DNA from: Bombyx mori
Taxonomy: Eukaryota; Arthropoda; Insecta; Lepidoptera; Bombycidae
NCBI RefSeq assembly: GCF_030269925.1
Contig: NC_085112.1
Span: 1,861,501-1,925,500 of the forward strand
Direction: 5' to 3'
DNA: 64,000 bases
Part shown: piece after piece, positions 1 through 64,000 of the stretch
Numbering within the stretch: position 1 is the first letter of the stretch
How the letters are laid out: every line of letters starts with the position of its first letter
Notes under the pieces: model-generated
Seen by the model: the letters and a program-made list of their open reading frames with translations, nothing else
The model's database searches: none
Told to the model about the DNA's origin: nothing
Translations under genes and position numbers: made by a program

Positions 1-356
1 AATATTTTGAGTAATTTATTTTTTATTATGTTTTTTATTCATATTCATTCAATTTTTTCAATTTAATTCCTTATGATTAACAACAAATATTGTATAACTA
101 TAGATAATTATACATAAGTTAGCTATATTGTACCTTGCACATCGGTGGGGAAAATGGATAAGAGCTTTTTAAATCACAACAATATAATCCCCATCAAATT
201 GTTTTATTTATTAAATACATGTCAGATTCGGTAAAATGGTCTGCACAAACCACACTGGAGCAATTAGGTTTGAAATAATTGTTGCTTCTTTTTTCTTTTA
301 TTACTCTGTTGTTAAATCTGTAAAAATGTAAAAACAAATTCCAGTTTACAGATTTC
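1..356. other. AT-rich intergenic DNA
   Basis: No gene, repeat or RNA that I recognise; short ORFs only. Confidence 0.5.
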
Positions 357-808
357 ACTTCGCCGTCCGTTGTACAGACGTCTGTTGCATTCGTATCTGA
401 TCTAGCGATACACGGGGTGTTCGAATCCCAGGCGGGTACCAATTTTTCTAATGAAATACGCACTTAACAAATGTTCACAATTGACTTCCACGGTGAACGA
501 ATAACATCGTGTAATAAAAATCAAACCTGCAAAATAATTTGCGTAATTACTGGTTGTAGGACCTCTTGTGAGTCCGCACGAGTAGGTACCACCACCCCAC
601 CTATTTCTGCCGTGAAGCAGTAATGCGTTTCGGTTTGAAGAGTGGAGCAGCCGTTGTAACTATACTTGAGACCTTAGAAGTATATCTCAAGATGGGTGGC
701 GCAAATGCGCAAATGACAGCGTAAATAGGCTGTAGATGTCTATGGGCTCCAGTATAACCACTTAACTCCAGGTGGGTTGTGAGCTCGTCCACCCATCTAA
801 GCAATAAA
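357..808 (+). repeat. Bm1 SINE, nearly full length
   Basis: The tRNA-related head with its B-box-like GTTCGAATCC is near 419-428. It is followed by the body that recurs throughout the window (GTGAGTCCGCACG, GTGAAGCAGTAATGCGTTTC, TGGGCTCCAGT) and an A-rich end near 800. This is the most complete forward copy and the reference for the other Bm1 entries. Confidence 0.85.
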
Positions 809-1359
809 AAATAAAAAAATATGTGACTCCACTACACTTGTTCTGAAATAGCCCTATTTCATCCTTGTCTTGCATGTAACCGTTATTATGTGTGCGAAAG
901 AAATAACTGCGAAGCAAAATAATAGGATTTAATTTCTTGAAGTACTAATTTGGTAAGAATAACTGATTTATTTCAAATATTTATCACTATCTGTTAATAA
1001 AAATTATAAAACTTACCAAAAATACTAAATTTCATGTTGTTTTCTCTTTATAAGCGTGTTTTTTACATCTTTTTACAGCGCATTTTATGATCGTTTCCAC
1101 TCGACGGTCGGCGTGACACTGACGGCAAAACAGTGCTTAATATGAATCTAAGCACTGTTTTGTTTGGTTACTTTCGACGCCTTTACGCGGGATCTAGTGG
1201 TAACATATCGATGCTCACGGGGCTCAAACCTGATGACTATTTTAAGACTATGTTAAGAGTATCGAATGCTTTCATTAAAAATATATAAAAATAAACGCAT
1301 TAATTAGTGAGGTAAAATGTATTATTAGACAACAGGTATAAACAACGAAACCTCTAGAA
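809..1359. other. intergenic DNA with a LINE-tail-like scrap
   Basis: No gene seen. Bases around 1212-1240 (GCTCACGGGGCTCAAACCTG) recur at about 60750, so this is a dispersed repeat fragment. The hairpin at 1127-1161 is listed separately. Confidence 0.4.
1127..1161. other. perfect 13-bp hairpin
   Basis: The left arm AAAACAGTGCTTA (1127-1139) is the exact reverse complement of the right arm TAAGCACTGTTTT (1149-1161), with a 9-nt loop. No surrounding element was recognised. It could be an RNA hairpin, a remnant of a foldback element, or chance. Confidence 0.6.
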
Positions 1360-1709
1360 CAGGGATGGGCAAATATTTTGATAGTCGGGCCACATTGCAG
1401 ATGAAAATTTGACCTCGGGCCAAACAGTTTTTTTTTCAAATTTTATATTGTGCGACTATTATACATACTTGTAATTGTTCAATTATCATAATATTTTCGA
1501 TCAGGAGGTGCTGAAAAGAGCGGTTGTCCGGGAGAAAATTTTTGCTCCCACCGGCTCTAATAACGTGTATAAGTATTGCTTAATATTTTATCTAAAGAAA
1601 TTTATGCACCAATTTATGTTAGACAAAAACTAATATTTGTGTTTTTAATAATAATATATTCAATGCTTCACGGGCCAGACCAAATTCTACCGCCATTTGC
1701 CCAGGCCTG
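1360..1709. mobile_element. hAT-type non-autonomous DNA transposon
   Basis: The left end begins CAGGGATGGGCAAAT; the reverse complement of the right end begins CAGGCCTGGGCAAAT. An 8-bp direct repeat CTCTAGAA flanks both sides (1352-1359 and 1710-1717). CAG-type inverted ends with an 8-bp target duplication are hallmarks of the hAT superfamily. At 350 bp with no ORF, it depends on a transposase made elsewhere. Confidence 0.85.
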
Positions 1710-1717
1710 CTCTAGAA

Positions 1718-2239
1718 CCTACTGAAAGACCTTGGCTCTAGAGCCGGTTTTTATCAAATTTGATTAAACTAGGAGGGGAATGCTGAGGATAGACGTGGAT
1801 GTTATGTGCATTTAAAGGGTCTCCCTAAACCCACACCAGGGTCAAAATTCCAGTGGGATTCTTCAGATAATTTCCTCTCTCTGCAACTCGATGGACCGGA
1901 CATCCGTAGTGTGTGAACTAAGATTTTCGTCTCAACGATATATTGTTTTTTTTTTTAATAAAATGTATATTTTGTTTTAATATATTATAGCATTAGCTAA
2001 GGTTCTGTAGGCGCGCTGTGGAACTCGGTCGGACGTGATTATAAGATGTATAAAAATATTTTAGATACTTCTTTGATTGTACTAATTGAAATCAATAAAA
2101 AATCCATAACATATCACTGCTTGTTAATGCATTATCATTATGATTCATATTTCGCAACTTTAGAATTGAAGTGGCTGAATCCAAAATTCTTATTTCTTTG
2201 TAAACTTAAAAAAATATATGTTCAGTTTCGATTTTAATA
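1718..2239. other. intergenic DNA, nothing identified
   Basis: AT-rich, with a small plus-strand ORF of no recognisable family (2046-2237). I see no supported gene. Confidence 0.4.
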
Positions 2240-2460
2240 ATCTATATCTATACTAATATTATAAAGAGGAAAGATTTGTTTGTTTGTTTGTTTCGAATAG
2301 GCTCCGAAACTACTGGACCGATTTGAAAAATTCTTTTTCCATTAGAAGCCGACATTGTCCCTGATGAACATAGGCTACTTTTTTTTATTTATTTTTGTTT
2401 TTATTTTTTTGGTTTCATGTGTGTTTTAATGTTTCCGAAGCGAAGCGAGGGCGGGTCGCT
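2240..2460 (-). repeat. dispersed lepidopteran repeat ('TATACTAATATTATAAAGAGG' family)
   Basis: It carries the TATACTAATATTATAAAG end, the phrase ACTGGACCGATTTG and a GCGAAGCGAGGGCGGG end. Relatives lie at 9215-9495, 39112-39335, 45825-46165 and 62060-62320. The superfamily is not assigned here. Confidence 0.55.
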
Positions 2461-2550
2461 ATTTAAGCCATAAAGGCGCATACCTTAAAGTTTAAAGGCC
2501 ATTTTATTTTTAAGACGAGATTATGAATTTTAAGTTTATCGGCAGCGTAA

Positions 2551-2554
2551 TAGT

Positions 2555-2597
<43 letters not shown>

Positions 2598-5500
2598 TTT
2601 GGGAAACAAACAGTACAATACAAAAAATAAATATTTAAAAAAATATAGCTAAAACAATAACCAAATATGTTTCCACAATCAAAATCACTTATAAGTAGAC
2701 AGTGAACAAGAAGAGAAATTTAGAAATTTAAATTACAAAAAAACAAAAGCAACACAATACGCACATATCATTTTATACATTAACTTACACTATAAAACTA
2801 CAACACTTATCGGGCCAAATCACCCTATAAACACTCCAAAACAGCTTTTCTATATGCTACAAGTGACAAGCAAAAGATGTCAGCATTAGAGAACTTAGCA
2901 TCATACAACCTACAAGATCTACGGACAAAAGAGTTAGAAGCATATTTCGTTCGAGCCGTGGACATGTGGAAGGTCTGTTTAGAACGCGCGGAAATACGAC
3001 TACATTTAAATGTAATTTTGGAAAGAAGATAGCTAGAATCAATCTCGTTATTTATTATTTTATATAAAAACATTTGATCCCTCAGTAGCCTGCGATCGAC
3101 TAGAGAGACAAATTCTGTCGGTTCTGGAGAGTTAAAGCGACGACAATGGTATAAAAGATGCCTAAAAAACCTTTTTTGGACTCTTTCTAGTCGCTGAATA
3201 TAAATATTATATTGGGGGTTCCATGTGACGGAGCCATATTCCAATATAGACCGTACAAAACTGTTGTACAACAGAATCAAAGTAGATGGTCTTTTAAAGT
3301 CTTTACCAACTCTAAGTATGAAGCCTAAGATTCGAAAAGCCTTATTTACTATTTCGTTAACATGAAAATCAAAAATCAAACTGGAATCCAAATAAATACC
3401 CAAATCACGAACAACTGTAGTGCGTACCAAAGTTTGACCATTAATAGAATAGTCATACAAGATATTCGATCTTCCACGTGAGAATGTTATAATAGTACAC
3501 TTATTAGTATTCACTGTGAGTAAGTTATTTTGACAGTAAACAAATAAGTTGTTCAAATCATCCTGTAATTCCAAACAGTCGTTTAAGGACTTTATAACTT
3601 TATATACTTTTTTGTCATCAGCGTACATAATGAATTTGGATTTCTTGAAAACATTCGAAACGTCATTGACATATATATTAAATAACATAGGACCGAGATG
3701 AGAGCCCTGAGGAACTCCCGAGGGAACAGGTGCAAATGATGAACAAAAACCATTGAAAGTCACAGCCTGACTGCGATCTCTAACATAAGACTCGAGCCAT
3801 CGCAGCAAATCACCGTGGACCCCAAGTCCATGCAATTTCTCAATCAAAATGTCAAAATTTATTCGATCGAACGCTTTGGAATAATCCGTGTACACCACAT
3901 CAACCTGATGACCATCCTCCATGGAGCTCAATACATAATCCAAAAACTCACAGAGGTTTGTCTCAGTAGATCTATGGCTTATAAAACCATGTTGTTGCTC
4001 TATAATATGAGGCCTAATCAATGGAAATAAAAAATCATAAACTATACGTTCAAACATCTTAGGGATGGCACAAATTTTAGAAATTGGTCTGTAGTTAGCT
4101 ATGTTATGTTTATCACCGCTCTTAAAGACTGGCACCACGAACGACCGCTTCCAAATACGGGGCATAACACCAGTTGATAATGAGTGATTAAAAAGAAGAT
4201 GCAAAGGGTAACACAGCTGAGCGTAACATTGTCGCAAAAAAACAGGCGGAATACCATCCGGACCAGCACCCTTGGAAATATCAAGATTTTTCAAATATTG
4301 CTTGACTTTACCCACCGAAATAAAAAATGAAGAAATATCTACACAGTTAAGGTCGTAAGAAGCAGGGGTATAACTTAACGATGATGCTGACTGTGTATTG
4401 TTAGTTAAAAAGGCAGAACCAAAATGAACATTAAATAAATTACATATTTCAGAACCATCAGATGAGCACCTATCATTGAAGAACAATTCGTTAGGAAAAT
4501 CCCCAGCACTCCTCTTGGATTTAACAAATCTCCAAAATTGCTTACTGCACTTCAAGATATCATCCTCACACTTTGTTATGTGTGCATTGTAACAGCAAAT
4601 TTTTAAGGCTTTTTGTCTTTCACGAAGAACAGAAAAACTTGAATAGTCGGCCAATCGACCATAACATTTCCATTTCCTGTGAAATTTTCTTTTTTCTTTA
4701 ATCAACTTGATTAAAGCAGAGGAGTACCAGTAAGGGAAATTGGAGTTACCTCTTACGACCTTCACAGGCACATTATCAGAAATAATCTTGTCTAAGATTT
4801 CATGAAACTTGCCCACGGCCATGTCGACATCTAAATTCATAAAAGATTGTTTCCAATCAATTTTCGAAAGTTCCTCGTTAATAATAGAGTAGTCACTTTT
4901 ATGGAAAAGCAATATGGACCGGCCAGGAGAACGTAGGGGTCTCACGTCTAACCCCTGAATCTGAATATCTAAGGCTGGATGATGATCATCCTCAGATACA
5001 AGAGGAAGGGACGAACGAACAACCTTACAAGCACAATTACTTATTACTAAATCTAAGCATCTTTTATTTATATTAGAAATCGAATTAAATTGTTTAAAAC
5101 TATTAAAAGCTAAAAAATTAGAAAGACCAAAGACAAGTGAGTCCCACCGATCACCATTCAAGAGTCTAGCAGGTCCATCAACACCGATCAGCTCCCAAGA
5201 AGCATTCCTTATATTGAAATCGCCGACGCACAAAAATTCGTCACCGGGATTAGTAATAATTGTATCAGAAATATCCTCAAAAAAACCAATTTCATCTTCA
5301 AACTGAGAGGAACATTGAGGAAAATAGCAACAGTAAAGATGGAGTAGTTTACTAACGTTATTGTGCTTAATATTTATTTTTATCGAAATAATATCAGCTG
5401 ATCGGTTTCTGTTGGAAGGGAGACAGGTTAAATTAAAAACGGTAATTCCTCTACGCACAGCAATAAGTACCCCGCCACCCAAAGAATCATTTCGAGAGTT

Positions 5501-5668
5501 ATAGTTCCGATCGCAACGGTAAACAACAAAACGCTCATCAAACAGCTCCGAGTCATAAATACCCGGCATTAACCATGTCTCACTAAGACATATTATATCA
5601 TTATCACATAAAATAATGTTTCTATAAAACAAATTAGTTTTACTACGTAAACCACGTATTTTGTCTAT
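2551..5668 (-). mobile_element. Jockey-superfamily non-LTR retrotransposon, copy 1 (5'-truncated)
   Basis: This LINE reads on the minus strand. Its 3' end is a run of about 13 TTTA units on the plus strand (about 2551-2602), the usual short-repeat tail. The body encodes endonuclease and reverse transcriptase. The 5' end stops inside the first endonuclease motif: codons for IRGLRSKTN are readable, then TGA at 5669-5671. No ORF1 (Gag-like) is present. A second, nearly identical copy lies at 26027-28662 in the opposite orientation. Confidence 0.85.
2825..5632 (-). pseudogene. LINE ORF2 remnant: AP-like endonuclease plus reverse transcriptase, 935 aa
   Basis: The order is an EEP endonuclease (CLSETW, then GDFNI, then DDHHPALDI), a linker, and reverse transcriptase with YRPIS, DYSKAFDRINFD, SGVPQGSHLGPMLFN and the catalytic MYADD. 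A thumb-like C-terminal part contains LEYGSVTWNP. The protein would nick target DNA and prime reverse transcription. The apparent start is a TTG inside the endonuclease, not a real start. The frame continues upstream to 5668 and then meets a stop, so the N-terminus is missing. The last codons are also changed: copy 2 ends KGDLAR, whereas here the AAG codon reads TAG, cutting six residues. The long frame is otherwise intact, so insertion is probably recent. Clade within the Jockey/CR1 group is not resolved. Confidence 0.85.
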
Positions 5669-5674
5669 TCATAT

Positions 5675-6800
5675 TTCTAATGTCAATAAATCAGTATGTG
5701 TCTATTTATTACTGGAGAGTATGTTTCAATTATTGAACAATAAGAAATAAATATATATATATATATATATAAAAATAAATATCTTATTCAGGATTTGTTT
5801 TTTTTTCTTTGGGCCAATGGGAATAATTAATAAGTGTACTAGTATGCAGTAAGCCTATATAAAGAGATTTCGTGAGTTCATGAACAGTAACTCTGATTAA
5901 TCTAAGACTAAACGGACTGGAACTTTGATAATTGTACAAGTTAATATAGTCTTCGGACTAAATTCACTAATCAATATTTCAATCGTTTGTACTATTTTTC
6001 TAAGTAAATATGTACTTAGCGTTTTGACGATGAAGAAATAACATAATTTATAAAAAGAATAGTTTAAAAAAACTAACAAAATATGCTTTTATAAAAAATC
6101 CAACTAAAAAATAGAAAATAAATTTGAATTAAAAATAGTGTAAGAAAATATTATTTTATTATTGATCGTTTCTGCAACAAATTGGTCATGCACTTGGGAT
6201 TGAAGAACGGAAGGGCAGTCTTCATACAATACAAAAATAAATTTTATAAAAATATTTAAGTAAGCGTCCCGAGGGGGAGGGTGCTCCGCACTAAATGCTT
6301 CACTTTTCCCCCTTTGCCTTTTCATGAGTTCTTTCTCATGCTAGGTTTGGACGTGGCTTGTTGAGCGACAGGTTTTAATCGGTTCGACTCAGACATAACC
6401 GCCCACCATCCCCACTGGAGGGCGTAAGTCCGGCGATTTAGTTCTATCAAAAAAAAAGTAGGGATGGTAATCTAAGATCGATTATCAATCACTATTATGC
6501 AATGAATCGTTTTTATGACAAAATCGAAATTGGTTTAATTTTTTTATTTGATGAAGAAAGCTAACATTGCTAAAATTTAGGTATAAATAAAAATATAATT
6601 AAAAAAATGCGTGATTGTGATTTTTGGGTGTCTGTTTATAATATGGGGTCGATTGAGCCTTGCTATCATCTATATTCCAGCTGACAGGAGGTCATCAGCT
6701 CATCACATCAGCTCTGCAAACCTACTACCCTGCACATCGACACCTGCGTACTTTTATACCATCAGATAAAGCAATAAATAAAAAACTTGCCTCTTAAAAA
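5675..6800. other. intergenic DNA with an unassigned GC-richer repeat
   Basis: A (TA)n run lies at about 5752-5771. Around 6290-6440 a GC-richer stretch (CATAACCGCCCACC, GGAGGGCGTAAGTCCGG) ends in an A-run and looks like the 3' part of a retroposon. I see no gene. Confidence 0.35.
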
Positions 6801-6802
6801 GC

Positions 6803-8668
6803 TTTATTCAAATTTAACATTGCCCCCAAACTAGGTACATACAGTAATAAATCTAGCAAAACTAAACAGTCATTTAACCATTTGACAAACAGAACAATCA
6901 TTTTTAAATTGACTTGTTGCTACTCATTCTAGGACCGTGACTGTTCGGGAATTATCTCCATCTCTCTCTTAAGGCCAGCGTTAGAGGAGAATACTCATTT
7001 AGTTACAAACAATACAAGATGTATGCGTTCGAACTGGGTTCTAATGTACATATTATTATGTACTTCAGTAGAAATGCGAGTCATTTTAATAAGTTTTTTA
7101 ACCCTGTACCTTCTAGCGGAGACTCATCTAGATATTCGTTAAAGCTTTCTTTAAGCTAACGTCGACATAATATATTATGTTGATAAAATATGTCGAGTGT
7201 AAGTTTAAGATAGATAACATGAAAATAATTGCCAGAATTCATTTATTTAAAAATTATCAGAAACAAGACTCAACTCAAACAAAAAAACAGAGAGGAATGG
7301 TACATTTAATTAAATTCATGTTTTATTTTTGTGTCCGTCTGAGTTTGTGTTCGCTTTCCAGAATAGTTTAAACAAACGCTTATTTATGTAGATAGTTAAC
7401 TTAGTAACTTTCAGTACAGTTCGGAAATGTATCAGAAATGTCTGATTAAATACATTGATGAGCAGAATTATAATTTATAAAGATAATTTATAAATATATA
7501 AATATAAGAGTTATATATTCTTTTTTTGTACATTTTTCATACAACAGGGATGTGTTGAATTAATCTAGGCTATATATATTAGTTAAGGCATTACATAATA
7601 TAATCTAAACTATATCTAAAGTGTGCGTAATATAATTATTTTTACTTCTAAATAATAATAAAAGGCATTTTTATGGCAAAACGTTTTGTAAAATCTACTT
7701 CTTACATTAAAATGTATTTCATTCACTGACATTTGTAATTTCTAATACAATATAAAGTTTTTTTTTCACTTTAGATCATTGACTTCATTCAGTATTGTCA
7801 CAAGCTGATCGAAATTCGTTGTTACGTCTTACAACCAATTGCATTTTTAAGTAGGTATTTATTTTTAAGTATTTAATCACTGTGTTCTGAGAATAATTGA
7901 AGCCTGATAAATCACTGCCCTATCGAGAACAATTGAGGCAGTCTAAAAGCAATTAAAGTTTAAAAAATTAAGGGTACATAGTATACATATATATGTTTAT
8001 TGTACTAAATTGTTTTTTGTCAATCCCAAAATACATATTAGAAGTTATATTTTTAAACGTTTGACATTTTAAATATTATTGTTTATATGTTATCGAAAGG
8101 TAGAACATCTAAATTGTTCTAGGATTGTTCTTTGTTAAGATATAAGTTTTCACGCTAAGTTAATTTAGTATCGGTCAAAGGCAATTGGTGACTGTTGACA
8201 TAACATTAATGATTAACCAAAATATTCTCCCAGCTACGACTTAAATTAAGTTACAATAATATTATTGCACTAATATTGCTTTTAAATCACTTTACTAATT
8301 CATAAATTTAAATACTTTTTCTCATAAACATTAACTTTATTAAAATATATATAATTCTGCTCACCATGTATCAGAGGTTACGTCGTGATGTTGTCGACCG
8401 TCGTTGCCTGGTTACGCGCAACGATACCTTTCCAACGAGATCATAAAAAGTGACAGTTTCATTGAAACCGTTTTGTAATATTACAGAAGATGAAAAAGCT
8501 AGAGCTTTTTTAAGCAAGCCACTGGTAGACCGACGTCAACAAGCGACAATAAATACTTCATTCATCATGTGTTCACGTGCTTGACTTCCACGTGCCGTAT
8601 TGAGGTAGCAAGTAATGCATGAAATTATAACACCACGACTTTGCCAAGGCTGCGATACATCAGTTTGT
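6803..8668 (-). other. probable 3' UTR and downstream region of FKBP59
   Basis: This stretch follows the FKBP59 stop codon on the minus strand and lacks recognisable repeats. Candidate AATAAA signals (TTTATT on the plus strand) are at 8336-8341 and 6803-6808. The lack of repeats in an otherwise repeat-filled region fits a long 3' UTR, but transcript evidence is needed. Confidence 0.35.
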
Positions 8669-11600
8669 TTACATGTTCTCGAACTGTCCGTCTCGGTTTA
8701 ACATGAGAATGTTAGGGTTTTCCTTTTCGAATTCTGTAGGTTTCCTGTGACGTTGTTCGTCTGTCCACTCCCCTTCACCGATCCCCCACTCCCCCACTTT
8801 CTCCCCTATCACGTCTATCTCCGCTTTAGCTCTTTGTCTCTCCACCTTTAAGAGCAAATTTATTCAAATTATTTAGTGTAAACTATGGTATCATTGGCAC
8901 GCACTCACATTCCATTATTATTAACAATCTGACTTAAAAGTTAGTTCCAATTTATGTATCTTATGGTACACATTTTATTAAATGTATGTATTAGTGCCAA
9001 TGTTATACTGCCAAATTTTGTCATTGTTAGCAATCACGACAGGGGGATAATAAACATAAAAACTTTAAAGAATCAATCGCAGACATACACGTCTACATAA
9101 AAGTCCTGTTATCTTCAAGAAAGAAATAGTTGCACAGAAACAAAACGCCAACATTGAGGACTGAGTGATCATCGACGCCGCAGGTGCCCAAATAAATTTC
9201 ACTCCAATCTTTATATAAACATGAATTGCTGTTCGTTAGTCTCGCTAAAACTCGAGAACGGCTGGACCGATTTGGCTAAATTTGGTCTTGAATTATTTGT
9301 GGAAGTCCAGAGAAGGTTTAAAAGGTAGATAAATATGAAAATGCTCGGAATTAAATAAAAATAACAATTTTGTTTTTCCTTGGATGTGTCTCCCGTCGGA
9401 CGGATTCCTTTTGTTTGTTTTAAGTTTATTTTATACAAAAGTTTAGGTCTTTTATTTATCGAACTACACTACGAAGTCTGCCGGGTCAGCTAGTTTAAAA
9501 TAAAAAAAACATGCAATCGAAAAGTGTATGTAGAGGGAGCGCGAACCTGTTACCTCGTTGTCGTGCTTCGCAAACTTGTCGAACATATTCGCGTACAGCT
9601 GCTTCTCTTTCCTCTTCTGTTTCTCTATTGCAGCTCTACAAACTATTATCTGATTGGCTGCTGCCTGAGAGAAATAATTATTCATAAAATCCTGAAGGTG
9701 GAATAATATCATATCGAGGGGTAAAAAGTTATTTGGTTTAAGCGACATTTATCTTCGTAATCAAAAGTGCGTTTTACTTGGCGAACTTCAATTAAGATTA
9801 CTCTATTTAAATAGCTGAAGAAGTTATTATGATACTTTATCCAAATTTTAAACTTTAAATGGCTCTCCTGTAGAGTTGCAAAAATGTCGCTTATACTATA
9901 AAAGCCTTTTACCCCTCCATGTAATAAAAATCTAAGCCAAAAATATTTAACTTGTATACTATTTACTATACAATTGAGGCATAAACCTCAACACGATGGG
10001 TAGGTGGCGCCACACACGTTGCAATATCTATGGACTCCGATAACCACTCAATACCAGGTGGGCTGTGAGCTAGTTCACAAGCCTATGTGATAAAGAAATC
10101 TAGTGACTAATTAATAAATCAAAGTAGGTAGTCTGTTCTTATAACAGGAAACAAGATTAAAATTATTTAAGAATATTAAAGGCATTTATTTGAATTTAAT
10201 CATAAAACTCGTTTGGCTGGAATACAACATACAACTCATTGTATGTATGTGGTTGTATTACAGAAATTGTCTACAAATATTGCTCAATAAACTCACTTTG
10301 TTCTGTGGTTCAATTTCAATAATCTTTTGGAAGTCTTTTAGTGCCAAATCTGCTTCTCCCAGTCCGAGCAGAGCCTGACCTCTCCTAAAAAGGCCTTTGA
10401 CATTATTCTCGTCAAATTTCAGGGCTTTGGTCGCATGGTCTTTTGCTTCGAAGTGGTGGATTGGAGTCACCTTCAAGTAAACTAGAGCGAGGTTCAGATG
10501 AACTGACAGGAGTATTTCAGTAGCTTTTGTTTTGTTTTCTGCCGTTTCACCAACATCTTCGGGGATATCTGAAAAGTTATTAATAATATTTGTATGTGAG
10601 ACGTTAGTTCCCGGCTCGGTAGTTTGTTTTAGCCGGTTATCGTCGCGACACACACACTGGGTCTGGACAAACCAATCGATCCCTGGTCGGGGATGGCTAC
10701 GGAACTTGCCCAGCAAGATATCCTAGGTCCCCGATGTACGTCTAGGATTCAACAAATTGTGTAAATGCACATACGCACCTGGGACTGGCACTGGAGCTCC
10801 TGGACGCGTGCACTGTTCTAGAATCACTAGGCCTTTGTTAATGAATTATAATTTAACTTCACCCGCGGTCGTCGATTTCGGTTAAGTTTAAATGTTCTAG
10901 ATTCGGTTGCGTGTTGCTCGGCTCCCGTTCGTAATCGATGTGTGTGTGCATGCGATGTAGCTTCGCTGTCATTTGATGGATCCGAACGTGGAGATCGATT
11001 GGCGTTGTAAAATGTCAGATTTAAAATTTGCCGCGAAGACGGCACATACCGCCCACCAAAATACAAGTTATTGGATTTTCCACTAAGTTAAAATGATAAT
11101 GAAAACTAAAGAAATTACTAAAGAAACCTACATCTAAATTAAATTAAAGACAATATAATTTTAATAATTTTAGAATTTTAGTTAATCAGAATAAATAGGT
11201 AGGGGAGCTAACTTCGTTAATGGCCTAGTGTAGGATTTGCCATTGGCTGTACGGACAGTGGCAATACGAACCACGCCATCAGGGCTGGCGTGAAGCTTGG
11301 AGACACGAGCTAAAGGCCAGTGCAACGGCATTGTACTTTCACTCTTAATCAGTACAACAGAACCATCATTCAAAGTTTCGCCCCTTTTGTTCCACTTTGC
11401 TCTCTGAGTTAGGGAATGCAGATACTCGGACTTCCAGCGTTGCCAGAAATGCCGCTGGAAACGTTGAATCAATTGCCAGCGATTCAATCTAGACATCTGA
11501 TCATCCAACAAGTTAGAATCTGGAACGGCGGTAAGTGGTTCCAGAACCAAGAAATGTCCCGGCGTTAAAACGTTCAAATCGTTAGGATCTGAACTCAAAG

Positions 11601-14600
11601 AGCAAAGCGGCCGAGAATTTAGCAAAGCTTCGATTTGAACGAAAAGTGTTGTTAACTCTTCGAACGTTAAAGTTTGATTACCTATAATACGATGTAAGTG
11701 AGTTTTAGCTGCTTTAATTTGTATTTCCCATACACCTCCGAAATGTGGAGCAGAAGGAGGATTGAATTTAAATTCAATGTTTTGAGACTCAGAAGCAGAA
11801 TGCATATAAAGATTAAGGATCTTCTGAGCTCCAATAAAATTCGTACCACAATCGGAGTGTATAACATTCACCCTACCGCGTCTCCCAACAAAACGGCGCA
11901 GGGCAGCAATAAAGGCTTCGGACGAGAGCTCACTAACCACTTCCAAATGAACTGCTTTGGTACTAAAACATACGAATAGGCACAAATAGGCCTTACCGAT
12001 TTTGGCACCGCGATGCTTACCGAGTTTGATTTGGAATGGACCTGCGTAGTCCACGCCAACAATAGAGAATGGTTTGACTTGATTCACACGAGAAGCCGGC
12101 AAGTCACTCATGAATGGTTCCAATAACTTCGGATTAGTTTTATAACACGAAACACATTTTGACAAGCAATGACGAATAGCACGTTTAGAAGAGAATACCC
12201 AAAACAGCTGCATCAAAAGATATTGTGTCGTTCCCAACCCAGGATGACAATTCTCTTTGTGAATTGCTTCGATGATCATGTATGTGAACCTAGAATGACG
12301 CGGCAACAGAGCAGGATGCTTATGACTAAACTCAAGACCAGAACGAGACAAACGGCCGCCCACCCTGACAACTCCTTGGTCGTCCAGGAATGGATTGAGT
12401 TTTCTCCACGGTTTGGGTAATGGTATACCATTCTCGAGCTTACGAATTTCATCCTGAAAGTTGAGAAATTGAATTCGCTTGGTAATCGTCATCAGGGCCC
12501 CATGAAGTTCTGCACGACCTAAAAAGGTACCCGGAACACGTGTCTGTTTTTTGTTTGCATTTCTGATAAAACGAAGACAATAACCAATAATACGTTGAAC
12601 CTTACGAATTGATGAAAACCTTTCGAGCAAAGAATCGATAAAGTTAGGTTCATCATTCACGACCAACGAAAAACAGCGTTCCTCGGCAAGCATATCAGTC
12701 TCGTTCACCTCGAGACCGGAATTTGAAGGCCATGAAGATGAAGGTTGCCGAAGCCAGCTCGGTCCCGCCCACCATAACTCACTCTGGAGTAGGTCGCTCG
12801 GACACATACCGCGGGAAGCTATGTCCGCAGGATTTTCATTAGAGCGCACGTGATTCCAGTGAGTTTCGGGGACAGTTTCTTGGATATGACTAACCCTATT
12901 AGCAACAAATGTTTTCCAACGCGAGGAATGGCCACGAATCCATGACAGAGTTACCGTTGAATCTGACCAAGCAAATGTATCAGAAAGCGGAAGTAACGGT
13001 ACATACACTTCTTTTACGAATTTGAGCAGGTCAGCGAGCAGAACCGCAGCGCAGAGCTCTAGTCTCGGCAATGAAACTCTCTTAATTGGGGCCACGCGAG
13101 ACTTAGCACATAAAAAGGATACTCCTATATGACCATCGGAATTAAGAGTTCGAAGATAAACCACAGCTCCATAGCCAGCCTCCGAACTGTCAGCAAAACC
13201 ATGTAATTGGTACGATTCCATGCTTCCAGTGGTCGATATACATCTAGGAATACGAATACGTTCAATAAGTGGAAGCTCGGCTACGTACAGGTTCCAATGA
13301 CGCACTATGTCGTCAGGAGGGACATCATCCCACCCAACACTCAAGACCCACAAACGCTGAACCAATAACTTGGGAATGAACGTCAAAGGACAGAGAAAGC
13401 CCAAAGGGTCATAAATACGAGCCACCTCACTTAGAATGGTACGCTTGGTACATTCTCTGTGAAGAACATTAACTTGGAAAGAAAAGATGTCCGGAAGAGG
13501 TTCCCACTTCAAACCCAATATTTTGTGAGAAGGGGTAATTTCTATATCTAATGATACAAAATCGGTTACGCAATGTTCAGGAGGTATGTCTGCAAGTAAC
13601 TCTTTCTTGTTACTTGCCCATTTCCGTAATTCAAAACCTCCCTTCTTCAATAAATGAATGACGTCAGATTTAATTAACTCGGCTTCACCCAAACTTGAGG
13701 CTCCATGGGCCACATCGTCAACGTAAATGGAAGAAGTAAGAGGAAAAACAGCACATGGAAAACAAGAACCTTTATCGTGGACGAGTTGCTTAATTGTTCT
13801 GCACGCCAGGAACGGAGAAGACGCCACTCCATAGGTAACGGTATTCAACTCATACTCCTGAACCGGTTCACATTGATTAAAACGCCAAAATATCCTCTGG
13901 AAACCACGATCCTGTTCCTGTTGAATAATATTCCTGAACATTTGCTTTATATCCGCTGTAAAAACAACGGGGTAGCCGCGAAATCTCAAAAGGATTTCTG
14001 TAATATTAGTCTGTAATTTGGGGCCTATTAATAAGGAATCGTTAAGTGAAATCCCTCGAGCGTCCTTAGCAGAAGCATCGAAAACCACCCTCAATTGAGT
14101 AGTTGAACTGCCAGGACGAAAAACACAATGATGAGGAATGTAATATTTTCCCTTATGCAGGTCGGTGGCTGAGACACGGGTCATGTGACCATTATTTAAG
14201 TAGTCCAGCATGAAGTCCGAATACTGCTCATGAAGGTTTGGGTTTGAAAGAAGTCTTCGTTCCAATGAATGAAATCTTCGCAATGCATTTTCACGCGAAC
14301 CCGGAAACTGTAACTCCCCATCCCTCTGCCTAAACGGCAAAGAAACGATGTACCTTCCAGATGTACCTCGAGCGTGGGTTTCAGTGAAAAGTTTCTCACA
14401 TTGCTGCTCGTCCGGCGTTAGAACTGATGATTTAGGTATGACCTCCAACTCCCACAGTCTCCTCAATTCCTCATGGAGAGGAGTATCGTGTTCTCTTAGA
14501 AAAAAAGAATTTGAGTGTTTTGTCTCATCCCTGCATTTGACACTTCCCATCAGGATCCATCCGAAGATGGTGTTCAAGGCTGAGGGTTCATGAGGACTAC

Positions 14601-17600
14601 CTGAAATATTTCCGGGTAGTAACAGCGTTGAAAACATTTCAGCACCGATAAGCAGATCTATTGGTCCAGGCTTATTATAATTCGGATCAGCGAGTCGCAA
14701 ATTACGTAGGTGTTCGCATGAAGAAAGATCAAGACGAGCAGTGGGCATTTGTGCACAAATAGATGGTAAGATGAGAGCCGTTAAATTAAATAAATTCTTT
14801 TGATGAACTCCGAGTTGAAGCTCCACCATTCCAGTCACTGACGTCGATGATTGCCCCAAGCCACAAACATTTCGTGAAGTTTGCTTAGGCTTTAAGCCCA
14901 ATCGTTCCATAGCTTGATTAGAAATGAAATGTGATTGACTACCAGGGTCGATGAGTGCGCGAAGAGTATGAAAGTGACCAGATGAGTCGCGCACTTCAAC
15001 GTTAGCAGTAGCCAGCAGAACTACAGAGCTACCATTCATGTTTGTAAAAGCCTGCGTTTGTGGCTCTTGACTAGAAGAAGACGGTGGCAGTCGATTAATC
15101 GATACATGACTCTTGGCTACGTCCTCGCGGTCAGTGTCACACAAATCTCGATGGAGAAGCGTGTGATGGTTCTGTCTACAAATTTTACATCTGAAGATAG
15201 ATTTACAATTTTTTAATTGATGCGAGGCGCGTAAGCAATTGAAACACCATCGATGAAGCTTCGCATGATTGTATCTATCATCTACCGATTTTTGTGAAAA
15301 TGATTCGCAAGAGACTATAGTGTGCTCACCGTCACAGTACGAGCACTTGAGTGTCGGTGGAGTAGAATTTACTACGGTAGTTGGTGTCAGCATATCCTTA
15401 GAATCATTCTTCTTCGGTGGGGTGTTTGATAAAAAAGTAGAAACCGGTTTTTTATTGAATGAAACAACGTTATGAATCGCAGCAGAACGTGGCTTATCCG
15501 GAGCAGGACGATCATGAACAAAAAAGTGGCCATCGCGTATAAGGGCTTCGCATTTGTTTTGTAAAAATCGTTTGAGGTCGTTGAAGGCTGGCAACTCAGA
15601 ATCTGAAAATTGTATTTCAAAAGCACGACGAGTGTTTGAGTCCAGCTTTGAAAGAACTAAGTAGCTAAGTATAAAATCCCAACTGTCAGTTGGCAGGTTT
15701 AACCCTTTCAATATCGATAAATTTTCGTTAAACAAATCAAGACTACGTCGAAAGTCAGATGGAGAATTTAATTTTAAATTTACATTAAGTATTTCTCTCC
15801 AACAGGTGAAAGCTAAATCACGCTTATTTTGATAACGATCAATCAATGTTTGATAAGCCTCCTGATAGAATTTCCCTTCATAAGGGAAGGAGCGTATGAG
15901 TGCCACGGCATCTCCAGACAAACTTGATATTAGATAATGCATACGCTCTGAGTCCGTAAGTGTTGCGTTGTTATGAATGAGGGAGTGGAATACGTCATGG
16001 AATTTAGGCCAACCTTTTATTTCACCTGAAAACTGCGGTACAGAAATTTTAGGAAGTTTTATGTTGTGACTTGTTACTTTGGAAGATTCTAGCGAAGTGT
16101 TCAATTCACTACCCGTTTTGATAGTCAACTGCCGATATATAGAAAGAATCTCCATATGAATATCATCAAATTCCATGCGAAGCAGGTCCTCAGCCTCCTC
16201 ATCGCAACTGTCTATCAGTGATATAATGTCACCGTATGCAGCCTCAAAAGCACTAACAACCTTTTTTACTTCCGAAAAACAAGCAAGGAATGTATTACAT
16301 TGTTCCGGATCATATTTAGCCGCTCGGGCAATAATTAATGTTTTCTTTAATCGATTTAAAGATAAAGTACGCTTCCGTCGCAATACTGGTAGGTCCTGAA
16401 CCGAAATTTCATCTGTGTCCATCGACCTCGATTTACTTTTCTTAAGTACAGCACACGATACCTTCCGCTTCACGGAATGTGACATTCTTAATCGGAGCTA
16501 CGATATTATTTCAATTAAATTCATAAAATAAAACAAAAAAATAAAAAATTAGAAAATAAGTACTATGAATATTTGAAGGAAAATGAACGATTAATGTAAA
16601 ATGTTTTGTAATTACGCAACCAATACAAAAGGATAAAACTACAAGGTCAATAACCCATTTGCAATTGAATAACTCAGGTAAAAGATGACGTATGTGTTCG
16701 TATACCTGAGCTGTAAGTATTATAGCCCGAGAGCCCGTGGGATCTACCTGTATGTATTTGACCAGACCTGAATTTTCGTACATTGAGACCCCTATACCTA
16801 CCATGCATGAGGTGGGGACTCACTAAGCTCAAAGTGGTCGACGCGCCGAGCGCTCAGGCAGGACAGGTACCGATTTTGACGGATTTTAAATCCATTTGAC
16901 CACGTCTGCCGTTTTGAAATTTTGAAAATATATGTTTATTATTATCGGAAAATAAGAATGGCAGACCATTATCGCGCATTTTACTTTGTGGCAGACCACT
17001 TTGAAAATGCTAAATTGCATTGAAAATGCAAAATTTTGAAAGTAATTGACTAGATCTGCCATTGATTTAATAATATGTTGTTTATTATAGTCTTAAAAAC
17101 TTATATTGATCACGGCAGACCTCTACATTGCGTACATACATCAACATATAATAAAATCTTAGCTACTACCCGGCCAGATGTATATTATGTTTTCCGTTCA
17201 CTGTTTTAGAGGAATATAATTTACTTGCGATTTACTTTAGCAATGTATTTACCGAAATTAATATTTTTTTATATTATATATACTAAACTTCATTAGTTAG
17301 ACAATTAAGAAGTGAATTTTTTATGGAATAATTATAAATAATACGGTACAATGCTGATCAAAAAAGAATTCAATTCCTCATTTTTATTTCGTCAAGACAA
17401 AATTTAAAAGTGTTAAATCAGTTAAAAAAATATATCATGCATGCATTACATATTATATATATATATATATCAATCTTCATTCATCATCATCATCATCGGA
17501 GTCATCTTTATCGTTAGGCGACTCGTCTTCATCAACCATTGAATCGAATACTGCAAAAATAAAACATAAATTGTAAAATGAACGTAAATTCATCTGAACA

Positions 17601-20600
17601 TGTTCGAGAAAGAATTGTTATCAACTTACCAGGAACATTGGTGAATAAGTCACTCACAAAATATGGAAGTTGGTCACCTTCGAACCCTTTGAAGGCATAT
17701 ATGTTGTCCTGCTCAATCCAACCATACTCCAATGGGTCTAAAGTTGTGAGTTGCTTTTTGTAAGCATTTCTCCAAATAGAAGAAATATAGTGGGCCCTCA
17801 AAAGTTGTTGATAAAGCTCACTCTTATGCGGTGGTATTGAGCTTGCCTAAAATTTTTGTTTTTTTTTTCTATAATTTTCATTGATGTCTGAATATTTATA
17901 GTTGCTAACGAATAGCTGGAACCTTCCATCATCTACATCACTAGATTTTTTGGCATTGTATAGCTGGCAAGTTAAATGTTGAATGATAAAAATGAGGAAT
18001 TGAATTATTTTTTGATCAGCATTATACCGTATTATTTATAATTATTCCATAAAAAATTCACTTCTTTATTGTCTAACTAATGAAGTTTATTATTCTATAA
18101 TATAAAAAAATATTAATTTCGGTAAATACATTGCTAAAGTAAATCGCAAGTAAATTATATTCCTCTAAAACAGTGAACGGAAAACATAATATACATCTGG
18201 CCGGGTAGTAGCTAAGATTTTATTATATGTTGATGTATGTACGCAATGTAGAGGTCTGCCGTGATCAATATGTTTTTAAGACTATAATAAAAAACATATT
18301 ATTAAATCAATGGCAGATCTAGTCAATTACTTTCAAAATTTTGCATTTTCAATGCAATTTAGCATTTTCAAAGTGGTCTGCCACAAAGTAAAATGCGCGA
18401 TAATGGTCTGCCATTCTTATTTTCCGATAATAATAATCATATATTTTCAAAATTTCAAAACGGCAGACGTGGTCAAATGGATTTAAAATCCGTCAAAATC
18501 GGTACCTGTCCTGCCTGAGCGCTCGGCGCGTCGACCACTTTGAGCTTAGTGAGTCCCCACCTCATGCATGGTAGGTATAGGGGTCTCAATGTACGAAAAT
18601 TCAGGTCTGGTCAAATACATACAGGTAGATCCCACGGGCTCTCGGGCTATTAGAATAATATCGCAAACACAAAGAACCGTAATCACCAAACGACATTAAA
18701 ATTTATAGGTAGGTAGGTAGCACGGAAACGAAAAATGAATAAAATAAAAATTCACAAAGTAACTCATTAATTTGTCAATACGTATTTGATCGTAACAAAA
18801 CAAGACTGGTTTAGGTTTAGATTTAAGTTTAAATGTTTTAAAATTAAACCAAACGTGATATTATTTAAAATCGGTATTAGCACAACAATTATATTTATGA
18901 GAATATAACTTTGTACCAAGATACATAATCAACTGATGGGCGAACAATGCAGCGTTATACGTTCAACAAACGAAGACGGAGGGTATCCTCGTAAAGTTGA
19001 CGACAATTAATCTAGAATTATTTATTAGATTCTCCTTTACGTTTAATATAATGAATTTTACAAATTAATGCACTGAAGAGAATGAAGTACATACACCGTT
19101 ATGTTATTTGATTGTATGCACAGCGTTACGGATTGCAATTAATTTGCACAGTGGATTGATGACGTGATTCGTATTGTCTTAGGCCTAATGAAATTGATCG
19201 TAATATAATTAAGAAAGCGGTTAAAAAGTAGTTACGTTAAATACTAGTTAAAGGGGACGGCCCATTTCAGGCCCAAAGCGGACAATAGATTAGAGAAAAA
19301 ATACTTAGTGCATTAATTTTGTCATAAATAAATATGCATTTACTTTCTTCCAAATAAGCGCCACTACAGTTTACAATAAGTAGTTTAAAAAAAGTAACTC
19401 TGTTGAAAAAAACAAGAATTTTATTTTTGCGGGAAAAATATTGCCAGCTTCAAAACCTTTTACGTATTAAGTAAACATTTTAAGTATATATAGAAACATA
19501 TAAATAAATAATTTTAAATATTATCATTAATCAATCGATTTTAATCGATTTTAAGCACATAAAATAACATCAAAGAGATACCCATTGGACTTTAACTTGT
19601 TACTATACTTGAGACCTTAGAACTTATAGCTCAAAGTGGGTGGCGCATTTACGTTGTAGATGTTTGTGGGCTCCAGTAACCACTTAACACCAGGGTGGCT
19701 GTGAGATCGTCCACCCATCTAAGCAATAAAAAAAAACGTAACTTGTATTGTTATTGAAATATGTACAACTAAAACAAAAACATAAAAAATAAAAAATAAT
19801 GTGTACTCGTAAAAAAAGGATTAAGAAATAAATCAATTATCGGTTATTTAAAAAAATGATCGATATATGAATTTCATGTAATTATTTTTCTTTATACTGA
19901 CAACACTGATTTTAATCTGACTGACTGACACTTCGCTCGCTGCCGCTGGTTGTTTGTGATTGCGTTCAAAATGGATGTGTTTTGATCTTTCTTCGATTTA
20001 TTTTGCTTTTATCAATAACGTTTCATACTACGACTGAAAAACATTGTGTGAATTGTGGTTTTAACCTGACCGAGATTTAAAACCCTGTATATGCTCTCCT
20101 GTGCTATTTTTAGATGATTTACTAATTGTGTATGAAGATGAATAAAATATATAGATATTTAAAGAAGTATGTGTTTTTTATACCTTAATAACTACAATTG
20201 TATTAAAATACATTAGGAACATCTTAAACATTAAAAAAAGACAAGTTCTTGAAGTATTTATATAGAAAATTAACCTCAAAACGAGTTTTTTATTTTTATT
20301 ATATTTTTTATAATAGTGGCGTCAATTTCAATATATTTTTTAGATATCTAATACATTTAAGAATTTGAATCAGTCCATTTTTATAGTAATATTTGATGTC
20401 CACCTTGGGCCTAGCACACTATGGAGAGTGGGCATTCCCCTTTAAGAACTTGTATTTTGCTGTGACGGTAGATTTCCCGGGTTTCGGCACCATAAAATGT
20501 ATGTGAGACGTTAGTTCCCGGCTCGGTAGTTTGTTTTAGCCGGTTATCGTCGCGACACACACACTGGGTCTGGACAAACCAATCGATCCCTGGTCGGGGA

Positions 20601-23600
20601 TGGCTACGGAACTTGCCCAGCAAGATATCCTAGGTCCCCGATGTACGTCTAGGATTCAACAAATTGTGTAAATGCACATACGCACCTGGGACTGCCACTG
20701 GAGCTCCTGGACGCGTGCACTGTTCTAGAATCACTAGGCCTTTGTTAATGAATTATAATTTAACTTCACCCGCGGTCGTCGATTTCGGTTAAGTTTAAAT
20801 GTTCTAGATTCGGTTGCGTGTTGCTCGGCTCCCGTTCGTAATCGATGTGTGTGTGCATGCGATGTAGCTTCGCTGTCATTTGATGGATCCGAACGTGGAG
20901 ATCGATTGGCGTTGTAAAATGTCAGATTTAAAATTTGCCGCGAAGACGGCACAATATTATTATTGTTTATTGAAATAATGTTCACAATATTACCAATATT
21001 TAGTAAACATGAATTCCTAGCAACGTTTATTTTAGAAATCGGTTTCAAATTTTTTTATTTCAACTTTTTGATAATATGAATAATCATCATTTGCAAATAA
21101 AAATCCCGTTCACAGTGGTTTTAGACAATTGGAGATTTCTATAACATATGAAGAGATATATACATAAATACATACAACGACCGTAGCTATATACAGTTTA
21201 AAAAAGAACTTTTCAAAATCTCGGCAAGCAGAGCCCCATTACTGTCTAGTCTAGCTGTGCCAGTAGCATATACTCGTCGAATGCGACAAACCGTTCGACG
21301 TGCAATTAAAGCCCAGGCAGAATTCACTGAGTTTGACGCCAGATCTTCTCAGTGGATTGCGATTCCGATCCGGTGGTAGATTCAGTGAAGCGCTGCGGTT
21401 GTTAGGATAAACGTTAGCAGTTTCTCAGACTGAGCCCTGTGAGCTCACCTACACTTTCGATGAAACCAGGACAGCCTCTCGAGGTTTTTTTTTTACTGTT
21501 TAGAAGGATGAACGAGCTCACGATCATCTGTTTTTAACTGGTTACATAGACACCTACGACGTAAATGCCGCCACTCACCTTGAAATATGAGTTCTAAGGT
21601 CTCAGTATAGTTACAACGGCTGCCCCGCCCTTCAAACCGGTTTCATTTTTATTGCACGATGTTATTTGTTCACCGTGGAAGTCAATCGTGAACAATTCTC
21701 AGGTACTTATTTCATTACAAAAATTGGTACCTGCTTGCAGGATTCGAACACCGATGCATCACTTGATACAATTGCACCAGGCGTTTTATCCCTTAGGCCA
21801 CCATGACTTCAACTAGACTACTAGTAATTAGGTAAAAAAATAAAATGATAGTCTGTTCTGAGCAGCATTACTTTCCTTATAAATTAGATATTTTATGAAC
21901 TATAAACATGCATGTCTCAAAGTGACTTTCAGTGGGTTCAGGTTACTCCTCAACTTTACCTCTGCTCTGATGTGAATTTGTATGTCCAAATATATGAAAT
22001 GAGCAACTTTGACATTCAATGGAAAATATTGAAAAAATAAATAGAAAACTTACCATCAACAAAAGACACGGCCCGCTTATACGTTTTGATGGCTAACTGA
22101 AATTTGTTCTGTTTGAAATAGTTTGTTCCTTTCTCCTTAAAGATCTTAGCTTGCTCCAGTTTTTCATTTCCGTCCATTGACCAAGAGTCTTTGGCTCTTT
22201 CAAAATTGTTCAATTTGACTACATATTCTACGACAGAATTAGGCGGGACACCCAATTCTGAATTCCCTTCGGACTTAAAGGCATATTTAGGCTGGATAAT
22301 TAACCGGGATTTCTCATCTTTCAAAAATTTCTCTAGAGCTCTTTCTATACCTTCGCATATATTGTGTTCGGTACCTTCGCCGAGTGAAAATGTAACTGTT
22401 CTCTGATCGAATATTTTGCTATCACCTTGCAGTCTCCCTTCTAGTTCAACTGTTCAAACAATATGAAATTAGTAATAAGCATATTTAAAAAATAATGTGT
22501 TATGGTGGTGGAGTTTCAGTAGAAAATGAGGGAGTTACTCTTTAGTACTTTACTTTTAAAACAGTAAAATATTGTTACAAAAATCTCTTGGCAATAACTA
22601 CACTATACTCAAACTAAGACTCCAAGCCACTGATACCAAAAAAGTTAAGATCCAAATACTAGACATACAACTAGACTAACAAAAATCGCCAACACGATTG
22701 TTGTTCAAAATCACCTACAGAAATTATCTCTTTGTGTTACCTGTGACCAATGCACCATCGTTGGGACTGTCAAGACCTGTACCAGCCTCGAGGATATGGC
22801 GCAGTATGCCTTTGTTCTTGGTAGGACTAAGATCTTCCAATCTCCAATCAATCATTTCAATCTGAAAAAAAAATTAAGTTAATTTAACTAATGAATAACT
22901 GTTAAGCTACTGTGTGTTGCCTGGTATTTACCACATATTTCTGCAGGAGAACCAATTATAAATTGTGTTCCGTGCTGGGGATATATAAAAATTCTACCGA
23001 AGTGCAAATTAACACTCTATTAAACTTATAACACTTAACGAATACTTTTTTTTTTTTTAACCCCATACCAATTATTTTACTTGTTGCATTGGTTAATGAA
23101 AAAAAAATGTTTACAGGGGAGCAGTGACATAAAATTTCTAATTTTTAAAATTTCTTGTAGTATTCTTGTCTTGTATATGAGTCGACTAGTATCAAAGCCG
23201 GCAATGTGACTTTTGGACAATTATTGGTAAATCAGAAAAACGAATTATTGACTTTGTATTCCATTGGCAGCCACAAAACTCTTCTGAACGACATCTTAGA
23301 TAAATAACAGGTTAAGTATTAACCTTTATTTAATGCAGGTTTTGAACCGTATTCTTTGAAGGAGACGATTATATTCAATTCAATCTGTATTGATATATCA
23401 ATAACATTTTCTTGTTCAAATACACAGATTGCCACCTTTGATAATAGACAACTCATATAAAGTTGTAAAATTTTGAATTCTTTCTGTAAATTATTAATTT
23501 TGAAACTTTAATTTATTTTCAGGTAATCAACAGGATATGTGATTGAATTTATTATAGTGGTTTTATTGTCATGCTGATAAGTTGACCACAGTAATTTATT

Positions 23601-25794
23601 TATGTAAAAATTTCATTGTTCATAATATATTATAATTTATTCATGAGTGTGTGATGCGACGTACGTAGTTCTCGAAAATTCAATAACCAACAAATAGTGA
23701 TTGTAAGGTACAGGTTATTCACGACAGCTTCTAGTGATTAGCGTCAATCTATGGACCTACTAGACTATGTAGCATATTCCATGAACAGTGCTCTGAGGGT
23801 TAACAATAAAAAAAGGTTTACTTAATTTGATCTGCCATTTGAGATGTAGTACTATCATATTTTCTTTACTCCTTCAGATTCATAAACGGAATACTTTTCC
23901 ATAACCTTTGTAACAATCTGCCTATGCCTTTCTCCCAATTTATAATGGAACAGACACATCTAATCTTCATTAGCCTGTCTCATCAACGTTTTTAACATTT
24001 ATTTAGCAATTTTTTTTTTCTATTGCTACAGTAAGTATTCTGCTTAGATGTCATGGGTGATTTTGAAATAATAAACTGTTTAGTGAATGTAAATAGTGAA
24101 ACAATAAACATTTTAAACATATTATACATAAAATATATTTTACATCACTGCCATTAAAAAAATTATTTTAGTAAGCACACACGAATATCTATCCTACCTC
24201 TCATTACTGTTCATGCATTCTGGTGTGCAGGATATAGGTACTTTATACAATGTAATTGCAACTTCGACCTAATGTCTTACTGTGGGTGGCAAAATTTTGT
24301 TATGTTTTCTATGGGTTAATGTTAAATGGTTATTGAACACAGTGGTGTGAAAACTTTTTTTGACAGCAATCCCTTCAGTATCATGAAAAATTTGGGTAAC
24401 CCCTACAAAAGGGAGGAGTTGTGTATTACGAGCTTCTAAATCGACTGAAAAAAAAATTGTGACCCCAACCTTCTGGAGGCTTCTATTACAGTAGTCACAA
24501 TCCCTACTTTGCACACCACCACTTTAACATCAAGTAGGCCATGCAGTCACTCTACAACTATGCACTAAAACTATGTCTGATGTACTCTTTTCTATAACAC
24601 CAATTGATACAATAAAATAAAACATTGATTTTCTAGAGAGGCTGGGGTAAGTAGGAATTCCAATCTCACACAAAACTGAAAGATAGCCCTGTCATTTCTT
24701 TTAAATTATATTGACGCTTGAAAGGCAAACGTGACTAAGCAACGATGCTTACTTTGATACAATGACAACTTTACAGTAGACTAATTTGAAGTTGAAATAC
24801 CTGAAAAAAATTCTATTTTAACGAATCTAGCTGTAGGATTGAAATGATTTTAATAGACCTAGAAATATATTTTTTTTGCGCATCAAATATGTTTATTGCC
24901 TATGCTTTATGTACAAAGCAGTTATTGTCGCTTAGTCACGTTTGCCTTTCAAGCGTCAATATGTATTATTTCAAATCATATACCTCAAACTGCAATGTTG
25001 CATTTGGAGGGATTTTTGGTGGGCTGCCACTTGCTCCGTAGGCATATTCAGGAGCACAAGTCAGAATGCAAACTTCACCCTTCTTCATTGTAGGCACACC
25101 AATTTTCCATGCTTCTATTACACCATCTATAAATTTCATTAAATGTAATTAACATGTCTATGTCACTTGGCGACGCACCGTGGAGAGTGAGATGAGGACT
25201 GCCAACGTGACCTGGAGTAATGTCAAGGAGCCAGCGCAAGACAGGGTAAAATGGAAACAACTTGTGAGGGCCCTATATACCAGTGGGGTACCCTAGGGCA
25301 ACACCACACACAACATGTCTATGATGTTTGTGTATTAATAATCATCCTAAAATATTAACTCGTACGAAGATCCTTTTTTGAAAATTCTCATGGTGAATCA
25401 GTATTCAATAGAACGAAAAAATAATCTCTGTGCTTTTCATGTTATTAATGGGCTTTATTGATGGAATAAGTGGTTTCATTTGTCCATAGACAGCATTTTG
25501 GAACTTAATCCAGAAAAACAAATGTTCATAAAGTACACTTAACCCTACATAAATAATTCATAAAAATATTTTTTTTGCTATTCAAACCTTACCTTTGCCC
25601 AAACAAAATTCGAACGGTTCGTTTCTGTCCCTGCTGGAATCAAACTTGGTACCATCTAGTAGTGTCCCAACATAATGCACGCTCACATGGCATCCTTGGT
25701 TAGGAGTTTCGGTACCCTCTCCTTCCCTGGTAATTCGTTTTAGGACTCCACGATCTCCATTCTTTGTAATATCGACTCCCTGATCCACAGTCAT
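8669..25794 (-). CDS. FKBP59: FKBP59: FKBP52/51-type peptidyl-prolyl isomerase with TPR domain (7 coding exons)
   Basis: Exons on the minus strand: 25593-25794, 24984-25126, 22741-22861, 22054-22449, 10297-10568, 9554-9664, 8669-8845. They total 1422 nt, in phase (473 aa), with GT/AG at every junction. The start is ATG at 25792-25794 (MTVDQGVDI). Exons 1-3 encode the first FKBP domain ([40 protein letters not shown]). Exon 4 holds the second, divergent FKBP domain (QPKYAF) and the start of the TPRs ([20 protein letters not shown]). Exon 5 continues the TPRs ([20 protein letters not shown]). Exon 6 is a basic helix ([14 protein letters not shown]). In the family the TPR clamp binds the Hsp90 C-terminus in the cytosol. 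The C-terminal tail (exon 7) is less certain. Intron 4 is swollen to 11.5 kb by a BEL retrotransposon. Confidence 0.9.
9215..9495 (+). repeat. dispersed lepidopteran repeat in FKBP59 intron 6
   Basis: Contains CTGGACCGATTTGGCTAAAT and ends CCGGGTCAGCTAGTTT, features shared with the repeats at 2240-2460 and 62060-62320. It fills much of the intron between exons 6 and 7. Confidence 0.5.
9716..9917. mobile_element. MITE with GAGGGGTAAAA ends, copy A
   Basis: The left end (GAGGGGTAAAAAGTTATTTG, then TTTAAGCGACATTT) is mirrored by the right end (AAAATGTCGCTTATA, then CTTTTACCCCTC). A relative lies at 51011-51239. It sits about 50 nt upstream of the exon 6 acceptor of FKBP59. Confidence 0.7.
9988..10098 (+). 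repeat. Bm1 SINE 3' fragment
   Basis: A diverged 3' body (CACTCAATACCAGGTGGGCT) in FKBP59 intron 5, without head or clear A-tail. Confidence 0.6.
10591..11046 (-). repeat. 3' LTR of the BEL element
   Basis: 456 bp, starting TGTATGTGAGACG and ending GACGGCACA on the plus strand. It begins 22 nt from the 3' splice site of FKBP59 exon 5. The adjoining internal sequence contains GGTGGGCGGTA on the sense strand, a likely short polypurine tract. Confidence 0.92.
11182..16485 (-). CDS. BEL/Pao Gag-Pol polyprotein, 1767 aa, intact
   Basis: A single frame from ATG (16483-16485). Domains in order: a Gag-like region (DUF1759 type, about residues 140-310); cysteine-rich knuckles ([36 protein letters not shown], about 370-440); an aspartic protease region ([11 protein letters not shown]); reverse transcriptase ([12 protein letters not shown] and the catalytic YVDD in [10 protein letters not shown]); RNase H ([13 protein letters not shown]); an integrase zinc finger (CVSCYKTN) and core ([19 protein letters not shown]); and a C-terminal DUF5641-like end. 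RT order and YVDD, with the peptidase A17-type region, place it in BEL/Pao. No stop or frameshift is seen. I see no envelope-like frame downstream. The many short opposite-strand frames here are shadows. Confidence 0.95.
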   Translation of the reverse strand: MSHSVKRKVSCAVLKKSKSRSMDTDEISVQDLPVLRRKRTLSLNRLKKTLIIARAAKYDPEQCNTFLACFSEVKKVVSAFEAAYGDIISLIDSCDEEAEDLLRMEFDDIHMEILSIYRQLTIKTGSELNTSLESSKVTSHNIKLPKISVPQFSGEIKGWPKFHDVFHSLIHNNATLTDSERMHYLISSLSGDAVALIRSFPYEGKFYQEAYQTLIDRYQNKRDLAFTCWREILNVNLKLNSPSDFRRSLDLFNENLSILKGLNLPTDSWDFILSYLVLSKLDSNTRRAFEIQFSDSELPAFNDLKRFLQNKCEALIRDGHFFVHDRPAPDKPRSAAIHNVVSFNKKPVSTFLSNTPPKKNDSKDMLTPTTVVNSTPPTLKCSYCDGEHTIVSCESFSQKSVDDRYNHAKLHRWCFNCLRASHQLKNCKSIFRCKICRQNHHTLLHRDLCDTDREDVAKSHVSINRLPPSSSSQEPQTQAFTNMNGSSVVLLATANVEVRDSSGHFHTLRALIDPGSQSHFISNQAMERLGLKPKQTSRNVCGLGQSSTSVTGMVELQLGVHQKNLFNLTALILPSICAQMPTARLDLSSCEHLRNLRLADPNYNKPGPIDLLIGAEMFSTLLLPGNISGSPHEPSALNTIFGWILMGSVKCRDETKHSNSFFLREHDTPLHEELRRLWELEVIPKSSVLTPDEQQCEKLFTETHARGTSGRYIVSLPFRQRDGELQFPGSRENALRRFHSLERRLLSNPNLHEQYSDFMLDYLNNGHMTRVSATDLHKGKYYIPHHCVFRPGSSTTQLRVVFDASAKDARGISLNDSLLIGPKLQTNITEILLRFRGYPVVFTADIKQMFRNIIQQEQDRGFQRIFWRFNQCEPVQEYELNTVTYGVASSPFLACRTIKQLVHDKGSCFPCAVFPLTSSIYVDDVAHGASSLGEAELIKSDVIHLLKKGGFELRKWASNKKELLADIPPEHCVTDFVSLDIEITPSHKILGLKWEPLPDIFSFQVNVLHRECTKRTILSEVARIYDPLGFLCPLTFIPKLLVQRLWVLSVGWDDVPPDDIVRHWNLYVAELPLIERIRIPRCISTTGSMESYQLHGFADSSEAGYGAVVYLRTLNSDGHIGVSFLCAKSRVAPIKRVSLPRLELCAAVLLADLLKFVKEVYVPLLPLSDTFAWSDSTVTLSWIRGHSSRWKTFVANRVSHIQETVPETHWNHVRSNENPADIASRGMCPSDLLQSELWWAGPSWLRQPSSSWPSNSGLEVNETDMLAEERCFSLVVNDEPNFIDSLLERFSSIRKVQRIIGYCLRFIRNANKKQTRVPGTFLGRAELHGALMTITKRIQFLNFQDEIRKLENGIPLPKPWRKLNPFLDDQGVVRVGGRLSRSGLEFSHKHPALLPRHSRFTYMIIEAIHKENCHPGLGTTQYLLMQLFWVFSSKRAIRHCLSKCVSCYKTNPKLLEPFMSDLPASRVNQVKPFSIVGVDYAGPFQIKLGKHRGAKIGKAYLCLFVCFSTKAVHLEVVSELSSEAFIAALRRFVGRRGRVNVIHSDCGTNFIGAQKILNLYMHSASESQNIEFKFNPPSAPHFGGVWEIQIKAAKTHLHRIIGNQTLTFEELTTLFVQIEALLNSRPLCSLSSDPNDLNVLTPGHFLVLEPLTAVPDSNLLDDQMSRLNRWQLIQRFQRHFWQRWKSEYLHSLTQRAKWNKRGETLNDGSVVLIKSESTMPLHWPLARVSKLHASPDGVVRIATVRTANGKSYTRPLTKLAPLPIYSD
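16723..17387 (+). repeat. left terminal inverted repeat
   Basis: 665 bp, pairing with 17986-18649. It carries about five GTCTGCC/GGCAGAC motifs in both orientations (near 16906, 16964, 16989, 17052, 17116), like subterminal transposase-binding arrays. Confidence 0.85.
17477..17985 (-). pseudogene. three spliced exons of an unknown protein inside the TIR element
   Basis: Minus-strand exons: about 17912-17985 ([20 protein letters not shown], donor GTTAGC), 17630-17846 (acceptor [26 protein letters not shown] ... [10 protein letters not shown]; donor CCTG|GTAAGT) and 17477-17550 (acceptor TTGCAG, then an acidic tail ending in D5-E and TGA). The junctions join in frame. This resembles the short C-terminal region (pattern PP....L..H..RA.YQ...W, then YGW) that I associate with uncharacterised transposon-linked insect proteins; that resemblance is from memory and weak. 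The 5' part is absent because the first exon runs into the right inverted repeat. It is either the relic of the element's own gene or a captured host fragment. Confidence 0.55.
17986..18649 (-). repeat. right terminal inverted repeat
   Basis: Mirror of the left arm with only scattered small differences, for example a few bases around 18266-18300. Similarity between arms implies recent activity or gene conversion. Confidence 0.85.
18653..20474 (-). other. BEL leader region, unusually long and of mixed origin
   Basis: This stretch separates the primer site from the nested transposon. It holds a Bm1 SINE fragment (19600-19738), and otherwise AT-rich DNA with no ORF of note. With 16486-16722 it makes about 2.06 kb of non-coding leader, longer than expected for a BEL element, so more insertions are likely hidden here. 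Confidence 0.5.
19600..19738 (+). repeat. Bm1 SINE 3' fragment in the BEL leader
   Basis: The end of Bm1 from TACTTGAGACC to an A-run. It is 5'-truncated, as retroposed SINEs often are. Confidence 0.8.
20475..20492 (-). promoter_or_regulatory. primer binding site for tRNA-Phe
   Basis: On the sense strand, 5 nt inside the 5' LTR, the sequence TGGTGCCGAAACCCGGGA is complementary to the 3' end of insect tRNA-Phe (TCCCGGGTTTCGGCA plus CCA). All 18 positions fit the tRNA as I remember it. Confidence 0.8.
20498..20953 (-). repeat. 5' LTR of the BEL element
   Basis: 456 bp, the same as 10591-11046 apart from one visible base change. It would contain the element's promoter. Confidence 0.92.
21270..21480 (+). 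repeat. LINE-tail repeat (ATCTTCTCAGTGG family)
   Basis: Contains AGATCTTCTCAGTGGATTGC, related to 31310-31660 (opposite orientation), 33060-33330 and 48100-48190. Confidence 0.5.
21486..21805 (-). repeat. Bm1 SINE, minus strand, internally deleted
   Basis: It has the T-run, body and tRNA-like head (CCTGCTTGCAGGATTCGAAC), but the central part between TTCAAACCGG and CATTTTTATTGCACGATG is missing. It lies in the ancestral part of FKBP59 intron 4. Confidence 0.8.
22862..24340. other. FKBP59 intron 3, 5'-distal part
   Basis: AT-rich intron with no recognisable gene or element between exon 3 and the hAT-like candidate. Confidence 0.45.
24341..24525. mobile_element. possible hAT-like MITE in FKBP59 intron
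   Basis: CAGTGGTGTGAAAA at the left and TTTGCACACCACCACTTT at the right form imperfect inverted ends. No clean 8-bp duplication was found, so this remains tentative. Confidence 0.4.
24711..24959. mobile_element. MITE with TTGACGCTTGAAAGG ends, TA-flanked
   Basis: Inverted ends of about 30 bp (TTGACGCTTGAAAGGCAAAC, then GTGACTAAGC, and its mirror). TA dinucleotides flank both sides (24709-24710, 24960-24961), as in Tc1/mariner target sites. The 249-bp element ends 24 nt from the splice donor of FKBP59 exon 2. Confidence 0.8.
25149..25310 (+). repeat. LINE reverse-transcriptase C-terminal tail fragment, copy 1
   Basis: Encodes a degenerate [22 protein letters not shown] tail, as in RTE-like LINEs. 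The same segment is at 38589-38767. It lies in FKBP59 intron 1. Confidence 0.65.
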
Positions 25795-26026
25795 TATTTT
25801 ATTTTTCAAATCAGACCTTTTTTAAGAATTCGTGAAAGTGCGATTTTAACTTATTAATGCTTTTATGTTATGAATTCGGTATTTTCTGGAAACCTCTATT
25901 GAAATGAAACTGCAAAAGAGCACTAACCATAGATTATACACTTAATATAATAAGCACTAACTGAGAAAGTCAAAGCATAGATAATATACCTGATTTTTAT
26001 TATATTTCAAATATAATAAAAATCAA
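25795..26026 (-). promoter_or_regulatory. FKBP59 5' flank, squeezed against a LINE
   Basis: Only about 230 bp separate the FKBP59 ATG from the truncated LINE on the opposite strand. The promoter and 5' UTR must lie here unless there is an upstream non-coding exon beyond the LINE. I see no clear TATA box. Confidence 0.4.
25991..26025. other. 35-bp palindrome at the LINE 5' junction
   Basis: TGATTTTTATTATATTT (25991-26007) is the exact reverse complement of 26009-26025, with one base between. It abuts the first LINE base (26027). Confidence 0.8.
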
Positions 26027-28662
26027 AATGCTTCTTGGGAGCTGATCGGTGTTGATGGACCTGCTAGACTCTTGAATGGTGATCGGTGGGACTCACTTGT
26101 CTTTGGTCTTTCTAATTTTTTAGCTTTTAATAGTTTTAAACAATTTAATTCGATTTCTAATATAAATAAAAGATGCTTAGATTTAGTAATAAGTAATTGT
26201 GCTTGTAAGGTTGTTCGTTCGTCCCTTCCTCTTGTATCTGAGGATGATCATCATCCAGCCTTAGATATTCAGATTCAGGGGTTAGACGTGAGACCCCTAC
26301 GTTCTCCTGGCCGGTCCATATTGCTTTTCCATAAAAGTGACTACTCTATTATTAACGAGGAACTTTCGAAAATTGATTGGAAACAATCTTTTATGAATTT
26401 AGATGTCGACATGGCCGTGGGCAAGTTTCATGAAATCTTAGACAAGATTATTTCTGATAATGTGCCTGTGAAGGTCGTAAGAGGTAACTCCAATTTCCCT
26501 TACTGGTACTCCTCTGCTTTAATCAAGTTGATTAAAGAAAAAAGAAAATTTCACAGGAAATGGAAATGTTATGGTCGATTGGCCGACTATTCAAGTTTTT
26601 CTGTTCTTCGTGAAAGACAAAAAGCCTTAAAAATTTGCTGTTACAATGCACACATAACAAAGTGTGAGGATGATATCTTGAAGTGCAGTAAGCAATTTTG
26701 GAGATTTGTTAAATCCAAGAGGAGTGCTGGGGATTTTCCTAACGAATTGTTCTTAAATGATAGGTGCTCATCTGATGGTTCTGAAATATGTAATTTATTT
26801 AATGTTCATTTTGGTTCTGCCTTTTTAACTAACAATACACAGTCAACATCATCGTTAAGTTATACCCCTGCTTCTTACGACCTTAACAGTGTAGATATTT
26901 CTTCATTTTTTATTTCGGTGGGTAAAGTCAAGCAATATTTAAAAAATCTTGATATTTCCAAGGGTGCTGGTCCGGATGGTATTCCGCCTGTTTTTTTGCG
27001 ACAATGTTACGCTCAGCTGTGTTACCCTTTGCATCTTCTTTTTAATCACTCATTATCAACTGGTGTTATGCCCCGTATTTGGAAGCGGTCGTTCGTGGTG
27101 CCAGTCTTTAAGAGCGGTGATAAACATAACATAGCTAACTACAGACCAATTTCTAAAATTTGTGCCATCCCTAAGATGTTTGAACGTATAGTTTATGATT
27201 TTTTATTTCCATTGATTAGGCCTCATATTATAGAGCAACAACATGGTTTTATAAGCCATAGATCTACTGAGACAAACCTCTGTGAGTTTTTGGATTATGT
27301 ATTGAGCTCCATGGAGGATGGTCATCAGGTTGATGTGGTGTACACGGATTATTCCAAAGCGTTCGATCGAATAAATTTTGACATTTTGATTGAGAAATTG
27401 CATGGACTTGGGGTCCACGGTGATTTGCTACGGTGGCTTGAGTCTTATGTTAGAGATCGCAGTCAGGCTGTGACTTTCAATGGTTTTTGTTCATCATTTG
27501 CACCTGTTCCCTCGGGAGTTCCTCAGGGCTCTCATCTCGGTCCTATGTTATTTAATATATATGTCAATGACGTTTCGAATGTTTTCAGGAAATCCAAATT
27601 CATTATGTACGCTGATGACAAAAAAGTATATAAAGTTATAAAGTCCTTAAACGACTGTTTGGAATTACAGGATGATTTGAACGACTTATTTGTTTACTGT
27701 CAAAATAACTTACTCACAGTGAATACTAATAAGTGTACTATTATAACATTCTCACGTGGAAGATCGAATATCTTGTATGACTATTCTATTAATGGTCAAA
27801 CTTTGGTACGCACCACAGTTGTTCGTGATTTGGGTATTTATTTGGATTCCAGTTTGATTTTTGATTTTCATGTTAATGAAATAGTAAATAAGGCTTTTCG
27901 AATGTTAGGCTTCATACTTAGAGTTGGTAAAGACTTTAAAAGGCCATCTACTTTGATTCTGTTGTACAACAGTTTTGTACGGTCTATATTGGAATATGGC
28001 TCCGTCACATGGAACCCCCAATATAATATTTATATTCAGCGACTAGAAAGAGTCCAAAAAAGTTTTTTAAGCATCTTTTATACCATTGTCGTCGCTTTAA
28101 CTCTCCAGAACCGACAGAATTTGTCTCTCTAGTCGATCGCAGGCTACTGAGGGATCAAATGTTTTTATATAAAATAATAAATAACGAGATTGATTCTAGC
28201 TATCTTCTTTCCAAAATTTCATTTAAATGTAGTCGTATTTCCGCGCGTTCTAAACAGACCTTCCACATGTCCACGGCTCGAACGAAATATGCTTCTAACT
28301 CTTTTGTCCGTAGATCTTGTAGGTTGTATGATGCTAAGTTCTCTAATGCTGATATCTTTTACTTGTCACTTGTAGCATATAGAAAAGCTGTTTTGGAGTG
28401 TTTAAAGGGTGATTTGGCCCGATAAGTGTTGTAGTTTTATAGTGTGAGTTAATGTATAAAATGATATGTGCGTATTGTGTTGCTTTTGTTTTTTTGTAAT
28501 TTGAATTTCTAAATTTCTCTTCTTGTTCACTGTCTACTTATATGTGATTTTGATTGTGGAAACATATTTGGTTATTGTTTTAGCTATTTTTTTAAAATAT
28601 TGTATGTTTTGTATTGTACTGTTTGTTTCCCAAATAAATAAATAAATAAATAAATAAATAAA
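26027..28662 (+). mobile_element. Jockey-superfamily non-LTR retrotransposon, copy 2 (5'-truncated)
   Basis: Nearly identical to the element at 2551-5668 but truncated further, inside the endonuclease just before the equivalent of position 5200. It ends in an (AAAT)n tail (about 28631-28662). ATTTCA at 26004-26009 and 28662-28667 may be the target duplication. Confidence 0.88.
26072..28425 (+). pseudogene. LINE ORF2 remnant with a -1 frameshift
   Basis: The frame encodes the rest of the endonuclease and the reverse transcriptase (DYSKAFDRINFD, SGVPQGSHLGPML, MYADD). Relative to copy 1, one G is missing just after GTCCAAAAAA near 28060, so the main frame ends at 28132 and the true C-terminus continues in another frame at 28159-28425 (ending KGDLAR). 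About eight residue differences from copy 1 are visible over some 680 aligned residues, indicating two recent insertions of one family. Confidence 0.85.
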
Positions 28663-28667
28663 TTTCA

Positions 28668-30660
28668 TGGCCGGGGAACGAGACTTTTAAGCTAAGTATT
28701 ATATTTTTTTCTCATATTATAAATGTAGTAGAAAGTAGAAAAATGTAGAAGTGAAATGAAACTACCTAAGATGTGATGAAATATAGTCCACCAAAAAATT
28801 AGTTCTTGCCCGAGAAGCTACGGCAGCGGCTTTATTTCATTTTCCCACATTTGTGCACTTATTGATTGGGTGCTTAAGTTGAGTTTTAGAAATATACTTG
28901 ATAATGATATAATATTGGCCATCCCAAACAATCTAGGCTCACGTTGTAGGCGTAGAAATAAAGAAAGATGAAGGCTAACTTGGTCTAATGTAAAGCATGT
29001 AGTAAAAATATAGTACCCTGTTTTCATAAAATTAATAGGAACCTGAATTTCGTATTCGAGGTGCGAGGTACTCACTCTTAATTGTATTTATTTCTGGCAG
29101 AACCGCTTAAATATTAAATATATTATCTATAGTATAACTCGACTGGTGTAGAACTCAGACACCGTTGATGCTCTTAGCATAGTTCACAAATAACATAGGT
29201 GCCCTTGGCATGTTCTTAAGGATCCACCATATCCACTCGCACTGTTGTTGAACTCCACAGGTAGCAGCAACCAAAACTCAGGTCATCATACTCGTGAAGT
29301 TCGTTAAGATTTTGACGTGAAACTTAGGCTGCTGAGTGTTTTGTCTAATTTTCTAAGTGGACTTCCTTACATCGTCAGACTCTTTTCGGGAGCGGTCAGG
29401 CAAATAGGTAAATCCTTACATTTAATATTTTAAACGTGAAAGCATCATCATTTGTCCTTATTCCACGTTGAAACGATGCAATAGATTGGAATGATTTTTA
29501 AATAATTATAGATCAGTATAGTAATGAAGGCTACCTTTTTATCTCGAAAATACAACTCATTCCGACAACAAACACGAACCTCTTTCTTCGAGCACGAAGG
29601 CGAAGTCTCGTGTAACAGCTAGCTACAAAAGTTTCAAATCAATAAAATTCAAATCAAAATCGAAGATTTAGAACAATAAATTCAATGACAGATATTAAAT
29701 TTTTAATTAGTTTACGATAATACAGGCTTAACGAAGATTACTTACGATATAATCTAACAAAACGATTGTACATCGTAATCAATGAGTAGTACATGTCTAT
29801 ATCTATTTGGATATTACCTTATGTTTTATAATACCGTTTATCACGTTGTATCTGCCACGTGTTTAATTCCACGAGTATACAAAATTATAAAGCCGGGTGT
29901 ACACATATTTTATTTTTATTATTTTAGATTGTGAAGGTCATTATTCATAAGGTAATAGATATGATATAATAGATATGAATCGTGAGACGAATATCTTATC
30001 AATGTATGGGTTCACCGTGCGAGTGCCGGGTCCGTCGTGTTGCTGAGAGAATTTGGAGATTGCTAGTAGAGTTGCGACTCTGGTGTAGGATTAAGAAGCC
30101 CGTCTCAATGCATGCATCTTCTCCCTGTCTAGTCTAATTTTATAGGAACCTACTATTGTGGTTTTAGATGCTCGTTTCAGTATAGAATTTACAGAAGTTC
30201 TTCACAAACCAAGATCTTTTAATAAGTTATACAGATTTCGCTGGTATACCTTTTGCTCCCACCTCGACATTATATTTATAAACTAACCATATATTCATTT
30301 TTGGTTAACTCATTCGTGAGATCATTGTTTTTTTTTTTCTTGTCTTTAGGTATATTTATTATGACTTCTTATTTTGCGTAAAAGAATTTTCATCGAGGTG
30401 TATTTTCGGTATAGACCGATGCGGCTACGGTCCCAACGTTATAACGGAGCTTGAATGAAAAAAATCTAACATTTCTTGCAGCTACAGTTAGATGGATAGA
30501 TAGGTTTTGTCTACTTGCTGATAGAAGTCCACACAACGCGTCAATTATCAAATACCTTAAGATAAATACTATTGCACCTTTGAAACTTATTGTCAACTTG
30601 TCCATTTTCTGCCGTGAAACGCTAATTTTTTCCGGCTTATGGAAGAGGCGTTAAACAATT
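28668..30660. other. intergenic DNA with decayed repeats
   Basis: No supported gene. Short ORFs at 28818-29075 and 30390-30605 show no family. Stretches near 29140-29400 and 30010-30130 are GC-richer and may be old retroposon pieces. Confidence 0.4.
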
Positions 30661-30676
30661 TAAACTTTAAACTCAC

Positions 30677-30785
30677 ACCTAGCAAGGTAGCAACATTGAT
30701 ATGCTCTTGGGTTCCAGTAATCAATTATCACCAGATGGGTGGTAAGCTCGTCAACTCATGTAGCGCATATATGAAATAAATACAC
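30677..30785 (+). repeat. diverged Bm1 SINE 3' fragment
   Basis: GGTTCCAGTAATCAATTATC and GGTAAGCTCGTCAACTCATG match the Bm1 end with many changes, an old copy. Confidence 0.6.
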
Positions 30786-31309
30786 TTAATTACACAAAAA
30801 CAGGCCTTAATTAGATTATATTATACGTTTAAAATTGCCTTTTACTATTGTCTATTTGTTTCAAAACTTATATCGCTATTCACTGCGCAGAGGACAGTAA
30901 GGAATTGAGGAACATAGTTCTAACAAAAGTACTCCCTAAAGGTCACGACCCTCAGCATTGAAGAACACGACACCCGGAGGAGTAGGAAGAGGATTTGTTT
31001 CAATTTCTATGTAAGTATGTGTATAGCATAGGATGTATCCTATGCTTTAGCATGAACATGTTCTGTATTTTTACTACCGAAAATTTGAGGGCGAGTTAAA
31101 TTTTTTTATCGACCTATTATTAAAATGTATTGAAGATTGAACTAGTTTTGCTTGTCCTTTGTCCGTGTGTGTTATTTATTTTAATAATAGAATGTTACAT
31201 CGTCATTTTCTTCAGATTATAGGTCAACCGCAATTAAAAAATAAGGCATTTGCAAAATACTTATATATTCAAATAAAACATATGCATATAATTCTACTTT
31301 TTTTCCCTG

Positions 31310-31660
31310 CCTATTCGCTGGTAGCGTAAGAGACTATTCCAGCTGAACCCGGACGGGTAGGTGAGCTCACGGGCTCAGCCTGAGAGAATTTGCTAAAACT
31401 AGCCCTAGCAAAAGCAGTGCTTCGTAATCTACAACCGGATCAGAATCGCGACCCACTGAGAAGATCCGGAGAGAAACTATGTGGGCTGTGTCTATGGGCT
31501 AATTTGCTCGTCCAACTCTCGTAATCGACGGGTTCGGGCGGTGGTCGGTGACCGGTACTTGAGGATCCTAAAAGCAACGGGAGTGAATCCGGAGGATCCG
31601 ACAAGACATGTCTCGGAAGGCGGTCGGATAAGATGATATGAATATGATGATATGATATGC
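31310..31660 (-). repeat. LINE-tail repeat (minus sense)
   Basis: The minus strand reads SDPPDSLPLLLGSSSTGHRP and then SPDLLSGSRF, a phrase repeated in other copies (33060-33330 begins a similar SDPPDPL). The ORF it creates (31440-31769) is not a host gene. Confidence 0.55.
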
Positions 31661-31769
31661 TATGATAGCTACCGCTGCATACGGTTTTCTTCTGCTCTCC
31701 GCTCAGAAGTGATTCTAAATAGCCAAAAAATAAGTGGTACTGCAACCCTATATCATTATATAAGAACAT

Positions 31770-32515
31770 TAACAGTTTGTATCATAGGTTAAGTTGATAT
31801 TCGCGTTGTGTTAATCTAATTTCGGTAACTCCATAACACCAGCTGGATATTCAAATCATTTCAGCAATGAGCGTAGTCGTAGTCAAGTGTTTGTAGGCTC
31901 TGTAAACTGTCTTGACCAACTAATTTCGAAGTTCAATGAGTACCTACTTATCAATTGCTCAACTTTTGCGGCTATTTACATTAATATGATATGAATATTG
32001 TTTAATGCAATAAGTATGCCGAATTTGTTGAAAAAATTGGCCGCTTAGATTGGTTTGCTAACATAATTTACTGGTAAGATTATACCAAACGTAGTGATTT
32101 TTCACTGGAGTTATTAGAGGCAAATGAAAAAGGATAAGCTGTTAAAAAAATTTAAGAATAAAGTTATCTGATTTTGTTATTTCCTCTGAAGATAATGATT
32201 ATGACCTTTATTGAAGAGACTATGAATTGACTAGAAATTACAGACTGCAGCTGATATAACACACTTTACAAATGTAAATAATTAAAGTAGATAAACAAAT
32301 ATGGTATTTTTGTGTATGGCTAGTGGTTCGTTTAGAATTGTATTCTTTTTAAATTTAGATGGTGATTTGTTTTTCCCCTAACACTGGTGTTTTGTGTGCG
32401 ACGGTATCATGTAACATTAAAATTCACACGACGCATTTAACCAATTTGCGTGTAAAACAATACTATAAACTATACTAAAAACCTACCACTGTAACTGTGA
32501 TTTTACTTACACACA
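31770..32515. other. intergenic DNA, nothing identified
   Basis: AT-rich; no ORF or repeat recognised. Confidence 0.4.
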
Positions 32516-32520
32516 TAACA

Positions 32521-32645
32521 ATATGTTTTTTTTTGCTCGTGCAAGCAGACGGCCACCTGGTACGGCCCACCTGATGGTAAGTGGTTACAGTGGTCGCACA
32601 TGGAAGTCAGCAATGCCAGGGACAAAGCCAAGCGCCTGCCTACCG
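32521..32645 (-). repeat. 110-bp SINE-like retroposon (TGGCATTGCTG family)
   Basis: T-run followed by GCCCACCTGATGGTAAGTGG and AGCAATGCCAGGGACAAAGC. Relatives lie at 36540-36660, 37325-37440, 42970-43085, 55725-55845 and 56561-56672. Confidence 0.65.
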
Positions 32646-33059
32646 TAAAAGTTGAAGTAAATACGTTTACTCTCAATAGAAGACTTTTTCATTTCAGCAT
32701 TTTAGCTTTACTCAATGTTGACATTTTCGTGTTTTTAAGTTTTCAAGGACTCTTTGGAGTCAACACGCACCATAACCAAACGATCCTTATTCACAAAATA
32801 AAAGGCTTTACGGTAGTCAATAATGCCCGTTTCCGCGCATATTAGTTTCGCTGAGGCCAAGGATAGAGAAAGGAAGGAAAGGAAGCCCAAAATTGTGGCT
32901 TCACATAAAGTTTTCGTAATAAAACGCAAACTTCGTGTAAGAACCTTACTTCGTTGTTAGAAGAAGGATCATATAAACGTATTCATGGGGTTGAAGTTTG
33001 ATTATTACACTTTTAAAAGTTGAAAGAGGATTTTCACTTTTTAGTTTGTATTATAGGTG

Positions 33060-33330
33060 AGATTATCGGCACTCATTTCGAGAAAGCGGCACGACACGAG
33101 AACCCTCTCATCGTGGCCGCCGGTAACTACATTCCCGATCCTGCAAACAGAATGGAAAGCAGTCTACGTCGCCCAATACACGTCATTTCGGATCCTCCCG
33201 ATCCACTAACGGTGCTTTTAGTTATCTCAAGCACCGCTGCACCGGTTATCGTTCTCGTCGAACCCGTCATCACATCCCGGCTCATAACATCTGTGATTTC
33301 ACTAGGGCTAAAATCTTGGTAAGATTTCAC
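33060..33330 (+). repeat. LINE-tail repeat (plus sense)
   Basis: Encodes AARHENPLIVAAGNYIPDPA and HVISDPPDPLTVLLVISST. The latter matches the conserved phrase at 31310-31660, so the 100-residue frame at 33020-33322 is a retroposon remnant, not a host gene. Confidence 0.55.
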
Positions 33331-33469
33331 ACCAGAGGTTTCTCACATTGTTCAGTTTTTCAATTCAGATGGTGATGGGAAAAAGGAAGGGATTCAAGCA
33401 TTTGTTATTTTTTCACCAGACCAATGTTCTACTTTGATGAAAGCATCTTATTGTACTATCATCCTGGTT

Positions 33470-33710
33470 TTTTTTATTGCTTACATGGTTGGTCGAGCGC
33501 ACAGCCCCCCTGGTGTTAAGTGGTTACTGGAGCCCATAGATATTTACAACTTAAATGCGCCACCACCTTGAGATATAAGTTCTAAGGTCTCTATATAATT
33601 ATAATGGCTGCCCCACCCATCAGACCTAAACGGATTACTGCTTCATGGCAGAAATAAGCGGGGTGGTGGTACCTACCCGTGCAAACTCACAAGAGGTCCT
33701 ACCACCAGAT
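33470..33710 (-). repeat. Bm1 SINE body, minus strand
   Basis: T-run, GCCCCCCTGGTGTTAAGTGG, through AGGTCCTACCACCAG; lacks the tRNA head. Confidence 0.85.
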
Positions 33711-34021
33711 AATCAGCAGAACAATAGCTCCACTACTTCTTCAAAGCCAGTTTGTATTTTGTGAATTTGGAGTCTTACCTTTGCTTAGTTACAAATCTGT
33801 AGACTAGACACTTTTAGATGTATTCATTTTTCATTTTTCGATCACAACTTATCATAAAGTTTTTGTGTCTGCCTGTTCCTAATCACAGAATCATAGAAGC
33901 AACAAGGAAAAAAAATATCCTTATTAATCTTCAATTAAAAATATGTATCTATATTTCAAAAAATTAAATGAAACAAGTTGAAAAAAAAAGTTAAAATTTT
34001 TAATACTACATAAATTAACAC

Positions 34022-34597
34022 TCATTTACAGTTATTTGAGCACTTCATGACATAATGCCTTATATATTTTGGTAAACTTTGGGAAAGTAGTTTTTTGTTT
34101 CCGTTTAACCATTCGTCGGAACCATCACAGCAGTCACATATCCCATCATTTACTTTACCGGAAGGCACTGAATTTATAGCTGTGGGTTTCGTTGAATACT
34201 GTGTATCGCAGTAAAATGTACCATTAGCACATGCGGTGGTACTAGGTTCATCTGTTCCATCTTCACAATCACAATATTCGTCATTTAAATATTCATATGG
34301 TATTCTCTGTTCTGAATTTAAACATTTTAATTGATTTTTGGAATCGGGACGGTAAAGTTTCATGTTCGGATAAAATACTCCTCGGATAACACCGTTCTCG
34401 TTTATAAACTTATCCGCGTTCGAATAAACGTGTTTAATTTCTTTTATTATAGAGTGATCAACGATAGGCACTATCATGTTAGTCCTGTCTGATTTTTCAG
34501 ACATGAATGACCATAAGAAATACATCTGGTAGACTATAAAACTTATAGCCACACACAAAGTTAAAAAGATAACGTTCTTCCTCTTTTTCGGTCCCAT
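34022..34597 (-). CDS. membrane-anchored glucosidase II beta-like N-terminal domain protein, 191 aa
   Basis: Intronless frame with ATG at 34595-34597 and TGA at 34022-34024. A basic N-terminus (MGPKKRKN) precedes one hydrophobic segment (about residues 9-30), a signal anchor that puts the rest in the ER or Golgi lumen. Two cysteine/acidic repeats follow: YCDCEDGTDEPS (about 108-119) and GICDCCDGSDEW (about 150-161). These match the paired LDLa-like calcium-binding modules at the N-terminus of glucosidase II beta (PRKCSH). The family's glutamate-rich and MRH lectin domains are missing; the full protein is usually over 500 residues. ANGTFYC offers an N-glycosylation site. It is probably a distinct small paralogue rather than a broken copy, since the frame starts and ends cleanly. 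Function is unknown. It diverges from the BTB gene across about 700 bp. Confidence 0.75.
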   Translation of the reverse strand: MGPKKRKNVIFLTLCVAISFIVYQMYFLWSFMSEKSDRTNMIVPIVDHSIIKEIKHVYSNADKFINENGVIRGVFYPNMKLYRPDSKNQLKCLNSEQRIPYEYLNDEYCDCEDGTDEPSTTACANGTFYCDTQYSTKPTAINSVPSGKVNDGICDCCDGSDEWLNGNKKLLSQSLPKYIRHYVMKCSNNCK

Positions 34598-35291
34598 GAT
34601 TGTATAAATTATAATGATGTTTTTCCAATTCGGTCAGAAAAAATATTTTATCTTATTTGCAGTTTACCAACTATTTACATGATCAATTTAATTAAAAAAA
34701 TAGTATCAACTTAAGCACGTAATCACCGTAATCACTAACGTTTTGAATTATTTCATATTTCACCACTGAACTCAAGTTTGTTTACTGCCAATTATTTGTA
34801 ACTGCCAATGTCAAACTGTCAAATAGTCGAAGTTCAATTTTTTTTCTTTTTCTTTTCCTACCTATGCTGATAGGTATATTTTGTTACCTACATGAAATCT
34901 ATTCTATCAGAGAAGTTCCCTCCAGCGATATTGTTTAATTTTTCAACATTTATGTACTTTTTATATAAACTACAACCATCTAAGCTTTATGATGTATAGG
35001 GGAAATAATCTTTAATAGATGCCATAACTGTACATCTACGTTAAAATGTTCACTCCTACACTTCTGCAAATAATATCAGTGCCTTCACCCACTATAAAAC
35101 AATGACAAATGACAATGAAATACGTCGTTGCTTGTGACAGCCAGACAGCGAATCAAAGTTAATGGTAGGTGCCTAAATTGAAGAATAAAGAAAACAAAAA
35201 AGTTATGACACATGTATATAATCGAAATCTTGATTTCTGCTAACATTCAGACTATATTTAGCGTATTGTTGTAAGTTGTCGTTTTATTCAT
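34598..35291. promoter_or_regulatory. shared 5' flank of two divergent genes
   Basis: The stretch between the minus-strand glucosidase II beta-like ATG and the BTB gene must hold both promoters. No TATA element is obvious. No repeat was recognised. Confidence 0.45.
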
Positions 35292-35315
35292 ATGGACCAA
35301 GAGTGGGAGACATGA
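35292..35315 (+). promoter_or_regulatory. seven-codon upstream ORF overlapping the BTB start
   Basis: ATG at 35292 encodes MDQEWET and stops at TGA 35313-35315, which overlaps the BTB start codon (35312-35314) as ATGA. This layout would favour stop-and-reinitiate control of translation if both codons lie on the mRNA. Confidence 0.5.
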
Positions 35316-38300
35316 GCTACCTGACAGTGGACGGACCGAATCCTTCGATGGAGAAACCACCTGAGGATGCTGAACCAAACGAGGACCTTGAGGTGAGCTG
35401 TATTTAATCTATCTAGTAATTTGCCAATTGGCACTGTAAGAGAATCGGATAAATTTCTAGATGACCCAGGAGTCTTGGTGCAAAGTATTTTGAAACGTTT
35501 TTGTTCCAAATTACTCGCATTTATTATTTCTTTAATAGAGCTATAAAAGCCGACTTGAATAGAAAAAAAAATGGATACTGAGAAAATAAACCACTGGTTT
35601 CCTACAACACAATTTATTGTCTACGCTTTTGAGGTCTAATTTCAAAGCCGGCATAAAATTTTAAATTCATTAAAACTATCGTTTTGTGAAACAATTATGA
35701 ATGCGAACAATTATGAAACGTTAATGAATGCAATTTTCGAAATATTTTTTCTTCAATGAAGATTTTAACCCGGAGGGCAATTTGTTTGTTCTGCAACAAA
35801 GTTGTTGCAGTCCGAAAGATCCTACTGTAGCATATACATATCACACTGTAGGTCTCCAGATATTTAACCACACTTTTTATAAGAAAATTTGTCCTAAATG
35901 TTTTTATCAACAGTTTCCAAAATGAAACAATAACATTGCTTAGTAATGATTTATAGCTGCAAAGTTATAACTCCTAGTAATTACTGGCTTAAGAGCATAT
36001 TCAGAGCCCACATATTATGTAGATACTACCACTTGATCTATTTCTGCTACATATCCAAAATGCATCCTAATTTGAAAGGTTTGAATAGTTGTTACAAAAT
36101 TTGACTAAAGTTACAAGTCACTGTCAAGACTAACTATGAGCTAGTTGATTCATGGGATTATATTTTTTTGTTTTGACTTATGTACATGTTTGTTAAGTGT
36201 TGCTCATGCCATTAACAATGTCAACACTTATGCTAATGTTAGAAGTTTTTGCCTGTCAATAAACCTGGTGAATATATATCAACAAGTGATATGACATAAT
36301 TATTACAGGTGGATAATTCAAAAAGTGTGCTGCTGAAGATAGCAACTCTGTATGCTGAGCAGCTGATGAGTGATCTGACCCTCGAAGTAGCTGGAGTTGG
36401 ATACCCAGCTCATCGATTAATATTATGTGCTAGTAGTGAAGTTTTTCAGGTAATTATTAAATGACCAATTACAATTTTTTAACTAGATACATTGCTATAA
36501 CACTCATGTTTTTGTACTCTTTTTCAAACGAGGCTTGTGGAGAGTATTAAGCGGTAGGCAGCGGCTTGGCTCTGCCCCTGGCATTGCTGAAGTCCATGGG
36601 CGACGGTAACCACTCACCATCAGGTGGTTCATCTGCCTACAAGGGCAATAGATAAATAAAAACTCTTTTTTGAGAAATAATATGAAATATCTGCACAGTA
36701 AGTTTATTTAAATCGATATCACTGTGCAGTATTATGTTGAAGATAAGAATAATGTGGTAATGTTTGTATATTGTAATAATAATATACAATTGACAACATT
36801 TCATTTTTTTAACATACTCATATTATTATGTTAATTGATACTAGATTCGAAATAAACAGACCCATATAATTAATTTTTTGGAAATTAGATAGTTTTCATT
36901 CATGAATTTGGTTTTGAATTTCGTTTTATTCTATAGACTAGAGAATAGAGAATTTAATGCATGTTAATTTTTTGAAATGTCAATTATTATGTGTATATTA
37001 TGTAAGTAATATTTTTAACAATAATTCAAATAGCTGTAGTTATAAGAGCTTAATGAATGCAAGCACTCTAAGAGCAAGCACGTCTAAGCACTTCTTTCAA
37101 ATCGATGAAGGTTGCTCAAAGGAATAATGATATAACACACACAAGAGGTTTTAGTTCAAAGCCTGTTTGCAGGTTATGTTAATGAATAGAGAATGGAGTG
37201 AGTGGAGGGAAAGTCGCATAGTCCTACAGGAGACACCTTCTGCGGCATCAGTCTTCCCACATTTTCTAAAGTAAGTTTTTCCTTATTATTTAAGGCTTTT
37301 GCTACTAGCAGTAGCAAGAAAGAGTAGCAGTTTGGTAGACAGTGGCTTGGCTCTACCTCTGGCATTGCTGACGTCCATGAGCAACGGTGACCATTTACCA
37401 TCTGGTGGGCCATGCGCCTGCCTACAAAGGCATTAAAAAAAAAGTAACTATACTCACCTACCACAAAACGCCACCGGCTGAAAAACATTATCTATACAGG
37501 ATAAGTGATGTGCGCATTATCAGCTCAGAGTCTACAGCAAAGCTTGCTGTAATGAGAGGGTTAAACATATAAAAAGAGTTGTTTGGATTATTAAGTTTTT
37601 AAAAAAATTTTAATAAGATTATAATATAAAGTAGATTATGAAAATAAATTAAAAATACTATATTTAAATGAGACAAATAAAATGTTTCCAGGTATTTCTA
37701 CACGGGTCAGATTAGGATATCCTATCACACAGTGCTTCCAGTCTTGTCACTCGCTGACAAATATAATGTTAAGGTAAACTAAATTTCGAGTATTAAGGTT
37801 GAGATAGTCGAAAACCTTTTTAGTCTAAACACACCAATATATTTAAATAGAAAATAGCAAACGATAATTTTCATCTACTACTGAACATCTGCATATCAGA
37901 CACTGGTCAGAATATTAGAGCAAAATTATAAAATAACTGTATTGTTATTGGTCCTTCATGCGTGTGCAAATTTTCAAGTTAATCAGACTTCTTGAAGTCA
38001 GTCAAAATAAGATTCCGACATATACACACTTAGCTTATAAATATGTATATTTTTTTTTACATTGGTTATAAATTTTTTGACATTTTTACATAATTATTTA
38101 CATTGGTTAATAAACTAGCCATTCTTCAGGCCACAATAATGAGTCTCTCAATTTAACTTACACCTTTTAAATATTGCTAGTATGAATTAAGAATAAATGG
38201 ATGTAGGCTGCATCATCAGCAGAAACATATACAATATCATATACCGTTAATATAATTTAATAGGATCTATATAATTTGGTTGGTTTCCAGGATCTGGTGA

Positions 38301-41300
38301 CATTATGTCTGAGCTATATGTCACAGCACATTGCCCAAGCTGCCAAGCGCGGACAACTCATAGCTTGGATGCAATACACCATGGGTTGCGGACACAATGA
38401 TGTTGCCAAGGTAGAGTTTTAAAGTTAACCGGTACTGCTACTTATTTCTAAAAACAGTCAAGATAATTGACGTGATTAATTTTTTTAAGGAATACTTGTA
38501 ATATAGGGAATTGCCATTACCAAATTAATCAATACTAGTGGTCCCCCAGTAGTTGAAATTCGACTATAATTAATTGAAATTATAAATTGGAGAAGACCTG
38601 GTCGCCCTGTACACACTTGGCGACGCACCGTAGAGAGTGAGATGAGGACTGCCAACGTGACCTGGAGTGATGTCAAGGAGCAAGCGCAAGACAGGGTAAA
38701 GTGGAGACAACTTGTGAGGGCCCTATGTACCAGCGGGGTACCCTAGGACTACAACAACAACAACAACATAAATTTGAACATTATTATGGTTCTATTGTCA
38801 AAGAAAGATTATTATACTTTAATCACAGATTTCGCCAAAAGTTTGACAGTAAAGAGTCTAATAAAACACATTGTGTCAAATATATGGTAGTGTGTATAAC
38901 GTTTTTTTTTCTTTCTTGATTTAATGTATCATTTATGCATTATTTAAAAAAAATTAGCTTTCTGCACTCCTATATATTCGCTATTAGTGTGGGAAATTTC
39001 ATACTTCTCTGTGCGCGTAATTTTCGTAAAAAGGGGTACAAGGTTTTTGCTTCATGTATTGATATATAGATAAATAAGCACTGTTCTTGCGTATTAATAT
39101 ATAGTTAAACTAGCGACCAGCCCTCGCTTCGCTTCGGAAACTGTAATTTCTTATTGATTTCTCCACTATTTAATGGATGTTATTATACGTCATATAAACC
39201 TTCCTCTTCAATCATTCTATCTATTAAAAAAACCGCATCAAAATCCATTGCGTAGTTTTAAAGATTTAAGCATACATAGGGATATAGGGACAGAGAAAGC
39301 GACTTTGTTTTATACTATGTAGTGATAATAATAATTACTGTTCTTGGTTGACTCGTGCCGATAACAAGATTTCTGATGAGGCAGATTAAATTGAAGTTGT
39401 GCTCCAGGCTTGCCAGAACTTTGTGAAGTGGAACGTGGAGTGGGTGTGGTCTGAAGCAGCACTGGCCGAGCTGGAGGGAGACACGCTGGTGCAGCTGCTA
39501 CAGCACACGGACCTCGTGCTGCACAATGAGATCACCTTATACCAGTAAGCTGATTAACGAATCGTCTTTTCAAATTAAAAGTGTACAATTTTACTCTGTT
39601 TACTGGTGGTAGGACCTCTTGTGAGTCCGCACGGGTAGGTACCACCATCCCACCTATTTTTGCCGTGAAGCAGTAATGCGTTTCGGTTTGAAGGCTGGGG
39701 TAGCCGTTGTAGCTATACAACCTTAGAACTTATATCTCAAGGTGGGTGGCGCATTTACATTGTATATGACTATGGGCTCCAGTAACCACTTAACACCAGG
39801 TGGGATGTGAGCTCGTCCACTCATCTAAGCAAAAAAAATAATTAAAAAAATAATAATAATATGCGGAATCATTTGGTATCACCCGTATTTTTCTCATAAA
39901 TACTGTCAAAAGAACGTAGTTTAGTTTTAGTTTTTTATTTACCTATGTTTTGACAACTATTAACAAAATTAATACTTAATTTAAAAGACAGATAATGTAA
40001 CTGGTAAAAATTAAAAAGAAATGTTGCAAAGATGATTGATATTAAAAATATCACAATATGTTAAACCTTAAACGCGAGAAGACGAAATGTTTATATTATT
40101 ATATTTGAAGAGTTCAGAAGAGTCTTATTTTTATTGCTTAGATGGATGGACGAGCTCACAGCCCACCTGGTGTTAAGTGGTTACTGGAGCCCATAGACAT
40201 CCACAACGCAAATGCGCCACCCACCTTGAGATATAAGTTCTAAGGTCTCAAGTATAGTTACAACGGTTGCCCCACCCTTCAAACCGAAACGCATTACTGC
40301 TTCACGGCAGAAATAGGCAGAAGGTGGTACCTAGCCGCGCGGACTCACAAGTGGTCCTACCACCAGTACCAATAATCTTGTTATAAGAGCATGTTAATTC
40401 TTGAAGGTTCGTGGTGCGATGGTTGAACAAGCAACGGGAGAAGCTGGACAGGACTGATCTCAATGAAGCAGAGAAGAAGCTGCACTGGGAGTCGCTGGTG
40501 GCGGCCGTGTTCTCGCACATCAGGTACGTCCGCTGGGCATCATGGCTCACGTTACCTTCGATACTGCTGCTACTGGAGCAGTCGAGAAAAATGGAGATAA
40601 TAAATATAATGAGCGAATACGATTCATCGCTGTAGTTAGGCCTGCGAAATATAATATTAATTTCCTATTATTTTTCTCTTTCTTTGGTCGTGTGTTTTAA
40701 TTAAAACACTAACTCCTCACCTCCAAATAAAAAATACAAATTAAATTACTTTAATCTTAATTTATTTACGATATTATTTTGATAATAATAAATAATATTT
40801 GTGATAAACAAAAAGCTTGGTTAGTAGCTTACAACATTAACGTTAACTAAAACAATCAAAATTAGAATCTTCAGATAACCGCGAGTTTTAGCGTTTGGCG
40901 GGATTGAAAACGATTAGTATTCTAGTTCAGCGTTTTCTGAAGTTTCCTCCCATTCAGCCCCATATATTTCAGGTTCCCGATGATGTGTCCGAACCAGCTA
41001 GCGAAGCTGCTACTCTGTCCGCTGACCCAGGAGCACAAGGACTTCTTCATGGAGCGGATGGCCATCGCCATGAGCTACCAGTCAGGTAACGTCAGAATGC
41101 AGGGTACTTACTGGTGGTAGGACCTCTTGTGAGTCCGCGCGGGTGGGTACCACCACCCTGCCTATTTCTGTCGTGAAGCAGTAATGCGTTTCGGTATGAA
41201 GGGTGGGGCAGCCGGTTGTAACTGTATAGTTAGTATTTGAGACCTTAGAACTTATATATATTATACAATTACGTTGTAGATGTCTATGGGTTCCAGTATC

Positions 41301-44300
41301 CACCTAACACCAGGTGGGCTGTGAGCTCGTTCACCTATCAATACAATAAAAAAAACAAATTATCGGTCCCCTAAGACTAAAGATAGTAAGAGTACCCAGG
41401 GGTCCGTGGGAGACCTGGTGGTCCTGCCGCCGCTACAGGGACTGGTTTGTGGTCGCGCAGGTCAGTACGAGCGGGTGGCGGAGGTGCAGCAGACGGAGGC
41501 GGGTCGGATGCTGTTCACCCCTCGACTGTACACCGAGGACACGTGGGGATCCATCCTGGGTAATCCAACATTCGTATCATAAACGAACGTACCTACTGCA
41601 TGTCTGTTATTCCTCTGTCATAATCAGTGGCCGGAGTAGGTAGATTGATTTTATATACTTGCGTCAAGATATTATAATATGGACATGCTATTTTATCCAT
41701 AATGTTTTTTTTTAAATTGAGAAAAAATTTTTTTGATCCTCGTCGGTTATAATTTCTATATTTATGAGATAAAGTAACAATAAGCCCTGTCTGAGTTTTG
41801 TCTTATACTGACAAGCGTCATTTCTAATTCAACAGAAAGGGAAAAAATACGGTGTAACTATTCCAAGGTGTTTTTGTATAAAATAAAATACTGATTTCTT
41901 TCACTGTTAGCTAGCACTGGTAGCGTAGATTAATATTATTATGACGTTTTTCACCTTAAACACGGATTCATGCTAATTTCAAAATTCCGGAACAGATATC
42001 ACAATAAATATGAAGTTCCGGTATTTTGGAGGCATATCCATATTATCCTCTACGTTTGACGTCAACGACCTTAAATCAATCTACCTACTCCGACCTCTAG
42101 TCATAATAAAAGCACTTAATATTCATTATATTCTTCGGTTCTCGTGAATCGTAAACTGAACTAAAACTAAATTTAAACTTTCGAAATTTCGGATGTAAAT
42201 TACCAATGTTAAAAAACTATATATTATCAGATTCGAATAAAATTTCACACAAACGATACTTTGTATCCAGGTAAATGTTTTTTAACGTTCTCGATAGTGT
42301 AAAAGTTTACTCGAATTTGTATGGAGTTTGAACGTTTGCCTACGTTTGCCGCTAGGGGCGCTGTTCCAACTCCATACAAATTTGAGTTAACTTTTACGCT
42401 ATCGAGAACGTTGAAAAACTCGCACTAAGTACACAGATCTAAAGATCAACTGGTACCACGTGAACCGGAGACTTTCACTAGCCACTTTTTATCCCCCCGG
42501 GAACACCCGGTGAATCCCCGGGGACACGTTTCTATCCTACGTTAAGTCGTATACTGGTATAGGGCTGTGTTCACAAAGCAACCGTAAGCCCTAACTTGAC
42601 GATGCACGCGCCTTCCGATATTGAATCCTGTCCATGGAGCGTTTCGCCTGTTTGCGCCAATAAAATAATACCATCACCACCCAATAAATACCAAAACCTG
42701 CTTCGATATTTTGGGGATGCTTCTTCTAAACCGTGGATTCAAATTTGTAAGGTGCCCTGGTTTGGGTCTGAATTTAGTCCAGGGCTTTGTAAAACCCAAC
42801 TGTGATGTCTCTCTGGACACTTCTGTAATGGAAAGTATCTCTGCAATGATGAACGAAGTGTACCAAAACCAGGGGTCTAAAATACCCTTAATGATAAAAG
42901 TGTCGATACGTCTTTCATTTAAATTTGATAATATAATTTAGGATAAAGTTAAAACTTCTTTAACTATTCTGGAGTTAGCGTTAAGCAGTGGCTTGACTGT
43001 CTCCCTGGCATTGCTGAAGTTTATGAGCGACGGTAACCATTCACCATCAGGCGGGCGGTATTAATCTGCCTACACGAGTAATAAAAACTAAATTGCCAAA
43101 TGACCACAAAAGTGTATTGACACTCTCCACAGCGGTGGACAACTTCCACTCCCTCCCATGCTACCACACGAGGACGTTTATATTCTCGACCCGCCCCACC
43201 ATGTCGGACGTCCCCCCTCACGACAAGCTTCTGGAGTGGACCGTGGACCTGTACCCGAAGGGCGTCTGGTTCAAGAAGAGCCTGCTCATTGTCTGGGCCG
43301 GTACTTATGATGTAAGTTAAGATTTTAATTTTTTTTAACAGCAACCCAGGTCGGTTGTTTATGGCAACACTTATTTAACCAGTGTTTGTTTTAATTCAAA
43401 TATACCATACTATGCCAATTCTTAATTTTAGTGTGGTATTCTTGTATGATATTAAATGGTTAATAAATTCCCTAGAATCATTATTTATTTATTTATTCCA
43501 AGGAGAACCAACAGATCACTCAACATAGCATAATAATATAACCCACCACCACCTACCTTTTTGAGACATGAGTTCTAAGGTCTCAGTATAGTTACAACGG
43601 CTACCCCACTCTTAAAACCGAAACGCATTACTGCTTCACGGCAGGAATAGGCAGTGTGATGGAACCTTTTTTTTTATGGCTTAGATGGGTGGACGAGCTC
43701 ACAGCCCACCTGGTGTTATGTGGTTACTGGAACCCATAGACATCTACAACCTAAATGCGCCACCCACCTTGAGATATGAGTTCTAAGGTCTCAGTATAGT
43801 TACAACGGCTGCCCCGCCCTTCAAACCGAAACGCATTACTGCTTCACGACAGAAATAGGCAGGGTGGTGGTACCTACCCGTGCGGACTCACAAGAGGTCC
43901 TACCACCAGTAATTAATTAGCCATTAGCGAAGCGCGACCCGCTTTACTAGTAGTAGATAAATTCGATAAACTTTACATTCTTTGTCTGTGGCGTTGGTAG
44001 TAGAATAGTACGAACTTGTCAGGTTCCGGAGGTGGTGTTGCGCACAGTGCGCATATCGATCACGTGCCAGAACTGTCCGGAGCCCGCGCTGGACCAGTAC
44101 GGGGAACCAGAACAAACTGAGCCCGACGTCAGAGTCAAGGTGAGCTTATAAAAGAAGAAAAAAATGTGATGATGATTGTATTTTTTTTCCTAAAATGTCT
44201 TAAGTTCATTGTTGCACTAGTTTAAATCGATTTACAATATACAACGTGTTACAAAACACCCCGTAAAAAATGTAATTAATTAATTTACCCTGACCAGTAC

Positions 44301-47300
44301 TCAATATATCAAGAAAATTATATAGGTGTGTATGGTTCATTAAAACAAATATACACATACATACGCAAACATATTAATAGTTTTCATAATTAGGAAAAAA
44401 AATTAAGTTAATTTTTGTTGTTGTTGCTATCCATACTTTTTTCAATGGAACTTTGACAGATCAAAGTCATTGACGTGCAAATTCTTATTTGAAACGCACT
44501 ATATTTATACATAGACAATGCGCTCATCGAGGCGCGGTGTGTAGGTTGTGTCTATGGAGGGCAGAGGTAAGGAGAATCGTCCCCGTGTGTGAAAAAGTGT
44601 CCGTTAAAATCTGCTAAATAAGGGTGGCGCTACAGTAGCAACCGGTAAATTTAAAAAAAGGCGCTGAAAGCTATTACAATAAGATAGAGAAATAAAAAAG
44701 GACGAAAGAACTTTTATAACAGTAAGCACTACAAAATCACAAAAAGTATTTTATTTAAAGCTGATAAGAAAATGCAATCGATGTCTCCACGTTTTACCAC
44801 AGCAATAATTTTTAGGTTATATTGACGAAATTAATTTGGACTATGTACCTAAACATGTCACTAACTACTCTAGTCATGAAATATATTAAATTTCCTAACT
44901 CAGCATACTTCAATCAGTTAACAACTGCTAAATTCATATCATACCCTGTGCCTGTGCTAGCGCCATTTTGGAGGATTTTTGAACTGTTATTTAGTGCTGA
45001 AAGTGGGACACTTTTTCAAGCTTCTCCCATATGAGACGGTTCTCCTTACCTCCACCCTCCATAGTTATGTCGCTCCGCAGATCGGCGTGCTGGTGTGGGG
45101 CGTGCAAAAGGGCGTCGAGCACGTGTCGTCCGTTGTCGAACGTGTACACAGATTTTCTGCGCAAAACAGGTAAAGTACACTCTACATTCTAACACTAAAT
45201 CTGATTTTAATTGAATTTGGCATTTAATAAAAAAAGGATTGTGTGTGTGGTTTTATGAAACCACGGTAAAATAGAATTTTTTTTTCACATTACAGATATT
45301 GAACTAAAAATTTTTGGAATAATATTCCATTAAGGGTATATTTATACTTGGAAAATTGGAATGACAAGGGAAAGGATAAAAGTAGACTAAGTCCGCCGCC
45401 ATATTGGTCTTGGCTGCTCTGACTAGCGCCATTCACTTTATCCCTACTCCGCGGCCGACCGTCACGCGACATGCAACACATCGACAAAAAGTTTGAGACG
45501 ATGTAAATAAAAACTGGTGCGCGTGCAAGAAATTCTCAACTTCTTCTTTGTCTCCACTTTATCCCCCTAGATGGGGTCGGCAAAGCGAATTTTCTATTAT
45601 ATTCTCTTCTATCAGCCGTCATCTCAAATCTCACTTCTATCTCTCTCTCTCTCGTATCGTCCTTCACACACTCCATCCCTGTCTTTTTCGGTCTTCCCCC
45701 TCTACCTTGCACTACCATTTCCATACATCTCCTAGTCACACAACACAAAGTAGTTGTTGCCGATACCTATTCGATGGTTATCGAACGAGACTAGGTTTTA
45801 CTTAATAATTTTATTAGTGAATAGCGGCCCGCTATGGCTCCGCTCGGGTCTTTAACAAAAATTTCAACGATATTTGACGCGGTTTTATTTTTTTTAAATA
45901 AAAGAACACTTATTGCGGCATAACTATAATAGTTAGACATATGCTGTCCCGACACTTTTTGTAAACAATATTGTGTTCTACAAAGTCGTAGTACATTATT
46001 TTATTCTATCATCAATAATTTTCGCAGGGCACGCGATAGCCTATGTCAGTCGGGAACAGTGTAGCTTCCAAACAGTGAAAGAATTTTTAATCAGTTTAGT
46101 AGTTTCGCAGCCTATTCAATACAAACAAACAAATCTTTCCTCTTTATAATATCAGTATAGATAATTAAAATGGTTATTAATTTATTTAAAATACCACTCT
46201 CTGAAAATATTTTAGAAACTAATTTGTTGAAGTCGTTGACCTTGCAGTGTAGTAGTTTAAATAACATCCATCAGATGTCGCTGAACTAAATAATGACTTA
46301 GCTCGCTTTGTCCTTGCCCTCTCTGTGCGGTCGAGTGGTTCGCGAGACGCTGTCTATTTACTCACTCCGCTCTTCCTAAATTGTATCTTTTCTCTGTAGC
46401 TGTAACGAATCTGTCTTTAGTTAAATTTTACTCTCAACGCGCCTAAAGAAGCTTCACTTCAAAAGTAATCTGTTACAATTCGAATTTAAAGCGTCATATC
46501 GTGGTTTGTGTTTGCCTTCAGCATGAGATAAGCGGCCAGTGAGCACGACATGACGTGGCTTCTGTGTTGCAGAGTTCTGAACATTGACGCCGCGCTCGAC
46601 TTCGACGCGCTCAACACCCCGCTGTACTCGCCGCCCCCCGCGCCCTGCCCCCCGTCGCACAGGTACGTAGTGGGTCCTCCGCGCCCTGCCCCCCGTCGCA
46701 CAGGTACGTAGTGGGTCCCCCGCGCCCTGCCCCCAGTGGCACAGGTACGTAGTGGGTCCCCCGCGCCCTGCCCCCCGTCGCACAGGTACGTAGTGGGTCC
46801 TCCGCGCCCTGCCCCCAGTGGCACAGGTACGTAGTGGGTCCCCCGCGCCCTGCCCCCCGTCGCACAGGTACGTAGTGGGTCCTCCGCGCCCTGCCCCCAG
46901 TGGCACAGGTACGTAGTGGGTCCCCCGCGCCCTGCCCCCGTCGCACAGGTACGTAGTGGGTCCTCCGCGTCCTGCCCCCAGTGGCACAGGTACGTAGTGG
47001 GTCCCCCGCGTCCTGCCCCCCGTCGCACAGGTACGTAGTGGGTCCTCCGCGCCCTGCCCCCCGTCGCACAGGTACGTAGTGGGTCCTCCGCGCCCTGCCC
47101 CCAGTGGCACAGGTACGTAGTGGGTCCCCCGCGCCCTGCCCCCCGTCGCACAGGTACGTAGTGGGTCCTCCGCGTCCTGCCCCCAGTGGCACAGGTACGT
47201 AGTGGGTCCCCCGCGTCCTGCCCCCCGTCGCACAGGTACGTAGTGGGTCCCCCGCGTCCTGCCCCCCGTCGCACAGGTACGTAGTGGGTCCTCCGCGTCC

Positions 47301-50018
47301 TGCCCCCAGTGGCACAGGTACGTAGTGGGTCCCCCGCGTCCTGCCCCCCGTCGCACAGGTACGTAGTGGGTCCTCCGCGTCCTGCCCCCCGTCGCACAGG
47401 TACGTAGTGGGTCCTCCGCGTCCTGCCCCCCGTCGCACAGGTACGTAGTGGGTCCTCCGCGTCCTGCCCCCCGTCGCACAGGTACGTAGTGGGTCCTCCG
47501 CGTCCTGCCCCCAGTGGCACAGGTACGTAGTGGGTCCTCCGCGTCCTGCCCCCAGTGGCACAGGTACGTCGTGGGTCCCCCGCGTCCTGCCCCCCGTCGC
47601 ACAGGTACGTAGTGGGTCCCCCACAACCTGCCCTCCGTCGCCCAGGTACGTAGTGGGTCCCCCGCACCCTGCCCCCCGCCCACAGGTACGTAGTGGGTCC
47701 CCCGCACCCTGCCCCCCGCCCACAGGTACGTAGTGGGTCCCCCGCCGCACAGGTACGTAGTGGGCACCCCGCGCCCTGCCCCCGCCGCACAGGTACGTGT
47801 GCGTCCGCAACAAAGGTGACGATTTTATACCATATAACAATTTCAATTTATTCAATTAATTACCGTGATATAAAAAAACTCAAAATAGCATGCATTAATG
47901 TAACGTTATGTTACAGACGCTGTGCGAAGTGTACGGACGCGTGCGACACGCCGGAGGTCAAACACCTGCTTGGAGCCAACGGGGACCAGCTCAAGGTATC
48001 ACTAGACACATATATTCTCTAACTCTAATTGAACCGATAAGAGCGCGACTCAATTTTCAATGAATGCAACTCTTATCCAACCCAGGCGGTGAAGATACGC
48101 AAAACTAACCCACGCAGCCCAATGAGTTTCTCGCCGAATCTTTTCAGTGGGTTACGATTCCGATCCAGTGGTACTCTGCGAAGCACTGCTCTCGTGGAAA
48201 TAGTAGTGCAAGATACAGGGGGAAGAGGTCGACCGAAGAAGACACGGATGGAGTGTGTGAATGCTGATATGAGAGGGAGAGGAGTGAGTGTTGAAATAAC
48301 GGCTGATAGAAGAAAATGGAAGAGAAAAATTAGCTGTGCCGACCCCACCTAGTGGAATAAGGTGAAGAAAAAGAAGAACAGTTACATTGTTTTACTTATT
48401 AACTGGTGTCTTAGATCACGGGCATAACCTGAGAGAATTTGCAGAGACTACGTTCTAGAGATATCGAAACAACCCATAGTATTATCGGGAATGTTCTGGA
48501 AATTTGTAGATATTCTTCTTTTTCTTCGTCGTTCCCTCATTACTGAGGTTCTCGACCACACGTATGTAAGTCTCTCCATGAAGATCGGTCCGCTGCGAGG
48601 TGGAACGTCTGTTGGATGCTGCCTCCTACTCTTTTCTTTTCTCGATCCTCTCCTCGTATCCCCTCAACTTGACTAAGAATGAGAAGGTTTTCCAGACTAT
48701 GCCTTAAGGACCGCATGACATGTCCGAAAAGGCTAAGTAGACATAGTCGATATGAATTTAAGCGTGCGAGGCATTGGCGACGTGAAGGCAGCTTTATTCG
48801 AAGCGAAGTAGCGAAGTCTACTTTAAGTGTCATAATAACTAAACTTAGTTTTAATTAGTATTCTGATGAAGAGTTTTCTTTATCCTACCCCACGGCGCGT
48901 GACATAAGGTTTGTTCATATTTCATCGTCGGCTTCAGGTAGAATACATATTTTTTTTTTATAATTTTTATAACTGGGAACAAAGTACGCCCGATCATTCA
49001 GCCCCATTCAGGGATTCCCTGTGCTATGGGTACCAGACTGACATACATACTTATATACGTTTAAATATATACATACTGTGAGGTCATTTTAATAGGTGAC
49101 ATTTGACGTCTGTCAGTTTTATCATCATAGTGAGGTGACCTGCTTAAAAACATCGATTACTTAAATGACGCAACATTGTAACAACGTTCAGTTCTTTAGA
49201 TCAGAAATTGTTTATTATGTTTAGAATGGTTTATTAGTGAAAGCAAATCGTAAAATTACTCGTATCGGTCATTATTACAATAAATATGTAATCGTAATCG
49301 AAAAAAAGTGTGCAGTTCTAACTAACAAAACGAAAAAATATATTATTTTATGCCCGCCATTACAAGGTGACGTTATTAAATTTTGATGAATTGTCAAATG
49401 TTATGCCGCGCAAATAAAGAAACGAATCTAAAATGGCGATCATGCGCTTTCACTCTAAACTATTGCTGTCTTTAGTCGCACACGGCGCGACTGAATGCAA
49501 AAAAAAAAAAATGTCAGTTCTGACTTCGTTGTTGAGTTCGAGTTTTTTCACTATCGAGTTGTGCGACTTAGATGACTGGCAGCAAAAGTGTCTACGCAAG
49601 TTGCATCCCAGATGAGAGACCTCTCCCTCTGCCAGGGCACAAAGTAAAGTAAAGTACATTCTCATTTGTTTTTTTAGATTTTTTTACAATAAACAACTTT
49701 TCTTTCTATCTTTGTTTTTTTTTTGTTGACCCTACCATCTGTCAGTGCAGGTGCAGAGACGCCATTTTAGATTCGTTAAATTTATTAGTGCGGCTTATAC
49801 GTATTAAAATGACCTTACAGTATATCACCAAACCTGTTTATCACACAATGTTTGCCCAATGCGGGAATCGAACCTACGACCCTCGGCTTCGAGAGTCAGT
49901 ACCGCTAACCACTGCACCACGGAGACAGTAATCGACTTCTTCATTTCAGATACAAGTCGTGATACTCCCACTCACGGACTACTGCCACGTCGGCGCCCCG
50001 GAGTCGACGTACGGATGA
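35312..50018 (+). CDS. BTB/BACK-domain protein, BTBD17-like, 536 aa (15 coding exons)
   Basis: Exons: 35312-35392, 36309-36449, 37173-37270, 37692-37773, 38291-38410, 39408-39544, 40407-40523, 40973-41085, 41461-41559, 43133-43311, 44023-44139, 45081-45169, 46573-46662, 47917-47995, 49950-50018. Total 1611 nt, phases agree at each junction, TGA 50016-50018. Exons 2-4 encode the BTB fold ([20 protein letters not shown], then [20 protein letters not shown]). Exons 5-8 give the helical BACK region ([20 protein letters not shown]). Exons 9-12 form a beta-rich C-terminal domain like that of BTBD17. Such proteins often dimerise and some serve as cullin-3 adaptors; the role here is not known. Exon 13 ends in a proline-rich stretch ([11 protein letters not shown]) whose DNA starts the donor minisatellite. 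Exon 14 has CAKCTDAC. Introns are full of SINEs and MITEs. Confidence 0.88.
36540..36660 (+). repeat. 110-bp SINE-like retroposon, sense copy in BTB intron 2
   Basis: GCGGCTTGGCTCTGCCCCTG, GGGCGACGGTAACCACTC and a final GGGCAATA-A-rich end. Confidence 0.65.
37325..37440 (+). repeat. 110-bp SINE-like retroposon, sense copy in BTB intron 3
   Basis: Same family (GTGGCTTGGCTCTACCTCTG), ending in an A-run about 170 nt after exon 3. Confidence 0.65.
38533..39112 (+). repeat. dispersed repeat (ACTAGTGGTCCC family) split by a LINE tail
   Basis: ACTAGTGGTCCCCCAGTAGT starts the element, which resumes at about 38775 and ends TATTAATATATAG. The uninterrupted relative is 62593-63022. Confidence 0.6.
38589..38767 (+). 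mobile_element. LINE 3' end inserted in another repeat, copy 2
   Basis: Encodes [20 protein letters not shown], then [16 protein letters not shown] and a stop, followed by a (CAA)n tail. ATAAATT on both sides (38582-38588, 38768-38774) is a clean target duplication for a 179-bp, heavily 5'-truncated insertion. Confidence 0.8.
39112..39335 (+). repeat. dispersed lepidopteran repeat in BTB intron 5
   Basis: Begins ACTAGCGACCAGCCCTCGCT and ends near TATACTATGTAGTGAT; belongs with 2240-2460 and 45825-46165. Confidence 0.5.
39600..39862 (+). repeat. Bm1 SINE body, plus strand, BTB intron 6
   Basis: From TACTGGTGGTAGGACC to an A-rich end, 55 nt after the exon 6 donor. It forms an inverted pair with 40127-40368. 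Confidence 0.88.
40127..40368 (-). repeat. Bm1 SINE body, minus strand, BTB intron 6
   Basis: T-rich start to CCTACCACCAGT; ends 38 nt from exon 7. Confidence 0.88.
41107..41356 (+). repeat. Bm1 SINE body, plus strand, BTB intron 8
   Basis: Starts 21 nt after the exon 8 donor and ends in an A-run. Confidence 0.88.
41640..42277. other. BTB intron 9, unassigned part
   Basis: AT-rich intron; no element recognised before the hairpin MITE. Confidence 0.4.
42278..42420. mobile_element. hairpin MITE in BTB intron 9
   Basis: Two arms of about 50 bp (TTTTTTAACGTTCTCGATAG ... and its mirror ... CTATCGAGAACGTTGAAAAA) surround a short GC-richer loop (GCCGCTAGGGGCGC). The transcript would fold into a long hairpin. 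Confidence 0.7.
42970..43085 (+). repeat. 110-bp SINE-like retroposon, sense copy in BTB intron 9
   Basis: CCTGGCATTGCTGAAG and GCGACGGTAACCATTCACC; ends about 48 nt before the exon 10 acceptor. Confidence 0.6.
43541..43911 (-). repeat. two Bm1 SINEs, one inserted in the other (minus strand)
   Basis: A Bm1 body (43541-43668) breaks at GTGATGGAACC. A second, more complete copy with its own T-run begins at about 43669 and runs to CCACCAGT at 43911, in the same orientation, in BTB intron 10. Confidence 0.8.
44555..45061. mobile_element. DNA transposon with TGGAGGG..AGAGGTAAGG ends, copy 1
   Basis: Inverted ends (TGGAGGGCAGAGGTAAGGAG and its mirror) flanked by TA (44553-44554, 45062-45063). 507 bp, no coding capacity. 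It ends only 19 nt from the exon 12 acceptor of the BTB gene, and an inverted relative is at 51898-52411. Confidence 0.8.
45536..45760 (-). repeat. LINE reverse-transcriptase C-terminal fragment
   Basis: The minus strand encodes [17 protein letters not shown] and [12 protein letters not shown], matching 48196-48355 on the other strand. This is the C-terminal end of an RTE-like reverse transcriptase. Confidence 0.6.
45825..46165 (+). repeat. dispersed lepidopteran repeat in BTB intron 12
   Basis: GCGGCCCGCTATGGCTCCGC at the left and TATAATATCAGTATAGAT at the right. Confidence 0.6.
46300..46465. repeat. MITE-like repeat, copy 1
   Basis: Ends CAACGCGCCTAAAGAAGCTT. Its reverse complement, with small changes, is at 55886-56055. 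Confidence 0.55.
46640..47795 (+). repeat. 41-bp minisatellite that multiplies a 5' splice site 29 times
   Basis: Each unit carries the tail of exon 13, the donor, and the intron start: CCTGCCCCCCGTCGCACAG|GTACGTAGTGGGTCC and so on. I count 29 CAGGTACGT sites from 46660 to 47794. Units come in two main types (CGTCGCACAG and AGTGGCACAG before the donor) that often alternate in pairs. Left units read GCGCCCTG, middle units GCGTCCTG, and the last five are more diverged (CCCAG, CGCCCACAG, CCGCCGCACAG). A few units are shorter than 41 bp. The exon boundary that keeps frame is the first unit (46662|46663). Confidence 0.93.
48100..48355 (+). repeat. LINE tail pieces in BTB intron 14
   Basis: 48100-48190 is the ATCTTTTCAGTGGG repeat. 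48196-48355 encodes [20 protein letters not shown] and KISCADPT then stop, a LINE RT C-terminus. Confidence 0.6.
48540..48833 (-). repeat. LINE reverse-transcriptase C-terminal fragment, minus strand
   Basis: Reads [11 protein letters not shown], then [14 protein letters not shown], the usual end of LINE reverse transcriptases (FGHV..R ... A.DR..W). Not a host gene. Confidence 0.55.
48947..49925 (-). mobile_element. tRNA-derived SINE (non-Bm1) interrupted by a TA-flanked DNA element
   Basis: The minus-strand tRNA-like head is at about 49858-49925 (GGTGCAGTGGTTAGCGG box A, GGTTCGATTCCCGC box B). The body resumes at 49073 and runs to an A-rich end near 48950 (CAGTCTGGTACCCATAGCAC). The break contains the element at 49076-49820. 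Confidence 0.7.
49076..49820. mobile_element. 745-bp non-autonomous DNA element with 19-bp inverted ends
   Basis: CTGTGAGGTCATTTTAATA at the left is mirrored at 49802-49820 with one mismatch. TA flanks both ends (49074-49075, 49821-49822). An inner inverted pair (AACGAATCTAAAATGGCG near 49420 and its mirror near 49760) is also present. Tc1/mariner type is suspected. Confidence 0.7.
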
Positions 50019-50220
50019 CAGGGCCGCGGTTTCTGTCTCTGTCGCGCGAAACGGACTTGAACCTAATGCATGAGTGAGACGGCTATATATCTCGCGTTTC
50101 GCTTGCTCGCTCGTCGTGACGTAGGAATGTTGAAATTTGCTGTCGTTGTGTGTCAAAGTACAATTGACGTTTTTCCGTTTTCCTTAAATGAATTGACTTT
50201 TAATGTTAGTAATGTTTGGT

Positions 50221-50464
50221 TTTTTTTTAATTGCTTAGATGGGTGGACGAGCTCACAGCCCACCTGGTGTTAAGTGGTTACTGGAGCCCATAGACATCTA
50301 CGACGTAAATGCGCCACCCACCTTGAGATATAAGTTCTAAGGTCTCAAGTATAGTTACAACGGCTGCTCCACCCTTCAAACCGAAACGCATTACTGCTTC
50401 ACGGCAGATATAGGCAGGGTGGTGGTACCTACCCGCGCGGACTCTAGAGGTCCTACAACCAGTA
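50221..50464 (-). repeat. Bm1 SINE body, minus strand
   Basis: T-run, GCTTAGATGGGTGGACGAGC, through GAGGTCCTACAACCAGT. Confidence 0.88.
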
Positions 50465-51010
50465 AAATTTTAACAGTTTATATATGTATATTAATATCAT
50501 TTGATAGAGTTTCATCTCAAGTCTCTAAGCCACATGGTTGTATCAGTGTATAGCCCCGGAAGCTAAACCGCAATGTATAGGCAGGGCGCATGACGATACT
50601 ACGAGTATACATTGCGCGCTCGTAACAGATACCAGAACGTTCTGTTGGTTCAGAGATGAGTATATACTAGATACAGGGCTGCGTGTGAGCTCCTGTGCCG
50701 GCTCGCTACTACAGAAATATTTTTTTAAACTAACACAAAATATTAAAAGTCAATCTGTCATTTTGGTTTTTGATATGTGCTCGTTTAGAAGATATATAAT
50801 TTTAAATACACCTATTTATCGTAAAAGCCAGGCGTATTTAGTGTTTATTTACAAAATTAGCCACTATGTTGTTGATTACGTGGACTTGTCATTAATAGTA
50901 ATATCGCGTGCTCTGTCACTTTGCTCTGACAATCAGTGTGACATTGACAACTGAAGCAGTGACAGTTGACGCATGCAATTGGAAACGTTGACTTTGAAAA
51001 AGTACAGCAA

Positions 51011-51239
51011 GGGTTGAAACGCTAATTGGTTTAAGTGACATTTATCTTTGTAATTTTAAGGTGCGTTTTATTTGGTATTATCATCAACAGTTCGAAGTTT
51101 TTAATTGAACTTTAATTAAGTTCCATTCAAATAGCTGAAGAAGTGTTTTTTGTTATGATATTTATTCCTAATTTTAAATTTTAAACGGCTCTACTGTAAA
51201 GTTGTAAAAATGTCGCTTAAACCAAATAATCTTTCACCC
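51011..51239. mobile_element. MITE with GGTTTAAGTGACATTT ends, copy B
   Basis: Related to 9716-9917. Inner inverted ends TTGGTTTAAGTGACATTT and AAAATGTCGCTTAAACCAA. Confidence 0.7.
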
Positions 51240-51897
51240 GTTGACAGGATTATGAGATACACTTTATTATTTATAATATAATATCAGATTTGTTGATTTC
51301 TCTAGCGTCACAGCTAAATCGATCTTAATGAGATGTTTAAATGATTTTATTTTCAAATTTATAAATATCACATTGTCTACGATGAAAGAAAAGAACTAGT
51401 TTATAACATAAAAATATTGCCAATTTTAATTTAAATAGAAATTAAATATTTTTTCGGTTCAATTTTTATTGTCTCCGTGTTCGTTTGACATTAACTTCAA
51501 TCAGTATAAAAACAGTTGCGTGACTAAAAAGTAAAGAAGGCAGACTATATACACTCAAATGAAGCAGTCAGTACATAATGCTCATTTTGGATATGGCAAC
51601 CCCATCTGTTATTGTATGTTGTAACTCTAAGTCAAAATTAGTTATTTATTCATAATATTTGTATTCTTCCATATAACTATTAAAATGATTGTGTGCAATA
51701 AATAGAAATATTCGTTGCAGTATTAATACTAGGTTAGTTAGTATTTTAAATAAAATTGCGACGTAATAAGGTGTTTTATTTATTTTTTAAAGAACTTATC
51801 GTGGTCAGACAAGATACCCAGTGCCTTCGTATCGAGCGATGAGAGCTTGTTCAATGTATGCAATAAAATGGATTCTCTTTTCATTTAGATTCATTTA

Positions 51898-52411
51898 TGG
51901 AGGGAAGAGGTAAGGGAACCGTCTCATATGGGAGAAGCTTGAAAAAGTGTCCCACTTTCAGCACTAAATAACATTTCAAAAAACCTCCAGAATGGCGCTA
52001 GCATAGGCACAGGATATGATATGAATTGAGCAGTTGTTAACTGATTGAAGTATGCTGAGTTAGTAAATTTAATACATTTAATGACTTGAGTAGTTAGTGA
52101 CAGTGTAATATACTAGACCTTACATGTTTACGGAGGCCAAACTAATTTCGTCAATATAACCTAAAATTATTGCTGTGGTAAAACGTGGAGACCTCGATTT
52201 TATTTTCTTATCAGTTTTAAATAAAATACTTTTTGTGATTTTGTAGTGCTTACAGTTCTTTCGTCCTGTTTTATTATCTATCTCATTCTAATAACTTTTA
52301 GCGTCTTTTTTAAAATTTACCCGGTTGCTACTATAGCGCCACCTTTATTTAGCAGATTTTAACGGACATTTTTACACGCACAGAGACGATTCTCCTTACC
52401 TCTATCCTCCA
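51898..52411. mobile_element. DNA transposon with TGGAGGG ends, copy 2 (inverted to copy 1)
   Basis: 514 bp, TA-flanked (51896-51897, 52412-52413), the reverse complement of 44555-45061 along its length with dispersed changes. Confidence 0.8.
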
Positions 52412-52488
52412 TAGATTCTTTGTAAACGTGAAATTTTCGGATAACACATTTTCATATAACCATTAAAACAATTTTCTATACAAATACT

Positions 52489-55400
52489 TTTATTGATAAT
52501 ACATCGATAGCAAGTACAAAATGTTCACAAGCTTCAAACAATAACTACCCGACCCGTGTAATGTGTACGCAGCGATCTAATGCGAAGCGAAGACGATTTA
52601 AAATTCCATCGGATCGCGTTTCTTTCTTTTTTGATACAAAAATTATTGTCGATAATTTTAATACGAATTGCGCTTAGCACTATCGATTTAAACGTAAACT
52701 TAAATCTAAAATTCTATTCTTTTATTAAAAATCGTAGAGCCGGAAACTTGGTTTCGTTAATATAAAAAATTCGATTCAAATATACATATTACTTTTACAA
52801 ATAAAAACATAATACAAAATGTATATTAAAAATAAAACAGCAATTGAAATCTACAAAGTTCAATGGAAAATAATTAGATCTCATAATTCGACCATAGAGT
52901 ACGGATGTTTACAGAAGTAATAGGATATTCATATTACTATGTAATCTCATATTTTATATTAAGAGTATGCATTTTGTCAGAAAATCAGCGATGAAATTAA
53001 CAAAACACTACGAAAGTTCCCAAGAGACGAAGATTTCAAATTATAGTCGCAATATTTATTGCACGGCTTAGAAGTTTGGTTTTTAAGTTTATTTAAGCGC
53101 TTTAGAATTTCATGAAATTATTTTTACATGAGACTCGTTTAAAATACCATAAATCAAGCATTGACAGGTTGACAGTTGAAAATACTGTATTTTCTTCATT
53201 ACTTTTAAAAACAATTTCATTCGTATATAAAAGAGAATAATTTCAAAGTTTCTATAATATATTAAAAAAATATTATAACTAAATTTAACATTCGCTTAGA
53301 AATATATTTAAAAAAATGAGTACAAAACTGAATAATTTTCGCACCTTTATGTATTAAATTAAAATATTAAGTACCATAACTAAGTACTATAGTTAAGACG
53401 TTTAATCGAATCAAAGTTTGAACTAAGATAATGGATGGAAGAGAATGGATGTCTTTGTTTCAATAAATCGTTGATATTATATAATATGCTTCATTATACA
53501 CCAAAATAATATTTTTTTAAAATATGCAAAATTACAAGACCAGTCTTATCGCTAAAAGTGAGCCAAAATCATAGATCGTCATGTACTTAATTAGAATCGC
53601 TTCTAAATTTCAAACTATGGAAAACCGAGAAAAAAACGCTACTAGCCATTTAGCTCATAACCAGAAACAGAACTAACAAACATTTGTATTTTTTCTTCTG
53701 AATCAAAACATTTTACAGATTCATGCTATAGTAATCTAAAATGTTGCGTTACTGTTATTTCTTGTCTTGTGTAAGTAACTCCACACGTATGTATATAAAC
53801 TGGAAGATTTTTACATATTATTAAATTGACATGTGTATTATCCCTAAGTGTTTTTCCTTCCCATTAATAATTGTTGTTAGATAAGCAAATTAAGTTTGCT
53901 TTTTGGTATCGTCAGACAGTCTTTAATTACTGTAAAAGTAATTAATTATATTAGTGTTATAACATCAAATTAAACATAATTTTGCATTAGTTGTTTCCGG
54001 TGTTGTAAAAATCATATTTTAGTACTTACAAAATTTCTGATGCAATTCATAATATAATATTGGGCTGTTTATTAGCGAAATTTTTTGAAAGCTCTAAGAA
54101 CATTAAGTGAAAATTGTTTTTCTTAATGCAGTATCATTCATTAGTAAGCGGCGAAAGAAATGTCACAGGTGTCCGCCTTTTTTTTTAAATGAGCATCAAA
54201 ATTGTCTATGATTTCATCTCGTTGTAAAACATCAATGTTCGTCGAATAAATATTTTGATATTTTTTTTTATTTTTTTTTTCCTTGCTCTCCCTTACCCAT
54301 TCCTAGCTTCGAAGCGTACTACTTACTACCTTAACGTGAACTAGGAATAAAGTTCAATTTGCCAAGTTTTGTAACAGGCTATCTAGTAGTACATGATACC
54401 TTCGTACATGTATTACGAAAAGTTCGTTGACCTGGCGCACCTCAGTTGTTACTGTTACATTGCGTGCTGCAATACAAAACATCTACAATAAAATGAGCAT
54501 TAACTTCGTTTCGTTGATAGTTCTTTTTATTCGAGAACAGTCCCACACACTTAGTGAATGTAATATTTGACAATTTAAATTTAATTAACCTCTAAATTTT
54601 CATTCGATTTTGTCCAATCGCACTTAGTACGAATTATTTTCCAGTTAATTTGTTTCCCTCTATATTGACAGACGAGCGGGCGATGTAGAACTTAACCGCA
54701 TCCGTCATTAACAATGTCAAACACTATTAACATGACTATGCCTGTTCACAGAAGGTGCTACTTCATTAAAAGGCATTGTTTTCGAACATTCAACTCATTC
54801 GACTACGCGTTCAGTTACATCTCTATTCGTATCAAAAAAAAAACCTTATCGAAAAGGGAACTTCTCAAAGACCCTGAGTCCGAGAGAGAGACTTTATTTC
54901 ATTAAACGACTTTTATAAAATCGAACAAGACACAGGTTATTGTTCCCTTCGTACCTACAAATATAGAAAGGCTTTTCGATTTTTTTTTATCGTTACAATA
55001 GCTTCCATTTCTAAGCTTCAATGTAAAGCGCGCATTGGACACGAAAAAAATCGGACTTTTTTTTCTTCATTGAAATATTTTTTTCAAATTCATGTGTACC
55101 ACTGCCACTGCAGCGCACAGACAACGTCCGACCAAAATCACAACGTGTGGACATTCTAGACTTATACGTGATTTTGTATCTTTCAATTCTCTTTGAATCC
55201 TTACACCGTTAAACCGGTGGTAATAAGGTTAGGCGCATCTCAATAAGAATTTCAAGTATGACTCAATTCCAAAATATCGAATAGTAATACTGAAGGCAAA
55301 CGCGAAATTATGAATGGAATGTTTTTTTTTTTTTAAATTAATGTTAAAGTATTTTTATTTTTAATATGAAGCGAACGAAGGGTATTTATTTATACATCGT

Positions 55401-55584
55401 GTCCGAAAAACTTTTTTTGTTTGTTACTAGCGAATATTAAATATAGGCTAAAGCGAAACGAAAGCTTAAAATTAAAAACACCGACTTCTGTAAACGCTAA
55501 ATGAAATCAAATATTTATAAAAATCAATTATTCATAGTTGACGTACAAAATGTTAAAAAAACGTATCGATTTTTAATTGCGCAG
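52489..55584 (-). other. probable long 3' UTR of the SDR gene
   Basis: This 3.1-kb stretch after the SDR stop codon is AT-rich and, unusually for this window, free of recognisable repeats. An AATAAA signal (TTTATT on the plus strand) is at 52489-52494. Small ORFs (52580-52765, 54714-54905) have no family features. Confidence 0.4.
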
Positions 55585-58500
55585 TCATAGTAAAAGTTCC
55601 TTGGGGAAGAGTTGCATCGAAGCATAGTCTTCTAAAACCTGAAAAATAAATGTATAATTTAAAAGATTGATTTAAAAAAAAAGAAGCTCAACCGAGATTT
55701 CGACAATCGAGGGTTGTAGAGAGTATTAAACGGTAAGCGGCGGCTTGGCTCTGCCTCTGGCATTGCTGACGTCCATGGGCGACGGTAACCACTTACCATC
55801 AGGAGGGCCGTATACTCATTTGCCTACAAGGGCAATAAAAAAAAAGGAGATCGACAAGAGTTCACGAGACACAGACGGATATTATAAAGTGAAGCTTCTT
55901 TAGGCGCGTTGAGGGTAAAATTTAACTCACGACAGATTCGTTACGGCTAGAGAGAAAAGATACAATTTAGGATGAGCGAGAGTGAGAAAATAGACAGAAC
56001 GTCTCGCGAACTACTCGACCGCGGAGTGAGGGAAAAGACAAAGAGAGCTAGGTCATTTCTCTTATACACGACATTCCATATTACAAGAGAAATTTGAATT
56101 ATGAATGTAAAATGAAAACCACAATACTAAATACCGCAAAAGAAGATGCACTTCTTTCACGTGCACCAATTTGCACGCACACTATTTTTTTATTGCGTCG
56201 AGGCGTGAGGTCCAAGTCTCAATTGTATTGAGAATTTGTAACGCCTGCCCTATCCTTCAGATCGGAGGGTAGGACTACAATACATCCTACCGTTATACCG
56301 AAAATGTTGGTGCAGTCCGCTAGTATAATACTTAGGGAACGCTGCTGCCCATTCTCTTTTTTTTGTTGCTTAGATGTGTGCTCACAGCCCAAGTGCTAAG
56401 TGGTTACTGGATAGACATCTACAACGTAAATGCGCCACACACCTTGAGATATAAGTTCTGAGGTCTCAGTTTAGTTACCACGGCTGCCCCGCTTTTAAAA
56501 CCGAAACGCATTACTGCAAGAAGCATCTTTGAGAAGAGACGGGGACTGTTATAGATGTTTTTTTTATTGCCCTTGTAAGCAGACGAGCATACAGCCCACC
56601 TGATGGTGAGTGGTTACCGTCGCCCATGGACTCCAGCAATGTCAGGGGCAGAGCCGAGCCGCTGCCTACCGCTAGATGTTTTTATTTATTTTTTTATTGC
56701 TTAGTTGGGTGGTCAAGCTCACAGCCCACTCGGTGTTAAGTGGTTACTGGAGCCCATATACATCTACAACGTAAATGCTGCCACCCACCTTGAGACATAA
56801 GTTCTAAGGTCTCAAGTTACACACGCTGTACACACAGTACCACACAGTACCCACATAGCCTCGTACTCACCTCTCTGAACAGTTCGGCGGTAGGTTTGGG
56901 CACGTCCAGTTGCATCAGCGCGCGCAGCTTGGTCCCGTCGAGACAGAGCTGCTTGTTGAGGAGCAGCTCCACGCCGGCGCTGGGCTCGAGCGGCGTGTGC
57001 TGGAGGGAGTACTTGCGGCAGATGTCCGCCCACGCGGTCAGGTGCTTGTCGTTGGCTTCCTCCGCCACAGACGCTATGTCGTTCTGAAGCAAATTTTAAT
57101 TTGGGTACCAATAACGACGAACCTTACTTTTTTTTTAATGCTTAGATGGGCGGACGAGCTCACAGCTCACCTGGTGTAAAGTGGTTACTGGAGCCCATAG
57201 ACATTTACAACGCAAATGCGCCACCCACCTTGAGATATGAGTTCTAAGGTCTCAGTATAGTTACAACGGCTGCCCCAACCTTCAAGCCGAAAAGCATTAC
57301 TGCTTCACGGCAGAATTACTTTGATGGTGCAGCAATATTTCGTCTTCTCGCATTAAAACAGTATAATCTCAAAACTTAATTATTTTACAGGAGAGTGTTT
57401 TAAAGGTTTAACGTGTGAAGATATTTTTAATATTCATCATCTTTGTAACAATTTTATTTTTATTTTTTATCAGTAATCTGTCTTTTACAGTAAGATAAAA
57501 TTATGTATTAATTTTGTTAATAGTAGTCAAAACATAGGTAAATAAAAAAATAAAAAAAACTGAAACTAAACTACGCTTTTTTGACAGTATTTATGAGAAA
57601 AATACTGGTGATACCAAATGATTCCTTCGATTACCTCAATTTCGAATATTTTTGGAAATTGTACACTTTTAATGCGAAAAGACGATTTGTTATAAGTCTT
57701 TTTTGGATAAACACTTCAATAGACTTTTTTTTAAGTTGGAGAGTTAAATTATCATGTGCAAGAAGCTAATGGTAAAAAGAATCCAAACATTTTGTGATTT
57801 TTGTTCTATTTTATAGTGGTACTTTACTCTTGATCTTTCACGCAGAAGTTTTGAACATTTTGAAGAAAAAGACAAGTATTAAATGATTATCTGTTTACAC
57901 CAATTAACATAGATATGGTGGTAGTACCTCTTGTCCGCACGGGTAGGTACTACCACCCTGCTTATTTCTGCCGTGAAGCACTTTACTGGTGGTAGGACCT
58001 CTTGTGAGTCCGCACGGCTAGGTACCACCACCCTGCCTATTTCCGCCGTGAAGCAGTAATGCGTTTCGGTGTGAAGGGTAGGGGTAGCCGTTGTAACTAT
58101 ACTGAGACCTTAGAACTTATATCTCAAGGTGGGTGGCGTATTTACGTTGTAGATGTCTATGGGCTCCAGTAACCACTTAACACCAGGTGGGCTGTGAGCT
58201 CGTTCACCCATATAAGCAATAAATAAAAAATCAAGATTTTTTACTGCTTAAATGGGTGGACGAGCTAACGGTTCGGTTGGTATTAAGTTGTTACCGGAGA
58301 TCATAGACATTTACAACGTAAATGCCACCACCTCGCATCATGAGCTGTTCTGTCTCAGATTTTACAGTGCAACGGCTGCCCCACCCTTCAAACCAAAACG
58401 CTTTACGGCTTCACCCCAGAAATAGGCAGGGTGGTGGTACCTACCTGTGCGGACTCATAAGACGTTCTACCACCAGTAACTACGCAAATTCTATTTTTGC

Positions 58501-61500
58501 CGGTTTGAGTTTTAATACCTGATGTTATTCTTTCACCGTCGAAGTTAATCGTGAACATTTGTTAAGTACGTATTTCATTAGTAAAAAAGTGTACCCACCT
58601 GCGGGATTCGAACACCACTAGATACGAATGCATCGGACGTCTCATCCTTTAGGCCACTTCAAAGATAAACTAAACTCGACCATAATAATTCTTAATATAA
58701 CAACATAAAAGTCCAGTTGAAATATAACAACAGAACCATTAGGTCGGATATTGGTAAGTGGGTCCTGGAGCCACTAGGTCAAAATTGAACAGCTTCCTTA
58801 ATTCGTTCTAATAGTAATAAAGCGATACCGGCACTACGAGCTGAGCGCTTTAAGTAGTTTTATTTTAGTATTATTGAAACTTATCAAATTATTGTAAGGT
58901 TTTTTAAATACTCAACAGTTATAAAGGGATACGAATTTTCATGCAAATAGACGTCGGCCCATTAGCTCAGTTGGTTAGAGCGTCGTGCTAATAACGCGAA
59001 GGTCGCGGGTTCGATCCCCTCATGGGCCACACATTATTTTTGTTTTTTTTTTTTTCATTTTTCTTTCATTGAATATTTGAATAGTGACATATACCGGTTC
59101 TGGGTTTTGACAAAAAATATTTTATAAACCTTTTTTTTTCACAAATACCTTGTTTGTTTTTTTCCCTCATACTTGAATAGCTTGTAAGCATTCGCTGTGC
59201 AATAGCGTACGATTTATATTCAATGACATTTCGTGCGGACTTTAAATGACGCGAGTTTCTCAATCTTGGCGCATTTAAAATAATCATATCTGTGTGTGAG
59301 TGTTCGTGTTTGTGTGTGTGTACTATGATAAAATTTTCAGCAAAACTTCAGTCTGTCTAGTGTCTGATTCTGAGAAATTCAATAGCGGTCCGCACAAAGC
59401 CATATCAAGATATGCCAACAAACTGGCCAGGTTTCACTAGTGTACTATCAAGCACACCAAGTCATATCTTTAGGGCTAGCCGCCTAATAAAGTAGAGCAA
59501 TTTTCGCCTATTTGTACTAGTTAATTTATTAAATATTACCTACCAGTAAGAAGAGGTCACGTGAAGTTGAATAAAAATGAACAAAATTTGTGTTAAAATA
59601 TTTGTGTATTATTAATATCATTAATGCCTTCGTAGACCTGCTCATCACCCTAGCTGAGCACACTGACAGTACAATGACACTGTTCAGCTGCTGTTAACAG
59701 TACCGTTTATATGAATTGGATAATGTACAGCTGTAGATTGATTTGTATCAGATATATACACCAATAGATACCAATGGACGTGTTTCAAATTTTTTTTCTC
59801 AAATTTTGTGATAGTCTTATTGAAGTGTGACATGTTTAAGCAAGATAAAACAAATATCTTTCTCACCTTAGCCAAAGTAGAAATAGCGGTTCCATAGTAA
59901 TCATGATTGATTTTGAATATATCAGAGACGAGCTCGGCCAATGTACCCTGAGTGCTGTTCCCTTCGTCAACCAAGTTATAGATCTGCTTGTTGGCCTGAG
60001 GACTGGTCCCGAGAGTCCAGATGGCACGACAGACGTCGCGGACATGTACCGTGTTCATTTTCAGATCGCCAGTCCAAAGGAGTTTCATTGTTTCGCCTAA
60101 ATGCTTGTAAATTCCACCGTAGAGGAGACGGGGTGCTGTTGGGAATTATTCTGATTGAATTAACAGATATTATAATATTGTCTTTGTGAAGTGTATTATG
60201 TCCTGTATCTTTATATCATTCGTGGGAGTGACACAGGCTATATAATACTTTCGGAATACTTTTACTGGTGGTAGGACCTGTTGTGAGTCCGCGCGGGTAG
60301 GTACCACCACCCCACCAATTTCTGCCGTGAAGCAGTAATGCGTTTCGGTTTGAAGGGTGGGGCAGCCGCTGTAATTATACTTGAGACTTTAGAACTTATA
60401 TCTCAAGGTGGGTGGCGCATTTACGTCATAGATGTCTATGGGCTCCAGTAACCACTTAACAACAGGTGGGCTGTGAGCTCGTCCACTTATCTAAGCATTA
60501 AAAAATAAAAATCTAATAATTTACTTTATTGGTAGTTACTCGTTAGTAGTGGCATAGTACCGCCAATATCTCATGAAGCAAGTACCGACTTAGCGGTCTC
60601 GGTTTATTTGCTAATGTCTGTTGGCAATGTTGATGTCATTCAACATTAAGTTGGCCATACAAGTTACATGGTGGGCTTTTTTTTTTTCTCCCTACCTAAG
60701 CTGAGAGCCTTGAGAGGCTATTTCAGTGTAACCCTAACGTTTGTAGGTGAGCTCACGGGGCTCAAACCTGATGACAGGTGGGCAAATATCTCCACTGCCC
60801 ATGTATTGTGGCTAGTAAAGACTATTTTGATAATCACACTAAAAACTGTTATTTAGAATAAAGGTGGATAGCCTTTACTCAAACAAACGTTCCCACAATC
60901 AACAATAGATACTTTAGAATGACATTATTTATATATTTTCCCACGAGCAGCCAATATCTATTTGGTTATTTATGACAAAAATAGCGGATGTTTAAGATTA
61001 CAGCTAACTCCGGTTGGTGAAAACGATATCAAAATTATCTGTGTGTCGTTGACTGCCACAGAAGGGTTCTCTGAATATCATACCAGCATGTTTTAGTCAC
61101 CAGCTGGTATTTACATATGGTAATGTAGACTCACATGGAGAGTTTTCGTCCTCCTAACTATTTCTTATTTTTATTGCTTAGATGGGTGGACGAGCCCACC
61201 TGGTGTTAAGTGGTTACTGGAGCCCATAGACATGCATAGCGTAAATGCGCCACCCACCTTGAGATATAAGTTCTAAGGTCTCAAGTATAGTTACAACCGC
61301 TGCCCCAACCTTCAAACCGAAACACATTATTGCTTCACGGCAGAAATAGGCAGGGTGGTGGTACCTACCTGCGCGGATTCACAAGAGGTCCTACCACCGG
61401 TAAAAAGAAGTCTCTGTCAAGTTTCTGTCAAGAAGTCGTCACAATTTTGACTTCAGGTTATCAGGAGCGTGACTGCACTCAAGTTATGAAGCCCATGTTC

Positions 61501-62537
61501 TCTTACTATAGTTTAGCTATAAGCTTCATTGGCAGAAATTTAAAACAAAGAAAGCAATTTGATATTTGAGCCAAGTCAATTTTGGGCAGAATTAATATTA
61601 TAGTGTTAATCTAAATAGTCATATTATGCTCACTCAAACTTCTTCTGTCTCCGATTCCGTACACAATAGCGGGCCTTATGATGGTGTAGTTCAGGTCCTC
61701 CATGTTTTTCAGCTCTTGTTCCACTTTGCTCTTCATCCGACCTTCGATCGTCCAAGGGTCAATTGAGCAATCTTCCTTTTGGGGCTGTAATATGGAGTTT
61801 GATTTGATAACGGATTTGTCACATTGAATTAGGATCTAGATTGAATTTCATGATCGGTATCTGTCAGTAGTTTTACATGTCCTTCTTCGAAAGAAAGTTA
61901 AACGAAATTGACCTCTTCGGCTATTGCCTTTGAATGCAATATGGTGTTAAGCTTTTGGTACTGACTTCTACCTCCGTGTTGATGATTCGTCACGTTTTAA
62001 AGTGCGCTTACAATATTACAGTGAAATTATTTAATTTTCAACAACATATTTTTTTAGTTGTTATCTATACTAATATATAAATTTACAGTGGTTTTTACGG
62101 ATGTTCCGTTATAACTACTGAACCATGCATCCGATTGACTTGAAACTTGGTATCCATGCAGAAAATACATGTAATTAATGGATAGGCTAATATTTATATG
62201 AGTGTTGGACTCCCTACACCAGTTGCGGGGGCGTTAATGATGAGAATCTTTATGGGGGTGAGAAATAATAATGTTAATTTTAAAGGCCCAGGAAAGCGGG
62301 CGGGCACAGCTAGTTTAATATAAATTACCTTATCATTGCTGCACATCTGTCCACTTGAGATCTCTACCAGTCTTGGTACCTTCATCCTGGCGCAGTGCTT
62401 GGCCACGTTCAGGCTGAGGGTGACGATTCCTTCCGCATAAACCGCCTCGGTCTGACCTCCGCGAGTTTCGCTCGCACAATTCACTACCAGCCCCCATGGC
62501 GCGTCGTCTCCTGGATCTAACGCTGATGCGCAAGAAG
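55585..62537 (-). CDS. extended short-chain dehydrogenase (NAD-dependent epimerase-like), 3' five exons
   Basis: Minus-strand exons: 62329-62537, 61634-61784, 59867-60135, 56871-57083, 55585-55638 (TGA 55585-55587). They join in phase; 896 nt, about 298 residues. The 5' part, with the expected GxxGxxG nucleotide-binding loop, lies outside the window. Exon one here has VVNCASETRGGQT and RLVEISSGQM, matching the SDR beta-4/beta-5 region (NxA, active-site Ser). The second has NYTIIRPAIVYGIGDR, typical of extended SDRs (RP..VYG). The third has WTGDLKMNTVHVRDVCRAIW and QIYNLVDEGNSTQGT; the fourth holds HTPLEPSAGVELLLNKQLCL. I recall similar proteins of unknown substrate across animals and fungi. 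The catalytic YxxxK is not seen in the usual form (the junction reads SNDK then PQKEDC), so enzymatic activity is uncertain. The first exon's acceptor could instead be at 62517. Confidence 0.8.
55725..55845 (+). repeat. 110-bp SINE-like retroposon, sense copy in SDR intron
   Basis: GCGGCTTGGCTCTGCCTCTG, GGGCGACGGTAACCACTTAC and an A-run. Confidence 0.65.
55886..56055. repeat. MITE-like repeat, copy 2
   Basis: Begins AAGCTTCTTTAGGCGCGTTG; the reverse complement of 46300-46465 with small changes. Confidence 0.55.
56357..56520 (-). repeat. Bm1 SINE fragment, minus strand
   Basis: T-run through CCGAAACGCATTACTG, with internal loss near 56385-56410. Confidence 0.75.
56561..56672 (-). mobile_element. 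110-bp SINE-like retroposon with target duplication
   Basis: Clean copy flanked by TAGATGTT(T) at 56552-56560 and 56673-56681. This fixes the unit at about 112 bp with a poly(A) end and shows it moves by retroposition. Confidence 0.75.
56690..56818 (-). repeat. Bm1 SINE fragment, minus strand
   Basis: T-run through TTCTAAGGTCTCAAGTTAC; 5'-truncated; ends 52 nt from an SDR exon. Confidence 0.8.
57128..57316 (-). repeat. Bm1 SINE fragment, minus strand
   Basis: T-run through TGCTTCACGGCAGAA, in the SDR intron just upstream of the exon at 56871-57083. Confidence 0.8.
57913..58228 (+). repeat. Bm1 SINE, plus strand, with a duplicated 5' part
   Basis: A partial copy (57913-57980) breaks off at GTGAAGCA and is followed directly by a fuller one (57981-58228) with an A-rich end. 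Confidence 0.8.
58237..58660 (-). repeat. Bm1 SINE, nearly full length, minus strand
   Basis: T-run to the tRNA-like head (CACCTGCGGGATTCGAACAC). It lies tail to tail with 57981-58228, eight bases apart. Confidence 0.85.
58956..59029 (+). tRNA. tRNA-Ile (anticodon AAU)
   Basis: A full cloverleaf of 74 nt: acceptor GGCCCAT/ATGGGCC, D-arm GCTC/GAGC, anticodon stem TCGTG/CGCGA around CTAATAA (anticodon AAT), variable AGGTC, T-loop TTCGATC and discriminator A. A T-run follows (59038-59055), as for RNA polymerase III. The T-stem GCGGG/CCCTC has one C-T mismatch (T at about 59020), so it may be a variant or a slightly decayed gene. It sits in an SDR intron on the opposite strand. Confidence 0.88.
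60260..60510 (+). repeat. Bm1 SINE body, plus strand
   Basis: TTTACTGGTGGTAGGACC through CTAAGCATTAAAAAAT. Confidence 0.88.
60680..60860 (+). repeat. dispersed repeat (GCTCACGGGGCTCAAACC family)
   Basis: The segment around 60750-60780 also occurs at 1212-1240. Confidence 0.45.
61167..61403 (-). repeat. Bm1 SINE body, minus strand
   Basis: TTTTTATTGCTTAGATGG through CCTACCACCGGT in an SDR intron. Confidence 0.88.
62060..62320 (+). repeat. dispersed lepidopteran repeat beside an SDR exon
   Basis: TATACTAATATATAAATTTA at the left and GCGGGCGGGCACAGCTAGTT at the right; ends 9 nt from the SDR exon donor at 62329. Confidence 0.55.
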
Positions 62538-62592
62538 CTGAAGAGGAAACCATGACCAAACTTGTAATGACACGAGTAAGTGAATTTTCTTT

Positions 62593-63022
62593 TACTAGTG
62601 GTCCCGCAATAGTCGAAATTCGACTATAATATATTGAAATTGTAAGTTTGTACACTATTATGATTCTATTTTCAGACTATTATACTTTTAAAATCACAAA
62701 TTTCGCCAAGACTACACTATAGAAATATATTAATAAAGACAAACAATATATAATCTATTCTCAATTTGACCACAACAGACGTCAAGAACAAAAGTTTGAC
62801 AATAAACAAATAGTATGCATGCGTGTGTGCGTCAAATACATGATAGTGTGTGTAATGTTTTTTTATTGATTTAATGTACTTTTAGGCATAATTTTAAAAA
62901 ATATTATTCTGCACTCCTTCTCTGTATTCTCTATAAGTGTGAGAAATTTCATACTCCTCCGTCCGCGCAATTTTCGTAAAAAGGGATACAAAGTTTTTCC
63001 TTCACGTATTAATATATAGATT
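62593..63022 (+). repeat. dispersed repeat (ACTAGTGGTCCC family), uninterrupted
   Basis: Runs from ACTAGTGGTCCCGCAATAGT to TATTAATATATAG. It is the intact relative of 38533-39112. Confidence 0.65.
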
Positions 63023-63056
63023 ATGGCCAGATAAAATTGTATTTAACATTGTATAA

Positions 63057-63323
63057 CGGCCGTCTGGTGTAGTGGTAAGTGACATGGTCACTACGCAAGG
63101 GGGTCGCGGGTTCGAATCCCGCCAAGGGAAGATATTTGTATGATAAATATAAAATGTCTTTTCCAGGGTTATGGATGTATATTAAATATATGTATGTGTA
63201 TAATAAAAATCTTACATTTATTTTCGTTATCTGGTACCTGTAACACAAGTTATTTACTAACTTAGCACGGGACCAGTTAACGTGGCGTGATTGTTAGTAA
63301 ATATTTATTATTATTATTAAATT
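63057..63323 (+). repeat. tRNA-derived SINE (non-Bm1), full length
   Basis: Head GGCCGTCTGGTGTAGTGG (box A) and GGTTCGAATCCCGCC (box B), a body with GGTTATGGATGTATATTAAA, and a terminal (TTA)n run. Confidence 0.75.
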
Positions 63324-63560
63324 AGTACCTACGTGCGAAAAGTTAGAAAACATCTGACAAAATCATACATACTGCATTTTGGTTCTAATGTCGATACGTC
63401 TTTGAATATAAACTAAATAAAGCCTTGAAATGAAAATAGCTGCGTCGAAACAAATAAAATATTTACGAGTGCATTGTCATTTGTGTTTCAAATCAAAAAG
63501 ATTGCGCTTATAGAGGTCGCGGACACAATCGAATTGTGATTACCGTTCGGTGGAACTATA

Positions 63561-63722
63561 TTTTTTTTATTGCTTCGATGGGTGGACGAGCTCACAGCCC
63601 ACCTGGTGTTAAGTGGTTACTGGAGCCCATAGACATCTACAACGTAAGTGCGCCACCCACCTTGAGATATAAGTTCTAAGGTCTCAGTATAGTTTAGTTA
63701 CAACGGCTCAGTATAGTTACAG
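63561..63722 (-). repeat. Bm1 SINE fragment, minus strand
   Basis: T-run through CTCAGTATAGTT, with a short local duplication of TTAGTTACAACGGCTCAGTA at the end. Confidence 0.8.
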
Positions 63723-64000
63723 CGATTCGCATTGAATCCCTTATGTAAATAGGAGCTTTGTATTTGTCCTAGCCATTGTTGATATGTTTAACAACAGTTC
63801 ACGCTTATTTCTTGCTGTTATCTCGTAGGGTGACGTCAGCGCAATATTTATTCAACTTGCAGATTGGTTTCACGAGTTTTAGCCCTCATTCGCACGGCGT
63901 TTTAAAAACTTTGCGTCAAAACTCGACGTTGGCGCTTTTATAACGTTCTCGATGTGACGTAATCTTTAACGCCCAACGCTTAGCGCTCAACATGCAAAAA
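63723..64000. other. intron or flank of the SDR gene, nothing identified
   Basis: No exon with splice signals or repeat seen to the end of the window. Confidence 0.4.

Follow-up and report, generated by a model that had tools for sequence, protein, structure and literature searches.

How can a gene carry a minisatellite across one of its exon-intron boundaries and still make its normal protein? This question is raised by a 64,000-nucleotide stretch of the Bombyx mori genome (the window). Within it, the exact sequence CAGGTACGT occurs 29 times in tandem on the forward strand, at 46660-47798. Each occurrence is a potential 5' splice site (CAG/GTACGT, with the slash at the cut point), and the 29 cut points run from 46663 to 47793. 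The features that we will refer to are, in window coordinates:

35312-50018, forward strand: BTBD17/Tango10-type gene with 15 coding exons, encoding 536 amino acids with BTB, BACK, and TRAF_BTBD17 domains
46573-46662, forward strand: coding exon 13 as closed by donor 1, 90 nt; its final 24 nt are repeat copy 1
46639-47809, forward strand: 41-bp minisatellite with 29 copies; each copy has 24 nt ending in CAG, followed by GTACGT within 17 nt
46660-46668, forward strand: donor 1, CAG/GTACGT, which gives the 536-residue protein in the gene model
46663-47916, forward strand: intron 13 from donor 1 in the gene model, 1254 nt
46701-46709, forward strand: donor 2, which in the gene model gives 531 residues with a frame-shifted tail
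46709-46711, forward strand: in-frame TAG, reached in every mRNA that is spliced at donors 3-29 or keeps intron 13
47790-47798, forward strand: donor 29, in the last copy, which adjoins unique intron sequence; an intron from this donor would be 124 nt
47917-47995, forward strand: coding exon 14 in the gene model
49950-50018, forward strand: coding exon 15, the last, in the gene model, with the stop codon TGA at 50016-50018

The original prediction for this locus described 29 tandem donors about 41 bp apart, in a unit made of the end of an exon, a donor, and the start of an intron. That description is accurate. Each unit has 24 nt of exon-type and 17 nt of intron-type sequence, and neighboring donors are 41 bp apart in 23 of the 28 intervals (40 bp in four and 27 bp in one). 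TRF assigned the array a period of 41, with 27.2 copies and 93% matches, at 46635-47745. In other words, this is a tandem repeat with a unit in the 10-100 bp range, and 29 of 29 units keep the exact donor. The only other CAGGTACGT in the window, at 40521, is the donor of exon 7. The window thus has 30 occurrences over both strands, whereas 100 dinucleotide shuffles averaged 0.24 and never had more than 2. GC content is 72% in the array and 37% in the window.

We also considered that the array might be a dispersed repeat or a satellite. However, a search of the 461.7-Mb assembly matched the array's DNA to itself alone (counts from this search are lower bounds). An antisense gene was rejected as well. 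All three minus-strand frames are open at 46454-47855 (456, 453, and 414 codons), but this is because the stop-free 41-bp unit reads through in every frame.

The gene model has 15 coding exons and GT-AG introns, which were chosen by eye and joined by a script. The exon numbering in the original prediction is consistent with this model. All 14 introns are 375-1954 nt long; the array starts within exon 13 and occupies most of intron 13. The 536-residue protein matches the Pfam families BTB (E = 1.2e-18), BACK (E = 5.5e-14), and TRAF_BTBD17 (E = 1.6e-59). The match to TRAF_BTBD17 spans residues 315-522 and crosses the donor-1 junction at residue 488. In an alignment of 50 homologues, the linker that ends in exon 13 could be parsed in 46, where its length ranges from 11 to 57 residues. 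Among the 120 homologues listed of 351 matches, many are named BTB/POZ domain-containing protein 17, and some are named transport and golgi organization 10. Given these names and the shared BTB and BACK domains, the fly counterpart of this gene is likely to be tango10. Excerpts of a review state that fly TANGO10 binds CUL3 and that tango10 affects behavioural rhythms (PMC9502492). The combination of BTB, BACK, and TRAF_BTBD17 domains fits a BTBD17/Tango10-type putative CUL3 adaptor.

Two observations concern the ends of exon 13 in database proteins. A B. mori protein in UniRef (A0A8R2HME4, our P0003) is 100% identical to our protein over 85% of the query, has 460 amino acids, and ends in SAQNSMR. 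This ending fits an acceptor at CAG/CATGAGATAA (46522-46531), 51 nt upstream of exon 13, which would bring an immediate stop; the 5' end of exon 13 may be alternatively spliced. In Manduca sexta, isoforms X1 and X2 (P0022 and P0024) differ by one Arg at the junction of exons 13 and 14, within the aligned stretch. This one-residue difference is what a NAGNAG acceptor would give.

The choice of donor would change the product in the three ways that had been predicted. Donor 1, which was expected to give the normal protein, keeps the conserved 536-residue frame. Donor 2, which was expected to shift the frame, adds 41 nt to the mRNA and gives 531 residues with a new tail; the stop is a TGA at 49960, within the last coding exon. 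And all later donors (donors 3-29, or 27 of 29) do run into the in-frame TAG: each gives the identical 503 residues, ending at 46709. In this class of mRNA, the stop lies 112 to 1160 nt upstream of the last exon junction. Exon 13 would also grow, from 90 nt with donor 1 to between 131 and 1220 nt with the other donors (376-1220 nt with donors 8-29).

Evidence as to which donor is used comes from the protein cluster P0002, which has a 536-residue representative, 8 sequences, and 44 contigs. Its source tag is lgn, which we take to mean assemblies of public read sets. The longest contig has 2271 nt and the gene spans 14.7 kb, so the P0002 sequence derives from spliced RNA. In the representative, exon 13 is joined to exon 14 in the donor-1 frame. 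Our comparison used the representative alone of the 8 sequences. It has two differences from the window's protein (S486P and S533T), so it is from a slightly different allele, which may or may not carry the array. The P0002 representative supports the use of donor 1, without proving that donor 1 wins beside 28 rivals.

Two protein searches found no alternative-donor tails (donor-2 or truncated), and clustering at 90% may mask them. For the tail of the donor-2 product (region 477-531), no protein scored among 123 candidates with E up to 10. With a 110-residue tail, which is a weak test given the 90% clustering, two of 20 candidates were hits, both of them from other moths. These negative results are weak because the products of the other donors share about 91% with the main product and could hide in a 90% cluster. 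We infer that splicing on the allele with the array normally uses donor 1.

What could distinguish donor 1 from 28 near-copies? The predicted U1 duplex is -9.5 kcal/mol for the donors of the array, apart from copy 23 (-7.9) and copy 29 (-9.8). For the 13 donors elsewhere in the gene, the values lie between -4.5 and -9.7 kcal/mol. Donor 1 is a strong donor, exceeded among the gene's 14 only by those of exon 1 (-9.7) and exon 11 (-9.6). We considered whether RNA structure might select donor 1, and rejected this: predicted accessibility is low at all 29 donors (0.0001-0.0039), and donor 1 (0.001) is no more accessible than the other 28, which leaves its position as the basis for any preference. 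The fold of the first 218 nt is less stable than that of shuffled sequences (z = +2.43; 200 of 200 shuffles fold equally well or better). Where introns are long, as they are here, splicing is likely to proceed by exon definition, and exons of 376-1220 nt suit exon definition poorly.

We propose that the minisatellite hides itself: the first donor closes exon 13, and the later copies become intron. We consider this to be the probable explanation. A block comprising the last 24 nt of exon 13, the donor, and the start of the intron would have been duplicated in tandem time after time, growing into a GC-rich minisatellite that straddles the exon-intron boundary. Because the whole donor lies in the duplicated block, the exon would still end in an intact donor at any copy number. 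Since every copy has a complete donor, the spliceosome can close the exon at copy 1. Donor 1 would be favored through exon definition (a 90-nt exon between introns of hundreds of nucleotides or more), and the copies after it would fall in intron 13 and be removed. If the first donor is used, then the later copies are intronic, so selection would hardly see the array, and it could turn over freely. Its lengthening or shortening would do little to the protein. Donor 2 and later donors might be used at a low level, producing small amounts of mRNA that encodes the alternative tail or is prone to decay, as might be expected from human IFI6 (see below).

The variation among the units bears on how the array might have grown. 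There are 13 distinct types of unit among the 29 copies, and 22 of the 29 have an exact twin. Copies 1-24 are nearly uniform and mix two forms of the exon side, while copies 25-29 are diverged or shortened. The most diverged are copies 25, 28, and 29, with edit distances to the nearest copy of 5, 15, and 5. Divergence tends to increase in the 3' direction (rank correlation 0.36; P = 0.056 two-sided and 0.025 in a one-sided permutation test), as if the array had grown on its exon side. Across the 24 full-length copies, the donor nonamer is the sole 9-bp window of the unit that is free of variation, and it is also invariant in 29 of 29 copies. With 9 variable columns placed at random (24 copies), this invariance has P = 0.08. 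A version with 27 columns (28 copies) gives P = 0.005, but there a single deletion makes too many columns count as variable, and the copies are not independent. The invariance of the nonamer is suggestive of selection on the donors. It may reflect homogenization instead, given how many copies have an exact twin. Residue 486, one of the two that differ in P0002, sits in a variable column of the array: the residue is Ser in copy 1 of the window but Pro in the P0002 representative, and the column has C in copies 26-29. Turnover of the array that alters the coding end of exon 13 would fit this difference, which is at a single site.

To look for other arrays, we searched the genome for three copies of CAGGTACGT spaced by 10-40 bases, and ran a reversed control. 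The search covers units of up to about 49 bp with these donor letters. It found 40 overlapping triples, all in two arrays, versus 0 in the reversed control. The array in the window accounts for 27 triples, and the other 13 are in a second array:

G000:C5:17622804-17623404, minus strand (positions 4655-5323 of locus L012): second array, with 15 exact CAG/GTACGT sites and a 42-bp unit

The gene that carries the second array encodes an M3 peptidase, probably mitochondrial intermediate peptidase, and the array sits on the donor of its penultimate coding exon. The first copy is inside the coding exon, and the match to Pfam's Peptidase_M3 (E = 5.9e-17) crosses the donor-1 junction. Two unit types are intermixed, and a sixteenth copy is broken. 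The array is 82% GC. The spacings spread over 41-47 bp because a run of G varies from 9 to 15 in copies 2-15. The unit belongs to its own gene and aligns poorly with the BTBD17 unit (outside the donor, the best alignment is gapped and poor), so the two arrays look independent. They share a genome, the same CAG/GTACGT donor, and the placement of the first copy in a coding exon. They differ in what the downstream donors would do. The 42-bp units have no stop in any sense frame, so of the 14 downstream donors, five (5, 6, 9, 11, and 12) would extend the protein in frame; another 8 would meet a stop 31 nt inside the last exon, and donor 15 would read past the usual stop. In contrast, 27 of 29 donors in the BTBD17 array lead to a stop.

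The second array suggests that exon-intron boundaries of this type can be seeded repeatedly. A broader idea, which we hold only tentatively and think more doubtful than not, is that boundary minisatellites bearing donors form a recurrent class in the silkmoth that hides itself in this way. A CAG/GTACGT donor beside a GC-rich exon end would seed the growth, splicing at the first copy would shield the array from selection, turnover would overwrite the coding end of the exon, and the amount of alternative or decay-prone mRNA that leaks out would depend on array length. About 1,700 occurrences of CAGGTACGT are expected in the genome by chance (0.24 per 64 kb, scaled up), and the nonamer may occur about as often at true donors. 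That two of two CAGGTACGT arrays lie on true donors is not strong statistics alone.

Arrays of this kind are known from people. In 1995, Turri et al. reportedly described a minisatellite with multiple splice donors in human IFI6 (also known as 6-16 or G1P3). For human CBS, Lievers et al. are said to have linked a variable number tandem repeat (VNTR) to reduced activity in 2001. According to an excerpt on IFI6, two downstream repeat units serve as donors, so that three mRNA species arise (PMC4526556). The CBS VNTR is designated c.1444_1467+7(16_21) in an excerpt on that gene: each 31-bp unit has 24 exonic and 7 intronic bases, and there are 16-21 copies (PMC2630376). To judge from these excerpts, IFI6 resembles the silkmoth array in being a minisatellite with a splice donor in its repeat units. 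It differs in being human and interferon-induced, in its unit of 12 bp, and in that alternative donor use is reported. The silkmoth unit is 41 bp, which is not a multiple of 3, 27 of its 29 donors lead to a stop, and the use of its downstream donors is only predicted. CBS is alike in that, going by the name of the VNTR, every unit has the start of a donor, and neither 31 nor 41 is divisible by 3. However, the excerpt gives CBS 7 intronic bases per unit, versus 17 in the silkmoth, and documents a length polymorphism in people, while the silkmoth array is known from one allele. The silkmoth array belongs to the kind known from IFI6 and CBS. New here are an insect example, the sheer count of donors, the frame shifts that a 41-bp unit would cause, and the second independent array in the same genome. 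In our literature search, we saw no title about an insect boundary minisatellite that bears donors, and most subscription papers are outside that search.

The original prediction had raised another explanation, that the array is regulatory: 28 extra donors would compete for U1 snRNP, array length would set the shares of functional, alternative-tail, and decay-prone mRNA, and copy number would tune the output of the gene. The identical donor nonamer in all 29 copies is consistent with this. So is the pattern of products, with 27 of 29 donors giving one truncated product whose stop lies before the last junction (by 112-1160 nt), and a donor-2 stop that falls in the last coding exon. Human IFI6 offers a precedent, as its downstream units are used as donors (PMC4526556, in the excerpt), and another is CBS, whose VNTR is tied to reduced activity by the title of the 2001 paper. 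However, neither of the two protein searches, weak tests as they are, found an alternative product. Furthermore, the 376-1220 nt exons under donors 8-29 are poor for exon definition. We view a regulatory array as unlikely.

Alternatively, the repeat might matter as DNA, through a G-rich template strand that forms quadruplexes or promotes recombination, with the donors as passengers. In favor of this, the array has 72% GC in a 37% GC window, and its minus strand has 2 strict and 65 loose quadruplex motifs. The second array, at 82% GC and with G runs of 9-15 in copies 2-15, points the same way. But just 2 strict motifs in 1.2 kb is few, and the donor is the least variable portion of the unit. 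We think that a role as DNA is quite improbable. As for an artefact, tandem repeats are generally prone to assembly errors, and the copy number or the array itself might be mis-assembled. This seems inconsistent with the 13 distinct types of unit and the diverged copies near the 3' end. Also, a 1.2-kb array is well within the length of long reads, the assembly has 30 contigs, and the second, independent array shares the design. We give an artefact hardly any credence, and we prefer the explanation that splicing at copy 1 hides the rest of the array.

To us, the most interesting part is the recurrence of donor arrays in one genome. The two arrays are a natural, graded test of how the spliceosome chooses among near-identical donors, with 29 copies in one, where downstream donors would change the frame, and 15 in the other, where some of them would keep it. 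They show that a repeat can grow over a coding boundary without necessarily damaging the protein. And if array length varies among silkmoth strains, then the number of donors could be related to the output of this tango10-like gene.

We also searched the genome for triples of other donor sequences. With AGGTAAGT, there were 2 matches versus 6 in the reversed control, and neither was a clear array by its matched sequence; with AGGTGCGT, there were 0 matches. With AGGTRAGT, there were 36 triples in three arrays (25, 9, and 2), versus 4 in the control. We did not count any of these three as a boundary array. The one with 25 triples (L043 4534-5070, on G000:C5) is a 12-bp array of GTGAGTGYGGAG behind a coding exon, which we take to resemble a CAP-Gly domain, and it is antisense to that gene. 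The one with 9 triples (L044 4718-5118, on G000:C14) is a 31-bp array with 12 AAG/GTRAGT sites, and no adjoining exon was established: an open frame ending in SPLLVTPQ reaches the first copy, but we found no clean acceptor there. The one with 2 triples (L045 4465-5067, on G000:C24) is an AT-rich 26/52-bp array with 8 sense AG/GTRAGT sites. It is intronic, beginning about 35 nt beyond CTGC/GTGAGT, the donor of a coding exon, and is possibly an array of decoy donors inside an intron.
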